From assembly GCA_913061265.1 (NCBI GenBank), contig CAJXVS010000004.1:62001-126000 (forward strand): 64,000 bases of DNA, read 5' to 3'. Each line of letters starts with the position of its first letter. Position 1 is the first letter of the stretch. The notes under the pieces were generated by a model. The model was not told where the DNA came from, searched no databases, and saw only the letters and a program-made list of their open reading frames with translations. Origin of the DNA: an uncultured Halobacteriovorax sp. (lineage in GTDB: Bacteria > Bdellovibrionota > Bacteriovoracia > Bacteriovoracales > Bacteriovoracaceae). Of this stretch, positions 1-64,000 are shown in pieces. Both the position numbers and the translations under genes were made by a program.

Positions 1-528
1 TGTTGAAAGGAATCTTAGAATGGGGGAAACAAAGAATAATAAAAAAATTATCCATTTATAACGATTCATTTTTTTAATCAGAACATAGGAGAAAAAAGGA
101 AAGATTAAATAGAAATGCTCTTCCACACATAGAGACCAAGAAGGAGTGAACAAGAAAAGCCCCGTATAATTTTGGATAAAAAGAAGGTAGGGCCAAATAA
201 CAGTTTCTCGCCCTTGGACGAAGTGACTAATAAAAAAGTAAATAGTTAGTATTAGGAAGTAACTTGGTAAGATCCTAAAGGCCCTTTTTATAAAGAAAAT
301 TTTAAATTCTTTTTTAACTTCTTTTGATTTTAAGGCGCTAAACCACTGGGATGAAATAAGAAAACCGCTTATAACGAAAAAGAGGTCTACACCTGTCCAC
401 CCGAGGTTTTGAATCTTTAAGAGCCATGTAGGTAAGAAGCTTAAATCCCCCGTATAATGTGAATAAACCACAAATATAATAGCGAAGCTTCTCAGGAAAT
501 CGAGGCCAACTTTTCTTTCTTTAATCAT
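1..528 (-). CDS. Acyltransferase 3 (OafA/YrhL) family membrane protein, partial
   Basis: Only the N-terminal ~176 residues are present; the gene runs off the left edge of the window. The ATG at 528 opens a hydrophobic stretch containing GLDFLRSFAIIFVVYSHY. It is followed by the family signature GWTGVDLFFVISGFL near residues 43-57 and PSWSLCVEEHFYLIFPF near residues 119-135, both standard for the acyltransferase 3 family. Members are inner-membrane enzymes that move acyl groups from a cytoplasmic donor onto sugars of LPS, peptidoglycan or other envelope glycans. The His in the first segment fits the expected catalytic position. The substrate cannot be told from this fragment. Confidence 0.85.
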   Translation of the reverse strand, partial: MIKERKVGLDFLRSFAIIFVVYSHYTGDLSFLPTWLLKIQNLGWTGVDLFFVISGFLISSQWFSALKSKEVKKEFKIFFIKRAFRILPSYFLILTIYFFISHFVQGRETVIWPYLLFIQNYTGLFLFTPSWSLCVEEHFYLIFPFFSYVLIKKMNRYKWIIFLLFFVSPILRFLST

Positions 529-589
529 GTAAAGATTATGACGACTGTTAAGATACTAATCAAGTACCGGTAGAGTAAAGATTAATGGA

Positions 590-1411
590 CTAATGAAAGT
601 TAGTACTCGGTCTTAAGAATCCTTCTTTAAGAAACTTAGCTTTTGAATGAAATGAAACCAGTAAGCTAAGTCTTTCAGATTCAGGGGTCATCCTCCCACC
701 ACAGTGTAAAACATGCCCTGGATCAAACATTAAGATCGTTCCTGAAGGACCAGATCCATTTTGAACGTCGTAGCCTTCTATTACGTCAGAGATGACCTTG
801 TCTTCTAACATTTCAGCCCCCCAGGTTTTCCTTTTTGAGAGAAACTCATCTGTTTTTTTCTTATCAATAAGTAAACTCTCACCAGATCCTTTAGGCATAT
901 CTATGACATTTATAAAAAAATGAAGTGACCTAAAATCTCCTCTATCTAGATGAAATTGAGGGTAGCCTGATTTTTTAAAATTTGGCCACGCCCACCACAG
1001 CTCAATAACGCTGAGGTAGCCTGAGCCTCCTATATAGTCTTCAGCAATTTTTGCTAATCCAGATTCCTTTATAAACTCATTGATAAAGCCTGAGTCTACA
1101 AGTTCCTTGCTCCTAGCGACATATCGAGTCTGCTTACTTTTACAACGCTCTTCCTCAGAGTCCTTTAATTTTAAAAGCTCTGAACGAGTATTTTCCCAAG
1201 AAGAATCGCCCATTATCTTATTAAGGTCTCCAGTATAGAAACCTTCAGTAAGAATTTTTTTAGTGATATCGGTCTTCTTATTTTTTTGACGAAAAAGACA
1301 ATTAAAAACATAACGAGGTTCTTTCATAAAGCTTTTTATCAAACACCAGTGCTTGTAGTTAATGGAGCTATATATAAATTTTCTAAGAGAGTTTTTAATT
1401 CTTACTTTCAT
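590..1411 (-). CDS. Putative 2OG-Fe(II) dioxygenase, PhyH-like
   Basis: A 273-residue protein that looks like a non-haem iron, 2-oxoglutarate-dependent oxygenase of the phytanoyl-CoA hydroxylase type. The facial triad is visible: HLD at residues 154-156 and a distal His in PGHVLHCGGR (H236), followed about 11 residues later by an Arg (R247) that could bind 2-oxoglutarate. There is no signal peptide, so it should be cytoplasmic. The substrate is unknown. It stands alone, with about 60 bp to the acyltransferase gene downstream and about 150 bp of AT-rich noncoding DNA upstream. A second, clearly different PhyH-like gene lies near 10.1-10.8 kb. Confidence 0.65.
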   Translation of the reverse strand: MKVRIKNSLRKFIYSSINYKHWCLIKSFMKEPRYVFNCLFRQKNKKTDITKKILTEGFYTGDLNKIMGDSSWENTRSELLKLKDSEEERCKSKQTRYVARSKELVDSGFINEFIKESGLAKIAEDYIGGSGYLSVIELWWAWPNFKKSGYPQFHLDRGDFRSLHFFINVIDMPKGSGESLLIDKKKTDEFLSKRKTWGAEMLEDKVISDVIEGYDVQNGSGPSGTILMFDPGHVLHCGGRMTPESERLSLLVSFHSKAKFLKEGFLRPSTNFH

Positions 1412-1568
1412 ATTGATTTTTCTTTCACGTAAATATTAAATTTCACTTCCAGCTGTAAAAATAGCAATAATTTATTGTTTAATACATAAAAAAAGTAAAA
1501 ATTCACCTTTCGCTAACTGAATAAAACCATTTGTCGTTCATTTTTTGGAATAGAAGGAAAAAAGACTT

Positions 1569-2369
1569 CTAACGATTGAACCAACAGGCTGGTCTAAGCT
1601 CTTCACCATCTAGAAGTGGATAAGGCGCTAAAGCAGCCGCCAAGAAAGTATCAAGCCTGCATTGGATAGTGGGATAGCTATTAAAAAGGGTCTCTGCCAC
1701 TATTAACTCTGATGGCGTTTCAAAGGAATACTCTTGCTCTGGGTTTAAGAAAGTAAAGACGCTCGCAAGGTCTTGAGCGGCCTTAGTTATTTCAAAACAG
1801 ACTCCCCTCTCTTTTTCATCAGCGAACTGCTCAAAGCATTTTGAGGCGGCGACGGCATCAAGGCCAGTCACCTCTTCTTGGATATTATAAAAGTTTATAT
1901 ATTTCTTCATGCAGGTTGAAGCTGCAAAGAAGTCAGACTGACCTTCGGCGCTCATATTCACGCTCTGCCCTGGTAGGTGATAGGGGCTGCCACCAATGAC
2001 GTGACCTATTTCGTGACAAACCGTAAGAGCGAGGGCGCGGTCTGTCATGCCAGGAATGCGGGCGAAGCCGCCCCAGAAATTAATAGTAAAGGCCTTGTCT
2101 GTTTCAAAGGCCCAAGCTGACATATAGGGAACCTTCCAATCAACGATACCAAGTTCTAGCTTTCGATCCATTTCATTATTAGCGTAAAGGGCAAAGACTT
2201 TTGAGATCACTTCGTAAAAAGAGACCTCAGTGACTTCAGAGCCTAGATCTTCATCTACTTCTATCGCCCAAGAGTTTCTCTGCTTATCTGAATCAATAAG
2301 AAGTGGAGCGGTATCCGCAACTGCGTTAAGGCTTAGAAAAAGGAAGATAATGGCTATTGTCTTATGCAT
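1569..2369 (-). CDS. Exported HExxH putative metallopeptidase
   Basis: A 266-residue protein with an N-terminal hydrophobic signal peptide (about residues 1-18, ending near AVADT). It carries a zinc-peptidase-like motif, VCHEIGHVIGG, at residues 117-127. A further His lies 12 residues after the first His rather than 10 as in metzincins, so it is not a standard metzincin. A downstream AEGQSDFFAAS segment offers an acidic residue that could be the third ligand. Several Cys residues suggest disulfides in the envelope. I do not recognise a named family. Secretion and proteolysis are inferences from the signal peptide and HExxH. No good SD precedes the start. Confidence 0.55.
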   Translation of the reverse strand: MHKTIAIIFLFLSLNAVADTAPLLIDSDKQRNSWAIEVDEDLGSEVTEVSFYEVISKVFALYANNEMDRKLELGIVDWKVPYMSAWAFETDKAFTINFWGGFARIPGMTDRALALTVCHEIGHVIGGSPYHLPGQSVNMSAEGQSDFFAASTCMKKYINFYNIQEEVTGLDAVAASKCFEQFADEKERGVCFEITKAAQDLASVFTFLNPEQEYSFETPSELIVAETLFNSYPTIQCRLDTFLAAALAPYPLLDGEELRPACWFNR

Positions 2370-2455
2370 CTAGATGAAATTACGACTCTAGTGCCCTTTA
2401 GACAATCTCATTGAAAACATTTCATTAGAGCAAGTAACCAGGTACCTAAAGGGGC

Positions 2456-3661
2456 TTAAAGCCCATCAGGAAGTGATTCACTTACACATTGAAAGAGCTT
2501 CTTCATATTAGAGCCCGTCGAGTTTTGAAGCGGCCCAAAATGATTATAGGCCCAGCCTGCATAGAAGTGAGGCGTTACGCATCTATTCGTTCCAGACTTT
2601 AAGCCTGAGCTAGCTTTGTTATTTGGATGAGTATGTTTTGTTGAACGGGTGTTAACCTGAATGGAGAAAGTTTGTAGTAATTTATTCACTCCGCAAAAGG
2701 CGTTGAATCTTTGATGACTACTTCCAAGAAGCTTAATAAGCGAGTCCTTTGAGGTCGCGCTTGTTGAGCAAGTTGGATAATCCTGATTCCATTGTTTTAA
2801 ACAAGGGTTGATATTTCCGCTGGCCTTTGGTGTGAATTGAAAGAGACCAATATTCAGACGGCTTGAAGCTGGCTGATAAGGATCGTTATAAAACTTAACT
2901 CCCGCTGGTTTTCTATAACCACTTGGGGCTTCTGAGTTTGCGACACTTTTTGAGGAAGAGCTATCCGCCGTGCTTAAGGATTCTGTATAAGCGAGGCATC
3001 CAAAAAAGGCTCCCCAATGTCTTTCTAGTTTTATCTTTTCTGCTGAGTCTCCCTTTAAATAACCCGTTCGGTATTGGTTATGAAGCCTGGCAAATTTATT
3101 GGCCTTAGCGATCGTAGCGCTATCTGCTACCTTTTTTACAGTCTTACGTAGACTTGAACTAGTTACCTCGCAAAGCGGGTGGCTAAAAAGACCTACGTCT
3201 GTATGACTTGAGAGATCACCCGAAGTAGCGTAGTAGCTTGCGATACTTTGAATGGTTACTTTTCTAGCATTCGATTGCTCTCTAATAAAAAAAGCAATGG
3301 TATCAGTAAAGCGGTCTTGATTTTCAAAGTCTTCATGACAACTATCGGCCACAGTTTCAACTTCGTTGTCACGAACCTCTAAGAGCTCACTTTGAGATTG
3401 AGAGTCATCTACCCATCGACCAACGTAAGTGGCCACTTCTTCAAAGACATCTGTTTCTGAAGTTGGAATGGGCTCTGTTGGAGTTGTATCCCCTACTTCG
3501 TCAGGAAGATCAGGCTGATCTCCTAAGTCGTCTTGTGCAGGGGAACATTCTTTTGAATCCGTATCTGCAGATTCTGAAGAGCAGTTCTCGCCTTGGTCTT
3601 CCACACAAGAAGAAAGGAGGAGTAAAGTAGTAAAGATTAGGGCGTAAGTTATATTTTTCAT
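2456..3661 (-). CDS. Lipoprotein with lysozyme/transglycosylase-like C-terminal region
   Basis: The start is placed at the ATG at 3661, six codons inside a longer frame, because this puts a typical lipoprotein signal (hydrophobic run, then LLLLSSC lipobox) at the N-terminus; the protein is 401 residues. An acidic, low-complexity linker follows the lipidated Cys. The C-terminal half contains FFGCLAYTESLS and, further on, RLNIGLFQFTP, spaced like the catalytic-Glu (ES) and GLxQ motifs of SLT-type lytic transglycosylases. Six or more Cys suggest disulfides. Role as a peptidoglycan-acting or peptidoglycan-binding lipoprotein is inferred. It is monocistronic with no clear terminator. Confidence 0.5.
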   Translation of the reverse strand: MKNITYALIFTTLLLLSSCVEDQGENCSSESADTDSKECSPAQDDLGDQPDLPDEVGDTTPTEPIPTSETDVFEEVATYVGRWVDDSQSQSELLEVRDNEVETVADSCHEDFENQDRFTDTIAFFIREQSNARKVTIQSIASYYATSGDLSSHTDVGLFSHPLCEVTSSSLRKTVKKVADSATIAKANKFARLHNQYRTGYLKGDSAEKIKLERHWGAFFGCLAYTESLSTADSSSSKSVANSEAPSGYRKPAGVKFYNDPYQPASSRLNIGLFQFTPKASGNINPCLKQWNQDYPTCSTSATSKDSLIKLLGSSHQRFNAFCGVNKLLQTFSIQVNTRSTKHTHPNNKASSGLKSGTNRCVTPHFYAGWAYNHFGPLQNSTGSNMKKLFQCVSESLPDGL

Positions 3662-3935
3662 AACTAACACTTCGGGCACTCAGTATTATTTCTGAGAAAT
3701 GGATATTTGAACAAAAAAGACAGGAATGCCCTTCCTCTCAGGTACTTACCTATTCCATATTAAGGCTCTTTCTTTTGGTAAATTCAGGCCTTTAGCCATA
3801 GTTAACCTAACTTATCCCCTTCACCATGACTCAATAACTTTAGGTGACGAAAATAAAACTAGTACTAATTTCATTGAGCTAGAGAGTCTTTCTTTAGATG
3901 TTAGGTTGCCTTTAATTACTAACTTTGGAGGAAAT

Positions 3936-4211
3936 ATGAAAAAACTATTATTAGCCGCGACTATTTTAACTTGTACTAATCTTTTTGCTTCAACTGCTGA
4001 CATGACTAACCTAAATTTCCCTTCTGAAAGTGGATGGGCCATTGCTATGACTGAAAAAGCTTGTAACGTAGATCTTCCCTCAACAAGCGTTGGAAGAATC
4101 ACTGAAGTTGAAGGCGGAGTTGTCTACCTTGTAGAGAACCAAGAAGGCGATCTTTTAGCTAAAGCATATGCTAGATCAACAAGTATCTTTGCTAAAAAAG
4201 AATGTTTATAA
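3936..4211 (+). CDS. Small exported protein, unknown function
   Basis: A 91-residue protein. The ATG at 3936 is chosen over an upstream in-frame start because it has a good SD (GGAGG, 5-nt gap) and begins with a clean signal peptide (MKKLLLAATILTCTNLFAS). The roughly 70-residue mature part has two Cys and no family I recognise. A strong intrinsic terminator follows directly, so it is a single-gene transcript. The 270 bp upstream holds no convincing gene. Confidence 0.6.
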   Translation: MKKLLLAATILTCTNLFASTADMTNLNFPSESGWAIAMTEKACNVDLPSTSVGRITEVEGGVVYLVENQEGDLLAKAYARSTSIFAKKECL

Positions 4212-4220
4212 TTTAATATC

Positions 4221-4252
4221 CGTGCACCCTTTCATGGGTGCACGTTCTTTTT
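4221..4252 (+). terminator. Rho-independent terminator
   Basis: Perfect 9-bp stem CGTGCACCC / GGGTGCACG with a 6-nt loop (4221-4244), followed by TTCTTTTT. It ends the transcript of the small exported protein and insulates the following acyl-carrier cassette. Confidence 0.9.
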
Positions 4253-4275
4253 AGTCAACTACCCCTCTTTTAGTT

Positions 4276-4302
4276 TTGTTTAATCCACTCAGAGTATATA
4301 AT
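4276..4302 (+). promoter_or_regulatory. Candidate promoter of the acyl-carrier/MBOAT cassette
   Basis: A perfect -10 element TATAAT lies at 4297-4302, with a weak -35-like TTGTTT at 4276-4281 (short, 15-bp spacer). Transcription would start near 4309, just upstream of the GTG start at 4326. This argues against the in-frame TTG at 4302, which lies inside the -10 element. Inferred from sequence only. Confidence 0.45.
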
Positions 4303-4325
4303 TGATCCATACAAGGATCATTTAC

Positions 4326-4568
4326 GTGAATCAAGACGAAATTATAAATTCTCTCAATAAAGTTTTTACTGAACTCTTTGATGAAGAGATCGAACTTAGT
4401 ATTGAAACCACGGCAGATGATGTTGATGATTGGGATTCTCTTAATCATATGAACTTGATCTTAAAGATTGAAGAAGTCTTTGAAGTTAAGTTTTCAAACA
4501 AGCAGGTGGCGGGTCTTCAAAATATTGGAGATTTGGTTAGCCTAATAATCGAAAAGAAAAAATCATGA
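4326..4568 (+). CDS. Acyl carrier protein (DltC-like position)
   Basis: An 80-residue carrier protein. The phosphopantetheine attachment motif is WDSLNHMN, with the serine at about residue 38, surrounded by the usual acidic helices. The GTG at 4326 is preferred over a TTG 24 bp upstream: AAGGA sits 9 nt before it, 80 residues is the normal carrier length, and the -10 box overlaps the TTG. It would carry an activated acyl or aminoacyl group as a thioester. It opens a six-gene cassette and overlaps the next gene by 4 nt (ATGA). Because an AMP ligase, SGNH protein and MBOAT follow, it most likely serves envelope acylation rather than fatty-acid synthesis. Confidence 0.85.
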   Translation: MNQDEIINSLNKVFTELFDEEIELSIETTADDVDDWDSLNHMNLILKIEEVFEVKFSNKQVAGLQNIGDLVSLIIEKKKS

Positions 4569-5539
4569 ATGATGCTGATTTTCAAAAAGGGGCTCATACC
4601 CTCTTATTAACTTGTGGCCAATTACTAAAGACAGAAATGGCCTTGATCCTAACTGATGGAGCGACTAAAGAAGTTGGCGAGATCCTTGAAGCCTTTGCTA
4701 TCAAGCATGATTTAAAAGTGAAGCATATCTTAATTGACTCCCTTGAGATTCACGGAAAAGAGCCAGATGAGACTATAGCTAAAGAGATGCTGGATTATGA
4801 TTTGATCCTAGGTCTTACTAGTTATTCCATGGCCCATACTCAGGCCAGAAAGGCCGCGACGGATAAAGGTGCTCGTTACTTAAGCCTTCCTGATTATGAC
4901 TTATCCGTCTTAGCCTCTCCCGCTCTTCAAGCTGACTTTGAGGCTCAAGAAAAAGTGGCCGCAAAGATCTCTTCAATCTTAGAAGGGGCCTCAAGCGCTG
5001 TTGTCGAATCCGCTCTTGGGACTAAATTAAATTTAGATTTGAGAACGAGGCCGGCCAATAATTGTGTTGGGATCTTAAGAGAGAAAGGAAGCTTGTCCTC
5101 TCCTCCAGATATGGAAGTCAATATAGCACCCATAGAAAATGGCAGTCATGGAAAGGTTTGTATTGATGGAAGTATTCCTCATCCTCTCTTTGGCGTTTTA
5201 GAGAAGCCTGTTTACCTTATTGTTGAAAATGGTGCGATCACTTCCTTTGAGAGTGAAGATAAGAAACTTGTTGATGACTTAAATACTTTATTTGATAAGT
5301 TTCCTGCTAACGCTAAGATCTTAGCTGAGTTTGGTATTGGACTTAACCCAAAAGCAAAACTATGCGGAAGGATGCTTGAAGATGAAGGCTGCCTTGGAAC
5401 CATTCATTTTGGATTTGGCTCTAACGCTACTATTGGTGGGATGAACTCTGTTTCCTTTCATGTCGATTTTATCATGAGACACGCGACTATAATCATAGAT
5501 GATCAAAAGATCATGGAAGATGGAAAGCTTCTTATTTAA
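4565..5539 (+). CDS. M29 aminopeptidase-like metalloprotein in acylation cassette
   Basis: A 324-residue protein resembling leucyl aminopeptidase / aminopeptidase T (peptidase family M29). The C-terminal metal-site pattern is present: Glu in LAEFGIGLN (about residue 252), Glu in MLEDEGCLGTIHFGFG, His in the same block (about 280) and the HVD pair near 298-300. The 4-nt overlap with the carrier-protein gene and direct abutment to the ligase gene (stop TAA then ATG) show translational coupling, so it belongs to the cassette. Family members remove N-terminal amino acids or, in relatives such as NicX, do other metal chemistry. A role in supplying or recycling an aminoacyl substrate is only a guess. 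No signal peptide: cytoplasmic. Confidence 0.75.
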   Translation: MNDADFQKGAHTLLLTCGQLLKTEMALILTDGATKEVGEILEAFAIKHDLKVKHILIDSLEIHGKEPDETIAKEMLDYDLILGLTSYSMAHTQARKAATDKGARYLSLPDYDLSVLASPALQADFEAQEKVAAKISSILEGASSAVVESALGTKLNLDLRTRPANNCVGILREKGSLSSPPDMEVNIAPIENGSHGKVCIDGSIPHPLFGVLEKPVYLIVENGAITSFESEDKKLVDDLNTLFDKFPANAKILAEFGIGLNPKAKLCGRMLEDEGCLGTIHFGFGSNATIGGMNSVSFHVDFIMRHATIIIDDQKIMEDGKLLI

Positions 5540-6991
5540 ATGACAAATCATCCCTTTCTCAACCACTTTAATAGTAAGAAGAAGTCCTTTAGTTTAAAAG
5601 AATTGAGCACAGGCAAAGAGTTTACAAGCCTTGAGTTACTAGAGAGTTCAAGAGTTCTTGCTACTGCTTTAGCATCGAGTTTTAAGATCGGTAGAGCAGA
5701 CTTGGTTGTGACTTATTTTGATAACCGTCATGAATCAATCCTAATTAACTTAGCTCTTATGCACTTAGGGGCGATCATTGTCCCCATCAATCCAGATTTT
5801 CGAGAATCAGATATAAAGGCGATAACCTCTCAGTTTGATTGTAGGCACTATTTATTCTTTCCAGAAAATAAGATGGAAAGGGAGCCTGCTCATTGCCTAG
5901 ACGAAGACTTCTTCTCTAAGGCAAAAAAGGAACTTCCGATTGAAAAGATCTTCCAATCGATTGATCTTCCCTACTTTCAGATTGTCTATTCATCAGGAAG
6001 TTCAGGTATCCCTAAGGGAATCCCTGTTAATTTTGATAAGCTCTATCAAAATGCCGTAGCTTTCTCAAAGAGTCATGGCATAACAAGTGATATAAGAATG
6101 TATAATATACTTCCTCTAGCCTATCTTGGCGGTTGGTATAATATGTTCTTAATTCCTTTTATCAACGAAGGAAGCATCATCCTTGACTCGCCCTTTGGAT
6201 CAAAGAATCTTTATAGTTTTTGGCAGACCATTCTTGATGAATCTATCAATTCGATTTGGCTAAACCCCATGATGATGTCTATGCTGACTAAGGTTGGCCT
6301 TGATGAGGATATCTCTACGGAAAGAGTTTCTAAGCAAATCAAATGGGGCTTCGTAGGTATGGCCCCTCTAAACTCTGTCACCCACAGTCAGTTTAAGAAG
6401 TCTTTTGAAATTGATCTTCTTGAGAACTATGGTTTAAGTGAAACCTTCTTTTTAAGCAGCATTATCGAAAGTACAAAAGAGGCCAAGGGCTCTCTAGGTG
6501 AAGTCATTGAAGGGATTGAAATAAAGATCATTGATGGAGAGATCTTAGTTAAGTCTCCCTTTATGTTTGATCATTATTTTAAGAACCCTACTCAAAGCGC
6601 AGAATCTTTTCAAGATGGCTACTTTAAGACCGGTGATATCGGTAAGGTCGATGAGGCCAATAGGCTCTACATCCTAGGGAGAAAGAAGAACATCATCATC
6701 CGTGGCGGAATAAATATTTCTCCAAAAGAAGTAGAAGCACAAATACTAGAGATCCCCGAGATTCAAGAAGTTGTGATCTTAGGTTTTGAGCATGAATACT
6801 ACGGAGAATGCTTAGGTTGTTTAATCAAAGTTAAAGATGAGAAACTAACTCTCAAAGAAGTTAAGAAAAAGTTAAAGAATGTACTCTCTTCTATAAAGGT
6901 TCCAGATAAGATCCTTTTGGTGGATGAGTTTCCAATAAATGCTTCCGGCAAGTTTGATCTTGTCGCTATAAAAAAGATGTTTGATGAATAA
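5540..6991 (+). CDS. AMP-forming acyl/aminoacyl ligase (ANL superfamily, DltA-like position)
   Basis: A 483-residue ANL-superfamily adenylating enzyme. Motifs in order: P-loop YSSGSSGIPKG (about residues 149-159), NYGLSET (about 295), TGDIG (about 364), hinge region GRKKNIIIRGG (about 380) and the catalytic Lys in NASGKFD (about 467). It would activate a carboxylate with ATP and load it on the carrier protein made two genes upstream. Length and motif set fit both acyl-CoA synthetases and DltA-type enzymes; the acid-binding pocket cannot be read without a structure model. Starts immediately after the M29-like gene; the next gene starts inside its last codons. Confidence 0.85.
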   Translation: MTNHPFLNHFNSKKKSFSLKELSTGKEFTSLELLESSRVLATALASSFKIGRADLVVTYFDNRHESILINLALMHLGAIIVPINPDFRESDIKAITSQFDCRHYLFFPENKMEREPAHCLDEDFFSKAKKELPIEKIFQSIDLPYFQIVYSSGSSGIPKGIPVNFDKLYQNAVAFSKSHGITSDIRMYNILPLAYLGGWYNMFLIPFINEGSIILDSPFGSKNLYSFWQTILDESINSIWLNPMMMSMLTKVGLDEDISTERVSKQIKWGFVGMAPLNSVTHSQFKKSFEIDLLENYGLSETFFLSSIIESTKEAKGSLGEVIEGIEIKIIDGEILVKSPFMFDHYFKNPTQSAESFQDGYFKTGDIGKVDEANRLYILGRKKNIIIRGGINISPKEVEAQILEIPEIQEVVILGFEHEYYGECLGCLIKVKDEKLTLKEVKKKLKNVLSSIKVPDKILLVDEFPINASGKFDLVAIKKMFDE

Positions 6992-7931
6992 AGAATCCCA
7001 TAAGTCTTTATTAATTTCCTCACTCGGGCTTTGTCTTTTAACTAGCATCTTCTTTCTTACCTATCAATATCACAACAATAAAAATCATAAGATCAATTAT
7101 ATTAATAATAGTTATCTAAACTTAGACAACCACCTCTACTTTTCATCAGCTTCTAAGAATAAAACGATTCTCTTAGGAAGTAGCGCTGCTAGTGGAAATA
7201 ATATTCCCGTATCCACTACAATCGTGGATTTTATGAATAGCCTAGATACTGAAAAAGAATCATTCTTTAATATGGGCCTTATGGAAGCCACTCTCATTGA
7301 TTCAATGGCCATCCTTGCAGATCTTAAGGCCGATCCTCCTAAAAGAATCATTTACGCTTTTAACCCTGGTAATTTTAGAAGCCTCTATGGAAACTATAGT
7401 CTTAAGAACTCAAGGGCCCTACTCCCTTTTCTCCCTTCAGAGGTTAGGAAGGCTTTAGAAGATCAGGCCAAGAGAATGATCAATGGCCCTCTTGATGACT
7501 TACTAGGAATCTTAAACCTGCCTTCACCATTATTATTAAAGACCGCCACAGCTCTTTATCATCTTCGTTTAAAGCTCTTTGGTCCTCAGTTTAATAAGAA
7601 TTTCTTTCAACTAAGAAGTTCAGCTGTCTATGACTTTAAAAGCATGGCCATGCAACTAGATCTCTTAATGAAGTTATCTGAGAGTATGGGATCAACTCTC
7701 TCTTTTTACTTCGAGCCCATCAACTTTATCGATAATGAGGATAAAGAGAAGTACAGAGAACTTGCTCATCAGACTAAGAACTATTTAAAAAAACGGGGTT
7801 ATCACTTTAAGGACTATTCGGAGTTCTTTAGAAAAGACCCTGAGTACTTTCTCGACTTTGTTCACTTGACTCCTAAAGGTAACTCCCTTTTGGCCAATGA
7901 GCTATTTAAGGAGCTAGAAAATGCCCTTTAA
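6984..7931 (+). CDS. Membrane-anchored SGNH/GDSL-like protein (DltD-like position)
   Basis: A 315-residue protein with one N-terminal membrane segment (about residues 7-27), leaving the rest in the periplasm. SGNH hallmarks are visible: block I TILLGSSAASGN (Ser near residue 64) and block V DFVHLTPKGN near the C-terminus (Asp/His near 290-293). This anchor-plus-SGNH arrangement is that of DltD and of AlgJ/AlgX-like acyl-transfer partners. The ATG at 6984 lies inside the end of the ligase gene. It likely works with the MBOAT encoded next, which overlaps its last 11 nt. Acyl transfer at the membrane surface is inferred from family and context. Confidence 0.75.
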   Translation: MNKESHKSLLISSLGLCLLTSIFFLTYQYHNNKNHKINYINNSYLNLDNHLYFSSASKNKTILLGSSAASGNNIPVSTTIVDFMNSLDTEKESFFNMGLMEATLIDSMAILADLKADPPKRIIYAFNPGNFRSLYGNYSLKNSRALLPFLPSEVRKALEDQAKRMINGPLDDLLGILNLPSPLLLKTATALYHLRLKLFGPQFNKNFFQLRSSAVYDFKSMAMQLDLLMKLSESMGSTLSFYFEPINFIDNEDKEKYRELAHQTKNYLKKRGYHFKDYSEFFRKDPEYFLDFVHLTPKGNSLLANELFKELENAL

Positions 7932-9123
7932 TAGTTTAAGCTTCTACCTTTTTGTTTTTTCGGTTTATCTTTTTTCAAAGATCTTTAAACTAAAAAAAGT
8001 GAATGCGGCCTTCCTTTTAACGCTTATAGGAACACCCCTTTATTTTATCTACGCTAAGAAGCATTTTATCATCCTTCTCGCCCTCGTTGGCCTGGCCTGT
8101 GTTCTCGTCTCGTGGATCTATAAAAAGAAAAGTAAGCTCGCTCTTATCTCTTCTCTTCTTATGGCCCTCATACCTTTTCTCTTTTTCAGGTATAGCTTAG
8201 TATCAAATGCCTTTATCGAACTGATTCCCTTTGTGAGTACTTTGAAAAGACCTGCCATCTTTTTAGGCATGGCCTTTCTCTTTTTAAGAATAGTCTCTTT
8301 ATTCACAGATACATTAGAAGACGAAGAGAAGCCAAGCATCAAAGAAATCTTTTGTTACCTCCTCTACTTTCCAAGCTTTATATCAGGCCCTCTAGAGAGG
8401 ATGGAAGACTTTAGAGAAAAACTAAATACGGAGTATGACTATAATCTTGAAGATCTTTTTGAGGGTGTCTACCGTATTATAAAAGGCTCTTTTAAGAAGG
8501 TTGTCATTGGAAATACACTTCTCAATCTAAGTGTTAGTAATCTTTCTATGGAGAATCTTTCACAGGTTCCAAGCCTCTATTTAGTCCTTAGCCTTTATCT
8601 TTATACCTTAACCATTTACTTTGATTTCTCAGGCTACTCAGACATAGCCATTGGTATAGGGCGCATCTTTGGGGTTAAGATTCCAGAGAACTTTGGCGCT
8701 CCCTTTAAGGCACGAAACATTCAAGAGTTCTGGAATAATTGGCATATTAGCTTTATGCATTGGCTGCGGGATTATCTTTATTACCCCTTCTATCGCCTCC
8801 TGCATAAACTCAAGATTAGAGCGACTAGCCTACTCATGGGAGGCAGTTTTCTCATTACCTTTACCATCGCCGGTCTATGGCATGGAGACAGTCTTAAATA
8901 CCTTTATACGGGGCTATATTACGGAGTCTGCTTTGCTTTCTGGGTCGCCTATAAGTCACTCTTAGAAGAGAAATTAGGAAAGAAAGAAGTTAAGAATAAG
9001 TATCTTAAAAGTAATGCGATTAGATACCTTGCTATCTTTATCACTCTAAATATCTATACTTTTAGTTTGATTTTTTATGTTGAAGCCTATGCACTAGTGG
9101 AGGAACTATGGAACCGAATCTAA
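7921..9123 (+). CDS. MBOAT membrane-bound O-acyltransferase (DltB/AlgI type)
   Basis: A 400-residue polytopic membrane protein of the MBOAT family. Diagnostic segments: FPSFISGPLERM, the re-entrant region ending in FKARNIQEFWNNWHISF (about residues 263-275), HWLRDYLYYPFY, and AGLWHG near residue 317, whose His is the usual catalytic residue. DltB and AlgI are the well-known relatives; they pass acyl groups across or at the membrane to a cell-envelope polymer. It overlaps the SGNH gene by 11 nt, and its 3' end overlaps a small downstream membrane-peptide gene by 16 nt, so all are probably one translational unit. Confidence 0.9.
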   Translation: MPFNSLSFYLFVFSVYLFSKIFKLKKVNAAFLLTLIGTPLYFIYAKKHFIILLALVGLACVLVSWIYKKKSKLALISSLLMALIPFLFFRYSLVSNAFIELIPFVSTLKRPAIFLGMAFLFLRIVSLFTDTLEDEEKPSIKEIFCYLLYFPSFISGPLERMEDFREKLNTEYDYNLEDLFEGVYRIIKGSFKKVVIGNTLLNLSVSNLSMENLSQVPSLYLVLSLYLYTLTIYFDFSGYSDIAIGIGRIFGVKIPENFGAPFKARNIQEFWNNWHISFMHWLRDYLYYPFYRLLHKLKIRATSLLMGGSFLITFTIAGLWHGDSLKYLYTGLYYGVCFAFWVAYKSLLEEKLGKKEVKNKYLKSNAIRYLAIFITLNIYTFSLIFYVEAYALVEELWNRI

Positions 9124-9224
9124 AGACCAAACCAATCATTTATAAAACAATAGCGATGATCATTATGTTGGCTCTTATCTTTTTATTTAAGGTTGGCGGC
9201 ATCGGGTTTCAATATAACTTATGA
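9108..9224 (+). CDS. 38-aa single-pass membrane peptide, DltX-like
   Basis: A short gene starting at the ATG at 9108, with a strong SD (GGAGG about 5 nt upstream), inside the last codons of the MBOAT gene. The product has a short basic N-terminus, one membrane helix (about residues 14-31, from AMIIMLALIFLF) and a short C-terminal tail ending GFQYNL. DltX of Gram-positive Dlt systems is likewise a tiny one-helix protein with a conserved C-terminal aromatic motif that includes a tyrosine implicated in acyl relay. The FxYN ending here matches that pattern in kind, though the usual residue after it is missing. The 3' end overlaps the convergent RraA-like gene by 6 nt. Confidence 0.6.
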   Translation: MEPNLKTKPIIYKTIAMIIMLALIFLFKVGGIGFQYNL

Positions 9225-9968
9225 TGCCACTTTGTGAGAGTTCATTTGATCGTTGCGTTCTGGTTCAGCACCAAACTTAATCCGCAGTAGTTCTTCATTA
9301 TCTTGAAATCTTTTAGGCAGTTTATCCATATGATTAAGATAATCTTTTTTGCAAATAGTTCTATCAGTATTCCAACCAAGGTCACTAATACAATAGTTCC
9401 AAACTTCTTCTTGAAGCCTTAAGCCTTTAAGCCTATTGAGCATGCTTTGGTTAAAGTAACATTCAGGAATTGAGACTACTCCAGTAGCGTCACAAACAAC
9501 TAAACTTCCAGCATACTTCTGCATCTTGATATTCTTTTTCTCATAAGGATATGGTGAAGTCTCTCTGTTAAAACAGCCAATAGGTGTATAACCTTGGCAC
9601 CACAAAGCGTAGTTTCTCTCTTTAATGACATCAATATCACGCATAAAGCCTTGGACAACAACGGCCTTTGCCTTTTTAACTTCGAGCATATATTTACAGA
9701 CGATATCTCCAAAGATGGCCTTGTTCTCACAGCCTTCAGTGAAGACCACAACAACTTCATCTTCTTCAATCAAATCGAGTTGAGTATGGAGGTAATAATT
9801 TGAATTGTTAGCTGTAAACAGGCACCGCATCTTTCCGATAACAAAGTCCGCTTCACTAACAGGATGAAGATGAGGAATAGCCCCAGTCTTTCCCATAGCA
9901 TCGGCAATCTCAGTCGATGACATCTTTTCTTTTTCAATATAATCTTTTAATTCTTGATAGAAATTCAC
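9219..9968 (-). CDS. RraA-like / HMG-aldolase-fold family protein
   Basis: A 249-residue protein of the RraA/4-hydroxy-4-methyl-2-oxoglutarate aldolase superfamily. Visible family features are STEIADAMGKTG near the N-terminus, the glycine/aspartate segment AIFGDIVCKYM, and AKAVVVQGFMRDIDVI, where the Arg-Asp pair occupies the usual metal/substrate position. Aldolase members bind Mg and cleave small keto-acids; RraA itself inhibits RNase E. Which applies cannot be told. The GTG start at 9968 has a good SD (AGAGGT, 5-nt gap). It lies about 110 bp downstream of the PhyH gene and may share its transcript. Confidence 0.65.
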   Translation of the reverse strand: MNFYQELKDYIEKEKMSSTEIADAMGKTGAIPHLHPVSEADFVIGKMRCLFTANNSNYYLHTQLDLIEEDEVVVVFTEGCENKAIFGDIVCKYMLEVKKAKAVVVQGFMRDIDVIKERNYALWCQGYTPIGCFNRETSPYPYEKKNIKMQKYAGSLVVCDATGVVSIPECYFNQSMLNRLKGLRLQEEVWNYCISDLGWNTDRTICKKDYLNHMDKLPKRFQDNEELLRIKFGAEPERNDQMNSHKVAS

Positions 9969-10081
9969 TCGTTACCTCTAAGATTATTTTATAAAATTGC
10001 TCAGCCCACTTCAATCGGGTAAGCGATACCGACGTATCGGCTATAAGATAGAGTAAGCTAAGGAATTAAGGGAAGAGTAAC

Positions 10082-10843
10082 CTAGTAAAACAATCGTCTA
10101 TTGGGAAGTTGCTTAAGTATTTCAGTACTTGGCATGGCCTTGGGGTTTATAAATGAAGAAGACTTCTCAGTTCGAAGAGCAAAAAGTGGATCAAAAACAA
10201 AACGTTTTGGACTCACTCCGTATTTCTTTCCACGGTGGATAGCATGGGCAGAAAAAACTCGAACCTCTCCTCTTTTACAATCAAAAGACTTAGAGTTCAA
10301 TAAAGGTGAATTATTAGATTTCATGCGAACCTCAAACTCGTCCTCACTATCCCATCTCTTATGACTTCCTGGAACTAACTCAAAAAGCTCATCATCTATA
10401 AAAGGAATATGGAAGTGAAGGACTGGCTCATTTATAATGGCCTTCTTTTGATCTTCAACAGAGAGTCCCGTGTACTGAGTATCTCGGTGCCAATAACCAT
10501 CTTTTGAATGATCTTTAGGATTAAAAAAGACCTGAGAGCCTAAAAAGAAAGCATCTTTCCCGATAAGAGTTTCAATAAGATTCTGTATTTTATCAGAAGT
10601 AATAAACTTAAAAAGATCAATTCGATCTTGAGAATCAACGCAATCAAAGTGATCACTGAGTGTTAGATTATTTGAATTGATCATCTTATGCTTAAGATAT
10701 TCTTTATGATTAATCTCTAACCATCTTTGATGAGCTTTAGAGATGATGGGATAGATTGCTGATAGCTCAGCTTCAGAAAAGAAACTAGGGATAACGACAC
10801 AGCCCTCAGTTCCGAAAATGTCTCTTATCTTTGATTCTTTCAT
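10082..10843 (-). CDS. Phytanoyl-CoA dioxygenase (PhyH) family protein
   Basis: A 253-residue 2-oxoglutarate/Fe(II) oxygenase. Iron ligands: HRD in YWHRDTQY (about residues 139-141) and a distal His in SAHAIHRG (about 214), followed by an Arg for 2-oxoglutarate. The block ELVPGSHKRWD is typical of PhyH proteins. The family includes halogenases and hydroxylases, among them ectoine hydroxylase, so the substrate is open. Its start is only 16 bp after the aquaporin gene's stop, and both follow a two-component system on the same strand, which suggests co-transcription. It has no signal peptide. Confidence 0.75.
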   Translation of the reverse strand: MKESKIRDIFGTEGCVVIPSFFSEAELSAIYPIISKAHQRWLEINHKEYLKHKMINSNNLTLSDHFDCVDSQDRIDLFKFITSDKIQNLIETLIGKDAFFLGSQVFFNPKDHSKDGYWHRDTQYTGLSVEDQKKAIINEPVLHFHIPFIDDELFELVPGSHKRWDSEDEFEVRMKSNNSPLLNSKSFDCKRGEVRVFSAHAIHRGKKYGVSPKRFVFDPLFALRTEKSSSFINPKAMPSTEILKQLPNRRLFY

Positions 10844-10859
10844 TTAAGAATTTCTCAAC

Positions 10860-11549
10860 CTAACAACACCCATGAGTATCTGAATCATTATCTTTATGGC
10901 AACGGATCCATTCATAGATCTTTGCGCCCAAGACCGCCCCTAATAAGGGGGCCATAATAAAGACCCAAAGATTTGTATAATTTCCCGACATAATAGCAGG
11001 AGCTATTGAGCGGGCAGGATTCATCGAAGCGTTTGTTAGAGGTCCTCCCACAAAAGCGCAAAGAGCAACTGTTGTTCCTATAGCAATCCCTGCCATTTCA
11101 CCCACGGCCCTTGAGTCCGTTGCCACACTAATGATAACAAACATCAAAGCAAAGCTTAAGATGACCTCAACGATGATTCCTCCAGATAGACTAAGACTTA
11201 TCTCAGTGGCTCCGAATTTATGACCGGCTCCAAAGATGACTAAATGAACAAGTGAAGCTAGTAAGCCTCCTAAGATCTGTGAGATGAGATAACCAGGAAC
11301 TCTTTTTCCAGGAAAGCGTTTCACACTCCAAAAAGCCAGTGTGACCGCTGGATTAAAGTGGGCCCCTGAGATATGCCCAACAGCGTAGATCATCATGGCC
11401 ACAGAACCTCCCCAGATAACGGGAATAAATCCACTGTTATAATGAGGGTAGACTTCGCCTAAGATCATCGAACCGCAACCAAAGAAAACAAGAAAGAATG
11501 TTCCTATAAATTCCGCTACGTATTGAGGAACTTGATGATTCACTTTCAT
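10860..11549 (-). CDS. aqpZ: Aquaporin Z-like water channel
   Basis: A 229-residue MIP-family channel with six membrane helices. Both NPA boxes are intact: SGAHFNPAVTLAFW and LTNASMNPARSIAPA. The Arg after the second box and the small residues around it favour a water-selective aquaporin over a glycerol facilitator. The ATG at 11549 is preferred to a more upstream in-frame start because GGAGA lies just before it and the protein then begins like AqpZ (QYVAEFIGTFFLVFFGCGS). The kinase gene ends 22 bp upstream, so it is probably in an operon with the response regulator and kinase, which suggests osmotic control. The C-terminus ends in a CC pair. Confidence 0.92.
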   Translation of the reverse strand: MKVNHQVPQYVAEFIGTFFLVFFGCGSMILGEVYPHYNSGFIPVIWGGSVAMMIYAVGHISGAHFNPAVTLAFWSVKRFPGKRVPGYLISQILGGLLASLVHLVIFGAGHKFGATEISLSLSGGIIVEVILSFALMFVIISVATDSRAVGEMAGIAIGTTVALCAFVGGPLTNASMNPARSIAPAIMSGNYTNLWVFIMAPLLGAVLGAKIYEWIRCHKDNDSDTHGCC

Positions 11550-11571
11550 AATATTATCTCCACAATTTATT

Positions 11572-12384
11572 TTAGAATGTAATCTTGAAGGTTGTGCCAT
11601 AACCTTTCTTAGAAGACACTTGTATCTTAGCTTTATGGGCTTCAATGATTTCTTTACAGATATTTAGCCCAATACCCATTCCTTCTTTTTTATCGCCTTC
11701 ATTCTTATTATTTACTCTAAAAAAAGGCTCAAAGATAAAAGGAATATCTTCTCCTGAAATAGTACTTCCTTCGTTCATAATAGTAACAATCTTATTGTCA
11801 TTCTTCTGCGAGAGGCTAATATTAACTTTTCCCTCGGGTGTTTTATATTTATAGGCATTTTCAATTAAATTCTTGAAGAGCTTTATTAATTGAGAATGAT
11901 TCCCTTCAACAACGAGGTTTAGATCACTATTAAAGTAAAGTTGATCATGATCGATATACAATGTTTCAACAATTTCTTTTAGAACATCTCCTAGGACAAC
12001 AGGCTCTTTTACGATTCCTTGAGATTTAATCTTCTCTATATCCATTAACTCGTTCACTAAATTAAAGATCTGATTAATGTCCTCATTCAGCGATTTCTTT
12101 ATGGATTGATCTTCTATAAATTCTAAATCAAGCTTCATCCGTGATAAAGGTGCTCTTAATTCATGATTTACACCATGAAGGAGACTATCTCTTGCTTTGA
12201 TCATAAAGTTATTCTCTAAGAGGACCTTCTCATTCTTAAGTCGTTCTTTTTTCTCAAAGCTGATTAAAAAGAAAAAGAGTAAACAGGTGGCTACAAAGAT
12301 CGCAATTAAAACAATGGGATCTGCCTTTAAAAAGAAGGTCGTGATGATAAGAGCAAAATTTATGATGAGTAGGCTAAGCTTCAT
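11572..12384 (-). CDS. Sensor histidine kinase
   Basis: A 270-residue membrane kinase. Two closely spaced N-terminal membrane helices (about residues 4-19 and 24-42) leave almost no periplasmic sensor, so it likely senses membrane state or an intramembrane signal. The phosphoacceptor box is LHGVNHELRAPLSR (His near 74). The ATPase domain has KNLIENAYKY (N box) and EGMGIGLNICKEI (G box). It overlaps the response-regulator gene by 11 nt, so it is that regulator's cognate kinase. The aquaporin and PhyH genes follow directly. Confidence 0.88.
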   Translation of the reverse strand: MKLSLLIINFALIITTFFLKADPIVLIAIFVATCLLFFFLISFEKKERLKNEKVLLENNFMIKARDSLLHGVNHELRAPLSRMKLDLEFIEDQSIKKSLNEDINQIFNLVNELMDIEKIKSQGIVKEPVVLGDVLKEIVETLYIDHDQLYFNSDLNLVVEGNHSQLIKLFKNLIENAYKYKTPEGKVNISLSQKNDNKIVTIMNEGSTISGEDIPFIFEPFFRVNNKNEGDKKEGMGIGLNICKEIIEAHKAKIQVSSKKGYGTTFKITF

Positions 12385-13048
12385 TGATAAACATATAACC
12401 TTTAAGGCGGACGGTCTTAATTAATTCTGTATCCGATACCTTCTTTAGTTTTTTTCTGATCCTACTGATAGCAATATCTAAGGAACGATCAAAGGCTTCC
12501 CAAGATTCACCATGAAGCCCTTCCATTATCTCTTCTCGGCTTTTAACGATGCCCTTATTTTCTACAAGATACTTTAATATTTCAAATTCAGTGGCTGTAA
12601 GATCCAAAGGCTCTTGATTAAAGTTAGCTGAGTAGTCTCCCATATTTAAGCTAATACCAGCAGATTCAAGCTTAACTAAATCAGTGCTTTCTAATCTTCT
12701 TAATTGAGATTTGATTCTAGCGACTAACTCTCTAGGACTAAAAGGTTTCGTAACATAGTCATCCGCTCCATATTCAAGTCCTAAAATCTTGTCAGACTCC
12801 TCTACTTTACCTGTGAGAAAAACGATGGGAATATTTGAGAAGCTTCGGATTTCCTTGCAGACTTCATGTCCATCTAAGTCTGGTAACATTCCATCAAGGA
12901 TAATTACTTTATATTTATTTTTTTTAACACTCTCAACTCCTGAAGACCCATTATGTTCTGCCGAGAGCTCAAGTTGATAGCCTTCAAAGTATTTCTTAAG
13001 CTTCTCACAAAGTGAGGTGTCATCATCAATGATAAGTATTTGTTCCAT
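12374..13048 (-). CDS. OmpR/PhoB-family response regulator
   Basis: A 224-residue regulator: receiver domain (acidic triplet in LIIDDD, phospho-Asp in IILDGMLPDLDG near residue 52, Lys in VTKPFSPRE) followed by a winged-helix DNA-binding domain ending in KLIKTVRLKGYMF-like sequence. It is the first gene of a four-gene run with its kinase, an aquaporin and a dioxygenase. It probably controls that run and perhaps osmotic genes elsewhere; this is inferred from gene order. Confidence 0.9.
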   Translation of the reverse strand: MEQILIIDDDTSLCEKLKKYFEGYQLELSAEHNGSSGVESVKKNKYKVIILDGMLPDLDGHEVCKEIRSFSNIPIVFLTGKVEESDKILGLEYGADDYVTKPFSPRELVARIKSQLRRLESTDLVKLESAGISLNMGDYSANFNQEPLDLTATEFEILKYLVENKGIVKSREEIMEGLHGESWEAFDRSLDIAISRIRKKLKKVSDTELIKTVRLKGYMFINEA

Positions 13049-13129
13049 GCCATTATTTTAGCACTAATAAAGAAAACAAGGGAAAAGGTATAAATAATCT
13101 AAGGAAAAACCAATAAGTTAGGTTGGCTA

Positions 13130-14242
13130 TTAAAACATTGTATTGATCGAAATCCCATAGAGGCTAACATCACGGCCAGGATTTTGAGAAAAAAGTCCTG
13201 CTGGACCATTAGTAGCTGCTCCGCCTCCACCTGGAGGTGGTGGCCTAGCAATGGGATTCTTAGGGCTGATGATCTTGTACTCGAGTTTTAGTATGGTTGA
13301 AAGGTCTAAGTTGTAGTTTGCGCCAAAAGTAAGAGTTTGCTGAAAGATATCAATATTACTTTTTGAACTATCTAAGACCTTAGAAAAAGTTCCATGTAAG
13401 AGAACTGTCTGATCAAAGATGTAACCCCCTAATAGGAAATAATAAGATTTAACATCTTCGTAAGCGGGATTTTCAGCAAGAACCATCGAGAACTCTGAAA
13501 GAATAAGAAGCTTCTCACCATCATACTTACCTCCAAGTGAGAAGAACTCACCTCGTCCAAAAGAAGCATCCGTAAATGTCCCAACAGAAACTTCTCTCTC
13601 TGCACTGCTTACAGAATTTAAATAACTCGACTTTAAATAATAATCATCAAATTTATATTCTAAGACGAGGCCGTGGAGGTTTTTGACTCTCGACCTGATA
13701 TTGTTGCGATTGTTTTCATTACCCCCATGATAGAAACGATAATTTAAGCTTTGCAGACCTTTTTGATAAAGTAGCCCCTCGAACGAGACGCCGAAAAAAG
13801 TATGGTTGGCACCAATGGTGTCTAGAGGAACAATTTCATAAACTTCCTCAGGCGCATTGATCCAAGGATAGAGTGAACCTACTTTTAAATAATCTGAAAT
13901 CATCCAAACAGGAAGCCGAATCTTACCAGCCAATATCTGATGCTTACTTGAATAACTATAATTGATATGGGCGATATCTAAATTAAATGAAAACTCTCTA
14001 CCGTTGCCACCGTCAGCTAAAATTTGCAAAAAGCCATCTAATTTATTACTTAAGTTTGAATGAAACTGAAGGCCGGCTTGTGTTCCTTCAGAATACTCCC
14101 CCTCTTCGGAGACAGCATTATTATAGAGAATAGGTGAGTCACTTTTTCTATAAGCGAAAGTTAGAAAACCTTTAGTACTTATATCAAAAGCAAATAACTC
14201 AATGCAAGAAAACAAACAGAAAACAAATACTAGTTTTTTCAT
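13130..14242 (-). CDS. Outer-membrane porin-like beta-barrel protein
   Basis: A 370-residue exported protein. The ATG at 14242 is chosen because it starts a signal peptide (MKKLVFVFCLFSCIELFAF) with AAGG upstream; a longer frame adds a non-signal leader. The mature part alternates polar and hydrophobic residues, is rich in Tyr and Gly, and ends in phenylalanine (SINTMF), as outer-membrane barrels do. Near the C-terminus lies a loop-like proline/glycine run (RPPPPGGGGAATNG). It is divergent from a phosphate-binding-like gene 70 bp away, so the two may share control and handle one solute. Substrate unknown. Confidence 0.6.
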   Translation of the reverse strand: MKKLVFVFCLFSCIELFAFDISTKGFLTFAYRKSDSPILYNNAVSEEGEYSEGTQAGLQFHSNLSNKLDGFLQILADGGNGREFSFNLDIAHINYSYSSKHQILAGKIRLPVWMISDYLKVGSLYPWINAPEEVYEIVPLDTIGANHTFFGVSFEGLLYQKGLQSLNYRFYHGGNENNRNNIRSRVKNLHGLVLEYKFDDYYLKSSYLNSVSSAEREVSVGTFTDASFGRGEFFSLGGKYDGEKLLILSEFSMVLAENPAYEDVKSYYFLLGGYIFDQTVLLHGTFSKVLDSSKSNIDIFQQTLTFGANYNLDLSTILKLEYKIISPKNPIARPPPPGGGGAATNGPAGLFSQNPGRDVSLYGISINTMF

Positions 14243-14312
14243 GAATAGCCTTGGACATTCAGTCCAGAATTTACCATCCTTATATTGATAACAAAACAAC
14301 CGATAGTTGACT

Positions 14313-14768
14313 ATGATAATAAGAATTTTCTTTTTACTTATTTTTCTAAACCAGGCTCACGCCAACTCAAAATATATTGTGTTAAGTTCAACTGAAGCTC
14401 CTGTCATAGAGCGAATTGATACTGATGATCTAAGAGACATCTATTTAGGAAATCGTATTTTTTGGAAGAATGGAAAAAGAATCTTTCCATCTCATATTGA
14501 AAAGTCTTCAGACACGATGAAGTACTTTCTCAATAAAGTTCTTTCAATGAATCCTCGACAGTATAACAAATACTGGAGAAGAAGATTGTTCTCAGGAAAG
14601 GGTCACCCCCCTATAGAATTAGAGAACGATAACAAAACCCTTGATTACGTAAAAAAGACTAACGGAGCCTTAGGCCTAGTCGATAAGGTTCCAAGAGTTG
14701 TTGATAAGGGGCTTTACTTCTTTCAGCCCTCAACCGACGGTTACACACTTAAGAAAATAAAAAACTAA
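14313..14768 (+). CDS. Small phosphate-binding-protein-like exported protein
   Basis: A 151-residue protein with a signal peptide (residues 1-18, ending in AHA). The mature sequence resembles the short PstS-like PBP domain found in many marine Gram-negatives: LRDIYLGNRIFWKNGKRI, then a segment rich in MNPRQYNKYWRRRLFSGKG, then TNGALGLVDK. The ATG at 14313 is used rather than a TTG two codons earlier. It is divergent from a porin-like gene, a pairing that suggests uptake or sensing of an anion. No permease is present, so it is unlikely to be a standalone ABC transporter. Confidence 0.6.
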   Translation: MIIRIFFLLIFLNQAHANSKYIVLSSTEAPVIERIDTDDLRDIYLGNRIFWKNGKRIFPSHIEKSSDTMKYFLNKVLSMNPRQYNKYWRRRLFSGKGHPPIELENDNKTLDYVKKTNGALGLVDKVPRVVDKGLYFFQPSTDGYTLKKIKN

Positions 14769-15235
14769 TTTATATAATAATGAAGCTTGAATGAAAGATC
14801 ATCAAAACTAAAGGTCTTTGTTCCGATCTTTTGATCTTCTTCTACAAACAATCCATATGAAAAATAAGGGATTTCGATTGAAAGTTGGTTGTCTTCTTTT
14901 TCTAATTCTTTATTGATTTTACCACATAAGATATTAAGAAACTCCCCAAGAAAATCAAGAATATCTATCTCTGGAATTTCATCGTTTTTTATAAAAGGAT
15001 ATTTTCTATATAAAAGGTCTAAGATCTTCTGATTGTCCTCTACTCTATACTCTAAAATACAGCTGTAATTAAAGTTTTGCCCAGAGACCTCAACACTTGG
15101 GCCATAGATCTCTTCAAGAACAGGCTCTTCACGGACCTTTCCGATCTTTACGTCATACTTAGGTGTAATAAATTCAGTTATTGTTTTTAAGCAACCTGTT
15201 TCTATAATTTTGGAAAATTGATTGAACTCAAGCAC
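14765..15235 (-). CDS. CheX-like CheY-P phosphatase
   Basis: A 156-residue protein resembling CheX/CheC phosphatases. The key signature is DFLGEFLNILCGKI near residues 94-107, giving the E-x-x-N catalytic pair followed by Gly. Such proteins dephosphorylate CheY-type receivers. It starts at a GTG overlapping the end of the upstream receiver gene by 8 nt, so the pair is translationally coupled, and the receiver is its likely substrate. It has a convergent 4-nt overlap with the phosphate-binding-like gene. Confidence 0.7.
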   Translation of the reverse strand: MLEFNQFSKIIETGCLKTITEFITPKYDVKIGKVREEPVLEEIYGPSVEVSGQNFNYSCILEYRVEDNQKILDLLYRKYPFIKNDEIPEIDILDFLGEFLNILCGKINKELEKEDNQLSIEIPYFSYGLFVEEDQKIGTKTFSFDDLSFKLHYYIN

Positions 15236-15590
15236 CTAATACCTCTTTCAGGACAGCTTCTATCTTTTCTTGGGTTATAGGTTTTGTTATGTAGTACTCA
15301 ACACCAAGAGAGGCAGCTTTTTCTTTCATTGAATCCACAAGATGCGAAGTAACGAGGGCAAAGGTTGTTTCAACAGACGCCTCTTTCGATTTTTCAACAA
15401 GCTCAATTCCGGTAAAAGGTTCCATATTAATATCAGAGAAAACTAAGGAGATTCCCCCTTCTTTTAAGAGGTCTAAGGCCTTCTGAGCATCGGTTAGTTC
15501 GATTACCTCTAGCTCTTCGCTATAGTTAGAGACAATGGACTTAACCACTAGTCTTTGAAATTGGCTGTCATCAACAATTAGTACTTTCAT
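15228..15590 (-). CDS. Single-domain CheY-like response regulator
   Basis: A 120-residue stand-alone receiver. Acidic pair in VLIVDDSQF, phospho-Asp in LVFSDINMEPF (about residue 54), Thr/Ser switch position in FALVTSHL, Lys in YYITKPITQ. The ATG at 15590 gives the normal receiver length; a TTG nine bases upstream is the alternative. It is coupled to the CheX-like gene and lies divergent from a receiver/TPR protein and a histidine kinase, which may phosphorylate it. Confidence 0.85.
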   Translation of the reverse strand: MKVLIVDDSQFQRLVVKSIVSNYSEELEVIELTDAQKALDLLKEGGISLVFSDINMEPFTGIELVEKSKEASVETTFALVTSHLVDSMKEKAASLGVEYYITKPITQEKIEAVLKEVLGA

Positions 15591-15668
15591 AGAATCCAAT
15601 AAACTTTTAATTTTCTCTGATTATTATATAATAAACCTACCCTATTAGGAATCATCATCAAGGCCAGT

Positions 15669-16940
15669 ATGCCCGACGTAAAAGCTCATATAAGTGAAAC
15701 AGTTCTAAAACTAAGCTTTCTTATCTTAGACCCCAAGAATAATATAGGAGAACTGATCACGAGTTCTCTTAAAAAATCTGGTGTAAAAGATCAAAATATA
15801 AAGATAGTTAGAAATAAAACTGAAGCCATTTCATACTTAAGGGAAAGAAAGCCGCCTTTTCTAGCTTGTTATGTCGACCCTAAATCTAAAGCTGTCTTTG
15901 ACCTAATTGATGAATATAAAAAAGTTATTCCTAATAAGTTTAAGAGGTACTTTCTTCTTTTTTCTCAAAGTAAAGATATCTATTCATTCGCTCAAGCTTT
16001 AGAAGAAGAAGTTGATGATTATATAGTCGAACCCTATTCAGAGAATAAGATTTTTCGAAAGATTAATCTATCAGTCGAACATAAAGAGAATCCTACTGAA
16101 TATAAAGTCTTACTAAATGAAGTTAATCAACATTTAGAAAATGGTGAATTAAAAAAAGCAAGAGTATCCGCTGCAATGGCCATGACCTTACATCCCCGTC
16201 CCTCACTTGCCTACTTTAGTATGGCAAAAGTTGAAATCGCTGATAATAATAAAGAAGAGGCAATTCAAAATTGTATAAAGGGTCTTCAGTTTAATAAAGA
16301 TCACTTTAGATGCTTATCTCTTTTGCATGATCTTTATTTTGAAACTGGTGATCTAGATCGATCTTACAATGTATTGATTAAAATTCTAGAAAAATTTCCT
16401 CTTAGCATAGGAAGAGTCTTAGAGATTTTTAAACTAGCGATTGTTCTTAAGAAGTTCGATGAGTTGCAAGTTTACTGTAAAAAAATTCTAGATAAGGAAA
16501 ATAACAATATTGATATCATAAGGTTTTGCACGGCCGGTTTAGCAATATGCGCTCTCAATTTTTTCAACAAAAAAGATGATGCCGCTGGTAATGCTCTTAT
16601 TAATCGAGCTTTAAAATACTCACAGTTTGATCCAAAAATTCTTAGAAACCTCTATAAGACTCTTGTAAACTATGGACTTCTTCAAGGATCGGAAGACATT
16701 TTTTTTAAGTTTAAGAATTCAGATAAAGAAACTCTTGAGTGGGAGGTCTGTAAGTACTTGAGAGAGATCTTTTCAACAAAACCTGTCGATATGATCATCA
16801 ATGAATCAGAAGCCAGGCTTAAACTTGTACACTTTGACGAAGATTGCTACCGCCACTTATTAGATCGCTCTAAAAAAGAGGCTTCCCCTGAATATTTAAC
16901 TAAGATTGAATCGATAGGAGAGAAGTTCTCACTTCAATAA
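15669..16940 (+). CDS. Degenerate receiver plus TPR-repeat protein
   Basis: A 423-residue protein. Residues 10-135 resemble a response-regulator receiver (LSFLILDPKNN at the first strand, DDYIVEPYSENK at the Lys region), but the usual acidic pair and phospho-Asp are not in place and the Lys is replaced by Glu, so phosphorylation is doubtful. The rest is alpha-helical with TPR-like repeats (for example YFSMAKVEIADNNKEEAI). Probably a scaffold for protein-protein contacts in the adjacent signalling system. It shares its stop/start with the following kinase gene, so they are coupled. Confidence 0.6.
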   Translation: MPDVKAHISETVLKLSFLILDPKNNIGELITSSLKKSGVKDQNIKIVRNKTEAISYLRERKPPFLACYVDPKSKAVFDLIDEYKKVIPNKFKRYFLLFSQSKDIYSFAQALEEEVDDYIVEPYSENKIFRKINLSVEHKENPTEYKVLLNEVNQHLENGELKKARVSAAMAMTLHPRPSLAYFSMAKVEIADNNKEEAIQNCIKGLQFNKDHFRCLSLLHDLYFETGDLDRSYNVLIKILEKFPLSIGRVLEIFKLAIVLKKFDELQVYCKKILDKENNNIDIIRFCTAGLAICALNFFNKKDDAAGNALINRALKYSQFDPKILRNLYKTLVNYGLLQGSEDIFFKFKNSDKETLEWEVCKYLREIFSTKPVDMIINESEARLKLVHFDEDCYRHLLDRSKKEASPEYLTKIESIGEKFSLQ

Positions 16941-18265
16941 TGGAAAATATCGAATTCAAAAACATTACTCTATTCCCTAAGAAGGCCACGTTAATGGGCC
17001 TTCTCTTTACTTTTGTTTTAATGGCAATTGCTTCTTTTTTAATCTATACCATGTCTCATAATCTTAAAGTGATTGAAGAAGAGCATTTTCCGACAACTGA
17101 AAGAAGTGCCATAAATGTAAGATTAATAAACCTTGTAGATTATCAATTGAAGCTTGCCCTCTCAAATAGAGACTTAAAGATTGTAGAAGATTTAAAAATA
17201 AACTTTATGTCCTTAGAACAAAATTTTAATACCTCATCAAAGAACACCACTAAGAGCAGCTCTCAACTTTTCAGTTTAGGTAAAGAGATCATTAAAGATT
17301 TAGAAGATAGAAATTGGATTTTAGCTAAAGAAAAGATCGATTCCTCTCAGTTTAACCAGCAAATAGAAGGTTTTTCGTTTGAGATATTTGATAGAACAGA
17401 AGAGATGGCCAATCAAAGGGATAAGCAAAGTCAAAAGATTCAATCGTTTATTAAGAGAGCTATCCTAGTTTCAATTTTCATCATTGTTTTTCTCCTTTAT
17501 ATCTTTAAGAAAATCTACAATGGGTACTCATCAAACCTTTCAGAGAGACTCTTCGCTGAAAACAAGGCGAGACAACTTAGTAAGCAAAGACAATCGCTTA
17601 TTCATGTTCTTTGCCATGATTTAGGAAACCCCGTAAGTGCTATTTTCAGCCTTATTGATATAGCTCACCTCCTTCCACAAAAAGAAAAAGACGATTTAAT
17701 CCCTAAGATCAAAGAGAATGCTCAAATCTCTTTAGATATAATTGAGCTGACCAAAAAGATGCAGGCGATTGAAACGGGAAAATTCTCCCTTGACCTAGTT
17801 CCTGTAAATTTAGATCAGGCTATTAAAAAGTCTCTTATCATTCTGAGAGAACGAATAGAAACTAAAAAGATTAAGTTAGATCTGAATCACAAAAAGGATC
17901 AAGTCGTTTTAGCCGATGAAACATCCCTTGTTAACTCTATCTTAAACAACATCTTAACCAATTCTATTAAGTTCTCAAAAGAAGGTTCCAGTATTTCTTT
18001 AAATACTAAAGAGGAAGCTGAAAATCTCATTGTGACCATCTCTGATAAAGGAATTGGGATGCCCGCAGATATCCTTCATAATGTATTTGATGAATCTGTT
18101 GAAACCTCAAGGCAAGGTACTGATGGAGAATCTGGTACAGGATTTGGTATGCCTCTTGTAAAAAAATTCATGGAAGCCTTTGGCGGTTCAATTTCTCTTA
18201 CCTCAAGCACCGCCGAAAATGAGAGTGGGACTACGACAACCTTAGTCTTCAAAGTTAAACCTTAA
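16940..18265 (+). CDS. Membrane sensor histidine kinase
   Basis: A 441-residue kinase with two membrane helices (about residues 15-37 and 176-194) flanking a roughly 135-residue helical periplasmic domain, similar in plan to four-helix-bundle sensors. No HAMP motif is obvious. H box: LIHVLCHDLGNPVSAI; N box: LNNILTNSIKF; G1/G2: SDKGIGMPAD and TGFGMPLVKKF. It is translationally coupled to the receiver/TPR protein and divergent from CheY/CheX; they probably form one pathway. Confidence 0.85.
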   Translation: MENIEFKNITLFPKKATLMGLLFTFVLMAIASFLIYTMSHNLKVIEEEHFPTTERSAINVRLINLVDYQLKLALSNRDLKIVEDLKINFMSLEQNFNTSSKNTTKSSSQLFSLGKEIIKDLEDRNWILAKEKIDSSQFNQQIEGFSFEIFDRTEEMANQRDKQSQKIQSFIKRAILVSIFIIVFLLYIFKKIYNGYSSNLSERLFAENKARQLSKQRQSLIHVLCHDLGNPVSAIFSLIDIAHLLPQKEKDDLIPKIKENAQISLDIIELTKKMQAIETGKFSLDLVPVNLDQAIKKSLIILRERIETKKIKLDLNHKKDQVVLADETSLVNSILNNILTNSIKFSKEGSSISLNTKEEAENLIVTISDKGIGMPADILHNVFDESVETSRQGTDGESGTGFGMPLVKKFMEAFGGSISLTSSTAENESGTTTTLVFKVKP

Positions 18266-18267
18266 TT

Positions 18268-19470
18268 TTATTTGGTATAAAGGTTTATAGCAAAGTTGCC
18301 ACTACCACTTCTATTAAAGATTAATCCCATCTGCTTTTCTTCTTTAAAATAATAAGTCTTAAGGTCAATCCACTTACCATTTTTGAAGACCCAGCTTTCT
18401 TTATAAGAAGAGGTTGCTTTGATGAGAACAGGTTTATCACTCTCAGTAGGGCCAGGGTAAACCTTATGGCCATCTAAGGCATATAACCCAGATTCAGTGA
18501 TCAACTCCACTCTTACTTTCTGAGTAAGTTGATCCTTGTTCCCACAGGCCAGTTCTAAAAGATAAAAGCCTGGGTTTGAGAGGGACCTATTCTTTGAATG
18601 ACATAAGATATTTCCATCAAGGTCACTTATAATAGCGACGGCTGAATCATCAGGGATCACAGTATAGATGCCTATGTTTATCGGGAGTTCATCTTTTAGT
18701 TGATAAAGATTTGATACTTTTTCCGCATTAAACTCGTACTGCCAACCGTGGTGAGCATAACTATAAATATTCTTAAAGTTGAAGGTCCTAAGTTGATTGA
18801 ACGAAACCCCTCCGGATTCTTTATCTTGTCCTACCCAAGTCCCTCCATAAGGGGTCAAAAAGTAATTCACGCCACCGCGAACTCTGCTATCTTGAACTAT
18901 CCAGACACCTTTTTGAAAAGGCGGAACAACTCTTTCATTATCCCAGCCAATTATATTTACGAATTGAGTTGGGGGAAGAATTCTAAAATTGAAATCAATC
19001 ACTTCTCCATCAAGATCATACTCCCAAGGCCTGATAAACTTAGTTGATCTTGAAGCAACACTTCCATTTTGAGCGATGCTCTCTTGAATACGTTCGATAT
19101 TTACTTGGAAGCTTCCATGAGTTAACCATTCTATAGATCTTGGAAAATAAAAAGATTTATTAGAGTTTGCCCTAACGCCACCGTTATTACTTAAGTAGGC
19201 CGCAGCTAATTTATAATCTCCCCCTTTATATATTTTAGAGAAGGCATTATTTTCAAGCATTTGTTTCTCAGGAAATTTCACCACTGTTTGATCATCCCAC
19301 GAGCCCTCAATAAGAATATTACTTTCTAGTGAAGAAGTAGCAGCATAGGCCCAAGAAGAATGATCCATTGAAAGCTTAGGCGTTGAAACGAATCCACTCT
19401 CTCTAAGATCAAAAGATGTTCCGGCCCACAATGGTTGAATAAAAAGAAAAATAAGAAAGAGGTTACGCAT
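18268..19470 (-). CDS. Exported papain-fold (C1-like) protein lacking catalytic residues
   Basis: A 400-residue protein with a signal peptide (MRNLFLIFLFIQPLWAG) from the ATG at 19470. The mature protein starts FDLRESG, the usual beginning of bacterial C1 peptidases with a lectin-like C-terminal domain. The papain landmarks align but the catalytic residues do not. Where papains have CGSCWAF this has MDHSSWAYAA (Ser at the Cys position). Where they have HAVxIVGWDD it has QFVNIIGWDN (Gln at the His). Where they have KNSW it has QDSR (Asp at the Asn). It is therefore probably a pseudoprotease, perhaps a binding or surface protein. It converges with the kinase gene, 2 bp apart. Confidence 0.65.
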   Translation of the reverse strand: MRNLFLIFLFIQPLWAGTSFDLRESGFVSTPKLSMDHSSWAYAATSSLESNILIEGSWDDQTVVKFPEKQMLENNAFSKIYKGGDYKLAAAYLSNNGGVRANSNKSFYFPRSIEWLTHGSFQVNIERIQESIAQNGSVASRSTKFIRPWEYDLDGEVIDFNFRILPPTQFVNIIGWDNERVVPPFQKGVWIVQDSRVRGGVNYFLTPYGGTWVGQDKESGGVSFNQLRTFNFKNIYSYAHHGWQYEFNAEKVSNLYQLKDELPINIGIYTVIPDDSAVAIISDLDGNILCHSKNRSLSNPGFYLLELACGNKDQLTQKVRVELITESGLYALDGHKVYPGPTESDKPVLIKATSSYKESWVFKNGKWIDLKTYYFKEEKQMGLIFNRSGSGNFAINLYTK

Positions 19471-19515
19471 AAGTGAAATTATAACATGCCAATCGCGGCA
19501 GAATTTTGACATATT

Positions 19516-19722
19516 TTGAGTATCTCAGAATCTAGGCCTGCCCCTACTTCCGATGAACTTGATCCTGATAGAAAAAAAGAGTTTCTTTTAAAAGCTTCGA
19601 GAGCCCTTATTGATGGGAAGACCTAGGCCTTAGCAATCGCAAATAAAATTAAAAGAAGTTTGCTCAAACTTAAAGCGATTGACTTACGCACGACTTACGC
19701 AAATAATAGAATTAACAAATAG
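19516..19722 (+). pseudogene. Possible small ORF interrupted by an in-frame TAG
   Basis: From a TTG at 19516 a reading frame gives 36 codons (including SESRPAPTSDELDPDRKK), stops at TAG 19624-19626, and then continues in the same frame for 31 codons (ALAIANKIKRSLLKLKAID and onward) to TAG at 19720. Composition on both sides of the stop looks coding-like, so it could be a decayed 68-codon gene or simply a short gene of 36 codons. A consensus TTGACA lies at 19506-19511, but no good -10 follows. Weak call. Confidence 0.25.
19681..19701. repeat. Direct repeat of a 10-mer
   Basis: GACTTACGCA occurs at 19681-19690 and again at 19692-19701, one base apart. It lies in the otherwise gene-poor stretch between the papain-fold gene and the next exported protein gene. 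It may be a protein-binding site or replication slippage; nothing nearby decides. Confidence 0.6.
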
Positions 19723-19784
19723 AGTGATTTCGAAACCGAATCACCCTATCCCACGCCACTTGTAGATAACTCATGGAGGTGACT

Positions 19785-19889
19785 ATGCACACGGGTAAAG
19801 AATTCAAGTCAGAGTCTCGGGAGATAAGAGGGCCGCCAAAAAGCGGTACTTCTTTTCTCAGGGAACTTCCTACTTTCCTAGAAGAATAG
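19785..19889 (+). CDS. Possible 34-aa peptide with strong ribosome binding site
   Basis: The ATG at 19785 is preceded by GGAGGTGACT, an almost ideal anti-SD match ending right at the start codon. The frame runs 34 codons (begins MHTGKEFKSESREIRG, ends ELPTFLEE) to a TAG inside the 3' end of the opposite-strand gene, overlapping it by 20 nt. The product is hydrophilic, with no signal or membrane segment. The support is the ribosome binding site alone. A weak hairpin (CCGC/GCGG) falls within it. Confidence 0.35.
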   Translation: MHTGKEFKSESREIRGPPKSGTSFLRELPTFLEE

Positions 19890-20424
19890 ATCCTAATAAA
19901 GCAGCTCCAGCACCAAAGATCACCGCATTCGTAACAGCATCACTCACACCACTTATTGTAGCCTTATCAGGCTGACCTTTTTCCCTCATCTCTGATTGGT
20001 AGTTGTTGGAGCTACTTATGTTGATATCCCCTGGAGATAAAGAGCCTAAAGAGATGCTATTTGCATGAGTTACCTTAAGAACTTGAACCACCTTAGGATT
20101 TTCTCCCACCCAAATTCTTTTTTCATCAGGAGTGGCGTAAATTAAGAACTGCTGTCCCGCACCCGATCTGATCTTCTTAAGCACCTTCTCATCAGTTATC
20201 ACTACCGGGTAGGCATAACCTTTTCCTTTTTCGTTAGTTAACGAAAAGAAGAACTCAAATTCCTTTACAGGGTTTCTTTTGTCATCCTTCTTTATATAGT
20301 GAAATTTCCCTAGGAGCTTTCTCCTGCCAGGAACCTTCTTAGACTCTAAGATCTGTGAGACAGAGGGCTCAGAAGCGGCATTTAAGCTAAAGAGAAGGCA
20401 TAAGATAAGGCTTAGTGATTTCAT
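19870..20424 (-). CDS. Exported protein of unknown function with glycine-rich C-terminus
   Basis: A 184-residue protein from the ATG at 20424 (SD GGAGA). It has a signal peptide of about 18 residues (MKSLSLILCLLFSLNAAS). The middle is basic and polar. The C-terminus is a hydrophobic, Gly/Ala-rich stretch (NAVIFGAGAALLGSILLGK) that could insert in a membrane or mediate assembly. I do not recognise the family. It is monocistronic. Confidence 0.65.
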   Translation of the reverse strand: MKSLSLILCLLFSLNAASEPSVSQILESKKVPGRRKLLGKFHYIKKDDKRNPVKEFEFFFSLTNEKGKGYAYPVVITDEKVLKKIRSGAGQQFLIYATPDEKRIWVGENPKVVQVLKVTHANSISLGSLSPGDINISSSNNYQSEMREKGQPDKATISGVSDAVTNAVIFGAGAALLGSILLGK

Positions 20425-20538
20425 ATAATCTCCAGTTAGGAGCTTAAAATATCGTATAAACTTTAGACAGTCATACATTATTACAATAATTCATTACCTT
20501 GAAAGCCCTATAAACCCCTGAAACAAGTAACCTTCCTT

Positions 20539-20554
20539 TGGCACAGCCCTTGCT
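20539..20554 (+). promoter_or_regulatory. Sigma-54 (RpoN) promoter
   Basis: TGGCAC-N5-TTGCT at 20539-20554 with exactly 10 nt between the GG and GC elements, matching the -24/-12 consensus at every key base. It lies 53 bp upstream of the ATG of a small exported protein. The implied 5' leader contains an inverted repeat (GAGGG/CCCTC, about 20561-20576). An activator-binding site was not identified. Confidence 0.8.
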
Positions 20555-20607
20555 TTAATAGAGGGTGTAGCCCCTCTAATTAATGACGGGCTTTAAGAGA
20601 GGACTTT

Positions 20608-20946
20608 ATGAAAAAACTGGCTTTAATTTTAGGACTTTTAATTTCAACTTCAAGCTTCGCAAGCATTGAATGTCATACTCCTAGAATGAATAAGACATTT
20701 AAGATTGAAGATAGCAGAGTCACTTTTTTCAACGACCAACCTATTAATGGTGGAAGAGAAGTAGCTTCTGTTGCTGGAATAAGAACAAAAAAGACTGCTA
20801 CTGGATTTACAAAGATCCTTAGTTTTGAAGGTAAGAAACATACGATTCATATCGATAATGCTTCTAAGTTTTCAGACGTTGATGACTATATGGTTGTTAA
20901 GAATAGTAGAGGTCATGAAATGACTTACCCATTAAGTTGCAAATAG
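20608..20946 (+). CDS. Small exported protein under sigma-54 promoter
   Basis: A 112-residue protein with a classic signal peptide (MKKLALILGLLISTSSFAS). The roughly 93-residue mature part has two Cys, one near each end (SIECHTP and PLSCK), which could form a disulfide. It is beta-rich by eye, with no family recognised. SD AGAGGA precedes the ATG at 20608. The upstream sigma-54 promoter implies activation by an enhancer-binding protein, perhaps tied to motility or stress; that link is inferred. Confidence 0.7.
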   Translation: MKKLALILGLLISTSSFASIECHTPRMNKTFKIEDSRVTFFNDQPINGGREVASVAGIRTKKTATGFTKILSFEGKKHTIHIDNASKFSDVDDYMVVKNSRGHEMTYPLSCK

Positions 20947-20965
20947 CCACTAGGCTTATCTTATA

Positions 20966-20999
20966 ATCGAAAAAGTGGACCCTGGAGAGACGTCCACTT
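20966..20999 (-). terminator. Rho-independent terminator of the manA-lipoprotein unit
   Basis: Stem AAGTGGAC (20973-20980) / GTCCACTT (20992-20999). Read on the minus strand it is followed by TTTTTCG, a short U-tract. It sits just past the stop of the minus-strand lipoprotein gene. It may also act weakly on the plus strand for the small exported gene. Confidence 0.7.
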
Positions 21000-21012
21000 G
21001 AGTAAGATTCTT

Positions 21013-21810
21013 TTATCTTCCAAATTTAAAATCTTGAACATTATCAATCGTAGAGTCATTCTCGGGGATCTTAAAATTCTTACAGCCTTTGATATCAACA
21101 TGCTTTTCTTTTGAAACCTTTATAGCTTCGTGTAACTCAAACCAATTACTCTTTCTTAGTTTTTCTTTAGCGTTATATAAGGCGATCTCAAAGTGATACT
21201 CTCCCGTTAAATTCTTTCCTGCATTGATAGGAAATGGCCGATAAGAATAAGCCTCAAGCTTACCAGAAACTTGGCTTGCATTTGTCCTACTGGCCCTGAT
21301 CGCTTTTTCTCTACTTACGGTATCTATGACTTCAAAGTCAGTCACTTCTTTTGAGTGATCAAAAGCAGGACACTGAAACTTCTCAAACCTTGTTGAGATT
21401 GCAGCTGCCGAATAATAGATATTAACAAAGCCCGCTTGAACTTGCTTTATTCTAAATTTGCTCTTACCTCTACCGGGAACAATCAAAGGAACATAAAAAG
21501 AATCAAGAGTTTCACTAGTAACCAGAGTCTTTCTTTTTACTCTTATAATCCAGCTATCAATCTTAATAGTGTTAACAAGATCTTGGAGGTGTTCGGTTTC
21601 CAACTGAGGAAAATCAAGTTTGATCTTGATCCCCTTAGAGACCTCTTGCCTACGTAAGGGACCAACCCGCCAATCAGCAATTTCCGCAGATGAAATACTA
21701 ACCCTATTGGGGATAATGGTCATATTCCTCTCTCCTTTAATAACCTGAGAATAATCCTGACATCCTCCTAAGAGGACTGAGAAAAGAAAAATACAAAGTG
21801 ATGATTTCAT
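21013..21810 (-). CDS. Lipoprotein of unknown function
   Basis: A 265-residue protein with a clear lipobox (MKSSLCIFLFSVLLGGC, lipidation at Cys17). The mature part is mixed alpha/beta with several basic clusters. I do not recognise a domain. Its ATG overlaps the stop of manA by one base (TAATG), so the two genes are translationally coupled, and a terminator follows. Aspartate after +2 (CQDYS) is not the classical inner-membrane retention signal, so outer-membrane sorting is possible. Confidence 0.7.
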   Translation of the reverse strand: MKSSLCIFLFSVLLGGCQDYSQVIKGERNMTIIPNRVSISSAEIADWRVGPLRRQEVSKGIKIKLDFPQLETEHLQDLVNTIKIDSWIIRVKRKTLVTSETLDSFYVPLIVPGRGKSKFRIKQVQAGFVNIYYSAAAISTRFEKFQCPAFDHSKEVTDFEVIDTVSREKAIRASRTNASQVSGKLEAYSYRPFPINAGKNLTGEYHFEIALYNAKEKLRKSNWFELHEAIKVSKEKHVDIKGCKNFKIPENDSTIDNVQDFKFGR

Positions 21811-22742
21811 TATTCTACCAAAAGCAGGCTACCTGCTTCCCTAGCTTCAATTTTAATGGGAGATTTATCTGATTCCTCTCTAACGAGAGATTGGTATGCA
21901 TCGACAAGAACTCCGTCAATTTCAATGCTACCCTCGAGGTTAAGGATTCCTTTAGCACGACCTAAGTCCAAAGGATTGATTTCAACCTCTTCTCCTACCT
22001 CGAGAGTCACTTGTCTTAAGTTAAACTGAGGATGATCAACTAAGAGACTATTGCGTTCTTTGAAGACGTCTTTCTTTATTTTAAAAGTCTTTGAATCATT
22101 ATGCTTATCTTTGAAGTTGATAACCTGCATGGCCTTTTCAACATGTAATTCTCTAGATTTTCCTTCGCTATCAAGCCTGTTCCAATCCCAAACTCTATAG
22201 GTTATCCCTGAAGACTGTTGAACTTCTGCAAGAAAGACCCCAGCTCCAATGGCATGAATAGATCCAGCTGGAACATAGAAAAAGTCTCCTCGCTTAACAG
22301 GGTAGAAAACTAAGAACTGATCCATGCTCTCACCTGACTTAAGTGAGTTTTCAAAATCAACTTTCTTAACACCTTCTTTAAGCCCAAGATAGATTCCACT
22401 TCCTTCTTCAGCTCCAAGGATAATCCAGCATTCAGTTTTTCCTTGAGAGTTCTCATGAATCTTTGCAAACTCGTCCCCAGGATGAACTTGAACTGATAAA
22501 TGCAAACTTGTATCTATAAGCTTTATTAAATAAGGCATTTCTGTATCAGAAATATATTCACTTAAGCTTTGATCTTCATAAAGACTAGGGCCATCCGGAT
22601 GAACACTAACTTCCCAAGTCTCCCCAAGAGAGTCAGCCCCTTTTGATGAAGGTAGATTCTTTAAGGCCGCCATCTGAGAGCCGCCCCAAATCTTATAAAC
22701 TGAAGCTGGCTTAACCAACTTAAAGCCGTGACCTAATTTCAA
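21810..22742 (-). CDS. manA: Mannose-6-phosphate isomerase, class I
   Basis: A 310-residue cupin enzyme that interconverts fructose-6-phosphate and mannose-6-phosphate, feeding GDP-mannose and envelope sugars. Family features: SVYKIWGGSQMAAL at the N-terminus, zinc ligands in LSVQVHPGDEFA and KTECWIIL, and YVPAGSIHAIGAG. The best start is the TTG at 22742: a perfect AGGAGG lies 7 nt upstream and the resulting length matches short ManA forms. The frame remains open upstream to 22925, overlapping the divergent LON-domain gene, but that extension has no SD and no homology-like sequence. Confidence 0.88.
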   Translation of the reverse strand: MKLGHGFKLVKPASVYKIWGGSQMAALKNLPSSKGADSLGETWEVSVHPDGPSLYEDQSLSEYISDTEMPYLIKLIDTSLHLSVQVHPGDEFAKIHENSQGKTECWIILGAEEGSGIYLGLKEGVKKVDFENSLKSGESMDQFLVFYPVKRGDFFYVPAGSIHAIGAGVFLAEVQQSSGITYRVWDWNRLDSEGKSRELHVEKAMQVINFKDKHNDSKTFKIKKDVFKERNSLLVDHPQFNLRQVTLEVGEEVEINPLDLGRAKGILNLEGSIEIDGVLVDAYQSLVREESDKSPIKIEAREAGSLLLVE

Positions 22743-22893
22743 AGCCCTACCTCCTAAACTGACTCCGTATTGAGTCACTTTTAAATCTTTATTATTATAA
22801 CCCATTAGTCTTAAATCACATCTAAGAGCCTGAAATAACGATGATAGAAGTAAAAACGAGAGTCTGTCCATTTTGCTCTGATAAAATAGGTCT

Positions 22894-23577
22894 ATGAACT
22901 TAAACAAGGTTGCCGTTCTTCCCATTCCAAACTTGGTCTTCTTTCCAGGAACCTCTCTCCCTCTTTACGTGGTAGAGCCGGTCTTTATTCGGATGATAAA
23001 AGAATGCGTAGAAGAAAATATGCTCGTAGGCATCTCCATGGCAGAACCCTTAGTTTATATCTTTGGTCACAAAAGACCGACGCCTAAGAATATTTGCGGC
23101 ATCGGAAAACCTATTATCCTTGAAGAGCTTTATGATGGAACCTTAAGAGTGCTCATCAAAGGTTTCGGTAAGGTTCGTTTAGGAGCGGTTGAACAAAACT
23201 TACCCTACCTAATCTACAACTGTGAAGAATACCCAGACATCAAAGACACATACGGATTAGTATCAGATTCTAAGATAGAACGATTAAAAGCACTTCTTGA
23301 TAACTGGATTCTAGAGACAATCTCTGATTCCGTTGAAAGAAAAATCTTTCAAGAAAAGATCAATTCCGCTACTGAGGTTATGGACTACATCTCCATGTTC
23401 TTAATTAAAGATGAAGAAATGCGTCAGCTTCTTTTAGAGAATACTTCTTTGAATGAGCGCATTCAAATGCTGGACACTCTTCTTAAGGGACACGCCCCAT
23501 ATTTTGAAGATATCTCTGCCACTCATGCTATCAAAAGCTTTGAGGTCCTAGAGAAAATGGCCAAAGTCGGTCACTGA
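22894..23577 (+). CDS. LON substrate-binding (N-terminal) domain protein
   Basis: A 227-residue protein consisting only of the domain found at the N-terminus of Lon protease. Motif: VAVLPIPNLVFFPGTSLPLYVVEP at the start (first part only quoted for fit: LPIPNLVFFPG), then GISMAEP and GTLRVLIKGFGKVRLG. There is no AAA+ or protease part. Stand-alone LON-domain proteins are common, but their job is uncertain; substrate or protein binding is likely. It is divergent from manA and ends 3 bp from the convergent polyprenol-kinase-like gene. Confidence 0.8.
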   Translation: MNLNKVAVLPIPNLVFFPGTSLPLYVVEPVFIRMIKECVEENMLVGISMAEPLVYIFGHKRPTPKNICGIGKPIILEELYDGTLRVLIKGFGKVRLGAVEQNLPYLIYNCEEYPDIKDTYGLVSDSKIERLKALLDNWILETISDSVERKIFQEKINSATEVMDYISMFLIKDEEMRQLLLENTSLNERIQMLDTLLKGHAPYFEDISATHAIKSFEVLEKMAKVGH

Positions 23578-23580
23578 TTC

Positions 23581-24249
23581 TTAGTAAAGCTGAAACCCAA
23601 AATTTAAAACAGTAAGGCCTATTGTTGAGATGATAGGCACTGTTAAATTATCATCAACAAAGATTGAAAGAAGTTCGCTGATTGATCCAATGATTCCCGC
23701 CGCAAGAGCAAAACCTAAAAGAGAATAAGTTAAGGGAACAAAGTTTAAGGTATAAAAAAGCGCCAACATATAACAAGTCACAAAGCCTGCTGCGGCACCT
23801 TGAATTGATTTCTTGCCTCCAAGAATCTTATCTTTTCCAAAGAGAATCCCAATAGCTGAAGAAATGGGGTCTGAGAAAATAAGAAAAAGGATGCCTAGAA
23901 TGGCTATTTTTTCATCAAAGAAGTAAAGACTGATCGAAACGCCTAAAGCGTAGAATGGTAATCCAGATAAAGAATCCTTTTCACTTTCGCGCATTAAGGG
24001 TCCCATCATACTGATCGCTAGCTTATTGATAGCGGGGTTTCTTAGTCTGATAAACTCAAAAAGGAAGCCAACCATTGAAAGCCCAAAGAGGATCAGGGCC
24101 ATGCTTTGCGCTTCTAAACCCGAGTAGGAGTAGATAAAGAGCCCTGTAAGACCAGTTCCCATATGCCAGAACTTCCTTAAAAGGTGCAAGTCATGCCTCG
24201 CCCTAAGGCTTTTTGAATCAAGAGTGTGATTGTCGCTGCTGAGTTGCAT
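23581..24249 (-). CDS. Polyprenol/phytol kinase-like membrane protein (SEC59/DGK1/VTE5 type)
   Basis: A 222-residue membrane protein with about six helices. The N-terminal LLRKFWHMGTGLTGL motif and the loop IFSDPISSAIGILFGK, followed by KKSIQGAAAGF, are characteristic of the CTP-dependent dolichol/diacylglycerol/phytol kinase group related to CdsA. It would phosphorylate a membrane lipid alcohol. The exact lipid is unknown. Single gene. Confidence 0.7.
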   Translation of the reverse strand: MQLSSDNHTLDSKSLRARHDLHLLRKFWHMGTGLTGLFIYSYSGLEAQSMALILFGLSMVGFLFEFIRLRNPAINKLAISMMGPLMRESEKDSLSGLPFYALGVSISLYFFDEKIAILGILFLIFSDPISSAIGILFGKDKILGGKKSIQGAAAGFVTCYMLALFYTLNFVPLTYSLLGFALAAGIIGSISELLSIFVDDNLTVPIISTIGLTVLNFGFQLY

Positions 24250-24367
24250 AAAAGTCTAATCCTAATCTAGAGTGAATCAGTCGGTATCTTACCCTAATTT
24301 CAAAAGCTTTTCTAGCGCATCGCGTAATAATTATAGATCCTTAACCCCCTTTTTTTCTTAGGATTTG

Positions 24368-24393
24368 CCCCTATAATAGATGGATAATAGGGG
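24368..24393 (+). promoter_or_regulatory. Promoter-like -10 inside an inverted repeat
   Basis: TATAAT at 24372-24377 lies within the inverted repeat CCCCTAT (24368-24374) / ATAGGGG (24387-24393), about 55 bp upstream of the MinD-like gene. The -35 is poor. The symmetry could be an operator or the first hairpin of the leader. Confidence 0.4.
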
Positions 24394-24432
24394 AAACCCG
24401 CTAAGATTATTTAAGACCTTCAAGGATGAAGT

Positions 24433-25380
24433 TTGGATATAAATAGTGCTCAATCAGGTTCGCAAATATCTGCAAAGATCAGCTCCCAAAGTAATGTAAA
24501 AGTTTGGGCGATCGGTGGTGGAAAAGGCGGAGTTGGTAAAAGTCTCGTTACAGCAAATGTTTCAATCTGCTTGGCCCTTATGGGTTATAAAGTAGTAACC
24601 ATAGATTTAGATCTTGGGGGCGCAAACCTCCATACATGTCTAGGCGTTCCGATTCCTGATAAAACTTTAAGTGACTACCTTTCTAAAAAAGTGAAAAACT
24701 TAAAAGAATTATTAACCCCAACTCCAATAAATAATCTCTCAATTATCAGTGGCGCCCAAGATGACGTGGGCATCGCCAATCTAAAGCATATGCAAAAAGC
24801 AAAGATCTTAGGCAAGCTCTCAGAGCTTGATGCTGATTTTGTTTTATTAGACTTAGGGGCAGGGACAACTTTTAACACCCTCGACTTTTTTATTAGTGCT
24901 GACCAAGGAATCTTAACAGCGCTTCCTGAGCCAACCTCAATTGAAAACACCTACCGCTTTATCAAGTCGGTTTATCATAGAAAATTAAAAATGGCTGAAG
25001 ACCTCCTCGAGATTGGTCCTCTAATTGATCAGGCCATGAATGCAAAGATGGGACAAAGTGCTACCCCAGCGGATCTTATCAATAGAGTTATTGAAATCAA
25101 TCCTCAAATGGGTCACAAGTTAAAGAATGAAATCTCACGTTTTCAACCTAAACTGATCATCAATCAAGTTAGGACTCAAGCTGATATTGATATCGGGTTT
25201 TCGATGAAGATAATCTGCAGAAAATACTTTGGGATTAATTTAGATTATATTGGTTACCTCGAATACGATGCAACTGTTTGGCAAAGTGTAAAAAAACGCC
25301 GCCCTCTCCTTATGGAGTTTCCGAACTCTGGACTTGTGGCAAACTTTGATCGAATCGTTCACCGTCTTCTCAACTCGTAG
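24433..25380 (+). CDS. MinD/ParA-family ATPase, FlhG-like
   Basis: A 315-residue deviant-Walker ATPase. Walker A is WAIGGGKGGVGKSLVTAN (about residues 25-42); the second acidic strand is VVTIDLDLGGANLH; Walker B is FVLLDLGAG. The C-terminal half diverges from ParA and MinD, and its length and sequence fit FlhG/YlxH-like proteins that count or place flagella. The TTG start at 24433 is preceded by AAGGATGAAG. It heads an operon with a J-like/HTH protein, rluD, pgeF and others; no flhF is next to it, so the FlhG reading is moderate. Confidence 0.75.
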   Translation: MDINSAQSGSQISAKISSQSNVKVWAIGGGKGGVGKSLVTANVSICLALMGYKVVTIDLDLGGANLHTCLGVPIPDKTLSDYLSKKVKNLKELLTPTPINNLSIISGAQDDVGIANLKHMQKAKILGKLSELDADFVLLDLGAGTTFNTLDFFISADQGILTALPEPTSIENTYRFIKSVYHRKLKMAEDLLEIGPLIDQAMNAKMGQSATPADLINRVIEINPQMGHKLKNEISRFQPKLIINQVRTQADIDIGFSMKIICRKYFGINLDYIGYLEYDATVWQSVKKRRPLLMEFPNSGLVANFDRIVHRLLNS

Positions 25381-25385
25381 GCATA

Positions 25386-26069
25386 ATGGAATTTAAAGAT
25401 AAGAACTATTATGAAATTTTAGAAGTCTCTTCTACCTCTACGCCTGAAGATGTTCACCAAGGTTACCTTCGTGCCAAGAATGCCTATTCTCAAGATTCTT
25501 TGGCCCTTTATAGTTTAATGAGTAAAGAAGAGTGTGAGAACATTCTTCAACTTATAGATGAAGCTTATACTATTATCTCAGACCCACATAAAAGAAGACA
25601 GTACGACGAAGCTAGAGGAATCAATCAAGATCTATCAGATTCTTTTAGACAGCAAAGTCGGCTCGCCTCAGTTGGTTTCACTAAAGAAGAGACTGATCAC
25701 AGAATCAATCAATCGGGTGAATCAGTAAAACCTCAGTCGATGACTAAAATTGTTGCCCAAAAGAAGTTTCAACTTGAATACAAAGTAAGTGAAGAGTTTG
25801 AAAAAGAGATTGAGCAAGCGACAGAGTTCAGTGGAGAATTCTTAAGAAGAGTTCGAGAATATAAAGGCGTAGATATAAATAGAATGAGTGAGATGACTAA
25901 AGTCTCTAAGACTTATATTAAGAATATTGAAGACGAGGACACGACACGCCTTCCGGCCATTGTCTATGTTCGTGGCTTTGTTTACCAATATGCTAAATGC
26001 TTAAAGTTAAACCCTGACTTAGTGGCCACTAGTTATACCTATAGACTTAAAAATCAAACAAGCGAATGA
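25386..26069 (+). CDS. J-domain-like / RodZ-type HTH fusion protein
   Basis: A 227-residue protein. Residues 5-75 resemble a DnaJ J-domain (NYYEILEVS, then LIDEAYTIISDPHKRRQYDE) but the HPD tripeptide that stimulates Hsp70 is absent. Residues about 140-215 resemble the RodZ-type helix-turn-helix (GEFLRRVREYKGVDINRMSE, then YIKNIEDEDTTRLPAIVYVRG). No membrane helix follows, unlike RodZ. It is coupled to the MinD-like gene (5 bp) and overlaps rluD. It is likely a regulatory or adaptor protein; function unknown. Confidence 0.7.
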   Translation: MEFKDKNYYEILEVSSTSTPEDVHQGYLRAKNAYSQDSLALYSLMSKEECENILQLIDEAYTIISDPHKRRQYDEARGINQDLSDSFRQQSRLASVGFTKEETDHRINQSGESVKPQSMTKIVAQKKFQLEYKVSEEFEKEIEQATEFSGEFLRRVREYKGVDINRMSEMTKVSKTYIKNIEDEDTTRLPAIVYVRGFVYQYAKCLKLNPDLVATSYTYRLKNQTSE

Positions 26070-27055
26070 GCGAAAAAGAATCGATCGATGAAGTAAGAAC
26101 ACTTCTCGTCGCTGCCGAGGATTTTGACGAATTCAAAAGGCTAGATATTTTTCTTAAAACAAAGCTCGAGGATCTCAGCAGGAACTTTATCAAGTTTCTT
26201 TTTGAAGATGGACAGATAACAGCGGAAAAAGGAATTAAGCTCAAGCTTAACAAGCTCCCTTCTCCTGGAACCGTTATTAATATTAATATTCCTCCTCCTC
26301 CACCTCTTGATGCTAAAGCTGAAGACATTCCCCTTCCTATTCTCTTTGAAGATGAATACTTAGTTATAGTAAATAAGCCTTCAGGGATGGTAACCCATCC
26401 AGCGCCTGGAAATTACACAGGCACACTTGTGAATGCCATCCTTCACCATTGCCCTGACTTAAGTGGAATTGGTGATGCTAAGAGACCAGGCATTGTTCAT
26501 AGGCTTGATAAGGGAACCAGTGGGGTAATGGTCGTGGCCAAGACTCAAAAAGCTCATGAAGGATTGGTTCAACTTTTTTCTAAGCATGATATCGATAGAG
26601 TTTACCAAGCCCTTTGTATTGGAAACTCAAAACTCTTATCAGGAAAATTAGAATCAACGATTGGTAGAGATCCTTCAAATAGAATAAAGATGGCCGTCAA
26701 TGTAAAAAATGGAAGAGACGCCGTCACTTACTACAAAGTTTTAGAGCGTTTTGAAAACTGCACTCTTATGGAGTGCCAATTAGAGACGGGAAGAACTCAT
26801 CAAATCAGAGTTCATATGGCGAGCCTCCTAGGTACAGCAGTTGTTTGTGATTCAACTTATGGTAATTCAAATCAACACCTGCTTCGTATCCCAAGCCAGC
26901 TGGCAGAACATTTAAAGGACTACTCTCACCCGCTTCTTCATGCTCGTAGGCTAGGCTTTGTTCATCCTATAACAAAAGAAAAGATTGATTTCGAAGTTGA
27001 TCCACCAGAGGTCTTTCAAAGGTCTCTTGAGATTTTAAGAGGCTTAGATGAGTAG
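26066..27055 (+). CDS. rluD: RluD-type 23S rRNA pseudouridine synthase
   Basis: A 329-residue RluA-family enzyme. It has an S4-like N-terminal RNA-binding region, then the catalytic block GIVHRLDKGTSGVMVVAKT (about residues 140-158, nucleophile Asp) and TGRTHQIRVHMASL. Family members make pseudouridines in helix 69 of 23S rRNA (RluD) or other RNAs; RluA/RluC paralogues cannot be fully excluded. It overlaps both neighbours by 4-8 nt. Confidence 0.85.
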   Translation: MSEKESIDEVRTLLVAAEDFDEFKRLDIFLKTKLEDLSRNFIKFLFEDGQITAEKGIKLKLNKLPSPGTVININIPPPPPLDAKAEDIPLPILFEDEYLVIVNKPSGMVTHPAPGNYTGTLVNAILHHCPDLSGIGDAKRPGIVHRLDKGTSGVMVVAKTQKAHEGLVQLFSKHDIDRVYQALCIGNSKLLSGKLESTIGRDPSNRIKMAVNVKNGRDAVTYYKVLERFENCTLMECQLETGRTHQIRVHMASLLGTAVVCDSTYGNSNQHLLRIPSQLAEHLKDYSHPLLHARRLGFVHPITKEKIDFEVDPPEVFQRSLEILRGLDE

Positions 27056-27638
27056 CTTAAGTTTCGAAAAAGAGTTTGGTGGGTATCTATTTAGTATTTA
27101 TAAAGAAAAGCCGAACTTCGCTACAATTGAAGTTAATCAAGTTCACGGCGCTGTTGTTCTCAATGATCTAGAACAAGTTAATAAAGAAAACGAGGCCGAT
27201 GGCCTTTATTCAAAAGACTTAAAAACTCCCCTCGCCATAAAAACAGCAGATTGCTTACCTATCTTTGTTTTAGGAAAAAAGGGCGCGTCGCTTCTTCACG
27301 CAGGATGGAGAGGAGTTCATCAAGAGATAGTCTTAGTAAAAGAAGTTCAAGAGCTAGAGCCTTTCTACTTTTTCATAGGACCCTTTATTCAAGCTGATCA
27401 TTTTGAAGTCATGAATGATTTTCGCCAAAATTTCCCTAAGTCAAAACATTTTAGTGAAGCCTCTGGAAAACTCTACTTCGACTTAGGAGCAGAGACTCAG
27501 GACCAAATAAAATCCTGCTACCCACATGCTAAAATAGAAATTTGCCCTATTTCCACCTTTAACGACGAAGAATTTCACTCATATCGAAGAAATGGAACTA
27601 CGCAAAGAAATTGGAATGTCTTATCAAAGATTAAATAA
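27048..27638 (+). CDS. pgeF: YfiH/PgeF family (laccase-domain) protein
   Basis: A 196-residue protein, short for the family (about 240). Motifs: VNQVHGAVV, IKTADCLPIFV and LLHAGWRGVHQE, giving the Cys/His metal site of YfiH. E. coli YfiH (PgeF) edits mis-incorporated residues in peptidoglycan stem peptides, and others act as purine nucleoside phosphorylases. It follows rluD with an 8-nt overlap, an arrangement seen in many Gram-negatives. Confidence 0.82.
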   Translation: MSSLSFEKEFGGYLFSIYKEKPNFATIEVNQVHGAVVLNDLEQVNKENEADGLYSKDLKTPLAIKTADCLPIFVLGKKGASLLHAGWRGVHQEIVLVKEVQELEPFYFFIGPFIQADHFEVMNDFRQNFPKSKHFSEASGKLYFDLGAETQDQIKSCYPHAKIEICPISTFNDEEFHSYRRNGTTQRNWNVLSKIK

Positions 27639-27675
27639 AGATCTATAATTTTAGAAAAACTACTTAGGAGTTACC

Positions 27676-28827
27676 ATGTCAGATAATAAAGAATTAAATA
27701 GCGCCACTATGAATTGGCATATTATAAATTGGGTTGCCATTCTCGGCATGATCTCAACTTCTCTTTATCTTACTAGTCATTATTTCGACGTTCATTTCCC
27801 TACGGGACTTGTTGGCGGAACTCTATGTGATATCAATTCTTTTTTTACTTGTAGTGCCGCTACTAATAGTCCCTTTTCAAATGTTATGGGCGTCCCTATT
27901 TCTCTTTTTGGACTCTTAATTGGACTCTTCTTAGCTTCTGGTTATCTTTTTAAAAGTAAAGAAATTGAGGGAACAAATCATTTTATCCTCATGATAAATG
28001 CTGTTGGCTGCTTAGTTCTTTTTCTTTATTCACTAATCGCTCTTGGGACCTTATGTCCTTTTTGCACACTTTATTATGTGTTCTCCTTTCTCGCTCTCTT
28101 TGTATTCTATAAGCATTCAAGCCTAAAAAGCCCTTCTCTAAAGCCTCTCGCGGCCTATGTTCTGGTTGGATTAATTGTTAGTGGAATGACTTATGCCAAT
28201 GTTAATGAGAAAAACTCTAAGAAAGGCGCTCTAGCGAAAAGTTTAATAGAACAATTCTTTAACCTTCCAAACCTTGGAAAGCCGGCAACTGACTCTCCTT
28301 TTCTTGTAGCAAAGGTAGGAGATAAATTTGATGATGCTGTCATTAGAATTACTAAGTTTAGTGACTTTGAATGCCCTGCTTGTAGCATGCTTTCTGATCA
28401 TCTCCTAAAAGTGGCTGATAAGTACCAAGGATTGGTCTCAATTCAATACAAGTTCTATCCATTAGACGTAAACTGTAATGCTTCTGTTAAACAACAGATC
28501 CATCGTAATGCTTGTAACGCAAGTTACCTAGCTTATTGTGCTCCAGAAAAGTTCCTAGAGCTTCATCATGAAATCTTTAACCAAGTAAACTCAAGCGGAC
28601 TTACGACTAAATGGCTTACAGAAAAAGCAAAAAAGTTAGCCGTTGAAGATTGCTATAAGTCTAAAGAGACACGTGACGCTGTCGTTCAGATTATCAGTGA
28701 GGCCAAGCCTTTCAATATTACGTCTACTCCAACCATGCTTATCAATGGAGTTAAGATTGAAGGCGTTCTCCCTATAGATCAAATCAATATCATCCTTGAT
28801 GAAATCGTTGCACGCTCTAAGAAATGA
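27676..28827 (+). CDS. VKOR-DsbA fusion (disulfide-bond formation)
   Basis: A 383-residue fusion. Residues about 12-165 form a vitamin K epoxide reductase domain with four or five helices, a Cys pair in the loop CDINSFFTCS and the active CPFC in TLCPFCTLYY. Residues about 205-380 form a thioredoxin-fold DsbA-like domain with active site ECPACSML and cis-Pro TSTPTMLI. The VKOR part would reoxidise the DsbA part with quinone, replacing DsbB. This supports oxidative folding of the many Cys-containing exported proteins in the window. SD TAGGAG, start ATG 27676. Confidence 0.88.
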   Translation: MSDNKELNSATMNWHIINWVAILGMISTSLYLTSHYFDVHFPTGLVGGTLCDINSFFTCSAATNSPFSNVMGVPISLFGLLIGLFLASGYLFKSKEIEGTNHFILMINAVGCLVLFLYSLIALGTLCPFCTLYYVFSFLALFVFYKHSSLKSPSLKPLAAYVLVGLIVSGMTYANVNEKNSKKGALAKSLIEQFFNLPNLGKPATDSPFLVAKVGDKFDDAVIRITKFSDFECPACSMLSDHLLKVADKYQGLVSIQYKFYPLDVNCNASVKQQIHRNACNASYLAYCAPEKFLELHHEIFNQVNSSGLTTKWLTEKAKKLAVEDCYKSKETRDAVVQIISEAKPFNITSTPTMLINGVKIEGVLPIDQINIILDEIVARSKK

Positions 28828-29636
28828 GCCAATCGAAAAAGAAGCGGGAGATTCCCCGCTTCTCAAATCCTATTATAGAAACTCACTGTCATCTTGATTA
28901 TCTCAAAGAGGACAGCTTAGAAGAGACTATAAACAAAGCTAAAGATGTTGGTATTGAAAAGTTTATCACTATCTCTGTTTCTCCAAACAATCTCGATACG
29001 GCTCTTGAAATAGCCAAAAATAACGAATCAATCTATTGCACCCAAGGAATTCATCCTCATGAGGCGAAGGATTGGAGTGAAGAAGTTGAGAAAAAGATCA
29101 GAGAGCAAGCTAAGTATCAAAAGTGTTTGGCCATTGGAGAGATTGGTTTAGATTATCATTATACTAAATCTCCGAAAGAAGATCAGCTAGAGGCCTTTGA
29201 TAAACAATTAACCATAGCTGGAGAAATGGACCTTCCCGTCGTTATCCATTCAAGGGACGCTGAAGAGGACACTATAAAGATTCTAACTAAGCACCTAGGC
29301 AGTTTGAAAAAACGTGGCGTCATCCATAGTTTTACTTCAAGTTTAGAACTGGCCCAGTTCGCCATTGATAATGGCTTCTATTTAGGTTTCAACGGAATCA
29401 TCACTTTTAAGAACGCCCAAAATGTTAGGGATGCACTAGAGATTACGCCAATAGATAAGATCCTCTTAGAAACAGACTCCCCTTTTCTGACACCGATTCC
29501 CTTTCGTGGAAACGAGAACTCTCCAAAGTACCTGCCCTTAGTTGCACAGAAGATGGCCGAGGTAAAAGCTCTCCCCATAGAGGAACTCCTTTCTCAAGTA
29601 TATAAGAACAGTTTTTGCCTTTTTTCTTTTTCTTAA
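28824..29636 (+). CDS. tatD: TatD-family metal-dependent hydrolase/DNase
   Basis: A 270-residue TIM-barrel hydrolase. Metal ligands appear in ETHCHLDYL (HxH), AIGEIGLDYHY (Glu), VVIHSRDAEED, GVIHSF and LLETDSPFLT (final Asp). Family members are 3'-5' DNases or have other hydrolase activities. It overlaps the VKOR-DsbA gene by 4 nt and ends that operon. Confidence 0.88.
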   Translation: MSQSKKKREIPRFSNPIIETHCHLDYLKEDSLEETINKAKDVGIEKFITISVSPNNLDTALEIAKNNESIYCTQGIHPHEAKDWSEEVEKKIREQAKYQKCLAIGEIGLDYHYTKSPKEDQLEAFDKQLTIAGEMDLPVVIHSRDAEEDTIKILTKHLGSLKKRGVIHSFTSSLELAQFAIDNGFYLGFNGIITFKNAQNVRDALEITPIDKILLETDSPFLTPIPFRGNENSPKYLPLVAQKMAEVKALPIEELLSQVYKNSFCLFSFS

Positions 29637-29660
29637 GAGAAATTTAAGCCCAACAAAAAA

Positions 29661-29687
29661 ATCCTCCGACTAGTAAGTATCGGAGAT
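29661..29687 (+). promoter_or_regulatory. Hairpin that would mask the SD of the next gene
   Basis: CTCCGA (29664-29669) pairs with TCGGAG (29680-29685) across a 10-nt loop. With one bulged C the stem extends to AT(C)CTCCGA / TCGGAGAT. The 3' arm contains the GGAG SD that fits the ATG at 29692. This could make translation depend on temperature or an RNA partner. Inference only. Confidence 0.4.
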
Positions 29688-29691
29688 GAGA

Positions 29692-30078
29692 ATGAAGAAT
29701 ATATTTCTAATAGGATTAGTAACTGCGCTCTTTATTACTAATGTTTATGCTGAAGAAGGTTGGGTTCGTGTCCCAGTTAAAGGCCTTCAAAATACAGAAT
29801 TAGATGGTGTCTTTGAAGTCCAAAGTTCCGGTCAATTCTCAAAGGTAAACTTGGATTGCGTTAGCTTTATTCACGGTATGAATTTTTATGATCAAAATAA
29901 ACAAAGTGAGTGGGAGCTCTCTTATAGCTTCCCTCTTTCTGAGAGCCAATGCTCAGAGATATATCAGTTTATGAAATCAAGTTTGGATAAAGCAAAACCA
30001 GCTTGTGTTGAACTCGATGTTGTTAATCAAGAGTATATTCTCTCTAGGAAGGAAGGATCTTGTCGACTAGGCTCTTAA
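29692..30078 (+). CDS. Small exported protein, unknown function
   Basis: A 128-residue protein with a signal peptide (MKNIFLIGLVTALFITNVYA). The ATG at 29692 has GGAG 6 nt upstream; the ATG at 29686 is too close to that SD. The mature part has four Cys, likely disulfide-bonded. No family was recognised. Its last 35 bp overlap the 3' end of the convergent gene. Confidence 0.6.
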   Translation: MKNIFLIGLVTALFITNVYAEEGWVRVPVKGLQNTELDGVFEVQSSGQFSKVNLDCVSFIHGMNFYDQNKQSEWELSYSFPLSESQCSEIYQFMKSSLDKAKPACVELDVVNQEYILSRKEGSCRLGS

Positions 30079-30976
30079 GCCGCGCTTGATCTGCATTTCT
30101 ATTTCTAACGGCATCACCTAAGGTGCCGTTCAATTTATCAAAAACCATAAACTGAACTTCACTTGATTCTGCAAGGTCAGATCCATCTTCAGGTCTTAAT
30201 TCGTTAATCACTTCAGTCATCTTTGTATTGCGAGCAATATTAGGCCCGTCATTAAAAAAGATATCGCTACCGCTTATTACATTAAAGTTCTTGGCTACGT
30301 TTTGAGAAATAATATCATTATCAAAACCAATAGAATCCATCGTGATCAACATATCTACTTTTCTAAAACCATGCTCTAAAGAATTTAACTGATTACTAAC
30401 TTCAACAGCGGTATCACCGCCCATCCCTTGACCTACGAGGATCACAGGCTGCTCGATGGCGGTTCTTTTAATGCGGTCAATTATGGCATCCTCTTGATCC
30501 CATTTAAAAACCTTAGACCTTGGAATATTCGAGGCCATCATATCGAGTCCGGTTTCTGAATCAAAAATATTTAGATCATAACCATTGATAAAGATCACTG
30601 CCGGCTGATTTAAAGTCTTTGGAAGAGATGGACCTCTGGTTTTAGAGACCCTACTTTCTTGCAGACCTCCACCGAGATCAGGCATAAGCCTATCAAGACC
30701 TGGAGTCTGAAGAGCTTTCTTGAAGACACTACTTGCCCCCTCAAGGAGATGCTTTCCAGCTTTAACCGTTTCCTGCGCCTTCTCTTTAACCTTACCAGGA
30801 AGCTCTTTGGCCTTCTGAGCCACTTCCTTAGCTGTTTCAGACAAGTCCACCTTACTTGGGGCTTGCTCTAGGGCCTTCGCCCCTTTTGAGCTATTACTTA
30901 GATTTGGGACTGAGGGGCGCTTGGCCAAGTAGTCCGATCTAGAGCTGTAATGAATAATTCCGTCATTAGTCTTCAT
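30044..30976 (-). CDS. Alpha/beta-hydrolase-fold protein lacking the nucleophile serine
   Basis: A 310-residue protein. The ATG at 30976 is chosen for its SD (AAGGTG); the frame extends upstream to 31108 through a hydrophobic stretch without an SD. The N-terminal third is Lys/Glu-rich amphipathic helix (for example AQKAKELPGKVKEKAQE). The C-terminal part looks like a lipase/hydrolase core: AVIFINGYDLNIFD, then PVILVGQGMGGDTAVEV, where GxSxG has become GQGMG. The nucleophile is thus missing and catalysis is unlikely. No signal peptide in this start choice; function unknown. Confidence 0.55.
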   Translation of the reverse strand: MKTNDGIIHYSSRSDYLAKRPSVPNLSNSSKGAKALEQAPSKVDLSETAKEVAQKAKELPGKVKEKAQETVKAGKHLLEGASSVFKKALQTPGLDRLMPDLGGGLQESRVSKTRGPSLPKTLNQPAVIFINGYDLNIFDSETGLDMMASNIPRSKVFKWDQEDAIIDRIKRTAIEQPVILVGQGMGGDTAVEVSNQLNSLEHGFRKVDMLITMDSIGFDNDIISQNVAKNFNVISGSDIFFNDGPNIARNTKMTEVINELRPEDGSDLAESSEVQFMVFDKLNGTLGDAVRNRNADQARLKSLVDKILPS

Positions 30977-31141
30977 ATCACCTTTAATTGTATTAAATAT
31001 TGCTCCTCGCCATAAGAGAGCAAATTCCCCCCTATCTCTGACACCCAAGGTCGGCCAAATAAAGAAAACCATTAAAAAGACGTTCAAAAGGCAGCCCGTT
31101 TGTGGCATATTGCCGGCAATTTCAAACTTTTAGGAGTATTT

Positions 31142-32161
31142 ATGGCGCAGGTCAAAATTGGTATCAATGGTATGGGGCGCATCGGACGCACGATTCTTCG
31201 AGAAATATTCAACCGAAATCTTCATGACTCTCTTGAAGTTGTAGCGGTTAATAACCCTGGAAATCCAAACGACTATATTCACTTAATGAAATACGACTCT
31301 GTTCATGGAGTCTTTGATGGCGAAGTTTCTTACGACGAAGCCAGTAAAACTTTAAACTTTGGTGGAAAGAAGATTTCTTTTTACACACAAAGAGATCCTT
31401 CAGAGATTGATTGGAGTTCAGATAAAGTTGATATTGTTATCGACGCCACTGGCGTTTTTAAAGATAAAGCAGGTCTTGGAAAACATAAAACAGGAACTGT
31501 TAAAAAAGTCATCATGTGCGCTCCTGGTAAAGACCTAGACGGCACATTTGTTATGGGTATCAACAATGATCAATATGACCCTGCTACTCATGACATCATC
31601 AGTAATGCTAGCTGCACAACAAACTGTTTAGCTCCTGTTGCAAAAGTCCTTAATGATAGTTTTGGAATCATCAATGGTTTCATGACAACTATTCATGCCT
31701 ATACTTCTGATCAACAACTTCTAGACGGATCTCACAGTGATCCAAGAAGAGCGAGAGCTGCTGCTCTCTCAATGATCCCTACAACAACTGGTGCTGCTAA
31801 AGCAGTTGGTCTCGTCATTCCTGAACTTAAAGGAAAGCTCGACGGTTATGCTGTTAGAGTCCCGACACCAAACGTTTCTCTTGTCGACTTAACAGTTCGT
31901 CTTGAGAAGAAAACAACAGTTAAAGAAGTAAATGCAGCTTTAAAAGAAGCTGCCGAGGGAAGCCTTAAAGGAATCTTAGCCTTTGAAGAACTACCTCTTG
32001 TTAGTATCGATTTCATGGGGATGCGTCACTCAAGTTGTGTCGATGCTGCACTAACAAATCAAATTGATGACTCCGTAAAAGTTGTTGCTTGGTACGATAA
32101 CGAAGCTGGATTCTCCAACCGTGTTATTGACCTGGCTAACTTTGTTGGACAGAGGCTATAA
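31142..32161 (+). CDS. gap: Glyceraldehyde-3-phosphate dehydrogenase
   Basis: A 339-residue glycolytic enzyme. N-terminal NAD-binding GINGMGRIGRTILREIF; catalytic Cys in SNASCTTNCLAP (about residue 157); C-terminal WYDNEAGFSNRV. It oxidises glyceraldehyde-3-phosphate to 1,3-bisphosphoglycerate. The ATG at 31142 has SD AGGAGT; an upstream in-frame TTG is not needed. First of a gap-pgk-tpiA-(secG) run, 1 bp from pgk. Confidence 0.97.
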   Translation: MAQVKIGINGMGRIGRTILREIFNRNLHDSLEVVAVNNPGNPNDYIHLMKYDSVHGVFDGEVSYDEASKTLNFGGKKISFYTQRDPSEIDWSSDKVDIVIDATGVFKDKAGLGKHKTGTVKKVIMCAPGKDLDGTFVMGINNDQYDPATHDIISNASCTTNCLAPVAKVLNDSFGIINGFMTTIHAYTSDQQLLDGSHSDPRRARAAALSMIPTTTGAAKAVGLVIPELKGKLDGYAVRVPTPNVSLVDLTVRLEKKTTVKEVNAALKEAAEGSLKGILAFEELPLVSIDFMGMRHSSCVDAALTNQIDDSVKVVAWYDNEAGFSNRVIDLANFVGQRL

Positions 32162-32162
32162 G

Positions 32163-33347
32163 ATGGCATTGAAATTCGTAGACGAGCTAGAACTTGAAAA
32201 TAAAAGAGTTCTAGCTAGATTTGATTTTAACGTTCCTCTTGATAGTGACGGAAATATTACCGATACCACAAGAATCGACTTGGCCTTGCCAACAATCAAA
32301 CACATCCTAGAAGCTGGATGTAGCAAACTTATTCTAATGAGCCATCTTGGTCGTCCTAAAGGACAAGTTAAGAAAGAATTCTCACTAGAGCCAGTCGCAA
32401 CTTATTTAGCTGAAGCTCTTGAAGAAGATGTTGTTCTCACGGAGAGCGCTCTTGATAGAGGTATTAAAACTCTTTTAGATCTTAATGAAACTAAGATCGT
32501 CCTTCTAGAAAATATCAGGTTTCACCCTGAAGAAGAAAAGAACGATCATGACTTTGCCAAACAACTCTCTGAGTACGGCGATGTTTATATAAACGATGCC
32601 TTTGGTACTGCTCATAGAAAGCATGCCTCAACTTATGAAATCAATGCTTTTTTCAAAGGATCTGCCGCTGGCGGTTTCCTTATGAAGAACGAAATTGAAG
32701 CCTTAAATAAGATCGTCAACAAGCCCGAGAGACCTTTTGTCGCCATTACTGGCGGAGCTAAGGTTTCTGATAAGTTAAAAATCATCGAAAGACTACTCAC
32801 CACAGTAGATTCTTTAATCATCGGTGGCGCTATGGCCTATCCTTTTCTAAAAGCAAAAGGCTATACTGTTGGCTCTTCAATGTGTTCAGACTCAGATGTT
32901 GAACTGGCGAGAAAACTGCTTCTTCATGGATCGAGTTCAAAGATTATGCTTCCTGTTGATCATATTGTTAGTGATGACATAGAGGGAAATCCTGAAACGA
33001 TTAAAGACGTCAATATTCCTGACGGAATGATAGGCCTTGATATTGGTCCTGAATCCTTGGCCGTCTTTAATTCAAAATTAGACAGAGCAAAAACTATTCT
33101 TTGGAATGGCCCTATGGGCTTATTTGAAAATGCTCACTTTGCTAAAGGGACAACGGGCATTGCTCAATCCCTCTCCATGAATACTGGCTATACTCTAGTT
33201 GGTGGTGGGGACTCTGTAGCAGCGGTTAAGAAATCAGGGCTTTCTGCTAAGATGGGACATGTCTCTACTGGCGGCGGCGCTTCTCTTGAGTATATTGAAC
33301 AAGGAAGCCTTCCCGGAATACAGGCCCTTAAGTTTGGAATTAGCTAG
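32163..33347 (+). CDS. pgk: Phosphoglycerate kinase
   Basis: A 394-residue kinase making ATP from 1,3-bisphosphoglycerate. Motifs: RVLARFDFNVPLD, LMSHLGRPKG, YINDAFGTAHRKH, AITGGAKVSDKL, WNGPMGLFE and GGGDSVAAV. Normal length. The ATG at 32163 follows the gap stop directly; the open frame extends back into gap but without support. Confidence 0.97.
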   Translation: MALKFVDELELENKRVLARFDFNVPLDSDGNITDTTRIDLALPTIKHILEAGCSKLILMSHLGRPKGQVKKEFSLEPVATYLAEALEEDVVLTESALDRGIKTLLDLNETKIVLLENIRFHPEEEKNDHDFAKQLSEYGDVYINDAFGTAHRKHASTYEINAFFKGSAAGGFLMKNEIEALNKIVNKPERPFVAITGGAKVSDKLKIIERLLTTVDSLIIGGAMAYPFLKAKGYTVGSSMCSDSDVELARKLLLHGSSSKIMLPVDHIVSDDIEGNPETIKDVNIPDGMIGLDIGPESLAVFNSKLDRAKTILWNGPMGLFENAHFAKGTTGIAQSLSMNTGYTLVGGGDSVAAVKKSGLSAKMGHVSTGGGASLEYIEQGSLPGIQALKFGIS

Positions 33348-33356
33348 GAAAAATCT

Positions 33357-34112
33357 ATGACTCATAAGTATTATATTGTTGGAAACTGGAAGATGAACCA
33401 GAGCCTCTCTGAGATCAGTACATTCTTCAAAGACCTAGGAACACTTCCTGATAATAAAAAGTACGAAGCTTGGATTGCTCCTCAGGCCATACATCTTAGT
33501 AAGGTTCTAGAGAATGGTATTAAAGCCGGCGCTCAAAATGTTTCAGACAATAACACTGGCGCACATACGGGAGAGGTTTCTCCTTCAGCTTTAATAGACC
33601 TTGGTGCTGAGTTCACTCTTGTAGGTCACTCAGAGAGAAGGGCCATCTATAAAGAAGACAATGATTTTATCAACAGAAAGCTTCGCCTCTCTTTAGAGAA
33701 AGGCCTCAAGGTTATTCTTTGTTGTGGTGAGAGTTTAGAAGAACGTGAAAATGGAATGACTGAGTCTGTGGTTAACCGCCAGATTGAATTAGGTCTTCAA
33801 GATGTTCATGAAGCTAATCGATCTGATATTATTATTGCCTACGAACCAGTCTGGGCAATCGGTACTGGTAAGACGGCAAGTCCTTCGCAAGCTGAAGACG
33901 TTCATCAATCTATTAGAACTAAGCTTATTGAACTCTGGAATGAAGAGGCCGCCAAAGAAGCAGCCATCCTTTATGGTGGATCAGTAAAGCCATCAAATGT
34001 AGCAGAATTACTTAATCAAACAAATATTGATGGGGCCCTTGTAGGTGGCGCTAGCTTAAAAGGAGCTGATTTTAGAGCTCTTTGCGATGCGGCAGAGGAC
34101 CAAAAAGAATAA
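33357..34112 (+). CDS. tpiA: Triosephosphate isomerase
   Basis: A 251-residue TIM barrel. Catalytic residues: Lys in GNWKMNQ, His in LVGHSERR, Glu in AYEPVWAIGTGK; phosphate loop ILYGGSVKP and GALVGGASL. Links the two triose phosphates for the adjacent gap and pgk enzymes. 9 bp after pgk. Confidence 0.97.
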   Translation: MTHKYYIVGNWKMNQSLSEISTFFKDLGTLPDNKKYEAWIAPQAIHLSKVLENGIKAGAQNVSDNNTGAHTGEVSPSALIDLGAEFTLVGHSERRAIYKEDNDFINRKLRLSLEKGLKVILCCGESLEERENGMTESVVNRQIELGLQDVHEANRSDIIIAYEPVWAIGTGKTASPSQAEDVHQSIRTKLIELWNEEAAKEAAILYGGSVKPSNVAELLNQTNIDGALVGGASLKGADFRALCDAAEDQKE

Positions 34113-34113
34113 T

Positions 34114-34136
34114 ATAGCATCTAAGCTATTGATTTT
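34114..34136 (+). terminator. Weak terminator or attenuator between tpiA and secG
   Basis: Stem ATAGC / GCTAT (34114-34118 with 34125-34129) followed by TGATTTTT. The stem is only 5 bp, so read-through to secG is likely. Confidence 0.3.
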
Positions 34137-34208
34137 TAAATTGATGCTTGCCAAAAAGCAGTGATTTTTATATTTCTAGCTACTAACTTAATTAAGAAGG
34201 ATTGTGTA

Positions 34209-34565
34209 ATGGTCACAACGTTAATGATTTTCCACGTAGTTATTTCAGTTTTACTGATCGTTTTGGTTTTACTCCAGTTTGGTAAAGGTGCTGAAGCAGG
34301 TTTAATGGGTGGAAGTTCAGGTGAAGTTTTCACGGCTTCTCAACAAGGAAATATCCTTTCTAAAATGACTGTTGTTTTAGCCGTTCTTTTTTTAGGAAAC
34401 TCTGTTTTCTTAGCAAAGATTCAAAGTACAAAATCAAGTTCTTCTCTTTTAGATTCTGAAACGCCAATTGCAAGACCACTTAATAATGATGCTGCAAAAG
34501 CTCCAGTAGCTCCGGCTCCTACAGAAGCTACTAAAACAGAAGCTACTACTCCAGAAACTAAATAA
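34209..34565 (+). CDS. secG: Protein-export membrane protein SecG
   Basis: A 118-residue SecG. Two helices (about residues 5-22 and 53-71) flank the conserved loop LLQFGKGAEAGLMGGSSGEVFTAS; only its LQFGKGAEAGLMGG core is needed for the call. Helps SecYE with preprotein translocation. The tail after residue 75 is Ala/Pro/Thr-rich (APVAPAPTEATKTEATT), common in SecG. The ATG at 34209 has AAGGA upstream. It sits after tpiA, as in many bacteria. Confidence 0.93.
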   Translation: MVTTLMIFHVVISVLLIVLVLLQFGKGAEAGLMGGSSGEVFTASQQGNILSKMTVVLAVLFLGNSVFLAKIQSTKSSSSLLDSETPIARPLNNDAAKAPVAPAPTEATKTEATTPETK

Positions 34566-34580
34566 GTTGTCGGCGGGTTT

Positions 34581-35726
34581 ATGAAGTCTGAACTCGTCGA
34601 GCTCATCAAAAAAGAATACATGCACCTAGGCACTGTTTATTTTAACACTGCCTATTTCGGTCCAAGCCCCTACTCCGCAAAACAAAAGATCATGGCCGCC
34701 ACTCAAAAAGAGTTGGACCCTAGTTTTTATTCCTATGATTCGTGGATGGGGATCTCAGAAAGAATCAGAAAAGAAATCGCAAGACTCCTAGATGTTAGCG
34801 CTGACAATATCATGCACTCAACCTCTACCGGAGATATCATCAATACTATCGCTAACGGTTATGACTTTAAAAAAGGCGACGTCGTTTGCGCCATTGATAA
34901 AGACTATCCATCAAATGTTCTTCCTTGGATGGTTTGCCAAGAGAGAAAGGGAATCGACTTTCAGCTTTTAAGCTTAGGTGATGAACTCGTTCCAACGGCA
35001 GAGTGGCTTCGCGCCAACCTCCCTGAAGGAACAAAGATCTTTGATATGTCTTATATTACCTTTGATACAGGTAAGAAGATGGACATCATCGCTATTGGAA
35101 AGGTTCTTAAAGAAAAAGGAATCCTCTTTGTCCTTGATGCAACTCAGGCCCTTGGCGGAATGGAAATTACAAAAGAAGAATTTGAATACATAGATGTCCT
35201 GGCCTGCTCTTCTTATAAGTGGATGCTGGGTCCTTACGGACATGCGTTTGGTTATTTCTCAGATAAGGCCATAGATCTTATTCATGCATCAACTGGTAAC
35301 TGGGTTGTGAGCACTAACTCAAAAGTGGTTTACTCTCTTTTGGACTACACCACTGAGACTCTCCCAGGCGCTAGAAAGTATGACCGCGGACAAACAGCTA
35401 ATCCTTTAACGATGGCCTGTCTTGAAGCAAGTTTAGACTTCCTTAATGAAATCACTCTTCCTGTTATAAGAGAGCATAATAAAGGCATCCGTGATTATTT
35501 CTTAGCTAACTTCCCAGAAGATAAATACGAACTTATTACTCCAAAATCTAATATGGGAAATATCGTTTGCCTAAAGACTAAAGGGATCGATCCTATCGAA
35601 CTTGAAAGAGAACTTAAGTATAACAATGTTGATGTAAGTGTTCGTCAGGGTAATGTTCGTTTAGCTTTTCATATCTTTAATACTGAAGATCAAGTTGATA
35701 AACTGATCGATGCTTTGAATATCTAA
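34581..35726 (+). CDS. Class V aminotransferase (cysteine desulfurase/epimerase-like)
   Basis: A 381-residue PLP enzyme. PLP Lys in ACSSYKWMLGPYG (about residue 213), Asp/Gln of the cofactor site in FVLDATQALGG, and YFNTAYFGPSP at the N-terminus. Sequence style is closer to isopenicillin-N-epimerase/kynureninase-like members than to IscS/SufS: no obvious catalytic Cys loop. Substrate unknown. 15 bp after secG, so possibly in that transcript; convergent with the HD-GYP gene, overlapping it by 4 nt. Confidence 0.78.
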   Translation: MKSELVELIKKEYMHLGTVYFNTAYFGPSPYSAKQKIMAATQKELDPSFYSYDSWMGISERIRKEIARLLDVSADNIMHSTSTGDIINTIANGYDFKKGDVVCAIDKDYPSNVLPWMVCQERKGIDFQLLSLGDELVPTAEWLRANLPEGTKIFDMSYITFDTGKKMDIIAIGKVLKEKGILFVLDATQALGGMEITKEEFEYIDVLACSSYKWMLGPYGHAFGYFSDKAIDLIHASTGNWVVSTNSKVVYSLLDYTTETLPGARKYDRGQTANPLTMACLEASLDFLNEITLPVIREHNKGIRDYFLANFPEDKYELITPKSNMGNIVCLKTKGIDPIELERELKYNNVDVSVRQGNVRLAFHIFNTEDQVDKLIDALNI

Positions 35727-36904
35727 CTGGCTTTTTTCTTATTACCAAAGAGAGAGTCACCCTTAACTTTTCCAAACTCTGATTGACCTTCATCTTTGAA
35801 GATGTCTTCAGCTTGTTTCTTAATATTTGGAGCAATTAATGGAAGAACATTTTGAGGCTGGCAAGGATCAAAGCTATCTGGCAGCTCTACTCTTAACTTA
35901 CCTTGAAGCCCTAGTTGATTTACATTCTCGCAAAATATTTCAAAGATCTTTGGATCAATCTTTCTTCCCACTGACTTAGACATAACGGCCAAGGCATCTT
36001 CGGTAGAAAGGACTTCGTGATAAGAACGCTTCGTTGTAATGGCGTCAAAGAAATCCGCGATAGCGCAAACTCTTGCTAAAACATGAATATCTTTCCCTTC
36101 CATCTTTAACGGATATCCTGTTCCATTATAGTTTTCATGATGCTCCATTATAACTCGTCTAATGATTTCAAAATCAACCCCTTCACAGCAATGGGCCTTT
36201 TCATCGAGAAGTTCACCGCCAAAACCAGGATGCTTTTTAATCATATCAAAATCTTCATCAGATAATTTCCCTGGATTATTAATAATAGTCGTTGGGATCT
36301 TGATCTTACCTAGATCATGAAGGAGACCTCCAAGACCAGCTAGAACTAACTCTTCTCTCTTCGCCCCAGGCTTAATCGCCTTGAACAATGAGATGCAATA
36401 CATAGAGACATTGATTGAGTGATCGTAAGTATAAAAGTCATGAAAACTTAGATCGCCAATTAAATCTTGAACTTCATTAATGGCATAATCTTCAAGAACA
36501 TCAATCATATACTCAACAGAATCGCGGCAACCAACAAGGGTCTCGCCTAAGATATCTGTTGTGAATTCTTTTGTTGGATCAAATATTTTATGAAGATAAC
36601 CAATAGCAGAGTCTTTGATGACTTCTGTTTTTTGGATATCAGAAAAATTCTCGTTCTTAACTAAGCTTTGTAAGTACTCTGCTCGTTGAGACTCTAGAAC
36701 GTAGAGCTGATGGTACTTATCTCTAAATGTTTCAACGTCTTCTTGTTGAAGACGACCGTCTTTAGGAAAGATGCGCACAAACCTTTCACAGTTCTCTCTG
36801 GTGCTTGAATTTATATAGAGATCATAAGTTAGATTCTCTTCAAGAGTGATTAGATCAAACCCGACGGAGAAAAAGCTGTCTCTAGATAATTGTTCTTTTT
36901 CCAT
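35723..36904 (-). CDS. HD-GYP domain protein (c-di-GMP phosphodiesterase type)
   Basis: A 393-residue protein. The C-terminal half is an HD-GYP domain: LLHDLGKIKIP, IKKHPGFGGELL, IMEHHENYNGTGYPLKMEG, VCAIADFFDAITTKRSYH. The GYP triad is intact; Asn replaces the usual Asp before GTGYP. Catalytic members degrade cyclic di-GMP. The N-terminal ~150 residues are a helical domain with no motif I recognise and no membrane helix. The C-terminus is Lys-rich. Confidence 0.88.
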   Translation of the reverse strand: MEKEQLSRDSFFSVGFDLITLEENLTYDLYINSSTRENCERFVRIFPKDGRLQQEDVETFRDKYHQLYVLESQRAEYLQSLVKNENFSDIQKTEVIKDSAIGYLHKIFDPTKEFTTDILGETLVGCRDSVEYMIDVLEDYAINEVQDLIGDLSFHDFYTYDHSINVSMYCISLFKAIKPGAKREELVLAGLGGLLHDLGKIKIPTTIINNPGKLSDEDFDMIKKHPGFGGELLDEKAHCCEGVDFEIIRRVIMEHHENYNGTGYPLKMEGKDIHVLARVCAIADFFDAITTKRSYHEVLSTEDALAVMSKSVGRKIDPKIFEIFCENVNQLGLQGKLRVELPDSFDPCQPQNVLPLIAPNIKKQAEDIFKDEGQSEFGKVKGDSLFGNKKKAS

Positions 36905-37017
36905 TAACTACCCTGAGTCCATTATTAGACAACTGACTTATCGGTAATTTGAGGTATTAGGTTAATTTTTGAATCAACTTCTAGAGAGTACCCGAGTAAA
37001 AAGATTTTATCCTTGGG

Positions 37018-37049
37018 CAAAAAAAAGCGCCCTTACTTAGAGGGCGCTT
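37018..37049 (-). terminator. Rho-independent terminator of ssb
   Basis: Stem AAGCGCCC (37025-37032) / GGGCGCTT (37042-37049) with a 9-nt loop. On the minus strand it is followed by eight T residues. Located about 25 bp past the ssb stop. Confidence 0.92.
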
Positions 37050-37074
37050 CCATACTTTATATTTTAATTATTTA

Positions 37075-37533
37075 TTAAAACGGTATGTCATCAGCAGTGA
37101 AGTTTGCATCAGTGTTGATGTTGTATTCTTGATTCATCATCCCTGCACTTTCTGGTTGCGCTTGAGACTGTGGATCTTTTTCTGTTCTTGGTCCGCCAGT
37201 AGTTGCATTTCCACCTAGGAATTGAACTGACCTTGCGTTGATTTCAGTAGTATAACGTTTTTGTCCGTCTTTACCGTCCCATGAACGTGTTTGAAGAGCA
37301 CCTTCTACGAATGCTTGTCTTCCTTTTGCAAGGTACTGATTACAAAGCTCAGCAAGCTTTCCCCAAACTACAATACGATGCCACTCTGTTCTGTCTTGCT
37401 TCTGACCTGATTTGTCGTTCCACGATTCTGAAGTTGCGAGTGAAAAATTAGCTACGGCCGTCCCTGATGGTGTGTACTTTAGTTCGGGATCTTGTCCTAG
37501 GCGACCGATCAAAATAACCTTGTTGACGCTCAT
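37075..37533 (-). CDS. ssb: Single-stranded DNA-binding protein
   Basis: A 152-residue SSB. OB fold: [59 protein letters not shown] flexible Gln/Pro/Asn-rich linker ends in the acidic tip ADDIPF, which recruits replication and repair enzymes. Standalone gene with its own terminator. A 20-bp palindrome AAAGAATAA-CT-TTATTCTTT lies 40-60 bp upstream (37573-37592). Confidence 0.96.
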
Positions 37534-37715
37534 TAATGCCTCCGATGATTGATTAAAAGAGTCTATTTTTATAAAGAATAACTTTATTCTTTCGGGAACT
37601 CTTTTAGAAGTAGAATTTTAGCAAAATTGCTGAAAAGACCTATTCATAAGGGTTTGGAACGCTGGTCCGATAAGTCTCTGAAATAAGATAGGGCAAATGA
37701 GTGAAAGGTTCTTAC

Positions 37716-38159
37716 TTAGAACCGATGGTCAAAATTAGCTTCTTCGTAAGGATCGTCCGGGGCTTGACTAGATGGATCAATCTCAGGCTCAGCTTCAGCC
37801 TGCCCGTTCTTCTCTGACCAATAAGCAGCCACTAAGCGTCTCGCCACTTTAACGTCTTTTTTATACCAACTAGCGTCAAACCCACAATGAGGACAAGGGA
37901 TCTCTTTACGATAATTGGCCCTTCTCACCCACTCAAATCCAGCTAAGAAAACGAAGAAGCTAAAGACGCCTCTAAAGCTCATCAGTGGATAGCAAATAGC
38001 TGTGGTCATCATCGTTAAAAGGATGATCTGAAGGTAATTCTTAATGGTCATTCGAAATGAGGTGGAGAGCGCCCTAGGCGTCCTACAAAGAGCACAATAG
38101 AAGCTCAAAGTTGGCTTCCTTATTTTAAATGTTCTCTTCTCTAATGGGGTTAGATTCAC
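37716..38159 (-). CDS. Membrane protein with two zinc-ribbon-like Cys pairs
   Basis: A 147-residue protein starting at a GTG (38159) with SD AGAGGT. Cys pairs CALC (about residues 22-25) and CPHC (about 89-92) flank a region with two membrane helices (about 43-60 and 63-77). The C-terminus is acidic. The pairs could together form a zinc knuckle at the cytoplasmic face. No family recognised. Confidence 0.6.
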   Translation of the reverse strand: MNLTPLEKRTFKIRKPTLSFYCALCRTPRALSTSFRMTIKNYLQIILLTMMTTAICYPLMSFRGVFSFFVFLAGFEWVRRANYRKEIPCPHCGFDASWYKKDVKVARRLVAAYWSEKNGQAEAEPEIDPSSQAPDDPYEEANFDHRF

Positions 38160-38209
38160 GAATACCTCTACCTTAGTTTAGCAAAATTTAGCGTTCAATA
38201 TGAGAGGGT

Positions 38210-38445
38210 AAATAAAGACCTTCGGGCCATCTCCATGGCCCGAAGGAAGGCAAAAGCTTTTTGTGGACACACTTTCGTGCATAGACATAAGTTTGCGATA
38301 GGACCGCCGATCAACACACGTACAACAGCTTCCATGCTTCGGCTGCTCATGGACTACCTTCTATACTTCAATAAGGATGCCACGTAGCAGCAATCAATTG
38401 ACTAATAATATCAATTATTTGTCATGATCCTTTGACGATCACAAG
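38210..38445. other. Gene-free stretch with several hairpins; candidate structured RNA
   Basis: Between 38160 and 38495 (336 bp) there is no convincing ORF. It holds a perfect 11-bp stem CTTCGGGCCAT / ATGGCCCGAAG (38220-38245, loop CTCC), a CAAAAGCTTTTTG palindrome, and a nearly perfect 11-bp hairpin TGACTAATAAT / ATTATTTGTCA (38399-38424). Read on the minus strand, the first stem is followed by GGTCTTTATTT, so it could end a minus-strand noncoding RNA. It does not match RNase P, SRP or tmRNA signatures that I know. A GGCACT/AGTGCC hairpin follows at 38464-38479. Confidence 0.35.
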
Positions 38446-38495
38446 GGGACACCAGTACCATTTAGGCACTATCAAGTGCCGTTTTAAGGGATGAA

Positions 38496-41180
38496 ATGAA
38501 TCCAGTTTGTGGGTCGAAAAAACCAACAAAATTCAGGTTAAATAAGGAAAAGGGACAACTCTCCGTTTTCCTCGGCATATCAATGACAATCATTGTGACG
38601 CTTTTGGCGTTCATCATTAATGTCGGCCTTTTTGTAAAGGCCAAGATCAACTTACAAAATGCTACTGATGCTGCCGCCTGGTCAGGTGCCGCGGTCCAGG
38701 CCAGACAGTTAACCAATATTAGTTATCTCAATTGGGAAATGCGGAATAATTATAAAGAATGGATGTTTAAATCTTACGTCTTAGGTCAGCTTGCCCTAAG
38801 TACAGTTAAAGATACTGGCATCACTCCAAACAATGGAAGTTCTAATAATATGCAATTTAGGGGCAAGCCCTTTGACCCCACAAACCCCGCTTACCAAGAT
38901 GAATATGAAAGATTTAACTTACCCAGTATTTGTATTCACTTTGGAAGCACTCATAATATCTGTGACCTAGTTAGACTTCCGGGTCTTCCAAGATTTAATA
39001 CTGTAGGCTTGCCTTCAATTTCTAATCATCATGAAAGTGTTTTAACCTCTCTTGTCGATACTAAAGCAAAAGATTGCTCGAGAAGAACAGCCGTTAATTT
39101 TGGAGCTGCTCTTTTATGGGCCTACGGAACAGGAAAACCAGGCTTAAGCTTTTCTGATATGCCACTTATCGCTTCAAGAAGAGTTGGAGCTTGGGTAAAA
39201 GGCATGGAACTAGGTCTTAGGATGAGAAATCTTGAGGCTCAACTTAATGTTCCACCAGTTACAAATGGTATTTGTTTTAGCTGTAACGGCGGGGCGAAGA
39301 TTTCATCAATTGATGCAAACTACCCCGGAAATGAAAGACCCATTAAGGCTTTTTGGTCCGCCTTTAGAAGTTTAGGTGGCGGCGATCTTAAAGGTGATTC
39401 TTCTGGGCTTGAGAATTTTGCCATTTCATTTAAGTTAACTGAATTAGAACCTAATAAAGTTGAGTATTCAGGATCTAAGACTCTAAGCAATTATTTAATT
39501 CCCAATACTCCTGTCGTGGGACAAAGTCATAATGCCAATACTAAATACTACGTAGACTTACAGGCTTACCCTTTAAATCTCGTTAGCTTCTTTACTTCGT
39601 TTATATCTGGAACGGGAAAGTACAATGGAACTGTTACTGATCAGGAAGCTGATTGTGGTGGTTCTAAAACAGGTATGCCGGTTCCAGGCTTTCTCTTTGG
39701 TTTTGTTAAGAACCCAGAACTGATGACCTATTACGCTGTAAAATCTGAAGCAAAGTTTGTTGGACTCTTTAATCCTTTTGCTGACCCAGAAGGAATAACC
39801 TTGAACGCTTATGCTGCCGCCAAACCTTTTGGGGGTCGAGTTGGCCCTAAGCTTTTTTCGATTGAAGAGAATAAATTTGTTACGGCAAGAACTCAAAGTA
39901 GTGTGAATCGAAGTGCTGCTTATTTAAGTGCTCCAAAGATCACCACTGTAATGCAAACAGCTGCACTAGGTGACAAGTATAAAAATGGAATGCCCATTCC
40001 TTTAACAGATAACTTCTGGATTCAATCTAACTCAAATCCTGTTGGTGGAACTCCCGACTCAGGTGATGTTTTCTTCTCTGTTCCTAATCTTCTCTACGAA
40101 TACGATGATACGACTATGGACTCGCAAGTGAATGGTGATCCATTAGGCTTTACTGAAAGTGTAACTTCAATCCTAAGTTCTCAAAATCCAATCGAGTTCT
40201 TAGGTCTTCACTCAAAGGTTCAATTTGATTTTTTTAAGTCTAACTTTTCTGGAAATATCGCCTCCGGTGCTGCCATCACTCAGGACACTATAGAAGATTC
40301 AATCAACAGAGTCAGGCGTCCAACTAAGTACGATGCTGTAAATTATTTAATCCCTGTTGTTCCAGATGGCTCATCACTGCCTTCAGAAAACATCCCATTT
40401 GTTAGGCAAAGTGTTAACTGTGGAGAGCCCTTTCCCCCAGAATCTAACCCCACTCCTTGCTATAGCCTTTACGCTCCTCTCTTTGGACAAGGAACGCTTT
40501 TTCAAGATGCAACGGCAACTCAAGAAATTATCGCCGATACAATTGACCGCTTTAAACCGGCGGTAGCAAAGTTCATTAATGCCTTAAAAGAAGTAAGTGA
40601 AAGTATCCTAGCTCAAAGTTCAAGAGGTCCTGGTGCTTATCAAGCTGCTGCAGATTCCATCTATACTCCTGGCACTCTTCCCAATATTTCTAATCCCCTA
40701 GATCCCCAATGCAAAGGGGCCTCATTAGCTCAGAACTTTAATCATTTCTTTAATGGAACAAGTAAGGCCTGTGACATAACCCCTATTGTTGACTTAATTG
40801 TAGAATACCTAGATGGTCAAAATGATGCCTTCGCCACTTATCATATAGCTCCCCTATCAGGCCTTTATGACTACCCTAGTAATTCACTTAAGACGGCCTA
40901 TATGCCCGGGCAACGACAAGGCGCACAGGCCGATGGTAGCACTCCAGCATCAGGGCCGCTTTCTTCAGGGGGAGACCTTATCAGTGCTAGACGTTCTTCT
41001 TATTCCACCAAATTCGTACCCTTAGAGCGCCTAGTAGGAGGAACTGAGGGTTATGCTAAGAATGGTCAATGGATGTTAATTGAGGAGAGCCTGACGAGTC
41101 CTCCCCAAGACGTGCCGGGTGTCATTAAGAACACTCTTAGCAAGGCTGACTTAAACCTTTGGGATAAACTCTTTTTCTAA
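38496..41180 (+). CDS. Large TadG-like (Flp pilus-type) secreted/membrane protein
   Basis: An 894-residue protein. The N-terminus (residues about 20-60: EKGQLSVFLGISMTIIVTLL and onward) matches the TadE/TadG pilus-associated domain, with one membrane helix after a short basic cytoplasmic segment and the usual NLQNATDAAAWSGAA after it. The remaining ~830 residues are low in charge, rich in Ser, Asn, Pro and Gly, and periplasmic or surface-exposed. No other tad genes are adjacent. SD AAGGGATG precedes the ATG. It may help anchor or modify pili, or be an adhesin; function is inferred from the N-terminus only. Confidence 0.65.
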   Translation: MNPVCGSKKPTKFRLNKEKGQLSVFLGISMTIIVTLLAFIINVGLFVKAKINLQNATDAAAWSGAAVQARQLTNISYLNWEMRNNYKEWMFKSYVLGQLALSTVKDTGITPNNGSSNNMQFRGKPFDPTNPAYQDEYERFNLPSICIHFGSTHNICDLVRLPGLPRFNTVGLPSISNHHESVLTSLVDTKAKDCSRRTAVNFGAALLWAYGTGKPGLSFSDMPLIASRRVGAWVKGMELGLRMRNLEAQLNVPPVTNGICFSCNGGAKISSIDANYPGNERPIKAFWSAFRSLGGGDLKGDSSGLENFAISFKLTELEPNKVEYSGSKTLSNYLIPNTPVVGQSHNANTKYYVDLQAYPLNLVSFFTSFISGTGKYNGTVTDQEADCGGSKTGMPVPGFLFGFVKNPELMTYYAVKSEAKFVGLFNPFADPEGITLNAYAAAKPFGGRVGPKLFSIEENKFVTARTQSSVNRSAAYLSAPKITTVMQTAALGDKYKNGMPIPLTDNFWIQSNSNPVGGTPDSGDVFFSVPNLLYEYDDTTMDSQVNGDPLGFTESVTSILSSQNPIEFLGLHSKVQFDFFKSNFSGNIASGAAITQDTIEDSINRVRRPTKYDAVNYLIPVVPDGSSLPSENIPFVRQSVNCGEPFPPESNPTPCYSLYAPLFGQGTLFQDATATQEIIADTIDRFKPAVAKFINALKEVSESILAQSSRGPGAYQAAADSIYTPGTLPNISNPLDPQCKGASLAQNFNHFFNGTSKACDITPIVDLIVEYLDGQNDAFATYHIAPLSGLYDYPSNSLKTAYMPGQRQGAQADGSTPASGPLSSGGDLISARRSSYSTKFVPLERLVGGTEGYAKNGQWMLIEESLTSPPQDVPGVIKNTLSKADLNLWDKLFF

Positions 41181-41314
41181 AACTACCTCCTTGAAATGAC
41201 TCCCTTCTATCACCTATACTAGAGCTAAATTTTGGCGCTGAATCATCAACTTTCATAAGAACAATGGTAAGAATTAGCAAGATATTAGGTATCGTAAAAA
41301 GAGGTTATAAAATC

Positions 41315-42112
41315 ATGGCGAAGAAAAAAGTAGCGAAGAAAAAGGTCGCTAAGAAAAAAGTAACAAAGAAAGCCACTAAAAAGAAAGTTGCCAAGAAAGC
41401 GACTAAGAAAAAAGTAGCGAAAAAGAAGACATCAAAGAAAGCGACTAAAAAGAAGGTTGCTAAGAAGGCCGCGAAGAAGAAAGTTGCTAAAAAAGCCACT
41501 AAGAAAAAAGTAGCTAAGAAGAAGGTTGCTAAAAAGAAGGTCGCTAAAAAAGCCACTAAGAAAAAAGTAGCTAAGAAGAAAGCGGCTAAGAAAAAAGCTG
41601 CTAAAAAGAAGGTTTCTAAAAAAGCCACTAAGAAAAAAGTAGCTAAAAAGAAAGCTCCTAAAAAAGCGGCAGCCCCTAAAAAAACTGTTAAGAAAGAAAA
41701 GAAGCTTACTGCTGAGGAACAAAAAGAATTAGCAAAAGCTGAGGCGATCCGCCGATATAAAGAATCTCAAAAGGCTGTCGTACCTGCTGCCCTACTTGAA
41801 GAAGACGATGAGGAAGAAGAAGAAACATTACCTCCTGTTGTTGAGGTAGCTCTCGATGCTGAAGACTCAAGTCAACCTAAGGTAAAGGCCTTCCAACCTG
41901 CTAAGAACAGCGATGAGGGAACGACTAGGCTTAACGAAGAATATAACCCTGATGACGACGCCGACAATGAGAATGAAGGTGAGTACGGATTTGGTTGGGG
42001 CTATAACGAAGCTTTTGATAAGCCGGATGATGAATCTCAAAGTGACTTCATTGATGAAGATGAAATATATGCAAAAGGTCTTGATAAAAAGAAAGATAAT
42101 AAAAATAAATGA
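41315..42112 (+). CDS. Histone H1-like Lys/Ala repeat protein with acidic tail
   Basis: A 265-residue two-part protein. Residues 1-125 are repeats of KKVAKKATKKKVAKK type, a histone H1/Hc1-like DNA-binding sequence. Residues about 165-265 are strongly acidic (EEDDEEEEE, then NPDDDADNENEGEYGFGW). Such basic regions bind and condense DNA; the acidic tail could tune binding or recruit partners. The ATG at 41315 (MAKKKVAKK) is taken over an upstream in-frame start. It overlaps the glutaredoxin gene by 4 nt. The repeat makes long open frames on both strands that are not genes. Confidence 0.8.
   Translation: MAKKKVAKKKVAKKKVTKKATKKKVAKKATKKKVAKKKTSKKATKKKVAKKAAKKKVAKKATKKKVAKKKVAKKKVAKKATKKKVAKKKAAKKKAAKKKVSKKATKKKVAKKKAPKKAAAPKKTVKKEKKLTAEEQKELAKAEAIRRYKESQKAVVPAALLEEDDEEEEETLPPVVEVALDAEDSSQPKVKAFQPAKNSDEGTTRLNEEYNPDDDADNENEGEYGFGWGYNEAFDKPDDESQSDFIDEDEIYAKGLDKKKDNKNK
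41320..41690 (+). repeat. Lys-codon-rich imperfect tandem repeats
   Basis: The coding DNA for the basic domain consists of imperfect repeats of units encoding KKVAKK/KKATKK, for example GCCACTAAGAAAAAAGTAGC recurring several times. Such a tract is prone to length change by slippage or recombination. Confidence 0.75.
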
Positions 42113-42369
42113 GCGCTCCACACCTAGCCCTCTACTATTTTGATTCCTGCCCTTTTTGCGTGATGGTTTTAAGAACAATTGAAAAGTTAAACATAGATGT
42201 TGAGTACAGAGATATCTTCTCTGTTAAAGAGCACTTAAATAAACTTGTCTCAGATACTGGAAAGCAAACGGTTCCATGCCTCTATATAGATGGAAAGCCA
42301 ATGTTTGAGTCCTCGGACATAATGGATTGGTTAGCGCAAAATGCACCTAATCTTAAGAAGAAGGCATAA
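42109..42369 (+). CDS. Glutaredoxin-like protein
   Basis: An 86-residue thioredoxin-fold protein with active site DSCPFCVMV (CxxC near residues 14-17), TVPCLYIDG (cis-Pro) and SSDIMDWL. It reduces disulfides or glutathione mixed disulfides in the cytoplasm. It overlaps the histone-like gene by 4 nt and abuts the HD-hydrolase gene by one base, forming one operon. Confidence 0.88.
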   Translation: MSAPHLALYYFDSCPFCVMVLRTIEKLNIDVEYRDIFSVKEHLNKLVSDTGKQTVPCLYIDGKPMFESSDIMDWLAQNAPNLKKKA

Positions 42370-43676
42370 TGGAAATTAGAGATCCAGTTCATGGTTCAAT
42401 ACATATTCTCAATGAAGAAAGGCCTATTATTCAGCATCCTTTCTTTCAGCGGCTTCGAAATATCAAGCAACTTGGATTCTCAGATTTAATCTTTCCTGGG
42501 GCGACTCACAATAGATTCCTTCATTCAATTGGAGTTATGTTTGTTGGCTCAAAGGCCTTTGATACTCTTTTTAAAGAACGCCTTAACAACAAAGAAGTAT
42601 TAAAACTTAAAGAAACTTTTAAACTGGCCTGTCTCCTTCATGATATTGGTCATGCTCCTCTAAGTCACTCAACTGAAACTGTGATGCCACAACTTTCAGA
42701 GCTTAAGATTCCAGAGCAGTTCCTAAAAGGAAAAGATAAGATAAAAGACAGGCAAGCCACTCACGAAGATTATACAATTAAGTCAATTGCAGACAGCTCT
42801 TTTGCTGAATCCTTCAAACAAGTAGAAGATAAGTTTGGTGTTGAAAGAGTAAGAATTGCAGATGTCATCGTAGGGCATACCAACTCACCAGAATATTTTA
42901 CGATTGAGGGAGTTGATTACTTCCCCATCCTTCATCAACTAGTCTCAAGTGAATTAGATTGTGACCGAATGGATTATCTTTTAAGAGATAGCTATTTTTG
43001 CGGTGTTAGTTATGGAAACTACGATTTAGATTGGCTAGTCGATAACCTAGAAACATGTGTCATCGACGACCGAGCTTTTCTAGGAATCAACGAAAGAGCT
43101 GTTGTCACTTTCGATGATTTTCTCCTAAGCCGTTATCATATGTTTATGATGGTTTATTTTCATTATAGATCAGTGGCCTTAGAACAATTACTTTATAAGT
43201 ACTTTGCCTCTTCTCCTGATGAATACACTATCCCTGCGGATATTGAGGCTTATGTTGAGCATGATGATAACCTCCTCATGAAAACTCTTCATAGTAGTCA
43301 AAACAAATACGCAAAGGACCTAGTTCAAAATAAAATCCCTAAGAAAATCTATGAATCCTTTAATGAAACTCAATTAGGTACATTAAATAAGGTTCAAGAG
43401 TTCTTAGAACATGAGAATATTGAGCATATCCGTTGTTCGTCTTTGGGACGTTTATCAAAGTATTATACTGACGACTCCCCTTCAGATAAGTTTACAATGA
43501 AGGTTTCGCGTAAGCTTTTTAAGTCTAAGAAGAAGCAATACTTTAATATTAACGATTCTACTGATTTATTCCAAAAGTTCTCTAATTCTCACGCTGTGAA
43601 TAGACTCCACTGTGACTTTGACCTTTTAGATGGGAAAAAACAGCAAGCAATTCTTGATCTTATACATACAACTTGA
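42369..43676 (+). CDS. HD-domain (SAMHD1/dGTPase-like) phosphohydrolase
   Basis: A 435-residue HD enzyme. VHGSIHILN near the start; metal residues in NRFLHSIGV, LLHDIGHAPLSHSTE (the HD pair) and SSELDCDRMDYLLRDSYFCG (final Asp); then VSYGNYD. This is the pattern of YwfO/SAMHD1-like dNTP triphosphohydrolases and related HD proteins. Possible role in dNTP pool control. It starts at the last base of the glutaredoxin gene. Confidence 0.85.
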   Translation: MEIRDPVHGSIHILNEERPIIQHPFFQRLRNIKQLGFSDLIFPGATHNRFLHSIGVMFVGSKAFDTLFKERLNNKEVLKLKETFKLACLLHDIGHAPLSHSTETVMPQLSELKIPEQFLKGKDKIKDRQATHEDYTIKSIADSSFAESFKQVEDKFGVERVRIADVIVGHTNSPEYFTIEGVDYFPILHQLVSSELDCDRMDYLLRDSYFCGVSYGNYDLDWLVDNLETCVIDDRAFLGINERAVVTFDDFLLSRYHMFMMVYFHYRSVALEQLLYKYFASSPDEYTIPADIEAYVEHDDNLLMKTLHSSQNKYAKDLVQNKIPKKIYESFNETQLGTLNKVQEFLEHENIEHIRCSSLGRLSKYYTDDSPSDKFTMKVSRKLFKSKKKQYFNINDSTDLFQKFSNSHAVNRLHCDFDLLDGKKQQAILDLIHTT

Positions 43677-43736
43677 GTTAAAGCCGTTCTTTAGAGATAA
43701 TATTGAAAAGGTTTGAATTCATCCAGGAAGAGCTAA

Positions 43737-44435
43737 TTGAATAAGCTTTCTTTATATACACTACTCATTTTGCTCTTTTTGGGACTTTCCAAAAACTTTT
43801 CTCCCTCTGAGCAAAAGACACCTTATATTCAAGATGAAAAAGTTCTCGGTCACTATTTCGTAGGCGCCCCTCTAAGCGTAGTCTTAACAGAAACATTTCA
43901 AATCGGTTTTTTAATTAGAACCTACTTTATGAGGCTTAAGATCGTTCATGGCTTTAAAAGTCCTGAAGAGGTTATCGTTCGAACCTCAAAAGATTTTTGG
44001 GATAAGAATCAAAGCTTTTTAGGCATGTCGCTTTTTAGAAGATACGAAAATAAACAAGAAGAAAGTGTTATCCCAATGCCTCCCGGATCTCTTTATATTG
44101 GAAACCTAGCCTTTGGAAGATGGGGATATGCCAACTCGGGTGAGAAGATCTGGCGCTTTCACAAACCTTATCAACACTATAGCCGCGTCTTTGGTTGGCT
44201 TGATTTTGTTCCTAACTACGAATTCTATAAAATAATGAAGATTCATATTAAAAATGAACAAGCTTTTTTTGGCCTAAACAAAGAGTTTGGAGCAGAGGGA
44301 GCCGTCACTAAGAAAGCTTTCACTGAGAAGGTAAGTACCAGAGAGTTTGAAAAGCTTAGTATTAAAGGCTTTGTCCAAAAATTTATCGCAGCCCCAAAGT
44401 GGACAGCGAAAGTGAAGGTAGAGAAAGATGAATGA
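43737..44435 (+). CDS. Membrane-anchored protein of unknown function
   Basis: A 232-residue protein from a TTG at 43737 with SD AGGAAG. It has one N-terminal hydrophobic segment (LYTLLILLFLGL), so it is either anchored or exported. The rest is basic and aromatic with no motif I know (for example PPGSLYIGNLAFGRWGY). It overlaps the next membrane-protein gene by 8 nt, so the two probably act together. Confidence 0.6.
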   Translation: MNKLSLYTLLILLFLGLSKNFSPSEQKTPYIQDEKVLGHYFVGAPLSVVLTETFQIGFLIRTYFMRLKIVHGFKSPEEVIVRTSKDFWDKNQSFLGMSLFRRYENKQEESVIPMPPGSLYIGNLAFGRWGYANSGEKIWRFHKPYQHYSRVFGWLDFVPNYEFYKIMKIHIKNEQAFFGLNKEFGAEGAVTKKAFTEKVSTREFEKLSIKGFVQKFIAAPKWTAKVKVEKDE

Positions 44436-45336
44436 ACTATTTGATAAACTAATATTAAGAATAGTCCTTACAGTATTCATTTGTTTAATCTTACTTATCT
44501 ATAAGTATGCCCATGTATTGCTCTACCCCTCTTCACGCCAGCAGCTCTTTAAACGTTTTTATCCTTCAAAGAATTCTCCCGATACACTTCATCTCTTTTC
44601 AAGGCTTCTGGGGATTGGGATTCTCTTTACAGAATTTAGATTCTTTATGGCCGAAGGCTTTTGGTTCGCCCTTTTAGATTTCTTCATTCAGGCTATTGCC
44701 GCTTGTTTTTTATACCTACTCTCCATTTATATCCAAGAAAGCATTGTTCTCTATAATTTTGAATATCAAGATGAGATCCCGAAAAGAAAGAACTTTGCCT
44801 ATGCGATGATTTGCTCAACTCACGCAATTGCCGTGGCCTATGTTCTGAAAACAATTATCGCCGTTTCCGATAGTTCTTTAATTATCCTCGCGTTTTTGTG
44901 GTTACTCTCTATGGTCCTTATGGGTTTTGCTAATAAAACCTTTGCGATCATGTCCAAGCTCTCTTTCAATAGATTACTCGTTCAAAAAAGCATGGCCCTG
45001 GCCATTAGCTACCTCGGTTTCACATGGGGTTGGACTATGCTTATCGCTGGCTCACTTAATCATGAGTTAAATGATATTAAGTGGTATGGAATTCAAGTCA
45101 TCTTAAAGCTTATCCTTTCTTTAATAATCCTTCCTGTCTTTATCAAAGGTATTAAGATCATCTTTAAGATGCAAGATGACCTGGTTCAGATTGAGTCTAT
45201 TGATGGCAAGATGGAGCATGATGAAGTCGAGTTTGGTTATGGTGTCTTTGAAGGGGCCGTCTATTTTACTGCTGCTTTTTTAACAACTGTCATCACTGGA
45301 AACATCGTCTTTGGGGACTTCTACCCTATTTTCTAA
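44428..45336 (+). CDS. Polytopic membrane protein, possibly DUF350-like
   Basis: A 302-residue protein with about seven membrane helices. The N-terminal helix pair is followed by a repeated pattern of small-residue-rich helices, and the C-terminus GYGVFEGAVYFTAAFLTTVITGN resembles the DUF350 membrane family in style. That family call is tentative. No transport or catalytic motif seen. Coupled to the preceding gene. Confidence 0.5.
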   Translation: MNELFDKLILRIVLTVFICLILLIYKYAHVLLYPSSRQQLFKRFYPSKNSPDTLHLFSRLLGIGILFTEFRFFMAEGFWFALLDFFIQAIAACFLYLLSIYIQESIVLYNFEYQDEIPKRKNFAYAMICSTHAIAVAYVLKTIIAVSDSSLIILAFLWLLSMVLMGFANKTFAIMSKLSFNRLLVQKSMALAISYLGFTWGWTMLIAGSLNHELNDIKWYGIQVILKLILSLIILPVFIKGIKIIFKMQDDLVQIESIDGKMEHDEVEFGYGVFEGAVYFTAAFLTTVITGNIVFGDFYPIF

Positions 45337-45337
45337 G

Positions 45338-45365
45338 CCCGGAGTAAATCACTCGGGTTTGATTT
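45338..45365 (+). terminator. Probable terminator
   Basis: CCCG(G)AGT / ACTCGGG stem with one bulge (45338-45357), followed by TTTGATTTG. It closes the glutaredoxin-to-membrane-protein run. Confidence 0.45.
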
Positions 45366-45417
45366 GCCTCCTGCGAAAAAGTTCGAATTCGAGCTAAAAT
45401 AGTAGCAGGAGATGTCT

Positions 45418-45918
45418 ATGAGTATCAATTTTCTTCAAGCAATAGAGTTTATGAACAACAGGCTTAGTAATATCGAAAATGGTATTGCCCGTATTGAGGA
45501 TAAACTCGATTTCTCAATTCAATTGCAAAGAAACCATCTTATTAGAATTAAGAACGGTGAAGACGTAGATGATTCTATGATCCTTATGGGACGCCCCTAT
45601 AATGATCTTAGTCCAGAACAGGCCTACAAGATCTACTCTGATCAAGATGGTGACTTCATCATGATTGATGTCTCATCAAATAAGTATCAAGGTAAAAGGA
45701 TTAAAGGCGCTGTTCATATTCCCCTAGAAGAATTAAATAGAAGATATGCTGAAGTTCAAAGTAGAACGCTTCCGGTTCTTATTGTTTCTGAGCAAGGCCT
45801 AAGATCAATACAAGCTGCCGAGCTCTTAGTTAAGAAAGGCTTTTTTAATATCAATAATGTAAGTGGTGGTCTTAAGTTTTGGCCTGCCTTTAAATTTAAG
45901 CAAGCTGAAGTTGGCTAA
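45418..45918 (+). CDS. Rhodanese-like domain protein with Ser at the catalytic Cys
   Basis: A 166-residue protein. Residues 1-50 form a predicted coiled coil (MNNRLSNIENGIARIEDKLD); residues about 60-160 form a rhodanese domain (DGDFIMIDVSSNKYQGKRIKG, VHIPLEELN). The active loop, normally CxxGxRS, reads SEQGLRS, so the sulfur-carrying Cys is Ser. It is likely a binding or regulatory module. The ATG at 45418 has AGGAG 6 nt upstream; an ATG two codons earlier abuts the SD. It converges on the MarR gene (4-nt overlap). Confidence 0.75.
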   Translation: MSINFLQAIEFMNNRLSNIENGIARIEDKLDFSIQLQRNHLIRIKNGEDVDDSMILMGRPYNDLSPEQAYKIYSDQDGDFIMIDVSSNKYQGKRIKGAVHIPLEELNRRYAEVQSRTLPVLIVSEQGLRSIQAAELLVKKGFFNINNVSGGLKFWPAFKFKQAEVG

Positions 45919-46376
45919 AGATTAAGGTTCAATTGGTCTTTAGAAGCACCATTGAGTTTGGTGTGAAAGTTTTTGAGAAGATGCTCTACTCTATCTAATT
46001 CAACTTCACCTACGATAGTCGAGTAGTTTGATTCGATTTCATCGATACAATCAAAGAGGTTAAACTTAAAACGCTCTCCGTACTCGGTAAGGAAGATATT
46101 TTGTTCTCTCTTATCTTGGGGATTGATTCGTCTTTCGATGTAGCCCCTTTTTTCAAGTTCATTTAAGTGACTGGTCATCGTTTGTTTCTTAAGCCCACAA
46201 CCTAAACCAATTTGCTTGATCGAAGGACCTTCATTCTCACAGATAAAAAGAAGGACTTCTAGGAAGCTAGGACGAAGATCTGTGAATCCTCTCTGTTGTA
46301 AAGACGTCAAAAGCTCAGAGCTATAAACCCTGTAGATTCTTTTTAATAAGCTTCCAATTTGAGAGATCTTTTTCAT
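45915..46376 (-). CDS. MarR-family transcriptional regulator
   Basis: A 153-residue winged-helix regulator. GPSIKQIGLGCGLKKQTMTSHLNELEKRGYI forms the DNA-reading helix-turn-helix; its core is KKQTMTSHLNELEKRGYI. The wing is RINPQDKREQNIFLT. The ATG at 46376 has AGGA about 7 nt upstream. An inverted repeat just upstream of the start could be its own operator. The target genes and ligand are unknown. Confidence 0.88.
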   Translation of the reverse strand: MKKISQIGSLLKRIYRVYSSELLTSLQQRGFTDLRPSFLEVLLFICENEGPSIKQIGLGCGLKKQTMTSHLNELEKRGYIERRINPQDKREQNIFLTEYGERFKFNLFDCIDEIESNYSTIVGEVELDRVEHLLKNFHTKLNGASKDQLNLNL

Positions 46377-46386
46377 ACTTAGTCCT

Positions 46387-46405
46387 GCATACAAATATAG
46401 TATGC
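46387..46405. promoter_or_regulatory. Candidate MarR operator
   Basis: Perfect inverted repeat GCATAC-N7-GTATGC at 46387-46405, 11 bp upstream of the MarR gene's ATG. Size and position suit an autoregulatory operator of a dimeric winged-helix regulator. A related GCATGC lies at about 46437-46442. Confidence 0.5.
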
Positions 46406-46477
46406 TTTTAAGACTTTATAACAGCTTGTACCAAAGCATGCAAGTAACTGAAATCATGTGGGATAACTAGTTGAAAT

Positions 46478-46705
46478 CTAAAGGCCTCTAGACTTTGATA
46501 AGGCCTTCTTGAGCTCCTCAGGTAACACTGGAGCTTCTTTAGAGGGGCTTTTAGAGGCTATAGTAGGTGTTGAAACACCCATGTACCAAAGATTGGTTCT
46601 TAGTTTTTTAAAGGTTGGGTTCTTGAACTTCTTAGAAGCGGCATGGGAAGAGAAGCAAATCATTAAGGCCATAACAACTGTCGAAATTTTGATCACTTTT
46701 TTCAT
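46478..46705 (-). CDS. Small exported protein, unknown function
   Basis: A 75-residue protein from the ATG at 46705 (SD GGAG); a TTG four codons earlier is the alternative. Signal peptide VIKISTVVMALMICFSSHAA. The mature ~50 residues are basic and Ser/Pro-rich, ending in KSRGL. No family recognised. Confidence 0.55.
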   Translation of the reverse strand: MKKVIKISTVVMALMICFSSHAASKKFKNPTFKKLRTNLWYMGVSTPTIASKSPSKEAPVLPEELKKALSKSRGL

Positions 46706-46773
46706 TCTCTGCTCCAAAGAAATAGGTGTTTAGATACTTCTCCTATTTATAGTGCAATGCAAATGCCAACTTC

Positions 46774-47886
46774 TTAGAAGAGGTTCCTTGAATTACTAAT
46801 AGAAGTGGCAACTCCACAACAGATTCCAAAGGTCATCAAGCTTGATCCGCCGTAGCTCATAAAAGGAAGGGGCAGCCCAACAATCGGAAGCATTCCTGTC
46901 ACCATCGCCATATTTATTATGGTGTGCCAGAAAAAGAGCGCAGTAATACCTATGACAACAATCGAGTCAAAGATCCTGGTCACCGAGGTCGCTAACCAAA
47001 TAAACCTGATGAATAAAATAAGATAGAGAGCGATAAGAAATAAGGCCCCAAAAAAGCCGTGCTCTTCATTAAAGATTGAGAATACAAAGTCTGTATGATT
47101 CTCAGGAAGATAATTAAGAGAAGCTTGAGATGATTTCTTAAAGCCTTTGCCTAGGAATTTTCCTGAACCAATAGCGATCTTTGATTGAATAGCATTGTAA
47201 CCAGAACCTCTCGCGTCTGATCCTGGGTTTAAGAAAGTTAAGACTCTCTTTTTCTGATATTCCTTTAAGCCGAAGTTGTACATGACAACTCCAGAGAGCA
47301 TTCCAAGGATTCCAATGACTGCGATAGTCTTCCATTTTAATTTTCTATAAAAAGCAATGGCCATAAAGATCAAAAGGATCAGAAGCCCTGTTCCTAAGTC
47401 TGGTTCTAAAATAATGAGAATAGTAGGAACCGCCGCCATTAAAAAAGGCACTAAGAGGTCTCTTAAGCCTAATTCTTTATCGGGGTTATACTTAGCAAAG
47501 AACCTGGCTAAGACAAAAATGACAGATAGTTTTGTAATCTCTGAAGGTTGAAGCCTTAAAGGTCCTAAAACAATCCACCTCTGCGCCCCCATCCCTTTAT
47601 GACCCAAAAATAAAACAAGGACCAATAGAAATATAGTCAGTAGATAAAACAAAACACTATAACGATAAAAGTTCTTAGGTTGTATAAAGCTTATCGCCAT
47701 CCCAACAGTAATTGAGGCAAAGAAATAAAGAAGTTGAGTCTTGTAGATACTTGCAAGATGAACCGAAGCGGAAGCATGTGTTGCTGAGTAAAGATTCACG
47801 ATCCCCATGAGAAAGATGGCGCCGCAGATCCCGAAGAAAGTGAAATCGTACTTTTTAAGAACTTCTAAGAAACCTGATAAATTCAT
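46774..47886 (-). CDS. rodA: Rod-shape SEDS glycosyltransferase RodA
   Basis: A 370-residue SEDS-family peptidoglycan polymerase with about ten helices. Signature segments: GPLRLQPSEITKLSVIFVLA, LEPDLGTGLLILLIF, YLPENHTDFVFSIFNEE and GLPLPFMSYGGSSLM. It polymerises lipid II during elongation with PBP2, encoded by the overlapping upstream gene (ATGA, 4 nt). Confidence 0.95.
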   Translation of the reverse strand: MNLSGFLEVLKKYDFTFFGICGAIFLMGIVNLYSATHASASVHLASIYKTQLLYFFASITVGMAISFIQPKNFYRYSVLFYLLTIFLLVLVLFLGHKGMGAQRWIVLGPLRLQPSEITKLSVIFVLARFFAKYNPDKELGLRDLLVPFLMAAVPTILIILEPDLGTGLLILLIFMAIAFYRKLKWKTIAVIGILGMLSGVVMYNFGLKEYQKKRVLTFLNPGSDARGSGYNAIQSKIAIGSGKFLGKGFKKSSQASLNYLPENHTDFVFSIFNEEHGFFGALFLIALYLILFIRFIWLATSVTRIFDSIVVIGITALFFWHTIINMAMVTGMLPIVGLPLPFMSYGGSSLMTFGICCGVATSISNSRNLF

Positions 47887-49895
47887 TCATCATCTCCAGA
47901 CTCACTAGCCGCGGCTTCGCTGGCGTTCGCTTCTTTTAATTCTTTTAATCTTTTTGCTTCTTGATTCTTTTTCTTTTGAGCTAACCAAGCTTTATTAGCG
48001 ATGCTCTTATCTTCGGCTGCGTACTTTGCATAAAGTTCAGGTTCATATTTTTTCATAAAGGTTGTTACGATATCTCTTGCCACAGGGGCAGCAGCAGAAG
48101 AGCCATGGCAACCATGTTCTACAATAACTGCGACAGCAACCTTAGGATCATCATAAGGAGCAAAGGCTGCGAAAAGGCCATGATGCCTCTGCTTGTAAGG
48201 CATGTCTTCACACTTAGAGAAGAGTTCTTCTTTAGTCATAGAGATAACCTGACTTGTTCCTGTCTTCCCGGCCATGCGAATACCGCGTCCTCTATGCCAC
48301 CAAGCTGTTCCACCTTGCATGTTAACAACTTGATAAAGACCTTTTCTAACAGCATCTAAGTTTTCTTTTTTAAACTTGGCCTTACTTACAATCTCAGGTG
48401 GAATCTTCTCTAAGATATCTCCGTTATTATTAAAGATTTCTTTTATTAAATGAGGCCTATAAAGAATGCCACCATTAGCAATAGCTCCATAGGCCATTGC
48501 TAACTGAAGTGGCGTTACTAGGACAAAACTCTGCCCAATGGCGCAGCTTAAGGTTTCACCTTTTTGCCAATCTTCTCCATTTCTTTTCTTCTTCCACTCT
48601 TTTGTTGGGATAAGGCCTCTTGTCTCTCGCGGTAAAGTAATTCCTGTCTTTCTTCCGAAGCCAAGACTAGTGGCATACTTGGCGAGTACATCAATATCCA
48701 TGATTGTTGCAATCTTATAAAAATAAACATCAACAGATCTTCTTAGCGCTTTATAAACATTGGTGAGCCCATGCCCGCCTCTTTTCCAATCATGATAGTA
48801 ACGACGACCAAACTTAAAAGCTCCTCCGCACATCCATTCAGTTGTGGGAGTAACAATTCCTTCTTCAAGGGCAGCTAAGGCCGTAATAGTTTTGAAGGTT
48901 GATCCTGGAGAGAAATGATCTTGAATATTCCTATCTCTTAAAGGATTATTTTCATTATTAACTAAGCTGGCCCAGTATTCAGAAGTCAGGCCTCTTGAAA
49001 ACTTTGAAGGATCGAAACTAGGACGACTGACCATGGTTAAGATCTCTCCTGTCCTCACATCAACAGCAACAGCGCCTCCTACCTTACCTTCTAAGGCTTT
49101 AAAGGCTGCGATCTGCATATCTCTATCAATAGTAAGTCTTACATTATTTCCAGGCTTAGCGGGTTTATTCTCAATCTCTCCAAAAAGATTTTCAGTACTG
49201 ACCACTCTTTTCATTCGGCCTCTGGCATCAACCTCCATAAATTGAAAACCATCTTCCCCTCTTAAATCGAGGTCAAACTTTTCTTCAATACCGGCTTTTC
49301 CAATAAAGTCTCCTAACCTGTAATGAAAATTATCTCTTTTTCTGTATTTAGGAAGCTGAGTCTGAGAAATCTCTCCAATATAACCAAAGAGATGCCCGCC
49401 TACTTCTGCATCTTTATATTCTCTAGAAATAAAAGTATCGACGGAGACTCCTGGCATCTTAGTAGCTTCTGTCTCTAAAACGGCAACTTCTTTTTGAGAG
49501 ATGTTCTTTTTAACAACGACAGCTCTATATCTAGCTTGGGAGCTATTTTTCTTTAAGATCTTATTGATGCTCGACAAAGGCATATTCAAGGACTGAGCAA
49601 GTTTATTCAAGGTCGCTTTCTTATTCTTTAAATACTGAGGAGTAACAATGGCGTCAAAACGAGGAATATTATTCACAAGCAATTGATTATTCCTAGAGAA
49701 GATAAGACCCCTAGGAGCTTTAACCACTTCCTTTCTTAGCCTGTTCTCTAAACTATACTTATAAAGAATGTCGCCTCTATATATTTGTAGATACCAAAGC
49801 CTTACGACTACGACGAGGAATGAGAAAATGATGAGGTTTGTAATAATCGCAGCTCTAACCTTGTGCGATTTAACAATGTCATCTTCACCGAACAT
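47883..49895 (-). CDS. mrdA: Penicillin-binding protein 2 (elongation transpeptidase)
   Basis: A 670-residue class B PBP. N-terminal membrane anchor (about residues 16-34); pedestal domain; catalytic SxxK in SPGSTFKT; SVD in RRSVDVYFYK (third-position Asp as usual in PBP2); KTG in AGKTGTSQV. It cross-links the strands made by RodA. The C-terminal ~50 residues are a charged extension (KKKNQEAKRLKELKEA) beyond the normal end. 1 bp after mreD. Confidence 0.95.
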   Translation of the reverse strand: MFGEDDIVKSHKVRAAIITNLIIFSFLVVVVRLWYLQIYRGDILYKYSLENRLRKEVVKAPRGLIFSRNNQLLVNNIPRFDAIVTPQYLKNKKATLNKLAQSLNMPLSSINKILKKNSSQARYRAVVVKKNISQKEVAVLETEATKMPGVSVDTFISREYKDAEVGGHLFGYIGEISQTQLPKYRKRDNFHYRLGDFIGKAGIEEKFDLDLRGEDGFQFMEVDARGRMKRVVSTENLFGEIENKPAKPGNNVRLTIDRDMQIAAFKALEGKVGGAVAVDVRTGEILTMVSRPSFDPSKFSRGLTSEYWASLVNNENNPLRDRNIQDHFSPGSTFKTITALAALEEGIVTPTTEWMCGGAFKFGRRYYHDWKRGGHGLTNVYKALRRSVDVYFYKIATIMDIDVLAKYATSLGFGRKTGITLPRETRGLIPTKEWKKKRNGEDWQKGETLSCAIGQSFVLVTPLQLAMAYGAIANGGILYRPHLIKEIFNNNGDILEKIPPEIVSKAKFKKENLDAVRKGLYQVVNMQGGTAWWHRGRGIRMAGKTGTSQVISMTKEELFSKCEDMPYKQRHHGLFAAFAPYDDPKVAVAVIVEHGCHGSSAAAPVARDIVTTFMKKYEPELYAKYAAEDKSIANKAWLAQKKKNQEAKRLKELKEANASEAAASESGDDE

Positions 49896-49896
49896 A

Positions 49897-50433
49897 TTAG
49901 ACTTCTTCTCCTAGCATTCCTTCTTTTGAACTCACACCCCATAATCTATCCAAGATAAGGAAGACAACAGGTGCGCATAAAGAAATAAAGATGCTTTCAG
50001 GTATGAACCTATAGAATTTATCTAGAATTAAACTAAAATCAGTCATTTTCATATAAAGCATCGCCGCCAGGATGATAAACCAAAAGACTTGAAACAACTG
50101 AGTCAGAAGGATCGTAATAAAGGCCGATGAAAAATGGAGAAGTTCTTTTAGATAACCTATGATCATACAAATTAAGATGCCCGAGATTGTTCCCATCTCC
50201 CAGCCTTCAATAGAAAAGAGAGAGTGAAAGTATTGCAGGACAATTATATGAATAGCGATAAACGGAGACTCAACCTTAAACCCTAAATAAAGAACAATTA
50301 AAATATTAAACGGAAGCCTATAGTTCTTAACACCAAGGGCAGGGAAAACTGCAGTAGAGACGACTTCAAAGAGAACCAGAATGATGATGGTTAATCCTAA
50401 AGGTATTAACTGATGCTTGATTTCATTCTTCAT
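49897..50433 (-). CDS. mreD: Rod-shape-determining protein MreD
   Basis: A 178-residue membrane protein with about five helices, matching MreD in length, topology and place between mreC and mrdA. Sequence conservation in this family is low, so context carries the call. It overlaps mreC by 4 nt. Confidence 0.8.
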   Translation of the reverse strand: MKNEIKHQLIPLGLTIIILVLFEVVSTAVFPALGVKNYRLPFNILIVLYLGFKVESPFIAIHIIVLQYFHSLFSIEGWEMGTISGILICMIIGYLKELLHFSSAFITILLTQLFQVFWFIILAAMLYMKMTDFSLILDKFYRFIPESIFISLCAPVVFLILDRLWGVSSKEGMLGEEV

Positions 50434-51311
50434 TGCTCATCACCTTCAGCGTCATCAAGGGCCTTCCACTCTTTTTCTTTAACTTCGTCCTTTGTGCCAA
50501 CTAAGACAACAACTTCTTCTAAGGTAGAAAAATTAACAACGGGCTCAATCTCAATAGATTGAGTAATTCCATAACTCTCTCTTTCAACTTTTGTAATCTT
50601 TCCGATCTTTAAGCCTTTTGGATAAATATTTCCTAGACCTGAAGATAGAACTAAATCTCCTAAAATGACTGGCTCTGTACCAGCTAAGTATTTCATGATG
50701 GCCCTGTTTCTCGAGTAGCCTTCGACGATTCCGTGAGACCTGGTTCTCTCAACTAGAGCATCGACTCTATTGTTAGGATCTAAAATGGTAATAATGTCCG
50801 CGTAATGATCTGTTAAACGAAAGATATAACCAACAAGACCAACTGAAGTCACAACAGATGATTGAAGCTCAATACCGTCTGCCTTACCTTTATTGATCCT
50901 TAGAACCTTAAAATCACTATTAGCATCCCATGCAATAATCTGGGCCAAGACTTTTTGAAGATCTAGCTCTCCTCCAAACTGAAGAAGTTCCTTTAATCTT
51001 TTGTTCTCTTTAGAGACTTGCTCAAAAGAAAATACCTGATCCTTAAGGTCGGCTACTGTCTTTTGAAGCTTTGTATTATTCTGGCTTGCGTTAATGTTCA
51101 TAATATAATGTTCAAAGAAATTTGAGGTCCGAGTCTTCACATAAGTGACGGAGCTCTGCATTGGCGAGAACATATCTACCATGAAGTTTTCAAACGCCGT
51201 TGTTCGATCAAATGAAAACTGACGGTGGCTAAGGCTAAAAAGAGATAATGCAAGCACTGCAACATTAAAAAAGATTTTTTGCCTTTGAACTGATTCTTCT
51301 AAGATTTTCAT
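50430..51311 (-). CDS. mreC: Rod-shape-determining protein MreC
   Basis: A 293-residue protein with an N-terminal membrane helix, a coiled coil (about residues 75-105) and the periplasmic beta domain: LAQIIAWDANSDFKVLRINKG, SVVTSVGLVGYIF, DALVERTRSHGIVEG, VLSSGLGNIYPKGLKIGKI. It organises RodA/PBP2 at the membrane. It heads the operon mreC-mreD-mrdA-rodA; mreB is not next to it. Confidence 0.93.
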   Translation of the reverse strand: MKILEESVQRQKIFFNVAVLALSLFSLSHRQFSFDRTTAFENFMVDMFSPMQSSVTYVKTRTSNFFEHYIMNINASQNNTKLQKTVADLKDQVFSFEQVSKENKRLKELLQFGGELDLQKVLAQIIAWDANSDFKVLRINKGKADGIELQSSVVTSVGLVGYIFRLTDHYADIITILDPNNRVDALVERTRSHGIVEGYSRNRAIMKYLAGTEPVILGDLVLSSGLGNIYPKGLKIGKITKVERESYGITQSIEIEPVVNFSTLEEVVVLVGTKDEVKEKEWKALDDAEGDEQ

Positions 51312-51386
51312 AGTATTCCATTTAAGAATTTAATGACTTAAAAAGATTATTTAAAATGCCTAGAAGTGTCACCCTTTCTTTACGAA

Positions 51387-51402
51387 TTTAAGGGTTTAAG
51401 GG
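51387..51402. repeat. Tandem 8-mer in divergent mreC/ppiD promoter region
   Basis: TTTAAGGG occurs twice in tandem at 51387-51402; with ACCCTT at 51371-51376 it also makes an inverted repeat with AAGGGT. It lies between the divergent mreC and PpiD genes, where a regulator could control both. Confidence 0.5.
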
Positions 51403-51465
51403 ATAATTTGCGGACTTTCTCAGAATACTGATCGAAAGCTAATTCATGAGCATTTAGGAGAATTC

Positions 51466-52968
51466 ATGACCTCGTTTACTAAAAACACTTCAAATCTATT
51501 TCTCACGGTCTTTATTGGTCTAATCGTGGTGTCGTTTCTCGTTACTGGTTATGGAACCTTACAAGGTACTCCAGATACAGTTGTTAATGTTGGTGGAATT
51601 TCTGTCAAGATTTCTGAATACCAACGAGAGTATCAAAGACAAACAGAATTCTATAAAAGAATCTTTGGTGGTAAAGATTTAACAAGAGCTCAAGTAGAGC
51701 AATTTAAAATCAAAGACAACACCATTAGAAACTTAGTTCAAAGAAAACTTCTTGTTAAAATCTCCGATGATATGGGAATCTTTCCAAGTGACACTCAAAT
51801 TAAAGAAGAAATCAAAAAGCTTCCTTACTTTTTAACCAATGGAACTTTTGATATTAATAAATACAAGCAACTTCTAGCTGGAAATGGTTTCACTCCTTCA
51901 GATTTTGAGTCTAACTTTAAGCAAGACCTTAAGGGACAGCTCGCTAATGAAGTTCTTACGAGCTTTCCATCATCCAAGGCTTACTTTACAACACTTGAAA
52001 AATTTAAAGACCAAGAAGTAAGTGTAAACTTAGCAACAATCAAGAAAACGGCATTGAAAGCTTTCGTTCCTATTTCTAATAAAGAAGTAAAAGAGTTTCT
52101 AAGCACAAAAGAAAATCAAGAAAGAGTAGCTAACCTTTTTAATCAAAGAAAAGCTGGTCTTGATAAACCTGAACAAGTCAAAGCTAGCCATATCTTATTA
52201 AGAGCGGGTGCAGATGCTGATATTAAGACTGTTGAAGCTAAAGCTAAGAAGATCAGATCGTCCCTTACTAGTTCAAACTTTGCTAAAAAAGCCAATGAGC
52301 TTACTGAAGATCCTTCAGGGAAAGGTAAAGGCGGAGACCTAGGCTTCTTCACAAAAGAAAAGATGGTTCCAGAATTTGCTACAGCAGCCTTTGCTATGAA
52401 AGTAGGTGAGATCTCTAAGCCCATCAAAACAAGCTTTGGTTATCACATCATTAAACTTACGGGAAAAAAGAAGGCCGTTGTCTCCTCTCTTAAGGATTAT
52501 GAGTCAAAGATTGCTAAAGAGCTAATCAGCGATACAAAGACTGAAGAGCATAAAAGCCTAGTTGCAAGCCTCTCTACTGATGTTTCAAAAGCTCTTAAAT
52601 CTAATAGCAAGAGATCTCTTGATGCCCTTGAGAAGAAATACCCAGGCGCTTTAAGTATTGTAAGAGAAACTCAAATCAATAGACTTGAAGGTGCTGGTAC
52701 AGAAGCAAATCTAACTGCTGAGAACCTAAAAGAACTATTCGCTACAAATGAGATGAAGTCTTTTAACTGGGATAATGCAACTTCTGTTCTCCTGGCCCAA
52801 GTTCTACCTACAAAGGCTAAAGCTAATGTAAAAGGTGAAGAAGAAGATTCAATTGAAAAAATTGAAAGTACTTCAAAGATTGCTTGGGGAAGAAAGTATC
52901 TTCAAGAAGCTCTTAAAGACTTAGAAGAGAATATTAAGGTTACAGTAAACGATAACCTTTTAAGATAA
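51466..52968 (+). CDS. PpiD/SurA-type membrane-anchored peptidyl-prolyl isomerase
   Basis: A 500-residue envelope chaperone. An N-terminal membrane helix (NLFLTVFIGLIVVSFLVTG) is followed by a SurA_N-like chaperone region and a parvulin domain (KASHILLRAG, GKGKGGDLGFFTKEKMVPEF, SFGYHIIKLTGKK; about residues 240-345). Architecture is that of PpiD, which assists proteins leaving the Sec translocon. SD AGGAG before the ATG. The ferredoxin gene follows 6 bp later. Confidence 0.88.
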   Translation: MTSFTKNTSNLFLTVFIGLIVVSFLVTGYGTLQGTPDTVVNVGGISVKISEYQREYQRQTEFYKRIFGGKDLTRAQVEQFKIKDNTIRNLVQRKLLVKISDDMGIFPSDTQIKEEIKKLPYFLTNGTFDINKYKQLLAGNGFTPSDFESNFKQDLKGQLANEVLTSFPSSKAYFTTLEKFKDQEVSVNLATIKKTALKAFVPISNKEVKEFLSTKENQERVANLFNQRKAGLDKPEQVKASHILLRAGADADIKTVEAKAKKIRSSLTSSNFAKKANELTEDPSGKGKGGDLGFFTKEKMVPEFATAAFAMKVGEISKPIKTSFGYHIIKLTGKKKAVVSSLKDYESKIAKELISDTKTEEHKSLVASLSTDVSKALKSNSKRSLDALEKKYPGALSIVRETQINRLEGAGTEANLTAENLKELFATNEMKSFNWDNATSVLLAQVLPTKAKANVKGEEEDSIEKIESTSKIAWGRKYLQEALKDLEENIKVTVNDNLLR

Positions 52969-52974
52969 TGCTAA

Positions 52975-53217
52975 ATGGCTGATAAAAAATATAAATTCCC
53001 TCAGAACTCTGAGGGAATGTTTTATGTCGATGATCAATGTATAGCTTGTGATGCCTGCGTAGTTGAAGCCCCTCATTTTTTTTCCATGAACGATGAAGAA
53101 GGCCACGCCTTCGTCATGAAACAACCCTCAAATGAAGCTGAAGTAAAAAACTGTTTCGAAGCTCTAGAAGCTTGCCCTGTAGAGGCAATTGGGAGTAATG
53201 GAACTGAAGATAAATAG
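52975..53217 (+). CDS. Ferredoxin (single 4Fe-4S type)
   Basis: An 80-residue protein with CIACDAC near residues 17-23 and a distal Cys in ACPVEAIG near 66, plus an extra Cys in KNCFEA that may form a disulfide. This fits a one-cluster [4Fe-4S] (or [3Fe-4S]) ferredoxin. Its electron partners are unknown. Ends with a terminator. Confidence 0.88.
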   Translation: MADKKYKFPQNSEGMFYVDDQCIACDACVVEAPHFFSMNDEEGHAFVMKQPSNEAEVKNCFEALEACPVEAIGSNGTEDK

Positions 53218-53248
53218 GGGAAGTACCTGCAAAATACTTCCCCCCTTT
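53217..53248 (+). terminator. Rho-independent terminator of ppiD-ferredoxin unit
   Basis: Stem GGGGAAGTA / TACTTCCCC (53217-53243), overlapping the last base of the ferredoxin stop codon, followed by CCTTTAAC. Stem is strong; the T-tract is short. Confidence 0.6.
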
Positions 53249-53293
53249 AACATCCAAATTCTTGGAAGATAAGCCCAGGTTACTGAGCCATTT

Positions 53294-53322
53294 CTTAGGA
53301 AAGTTGAGAAGACCTTCCTAAG
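53294..53322 (-). terminator. Hairpin at the end of the flagellar operon
   Basis: CTTAGGAA(A)G / CTTCCTAAG (53294-53322) just beyond the flgE stop. No U-tract follows on the minus strand, so it may stabilise the 3' end rather than terminate. Confidence 0.35.
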
Positions 53323-53336
53323 GATACTGTTACTTA

Positions 53337-54617
53337 TTATCTCTTAATTTGTAATACATCTTGTAGCATCTGATCTGCTGTCGTTAAGGTCTTCGCGTTA
53401 GCCGAGAAGTTTCTTTGCCCTTTCATGAGATCAACAAATTCATTTGCAATATCAACATTTGATAACTCTAGTGACTTAGAAAGAACTTCACCTCTTCCGA
53501 ACTCGCCTGGCTTACCATTAGCAACTTGCCCTGACTTACGTGACTCTTTGAAAAGGTTTTTCCCAACCTTGAAGAGACCTTCGTTGTTTTCAAACTTGGC
53601 AACAGCGATCTGAGAAATGTCTCTAGACTCACCATTATCATAAACAGCTGTTAGAACTCCATCATCATTGAAAGACATTGAAGCTAGTGTTCCAGCCTGG
53701 AAACCATCTTGTGTATGTCTTGCAACGTTTGAGTTTGTTCCGTATTGAGTGGCAGCGTCTAGTCCGTCTCCGCCTTCAGTAACTGACTTACCAAAGTTGA
53801 ATGTAATCTTCTGACCTTGAGTCGCGCCTTTATTAAAATTAAAAGCATTCCCTTCTTCAATTTCTTCTTGAAGAATACCTTTGTCATTAAACTTTAATGT
53901 CCCTGAAGCCATCTCTTGGAACTTACCTTCGATTCCACCTTCTGCTTCTGATCCATCAACCATAGCGTGATACTTAAACTGATTCACACCTGTCTTCTCA
54001 TAGAAAAGAGTCACAAGTCTTTGCGTACCAATATTATCGTAAACAGTTACTGAGTGAGCAAACTGTGAGGTGTTTTCTGGGTCTTCTGGGTTAAAAGGAA
54101 TAATATCAGCTCTAGAGTCGAGGTTGATATTTAGATTCATAGTTTCAGTTCCCTTTGCTGGGATAGCTGTATTACCAATCTTAATGGCGTCCATCTTGTT
54201 AGTGATCTTTCCTTTTGCATCCGCTACATAACCAAGTACTGGATACTCATCACTATTAACTAACTCGCCTTCTTTATTAAAGTGGAATGAACCATCTCTT
54301 GTATAGCCTGGTCCAAAAGGAGCCTTGATATTAAAGAAACCATCTCCGTTGATCGCAATATCAGTAATTGAATCTGTTCTTGCGACATCACCTTGAGTCA
54401 TGATTGGTTTAATATGGGCGAGCCTTGTACCTGCACCAAACTGATCTCCACCATCAATTCCTTTTAGTGAAGTCGCTAGTACATCTTGAAATTCTGCTCT
54501 TGAGCCTTTGAAACCATTGGTGCCAGCATTGGCGATGTTATCAGCGATAACTCCCATTCCTTGACCTGTTGCAGTCAAACCAGATACACCAACGTTAAAC
54601 GAACGTAAAATTCCCAT
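53337..54617 (-). CDS. flgE: Flagellar hook protein FlgE
   Basis: A 426-residue hook subunit. N-terminal rod/hook motif SGLTATGQGMGVIADNIAN and the matching C-terminal helix (ELSNVDIANEFVDLMKGQRN, then NAKTLTTADQMLQDVLQ). The ATG at 54617 has SD GGAGGG. Polymerises outside the cell to form the hook. Last gene of the operon. Confidence 0.95.
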   Translation of the reverse strand: MGILRSFNVGVSGLTATGQGMGVIADNIANAGTNGFKGSRAEFQDVLATSLKGIDGGDQFGAGTRLAHIKPIMTQGDVARTDSITDIAINGDGFFNIKAPFGPGYTRDGSFHFNKEGELVNSDEYPVLGYVADAKGKITNKMDAIKIGNTAIPAKGTETMNLNINLDSRADIIPFNPEDPENTSQFAHSVTVYDNIGTQRLVTLFYEKTGVNQFKYHAMVDGSEAEGGIEGKFQEMASGTLKFNDKGILQEEIEEGNAFNFNKGATQGQKITFNFGKSVTEGGDGLDAATQYGTNSNVARHTQDGFQAGTLASMSFNDDGVLTAVYDNGESRDISQIAVAKFENNEGLFKVGKNLFKESRKSGQVANGKPGEFGRGEVLSKSLELSNVDIANEFVDLMKGQRNFSANAKTLTTADQMLQDVLQIKR

Positions 54618-54718
54618 TTTGTCCCTCCTAGACCTAAATGAAAAGAAATCAAGAAAGTATTTAGACAACTACTGGACTAAATGAGGCTTCCGGAAAGGAC
54701 CAGCCAAATTCTTAATTC

Positions 54719-55126
54719 TTATATAACTAATGTTGAATCGATCTTTGTAAAAACATTTTCGGCCATCTCTGTTTTATCAATTGCGGTAACAACTCTGTTG
54801 TTGTTAACGTCTACGATGTAAGCGGCCTTATCTGTAATCACTAAAGAATCTCTTCCTCCCTTTTGCCGTAACTTTGCAACAGCATTTTGAAGTTTTACAA
54901 ACTCATTTGAATCCATCTTCAAATCACGCTCTTCAAGTCTTTTGGCGGCGTGCTTTGAGATCTCTAAGGCCGGTTGTTCTTTTGGCCCTAGGGTTTTATC
55001 TAATAATTTTTGAAAATCGTCTTTATTAGCAGCGGTGGGATTGTTTGACTTCAGGTTATCTAATTTCTTATTAGAAATCTTATTTACCTGAGGGATAAGA
55101 ATGTTGTTGATCTTATCGTTTGTCAT
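54719..55126 (-). CDS. TIGR02530-family flagellar operon protein
   Basis: A 135-residue protein typical of the short gene between flgD and flgE in many fla operons. Key segment: ISKHAAKRLEERDLKMDSNEF, then GGRDSLVITDKAAYIVDVNN. It has no membrane helix or signal. Function in hook assembly is suspected from position only. SD AGGAG. Confidence 0.85.
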   Translation of the reverse strand: MTNDKINNILIPQVNKISNKKLDNLKSNNPTAANKDDFQKLLDKTLGPKEQPALEISKHAAKRLEERDLKMDSNEFVKLQNAVAKLRQKGGRDSLVITDKAAYIVDVNNNRVVTAIDKTEMAENVFTKIDSTLVI

Positions 55127-55142
55127 AATCTCCTATTCGCAG

Positions 55143-56021
55143 TTACTGCGTTTGATCCTTAATATTATTATACTGACTAGTTGCTTGCTTTTTCAATGCA
55201 GGTGTTTTTGCCGCACCGCTTGAATTTTCACCCTGTTGGAAACTTAAAGCATCTCTTAAGAAGACTTTTTTACTACCATCCACTTCGAGAATGACTTCTC
55301 CGTTATGAAAACTAACACCAGTCACAAGTCCGATAGCAGCGGTCTGACCTTTAAAGTCAGCACCCGTTTCATCAGTAGCTCTTACTGAATACTTATAAGT
55401 ATCTTTTACGGCCGGAGTTCCATCTAAGGCAATCCCATCCCAAGTAAAATTATGTGCACCTTTTGAAAGATTTGTTTTTTCTACCTGGGCTACGAGAACA
55501 TTACTACTATCTAAAATATTAATGGTAACGGTCTCAGCATCTTCAGGTAATGTATAAGGAAGAGTAACTCTACTCTGATCCCCTGCATACTCTACTGAAG
55601 TTCCCTTGGTCGTTACTTTTTTACCAATAAAACTTGCCCCAAAGAATTTACTTTCCATAGGAGCATTATCTCCCATTCCAGCGATGTTCTTATTCATTTG
55701 TGTCATTTGTTCTAACTGAGAAAATTGGGCGAGGTCAGTTGCAAATTGCTTTTGATCCATAGGTTTAAAAGGATCTTGATTTTGCATCTGATGAGATAGA
55801 AGCTTTAAAAAGCCATCTTTATCCATTTTATTATGTTGATCTTTATCTACGAAACGAGATTCTTGTCTTACACCAGCTAGTCTGTTTAGTTCTTTTCCAA
55901 CACCATTACGATCAGCCTTAAGAGAATTAGGGTTCACCTTTTTCTTAATACTTTCCGGAGTCTTTCGGATTCCTCCGAATTGATTCTTTGCTCCTGATGC
56001 TGGTCTACCCATTCCTGGCAT
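55143..56021 (-). CDS. flgD: Flagellar hook-capping scaffold FlgD
   Basis: A 292-residue protein. FlgD motif FLKLLSHQMQNQDPFKPMD and FATDLAQFSQLEQM near residues 71-105, followed by the Ig/Tudor-like region (HNFTWDGIALDGTPAVKDTY). It caps the growing hook. The N-terminal 60 residues and the C-terminal 30 are longer than in E. coli. Confidence 0.93.
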   Translation of the reverse strand: MPGMGRPASGAKNQFGGIRKTPESIKKKVNPNSLKADRNGVGKELNRLAGVRQESRFVDKDQHNKMDKDGFLKLLSHQMQNQDPFKPMDQKQFATDLAQFSQLEQMTQMNKNIAGMGDNAPMESKFFGASFIGKKVTTKGTSVEYAGDQSRVTLPYTLPEDAETVTINILDSSNVLVAQVEKTNLSKGAHNFTWDGIALDGTPAVKDTYKYSVRATDETGADFKGQTAAIGLVTGVSFHNGEVILEVDGSKKVFLRDALSFQQGENSSGAAKTPALKKQATSQYNNIKDQTQ

Positions 56022-56034
56022 TAGATTTCCTTAT

Positions 56035-57216
56035 TTAGGCGCTGGCATATTCGGCATTTTCCTTAAAGGCTTGCCATAAATGCTTTCTTCTTTGTGAATC
56101 AGAGTTTTCATTATCTCTCTGACCAAATTGTCCATTTTGATTCTTTGAATTTTGAGAAAAGCTCTCTGAAGAATCTTTTCCTGTATCAGCATTAGATGAA
56201 AAGACATTTTCACTACTAAGGCTTACTTTGATATTAGCGAGTTTAATTCCAGATTGGTTTAAACTCTTTGCCAACTGAGCTTCATTTTCAACGAAGAAGT
56301 TATGCCCTACTTTTTCTTTAGAGATAATTCTTACATCAAGCTCACCAGAGTTAGGGTTCTTAGATACTTCAATCTTAAATTGTCCTAAATCATCGTGCTT
56401 AACAGTAACGTCCATAGTATCTGCTGACTTTATATTATTTTGTTCAATAAGCTTTGATACTTGATCTATAAGAGAGCTCTTATCCCCTGCTTGAACATTT
56501 GAGAGATCTATCACTTTTGACTGAGCTCCTAATTGATCAAAGGCCGACTCATTTTTAAACTGAGTCATTCCAACTGCCGCATCTGGCATCTCAACATTTG
56601 AATTAGAAATAAGAGAGGTATCAAGATTTTGCGATTCTTTACTATACTGATTCAACCCATTCATCTTCTTAGCTCCCTTCAAATCACTAGAGTTGACGAG
56701 AGCTGGTTGAGCAGAACCTTTAGCCTGAACAAAATCATTTCCTGAAGTAAATAATGATTGAGCCTTCTTTGGAGCTGAAGCGGCATCTAAGTTATGACCC
56801 TTAAGAAGATTTCTCACTTCCATTAGATCTGCTTCTTTTGAAGAAGCACCTTGATTCAGAAGTTCAGGGTTCATTTTATTTATCTTATTTAAGATATCTT
56901 CTACTTGAATTGGCTTTCCATTTTGATTAAGGATTGTTTTCCCATCGAACTTGAAGTTCTCACCAATCAACTGAAGCACTTCTTTAGGAAGATCATTTAA
57001 TGCTTCAGGATTTTCTTTTGCTGAATTTAGAATTGAAAGAAGATCTACTTTTTGAGTTTTGTTCTTAGCACCACCAAGAATATCCATTAAGTTTGCAAAC
57101 TCCCCGCCTTCGGCGACACCAACATTATTTCCAAACAAAGTTTTACCAGCGTTTTCATTAACGCTAGCTGCCGCTTTGTTTTCAATGTTAGAAATGTTTA
57201 CTCCTAATGCTTTCAT
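56035..57216 (-). CDS. fliK: Flagellar hook-length control protein FliK
   Basis: A 393-residue Asn/Ser/Gln-rich protein. The C-terminal domain (about residues 255-345) carries the FliK switch-like pattern (TVKHDDLGQFKIEVSKNPN, then LDVRIISKEKVGHNFF). The N-terminal two thirds are low-complexity, as expected for a molecular ruler. Position next to flgD supports the call. Confidence 0.82.
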   Translation of the reverse strand: MKALGVNISNIENKAAASVNENAGKTLFGNNVGVAEGGEFANLMDILGGAKNKTQKVDLLSILNSAKENPEALNDLPKEVLQLIGENFKFDGKTILNQNGKPIQVEDILNKINKMNPELLNQGASSKEADLMEVRNLLKGHNLDAASAPKKAQSLFTSGNDFVQAKGSAQPALVNSSDLKGAKKMNGLNQYSKESQNLDTSLISNSNVEMPDAAVGMTQFKNESAFDQLGAQSKVIDLSNVQAGDKSSLIDQVSKLIEQNNIKSADTMDVTVKHDDLGQFKIEVSKNPNSGELDVRIISKEKVGHNFFVENEAQLAKSLNQSGIKLANIKVSLSSENVFSSNADTGKDSSESFSQNSKNQNGQFGQRDNENSDSQRRKHLWQAFKENAEYASA

Positions 57217-57264
57217 TTATTCCTTTGGCCATCCCTATTAACGCGGACAGCTATTCTTATTCTC

Positions 57265-57828
57265 TTATTTTTTCATAGTCATGTACTGTTTTTGAAGCCG
57301 GGCAGATATTTCCTTCTTCATTAAGTTGAATATTTTGCTCACCTTCTCTGGTGGAAGCATTCCAAGAATCCTTATGGATATCTCTGAATCCTGGACTGAG
57401 AGCACTTCAGCAGCACTCTGAGGCTTCATGCCGCTGACCACATCGACCATATGAGAGACTCTTTTTTCTTTTTGTTTATCCGAGTCATCTAGACAGGCTA
57501 AGAACTTTACCTGGTTTCCACGAAAGTTTTTGATCTTATTCTTGAAATCCGATGAGTTCATCTTCAATTGTTCAGCTAATTTTTCAAGTTCGATTTCACG
57601 TAGTTTTAAAAGCTCTTCTTTTTTCATAAGCTCTTTTGAGAAATTTATTATCTTCCCGCGCCCAAGTCTTTTTAATTGTTTTTCAACTCGCTCATTAACA
57701 GCTTCTTGAAATTCATCATAGTTAAACTTTTGCTCTCTCGGGTCTTTAACTTCTTTCTTAACAGTCTCTTCAGCGAAAAGAGGCATAGATATCGTAAGTA
57801 TAAAAAGCATAAATATTTTATTCATCAT
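57265..57828 (-). CDS. MotE-like flagellar chaperone / MgtE-N-like protein
   Basis: A 187-residue exported protein with a signal-like N-terminus (MMNKIFMLFILTISMPLFAE), a coiled coil (about residues 65-100) and a C-terminal MgtE-N/FliG-like helical domain (VVSGMKPQSAAEVLSVQDSE, ILGMLPPEKVSKIFNLMKKE). This layout is that of MotE, which stabilises the stator protein MotC in some bacteria. The two starts (57828, 57825) cannot be separated. Confidence 0.75.
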   Translation of the reverse strand: MMNKIFMLFILTISMPLFAEETVKKEVKDPREQKFNYDEFQEAVNERVEKQLKRLGRGKIINFSKELMKKEELLKLREIELEKLAEQLKMNSSDFKNKIKNFRGNQVKFLACLDDSDKQKEKRVSHMVDVVSGMKPQSAAEVLSVQDSEISIRILGMLPPEKVSKIFNLMKKEISARLQKQYMTMKK

Positions 57829-58272
57829 TTAACTCCCATCTCCCTGCCGTAAGATCCTCATTTCTTCTATCTTTTCAAAATCTTTCTTAGCTTTATCTTT
57901 CTTAAAAATATTCTTATCTTTTTCTTTAAGCTTATCGATGACCTTTGTCTCACCTCTAGCTGTTTTCATTTCAATTACTTTTTCTTCGTATTGTTCTTGA
58001 AGGCCTTTTAACCTCTCAACTTCATAAGTAATGGCAGAGTTCTTGGCTTCGACAAAGTAAGGAAAGAACTTAATCATCTCTCCACTTGTCTCACCTTGCA
58101 GTACCTTCTCTTGCCCGTCATAAGCTTCGTCGATATGACCCTTATATTCTAGGATCTTATTGTTAACTCTTTGGATTTCACTAACAATTTGTCCAAGTTC
58201 AACTTTTAACTGCTGTTCTTTAAACTTTCTAAGTTTTAATAAGCCTTCTAATTTAAACTTATACTTAGACAT
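57829..58272 (-). CDS. fliJ: Flagellar export protein FliJ
   Basis: A 147-residue long coiled-coil protein, beginning YKFKLEGLLKLRKFKEQQLK, the usual FliJ start. It connects the FliI ATPase ring to the export gate. It directly follows fliI and abuts the MotE-like gene. Confidence 0.88.
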   Translation of the reverse strand: MSKYKFKLEGLLKLRKFKEQQLKVELGQIVSEIQRVNNKILEYKGHIDEAYDGQEKVLQGETSGEMIKFFPYFVEAKNSAITYEVERLKGLQEQYEEKVIEMKTARGETKVIDKLKEKDKNIFKKDKAKKDFEKIEEMRILRQGDGS

Positions 58273-58277
58273 CTACA

Positions 58278-59648
58278 CTACCCTTCAAACGCTTCAGGAT
58301 TAACTGATCTCTCAGCCTTTCTTGCGAGTTCAACCATATGGTCATACAACTCTTCAATCTTATAAGACTCGTGCATCCCTTGTTCTTGCTTTAAGAGGTT
58401 CATAAGATCATCATAAATAGCGATGGCCTTATCGACTTTGGGATTTGATCCTCTTGAGTAAGCGCCAACATTAATAAGGTCTTCGTTTTCTCTGTAGGCG
58501 GCCATCAAGTCTCTTAGAAATGAAGCGACTACTCTATGCTCACCAGTGACAACCTTATTCATCACCCTTGAAATTGATTGAAGGACATCGACAGCTGGAA
58601 AATGGTTTCTTGAAGCAAGGTCCCTACTTAAGACAATATGCCCATCAGAGATCGCTCTAACAGCATCAGCAATAGGCTCATCCATATCATCACCTTCAAC
58701 AAGGACGGTATAAATTCCAGTTATAGTTCCAGATCCAGCTTTTGTTCCTGCCCTCTCCATTAACTTTGGAAGCTTAGCAAAAACAGAAGGGGTATAACCC
58801 TTTTGCCCTGGAGGTTCACCGGCACCAAGGCTGATTTCTCTATTGGCCATGGCAAAACGAGTGATACTGTCCATCATTAAAAGAACATCTTTTGTTTTAT
58901 CTCTAAAGTACTCAGCGATTGTTGTAGCTACATAAGCCGCTTTCGCTCTAATAAGTGGAGATTTATCTGAAGTCGCAACAACGATAACGGACCTTTTAAG
59001 ACCCTCTTCTCCTAAGTCGGACTCGATGAATTCTAAAACTTCACGACCCCTTTCCCCAATAAGCGCGATGACATTAATATCGGCATTAGTATTTTGAGCA
59101 ATCATGCCCAAGGTAACTGATTTACCAACACCAGAACCGGCCATGATAGCAAAACGTTGCCCCATGCCTGCGGTCATAAAGCAATTGATACTATGAATAC
59201 CTGTATCTAGTGATTTTCGAATGGGCGGTCTCTGGAGAGGATTAATAGGTTCACCAAAGATGCTTCTTACTTCTTCAACTTCTTCTTCAATAGGACCTTT
59301 TCCATCAATAGGATTCCCTTGAAAGTCTATAACTCGCCCGAGAAGTCCTTCTGAGAGTTTAATCGTAGTCGTTAATTCTTTTAAGTAGACTCTTGTTTCT
59401 GAGTTTATTCCAGAGAGTTCTTCGTAAGGCATGGCCATGCAACGGTTACCATTGATTCCTACAACTTCTCCAAAACATTTATCACCAAACTCAGTGATAA
59501 ACTCAACATTACTTCCAATGACTGCTCTTGATAGATTAATCTCATAGATGCCACCCTTATTAGAATGAACCTTTCCTACTTTCTCGTAAGGTATTGAGTA
59601 ATCATAGGCCCTAATAATAGGACCAAAGTCTAAAGAGAGATCAGCCAT
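58278..59648 (-). CDS. fliI: Flagellar type III export ATPase FliI
   Basis: A 456-residue ATPase. Walker A AGSGVGKSVTLGM; Walker B DVLLMMDSITRFAMA; GERGREVLEFIE; the C-terminal helical domain. The ATG at 59648 is chosen because AGGAG lies 5 nt upstream; a longer frame adds MMMRRT. It overlaps fliH by 8 nt. Confidence 0.96.
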   Translation of the reverse strand: MADLSLDFGPIIRAYDYSIPYEKVGKVHSNKGGIYEINLSRAVIGSNVEFITEFGDKCFGEVVGINGNRCMAMPYEELSGINSETRVYLKELTTTIKLSEGLLGRVIDFQGNPIDGKGPIEEEVEEVRSIFGEPINPLQRPPIRKSLDTGIHSINCFMTAGMGQRFAIMAGSGVGKSVTLGMIAQNTNADINVIALIGERGREVLEFIESDLGEEGLKRSVIVVATSDKSPLIRAKAAYVATTIAEYFRDKTKDVLLMMDSITRFAMANREISLGAGEPPGQKGYTPSVFAKLPKLMERAGTKAGSGTITGIYTVLVEGDDMDEPIADAVRAISDGHIVLSRDLASRNHFPAVDVLQSISRVMNKVVTGEHRVVASFLRDLMAAYRENEDLINVGAYSRGSNPKVDKAIAIYDDLMNLLKQEQGMHESYKIEELYDHMVELARKAERSVNPEAFEG

Positions 59649-60600
59649 TGTTCTCCTCATCATCATCAGAACCTAGTTTATCGATATCAAAGTCATCGAT
59701 TGTAGGTTCATTTTCTTCTGGTGCAGCTTCAGCTACAGGAGCGGCTTGAACCGGAGTCTCTTCATCTACTGAAAGGTCTAGTTCTTCATTATCTTCAAAA
59801 GGTAGTCCAACATTAGAAAAGAGCTTATCTAGATTCTTGAATTGAACACCGAGGCGACCATTTAAGATTCCATTTTCTGATTGTAGGACCATTCCAGGCA
59901 AATCTTGGTTATGATCCACTTCAACCCTTACATTTGTTAATTCACCGATTCTTTTTTGAACCTGCTCTAAAACTTCCGGCATTGAATCAAAAGCACTTTG
60001 ATTAACATGGATTAAGAGATTTGATTTGGTTTGCATCTCTAAGATAAGCTTCTCTAAAAGACGTTCAATATAATTCCCATCTTCTTTAAGCTCTCTAAGC
60101 ACGATCCATTTAGAGAGAGTCTTTACAGTTTCATAAACCTGAACCCTCTCTTCTTTAAGCATTTCGGCTTTAGAACTTAGGACCTCTTTAATCATTGAAT
60201 TTAAAAGTTCTAATTTTTCATCAGTAGCTGCCTGAGTTTCACGGAAGACTTCTTCACGGCCATCTTCTTGACCTCTTTGAAACCCTCTTTCATAAGCATC
60301 TTCTTCAATCATAAGAAGCCTACGGCTTACTTCGTTTTGAATTTGATTCTCACGTTCATTCTCTTCCTGCTTAATCATCCCACGGTGCTCTTTAACAATA
60401 GGAGCAACCTTAAAGTTGGTACGAGTGGCATGAGCTCTTTCGTTGCGAATAACATCTTGATGTTCTTTTTCTTGAGCTGGTGAGACGCTATTGATATCTA
60501 GAAATTCATAATTTGAAGTGGACTCATTGAGTGGAGCCCCTTTCAAATCGAGAAATTGATAATCAACAATTTCTTCATCTTTCATTTTAGATTTATCCAT
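59641..60600 (-). CDS. fliH: Flagellar export protein FliH
   Basis: A 319-residue protein. YERGFQRGQEDGREEV marks the Gly-x3-Gly helix region of FliH; the C-terminal domain (about residues 150-270) binds FliI. Both ends are extended: an N-terminal Glu-rich helix and a C-terminal acidic tail (DDFDIDKLGSDDDEENNG), the latter unusual. FliH regulates the FliI ATPase. Confidence 0.85.
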   Translation of the reverse strand: MDKSKMKDEEIVDYQFLDLKGAPLNESTSNYEFLDINSVSPAQEKEHQDVIRNERAHATRTNFKVAPIVKEHRGMIKQEENERENQIQNEVSRRLLMIEEDAYERGFQRGQEDGREEVFRETQAATDEKLELLNSMIKEVLSSKAEMLKEERVQVYETVKTLSKWIVLRELKEDGNYIERLLEKLILEMQTKSNLLIHVNQSAFDSMPEVLEQVQKRIGELTNVRVEVDHNQDLPGMVLQSENGILNGRLGVQFKNLDKLFSNVGLPFEDNEELDLSVDEETPVQAAPVAEAAPEENEPTIDDFDIDKLGSDDDEENNG

Positions 60601-60623
60601 AATTCTCTACCTTCGCCTTCTTA

Positions 60624-61661
60624 TTAAACAAGAGCGTCGCCTTCTCCGCCTCTAGAGATAAAGGCCTTACCTTGCCCTTCAAGCTCTTTGGCCTTGTTAA
60701 CAATCTCAGCTTGCGCCTTTTCAACATCTGATAACTTAGTCGGTCCGAGGGCCTCTAAATCTTCTAGGAGCATAGTTGCAGCTCTATTAGACATGTTCTT
60801 GAAAAGTTTAGCTTTAATATCTTCAGGTGCTGTTTTAAGAGCAATAACAAGTTTTCCATTATCAACTTCTTTAAGAAGCGTTTGAATACCCTTGTCGTCC
60901 ACAAAGATAAGATCTTCGAAAACGAACATAAGTTTTCTGATCTCTTCTGCCAGTTCTGGGTCTTTCTCTTCGACCCTCGACATAATGTTTTTCTCGCTGG
61001 ACTTGTCCATCATGTTTAACATATCGGCAATTGGTTCTACGCCACCAAGCTGTTGAGTATCGATTGATCCAAGTGTTGAAAGCTCTGTCTTTAAGACATC
61101 ATCTAATTGAGCAATCAATTCAGGTGAAACATAATCTAAGTTAGCGACTCTTAGAACAACTTCAGCTTGAAGTCCTTCCGGAAGCCTTCTTAAGACATCA
61201 ACCTTTCTTTCAGCATTAAGGTGAGCACATATAAGAGCAATCGTTTGCGGATGCTCATTAATTAAAAAGTTAGCTAATGTTCTTGTATCAACAAGTTCTA
61301 ATGACTCAAGAGTGTTTGAAGTTCCCACATCAACAATCTGTCCAAGAAGCTGCTTCGCTCTATCTTCACCAAGAGCGTTGATAATAAAATCACGGCCACG
61401 GTTTTCAGAAAAGAGTAAATCGTTCTCTTCGTTTAGCTGCATATAAAAGTCTTCTAAGACTTTCTTAATAAGCCAAATAGGTGCCCTGCTAACGTTAGAC
61501 ATGGCATTAATCATGCGTTTAACGTCATTATCTCTCATATGCGAGAAGATAAGCTGAGTTGTTTGAACCCCTAGGGAACTTAATAAGAGCCCAGCTTTAT
61601 CCTGTCCGGATAAAAGGCTAAACTCTAAATCAGGATCAATATTATTTTCTTCAGCCGCCAC
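60624..61661 (-). CDS. fliG: Flagellar motor switch protein FliG
   Basis: A 345-residue switch protein. FSLLSGQDKAGLLLSSLG at the N-terminus; NEHPQTIALICAHL in the middle domain; EEIRKLMFVFEDLIFVDDKG and LKTAPEDIKAKLFKNMSNRA in the torque domain with its charged residues. The GTG at 61661 is preferred to the TTG at 61682: GGAGG sits 7 nt before it. Rotor torque generation and switching. Confidence 0.95.
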   Translation of the reverse strand: MAAEENNIDPDLEFSLLSGQDKAGLLLSSLGVQTTQLIFSHMRDNDVKRMINAMSNVSRAPIWLIKKVLEDFYMQLNEENDLLFSENRGRDFIINALGEDRAKQLLGQIVDVGTSNTLESLELVDTRTLANFLINEHPQTIALICAHLNAERKVDVLRRLPEGLQAEVVLRVANLDYVSPELIAQLDDVLKTELSTLGSIDTQQLGGVEPIADMLNMMDKSSEKNIMSRVEEKDPELAEEIRKLMFVFEDLIFVDDKGIQTLLKEVDNGKLVIALKTAPEDIKAKLFKNMSNRAATMLLEDLEALGPTKLSDVEKAQAEIVNKAKELEGQGKAFISRGGEGDALV

Positions 61662-61674
61662 GTCACTTCCTCCG

Positions 61675-63363
61675 TTAGGCAATTTCTTTATTCGATTCTG
61701 TTGAGTGAATCATCTCATGAATAATCTGCGCCGCTTTCCCTGGGTTAGCTTCAACTAGGGAAATAATCTTTTCACGGAGCATATTACCTTCTATCTTCTC
61801 GGGATTGAGCTTCTCCTCTATTTGAGGAAGAGCATCTTCAAGCCCAGGTAACTTTTGATTTGCTTGTACTTTTTCAAGTTCTTCTAAGGTCTTTGGTAAG
61901 AAGTCTTCAACAGTTTCAACTGTGTTATCAGTTACCCATTGAATGAATGGTCTTACTACTAGGAAGAAAAAGAGTGAGATCGCTAAACCTACCACTAAGT
62001 ACTTAGCGATATTCTTAAGGAGCTCACGGTTTTCACGCTCTCTCATCGCAGCGTCCATGGCCGCAAGATCTTCTTGAGCAAATTCCATGTTCTTAATCGT
62101 TAACTGATCGCCTCTTTTAGCATTGATTCCAATTGTGCTTGAAATAATAGCTGAGAAGTTTGCAAGATCCTCATCTGACCATCTTTCATACTTTGTTTGA
62201 GCTCTACCGTATTCATCTACTACAGCGACACCGTTTGCATCTAATACTGGAACTCTTTTGCCATCAACCATAACGGCGACACTGACACTTTTGATTCCTG
62301 CAGTAGGCTGCTTTGAGCGGATAACTTTCTTAGGGACGTTGTAGTTCTTTGTAGAGAGAACTTTAGCGACATTATTTCTTGTCTCTGGGATTCCTGGTTG
62401 AGGAGTCTCTCCTGGAAGGTTTGATCTCGCTCCTGGAATTCCCTGTGGGCTTGGTCTTGAGCCGTTTATCTTTTGTGAGTTGTTTACTTCTGATAGAACC
62501 GCCGTATTTTCTTGGTCATATCTTGTTTCTTCAGCAATTGATTCAGTGAAGTCCATGTTCACAGCAACCTTTGCTATGATCTTCCCTTGGCCAACAACCT
62601 TACCTAAGATTTCTTCGACCTGAGATTCATACTTACGGTTCATCTTACTTTCAAGTGCCATTCTATTAGCGGTGTTTGCTGTCATAGCGTCACCAATATT
62701 CTCAGAAAGTTTCTTACCTCTAGCATCTAAGATGACCACAGACTCTGGTCTCATTCCATCAATTGAACTAGAAACAAGGCTTTGAATACCCTTGATTTCT
62801 TGAGGTGTAATGGTCACTCCTCTTTCTAGCTCTAGAACAACCGAAGCTGCTGGTGGTTTTTTCTCAGAAACAAAAGGACTAGATTCAGGGATAGAAAGAT
62901 GGACTCTCGATCTCTTAACTCCTCTTATATATTTGATCGTCTTAACAAGCTCGCCCTCTAGGGCCCTTTGCTTATTAACCTTTTGAACAAATGTCGTTGT
63001 TCCAAAGGACTGCTTATCAAAAACTTCGTAACCAACTGTTCCTGAGAAGTTTACGCCCATAGTGGCCAATTCTAAACGCCATTTTTGAACCATGTCTTCA
63101 GGAATCTTAATTGATTTTCCATCATTAGCAGTTTGATAAGGGATCTTCTTCTCTTCCAAAATAATAGCAATTTTCTTACTATCCTCTCGGTTTAAGTCTT
63201 TATAAAGAACTTGGAATCTTGTTTTTGATGCCCAGATAGACACGCCAACAAGAGAGACAAGAACGAAAGCACTAACGGCTACAAGTCCCATCTTCTTTCC
63301 AGGTTCAAGACCTATGAAGAACTCTTTAAAATTATTTACAACCTTTTCGATAAAATCCTGCAA
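61675..63363 (-). CDS. fliF: Flagellar MS-ring protein FliF
   Basis: A 562-residue MS-ring protein. Helices at about residues 24-45 and 450-470; between them the ring-building domains (VQKVNKQRALEGELVKTIKY, GVKRSRVHLSIPESSPF, KKPPAASVVLEL). The C-terminus binds FliG. Start is a TTG at 63363 with an ideal SD (AGGAGG, 6 nt). Confidence 0.95.
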   Translation of the reverse strand: MQDFIEKVVNNFKEFFIGLEPGKKMGLVAVSAFVLVSLVGVSIWASKTRFQVLYKDLNREDSKKIAIILEEKKIPYQTANDGKSIKIPEDMVQKWRLELATMGVNFSGTVGYEVFDKQSFGTTTFVQKVNKQRALEGELVKTIKYIRGVKRSRVHLSIPESSPFVSEKKPPAASVVLELERGVTITPQEIKGIQSLVSSSIDGMRPESVVILDARGKKLSENIGDAMTANTANRMALESKMNRKYESQVEEILGKVVGQGKIIAKVAVNMDFTESIAEETRYDQENTAVLSEVNNSQKINGSRPSPQGIPGARSNLPGETPQPGIPETRNNVAKVLSTKNYNVPKKVIRSKQPTAGIKSVSVAVMVDGKRVPVLDANGVAVVDEYGRAQTKYERWSDEDLANFSAIISSTIGINAKRGDQLTIKNMEFAQEDLAAMDAAMRERENRELLKNIAKYLVVGLAISLFFFLVVRPFIQWVTDNTVETVEDFLPKTLEELEKVQANQKLPGLEDALPQIEEKLNPEKIEGNMLREKIISLVEANPGKAAQIIHEMIHSTESNKEIA

Positions 63364-63435
63364 GTGAATCCTCCTGATTCGCTAGGTGAGCTTTATGGCG
63401 TCCTGCCTACTCAACCCTGCAGTTAAAGCGTACTC

Positions 63436-63795
63436 TTATACTTGCATGCGCATGACTTCTTTATACGCATCTATTACTTTCATTCTTACTTGGTTCATGG
63501 CCTTAAAAGCAATTTCAGCTTTTTCAACTGCCAAGAGTGTTTCATGGAGGTTTTTAGACTCTCCCGTCACTAATTTTTGTACTGCCGTGTCGGCATCTTT
63601 TTGTAAGCCATTCACATCAGAGATACTGTCAGATAAAAGGTCTGAGAAAGATTTTCTAGACTCTCCAGACTTAAAGACGTTAGACTCCATTTCATTGAAG
63701 TTAGCTGATTCTAAGTCTGCACTTTTAGTCCATTTCTTAGCATCATAGTTTCCTAAGATCTGCTTGAGTGAACCTATTGTTTCAATACTCATCAT
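63436..63795 (-). CDS. fliE: Flagellar hook-basal body protein FliE
   Basis: A 119-residue rod protein. C-terminal ESKNLHETLLAVEKAEIAFK and AMNQVRMKVIDAYKEVMRMQV are typical of FliE. It links the MS ring to the rod. SD AGGAGT; ATG 63795 or 63792. Confidence 0.93.
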   Translation of the reverse strand: MMSIETIGSLKQILGNYDAKKWTKSADLESANFNEMESNVFKSGESRKSFSDLLSDSISDVNGLQKDADTAVQKLVTGESKNLHETLLAVEKAEIAFKAMNQVRMKVIDAYKEVMRMQV

Positions 63796-63806
63796 TTAAC
63801 TCCTGT

Positions 63807-64000
63807 CTATCGTCCGATCTCTAAGGCTTTAAGGGCCATACTTTTAGTCGTATTCATTGCATTAATATTGGCTTCGTATGATCTCGAGGCAGAGATCATA
63901 TTCGCCATTTCTTCCATTACATTAATATTCGGGTAAGCCACGTAACCTTGCTCATTTGCATCAGGATGGTGTGGTTCATACTTAAGGATAGGTGCTTTGT
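63807..64000 (-). CDS. flgC: Flagellar rod protein FlgC, C-terminal part
   Basis: The last 64 codons of flgC; the gene enters from beyond the right edge. The visible tail has [40 protein letters not shown] and ends LKALEIGR, the FlgC family ending. Proximal rod component, 11 bp upstream of fliE. Confidence 0.93.

What the first reader, a model, noticed from the sequence alone, without database searches (positions are those of the whole stretch)
4276..9224. Dlt-like envelope acylation cassette with an added M29 peptidase
Six genes overlap or abut: carrier protein, M29 peptidase homologue, AMP ligase, anchored SGNH protein, MBOAT and a one-helix peptide. Seen directly: gene order, overlaps and family motifs. 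Known: Dlt systems use DltA (ligase), DltC (carrier), DltB (MBOAT), DltD (SGNH) and DltX to put D-alanine on teichoic acids. Inferred: this cell lacks classical teichoic acid, so the machinery may acylate another envelope polymer (LPS, peptidoglycan, a surface glycan).
Basis: partly seen in the sequence, partly recalled or inferred. Interest (0 to 1): 0.8.

Follow-up and report, generated by a model that had tools for sequence, protein, structure and literature searches.

The report
Dlt-like relay with a swapped loader
This bacterium carries a six-gene machine that resembles the one Gram-positive bacteria use to decorate their cell wall with D-alanine, but its charging enzyme is of a different kind and is paired with a metallopeptidase-like protein; its relatives charge the same machine with enzymes derived from tRNA synthetases, so the charging step appears to be interchangeable.

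Summary
The six genes are real, co-directional and overlapping (4326-9224). The transfer half is a Dlt-type relay: carrier protein with its phosphopantetheine serine, DltB-like MBOAT with both histidines, membrane-anchored GDSL/SGNH protein with its Ser and Asp-x-x-His, and a 38-residue one-helix microprotein ending GFQYNL. That is a DltX-type acyl-shuttle tail (published motif FXYXXF), one residue shorter. Six relatives end in GFQYEF. In sampled genomes of the phylum, long MBOATs have this tail fused; short ones lack it and nearly all have the microprotein instead.

The loading half is not Dlt. The ligase is acyl-CoA-synthetase-like and lacks the Asp of amino-acid adenylation enzymes. The 'M29 peptidase' lies between M29 peptidases and the dioxygenase NicX: it keeps the M29 metal ligands but not NicX's full iron-ligand set. 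Ligase, M29-like gene and carrier also occur together in two marine alphaproteobacterial genomes without a detected MBOAT. In relatives of the cassette the loader is a homologue of amino acid:[carrier protein] ligases (tRNA-synthetase derived), or in one case DltA-like.

So this is a new variant of the Dlt/MBOAT-SGNH kind with an exchangeable loader. Cargo and acceptor are unproven; a surface polysaccharide is the likeliest acceptor.

The parts
4221..4244 (+). terminator-like hairpin that closes the upstream gene; the cassette starts after it
   Evidence: 9-pair stem followed by TTCTTTTT; terminator-like hits in the region are not more frequent than in shuffles
4326..4568 (+). carrier protein (DltC-like role, sequence closer to acyl carrier proteins), start GTG, DxWDSL with Ser as phosphopantetheine site
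   Evidence: Asp-Ser invariant in an alignment of 10 including DltC
4565..5539 (+). M29-fold metalloprotein (between M29 aminopeptidases and NicX); metal ligands E255, E274, H281, H299, D301; no signal peptide apparent in the sequence
   Evidence: 42-43% identical relatives beside ligase and carrier genes in L005 and L006
5540..6991 (+). adenylate-forming ligase of acyl-CoA-synthetase type, the proposed loader of the carrier; pocket motif YLGGWYN, no amino-acid Asp
6984..7931 (+). SGNH/GDSL acyltransferase with N-terminal membrane anchor (DltD-like role); Ser68, Asp292, His295 in the numbering from TTG 6981
   Evidence: alignment of 7; GDSL matches in relatives
7921..9123 (+). MBOAT (DltB-like), short form without fused C-terminal motif; His275 and His321
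   Evidence: PF03062, DltB structures 8jem/6bug E about 4e-31, NCBIfam DltB model 194 bits, below its cut-off of 375
9108..9224 (+). 38-residue one-helix microprotein ending GFQYNL, DltX-like acyl shuttle with the acceptor Tyr third from the end
   Evidence: motif role from PMC12148441

Best explanation
A Dlt-type envelope acylation relay with a non-Dlt loading module. Proposed steps: (1) the acyl-CoA-synthetase-like ligase adenylates a carboxylic acid without an alpha-amino group and loads it as a thioester on the carrier protein; (2) the M29-fold metalloenzyme supplies or trims that acid or the loaded acyl group in the cytoplasm; (3) the MBOAT moves the acyl group from the carrier through the membrane to the tyrosine of the microprotein's C-terminal FQY motif; (4) the microprotein tail hands it to the serine of the anchored SGNH protein; (5) the SGNH protein esterifies a sugar of an envelope polymer, most likely a surface polysaccharide. 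Steps 3-4 follow from anatomy and established Dlt/Pat chemistry; steps 1 and 5 are inferred from family and context; step 2 is a guess supported only by gene linkage. No step has been shown experimentally for this cassette.
For: Overlapping gene order. MBOAT aligned to DltB over nearly its whole length, with both histidines invariant. SGNH catalytic residues invariant in seven sequences. Carrier serine invariant. Microprotein tail GFQYNL against GFQYEF in six relatives, always at the MBOAT gene's end, while long MBOATs carry FxYxxF fused. The Tyr of this motif is the acyl acceptor in DltX and PatA (PMC12148441). Cassette inside polysaccharide clusters in G010, G016, G093; flippases of the polysaccharide type present in the own genome. 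The ligase groups with the ligases of the alphaproteobacterial modules (85/90), apart from DltA and from the best ordinary CoA ligases of the phylum, and shares YLGGx(Y/F)N with them.
Against: No biochemistry. The window cassette is not itself inside a polysaccharide cluster. The microprotein tail ends in NL rather than EF and is one residue shorter than FXYXXF. The window SGNH protein alone has no significant Pfam match, and no usable structure model could be made. The role of the M29-like protein is not shown.
Confidence: 0.72

Rival explanations
1. A plain D-alanylation (Dlt) system in a Gram-negative cell, with the ligase acting as DltA on D-alanine.
For: Same functional parts; dlt genes are known in Dickeya and Pectobacterium, probably acting on LPS (PMC5541007); a relative, G016, has a DltA-like ligase with the FDxS Asp.
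Against: The window ligase has YLGGWYN in place of FDxS, groups away from DltA (100/99) and scores far better against acyl-CoA synthetases.
Confidence: 0.07
2. A lipid pathway: the ligase and carrier handle a fatty acid that the MBOAT transfers to a lipid or to lipid A.
For: The ligase belongs to the superfamily that holds fatty-acid CoA ligases; many eukaryotic MBOATs act on lipids (general knowledge).
Against: The MBOAT is DltB-like and paired with an SGNH protein and a shuttle microprotein, the arrangement of polymer acylation; the closest relatives have amino-acid-type loaders.
Confidence: 0.1
3. The relay still transfers an amino acid: the ligase loads an amino-acid precursor or an N-capped amino acid, and the M29-like enzyme removes the cap as an aminopeptidase, so that the cargo equals that of the relatives with tRNA-synthetase-like loaders.
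For: M29 metal ligands kept; the alphaproteobacterial ligase is fused to a class I aminotransferase; relatives use amino acids, judged by homology of their loaders.
Against: No capping enzyme in the operon; the tyrosine beside the M29 metal site is missing; the pocket lacks the amino-group Asp.
Confidence: 0.11

Closest known systems
Dlt system (DltA, DltB, DltC, DltD, DltX)
   Same: Carrier protein, DltB-like MBOAT, anchored SGNH protein, separate one-helix microprotein with FxY tail, operon layout
   Different: Loader is not DltA; M29-like gene present; SGNH protein too distant for a DltD match; tail FQYNL one residue shorter; relatives lie in polysaccharide clusters
PatA/PatB and other MBOAT-SGNH acylation pairs (AlgI type)
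   Same: MBOAT and SGNH pair, acyl-Tyr shuttle motif
   Different: There the motif is fused to the MBOAT and the donor is acyl-CoA; here the motif is on a separate microprotein and a carrier protein is encoded
Amino acid:[carrier protein] ligases (class II tRNA-synthetase homologues, e.g. Bll0957)
   Same: A homologous gene sits beside the MBOAT in G010, G037, G038, G093, G035, G280, G069, G216
   Different: Not found in the window genome; its place is taken by the ligase and M29-like pair
M29 aminopeptidases (AmpT, AmpS, PepS) and NicX dioxygenase
   Same: Fold (TM 0.56-0.70 and 0.83); M29 metal ligands E, E, H, H, D kept
   Different: Shorter than M29 peptidases, no Tyr at the site; NicX iron ligands H265 and S302 replaced by E255 and G283

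Membership tests
Dlt system | DltB-type MBOAT with catalytic His | tested here: met
   the NCBIfam DltB model gives 194 bits, below its curated cut-off of 375, so related but not an equivalog
Dlt system | carrier protein with phosphopantetheine Ser | tested here: met
Dlt system | DltX microprotein: one helix, C-terminal FXYXXF | tested here: inconclusive
   one helix and FxY present, but GFQYNL is a residue short and ends in Leu
Dlt system | DltD (PF04914) | tested here: not met
   no significant DltD match for the window protein; one relative E 0.07; hhalign to one DltD found nothing
Dlt system | DltA, an amino-acid adenylating ligase with the FDxS Asp | tested here: not met
Dlt system | acceptor is teichoic acid, cargo D-alanine | not testable with these tools
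   needs chemistry
MBOAT-SGNH acyl-shuttle pathways | MBOAT plus SGNH protein plus C-terminal Tyr motif | tested here: met
M29 peptidase | five metal ligands | tested here: met
   E255, E274, H281, H299, D301, by alignment
M29 peptidase | Pfam PF02073 match above cut-off | tested here: not met
   window none at E up to 10; L005 22.2 bits, below 27; L007 40.3 bits, above
M29 peptidase | Tyr beside the metal site | tested here: not met
   Ala or Ser at that place in the sequences; AmpS has GSAY
NicX dioxygenase | Fe ligands H265, S302, H318, D320 | tested here: not met
   H265 aligns with E255 and S302 with G283; H318 and D320 are kept

The most novel reading that the evidence does not exclude
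One lineage has a Dlt-like relay whose transfer half is constant and whose loader is exchanged: tRNA-synthetase-derived amino acid:[carrier protein] ligase, DltA-like ligase, or the acyl-CoA-ligase plus M29-fold pair seen here. This would give the amino acid:[carrier protein] ligases, whose biological role is described as unknown, a role as suppliers of envelope aminoacylation, and would mean the window cell puts a different acyl group on its surface polymer.
Probability: 0.6. Interest if true: 0.8.

Novelty: new variant of a known kind. Interest (0 to 1): 0.62.

Why it matters
The transfer chemistry of MBOAT-SGNH relays is known, but the description I read says that MBOAT-SGNH pathways other than Dlt lack both the carrier and the DltX-like microprotein (PMC12148441). 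Here is a set of genomes with both but without the rest of Dlt. The relatives link amino acid:[carrier protein] ligases, whose role was stated to be unknown (PMC9437257), to envelope modification, which is directly testable. The window member suggests that the cargo can be changed by swapping the loading module.

Tried and rejected
DltA-type ligase: rejected by pocket motif and tree. NicX-type dioxygenase for the M29-like gene: the iron ligands are not all kept. Malonyl-CoA-synthetase-like substrate: that enzyme is the best PDB match, but I found no basis in the alignment for predicting the substrate, so none is claimed. M29-like relatives on plasmids that I looked at lie in catabolic clusters and did not help. 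No relative in viral contigs. Single-sequence model of the SGNH protein was useless (pLDDT 36). hhalign of the SGNH alignment with one DltD gave nothing. The synteny check showed that the same-genus locus in G037 and the matching place in the window's own genome share five flanking genes, but the cassette is missing there, so the window cassette is not in the place it has in its genus relatives. One PDB search was wasted on a meaningless query.

Full report
OBSERVATION. The window is G000:C4:62001-126000 of a 3.97 Mb genome in 12 contigs. Six genes run on the + strand without gaps: carrier 4326-4568, M29-like 4565-5539, ligase 5540-6991, SGNH 6984-7931, MBOAT 7921-9123, microprotein 9108-9224. 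The MBOAT is the only one in the genome.

TRANSFER HALF. The MBOAT matches PF03062 and, of solved structures, only DltB (8jem, 6bug, E about 4e-31, residues 12-386). Its two histidines, H275 and H321, are invariant in an alignment with six relatives and a DltB. The SGNH protein has no Pfam match alone, but in an alignment of seven the G-x-S (Ser68), Asp292 and His295 are invariant, and five of seven members match a GDSL model weakly, three match GDSL_2 (best 2e-6) and one matches DltD at 0.07. The carrier has the DxWDS motif, with Asp-Ser invariant across ten carriers.

THE MICROPROTEIN. It is MEPNLKTKPIIYKTIAMIIMLALIFLFKVGGIGFQYNL. In Dlt and Pat systems a tyrosine in a C-terminal FXYXXF motif takes the acyl group from the MBOAT and gives it to the SGNH serine; DltX carries it on a microprotein, other MBOATs at their own C-terminus (PMC12148441). 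Among MBOATs fetched from the phylum, those of about 430 residues or more end in the motif, and those of about 390-411 residues do not, with one exception of 408 residues that has it. Of the short ones, six close relatives have a 33-53 codon ORF at the gene's 3' end finishing in GFQYEF, and three more distant ones finish in NFQYVQ, GFIYVNF and QFVYFNF. One short MBOAT (G069) has no such ORF within 450 bases. In 365 kb, 12 of 2,774 small ORFs carry the C-terminal motif and 10 of the 12 are these nine plus the window's. In the family of this cassette the tail is FxYxF (FxYxL in the window), one residue shorter than FXYXXF.

CONSERVATION IN RELATIVES. A search of 291 genomes of the phylum, neighbourhoods of ten hits and a tree give a clade of seven short MBOATs (support 98/97: window, G037, G038, G035, G010, G016, G093), with G280 as sister (95/88). 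All seven have SGNH, MBOAT, microprotein and carrier together. In G010, G016 and G093 the cassette is next to flippase, glycosyltransferase or pyruvyltransferase genes of polysaccharide synthesis.

LOADERS DIFFER. In G010, G037, G038, G093, G035 (cut by a contig end), G280, G069 and G216 a class II tRNA-synthetase-like gene lies beside the MBOAT. In all, 11 of the 291 genomes have such a gene at the threshold used; in the other three (G194, G204, G243) no adjacent MBOAT was listed. A profile of six of them matches amino acid:[acyl-carrier-protein] ligase 1 (4h2w, 2e-37) better than serine-tRNA ligase (3w3s, 5e-31), and an invariant cysteine, glutamate and cysteine (C211, E258, C361) align with the same residues there; that these three are zinc ligands is from my own knowledge. 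The role of such ligases has been called unknown (PMC9437257). G016, nested among these in the MBOAT tree, has instead a ligase that matches NRPS adenylation domains and DltA and keeps the FDxS Asp. The window genome has no tRNA-synthetase-like loader (that search had no internal positive control, but the same type of query found the gene in its relatives). At the place where its genus relative G037 has the cassette, five flanking genes are conserved but the cassette is absent.

WINDOW LOADER. The ligase matches acyl-CoA synthetases (malonyl-CoA synthetase 4fuq 9e-36, MenE, oxalate-CoA ligase). Where DltA and G016 have FDLS and FDVS it has YLGGWYN, so the Asp that holds an amino group is missing. 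In a tree it joins the ligases of L005 and L006 (85/90), apart from the nine best phylum hits and from DltA plus G016 (100/99); its own branch is long, so this placement is moderate evidence. L005 and L006 are marine alphaproteobacterial genomes in which the M29-like gene, a ligase fused to a class I aminotransferase, a carrier and an acetyltransferase-like gene lie in a row, with no MBOAT found in those small, probably incomplete genomes. The M29-like gene, this ligase and a carrier therefore look like a loading module of their own.

M29-LIKE PROTEIN. Its model (pLDDT 83) is closest to NicX (TM 0.83) and then to M29 aminopeptidases (0.56-0.70). By alignment it keeps E255, E274, H281, H299 and D301, the places of the M29 metal ligands (the ligand list of M29 is from my own knowledge), whereas NicX's iron ligands H265 and S302 are E255 and G283 here. 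Parts of the region 268-297 of the model are of low confidence, so the site rests on sequence alignment. It is a metalloenzyme by inference; its reaction is unknown. Within the class of 129 genomes only two distant matches occur outside the window.

MECHANISM AND LIMITS. The relay carrier to MBOAT to microprotein Tyr to SGNH Ser to polymer is strongly suggested by anatomy and by the published chemistry. The identity of the acid, the action of the M29-like protein and the acceptor polymer are not shown. The window's own genome has flippases of the polysaccharide type, so a surface polysaccharide acceptor is plausible.

VERDICT. A real, unusual member of the MBOAT-SGNH acylation kind, which probably works like Dlt but is not a Dlt system by the tests of loader and SGNH family. 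New variant of a known kind.

Noticed in passing
window 9219-9968 (-): RraA-family aldolase gene (PF03737) whose end overlaps the microprotein's end convergently; may or may not be related to the cassette.
   Followed up: partly
window 10082-10843 (-) and 590-1411 (-): PhyH-type oxygenase (PF05721) near the cassette; a second, similar-looking protein at 590-1411 has no significant Pfam match.
   Followed up: partly
L069 11450-12529 (-), across the window start: Acyltransferase-3 (PF01757) gene, another surface acylation enzyme family, about 4 kb upstream of the cassette.
   Followed up: no
L070 5398-7832 (G216): A tRNA-synthetase-like loader gene just upstream of a long MBOAT with the fused motif: the loader is also combined with the fused form.
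   Followed up: partly
L005 8951-11662, L006 8963-11674: Ligase and class I aminotransferase fused in one protein of 903 residues, between the M29-like gene and a carrier gene.
   Followed up: partly
L007 844-1809, L020, L022: Other M29-like proteins of about 320 residues without ligase or carrier beside them; in L020 and L022 they lie in catabolic clusters with PrpF/TcuA or DUF917/AroM genes.
   Followed up: no
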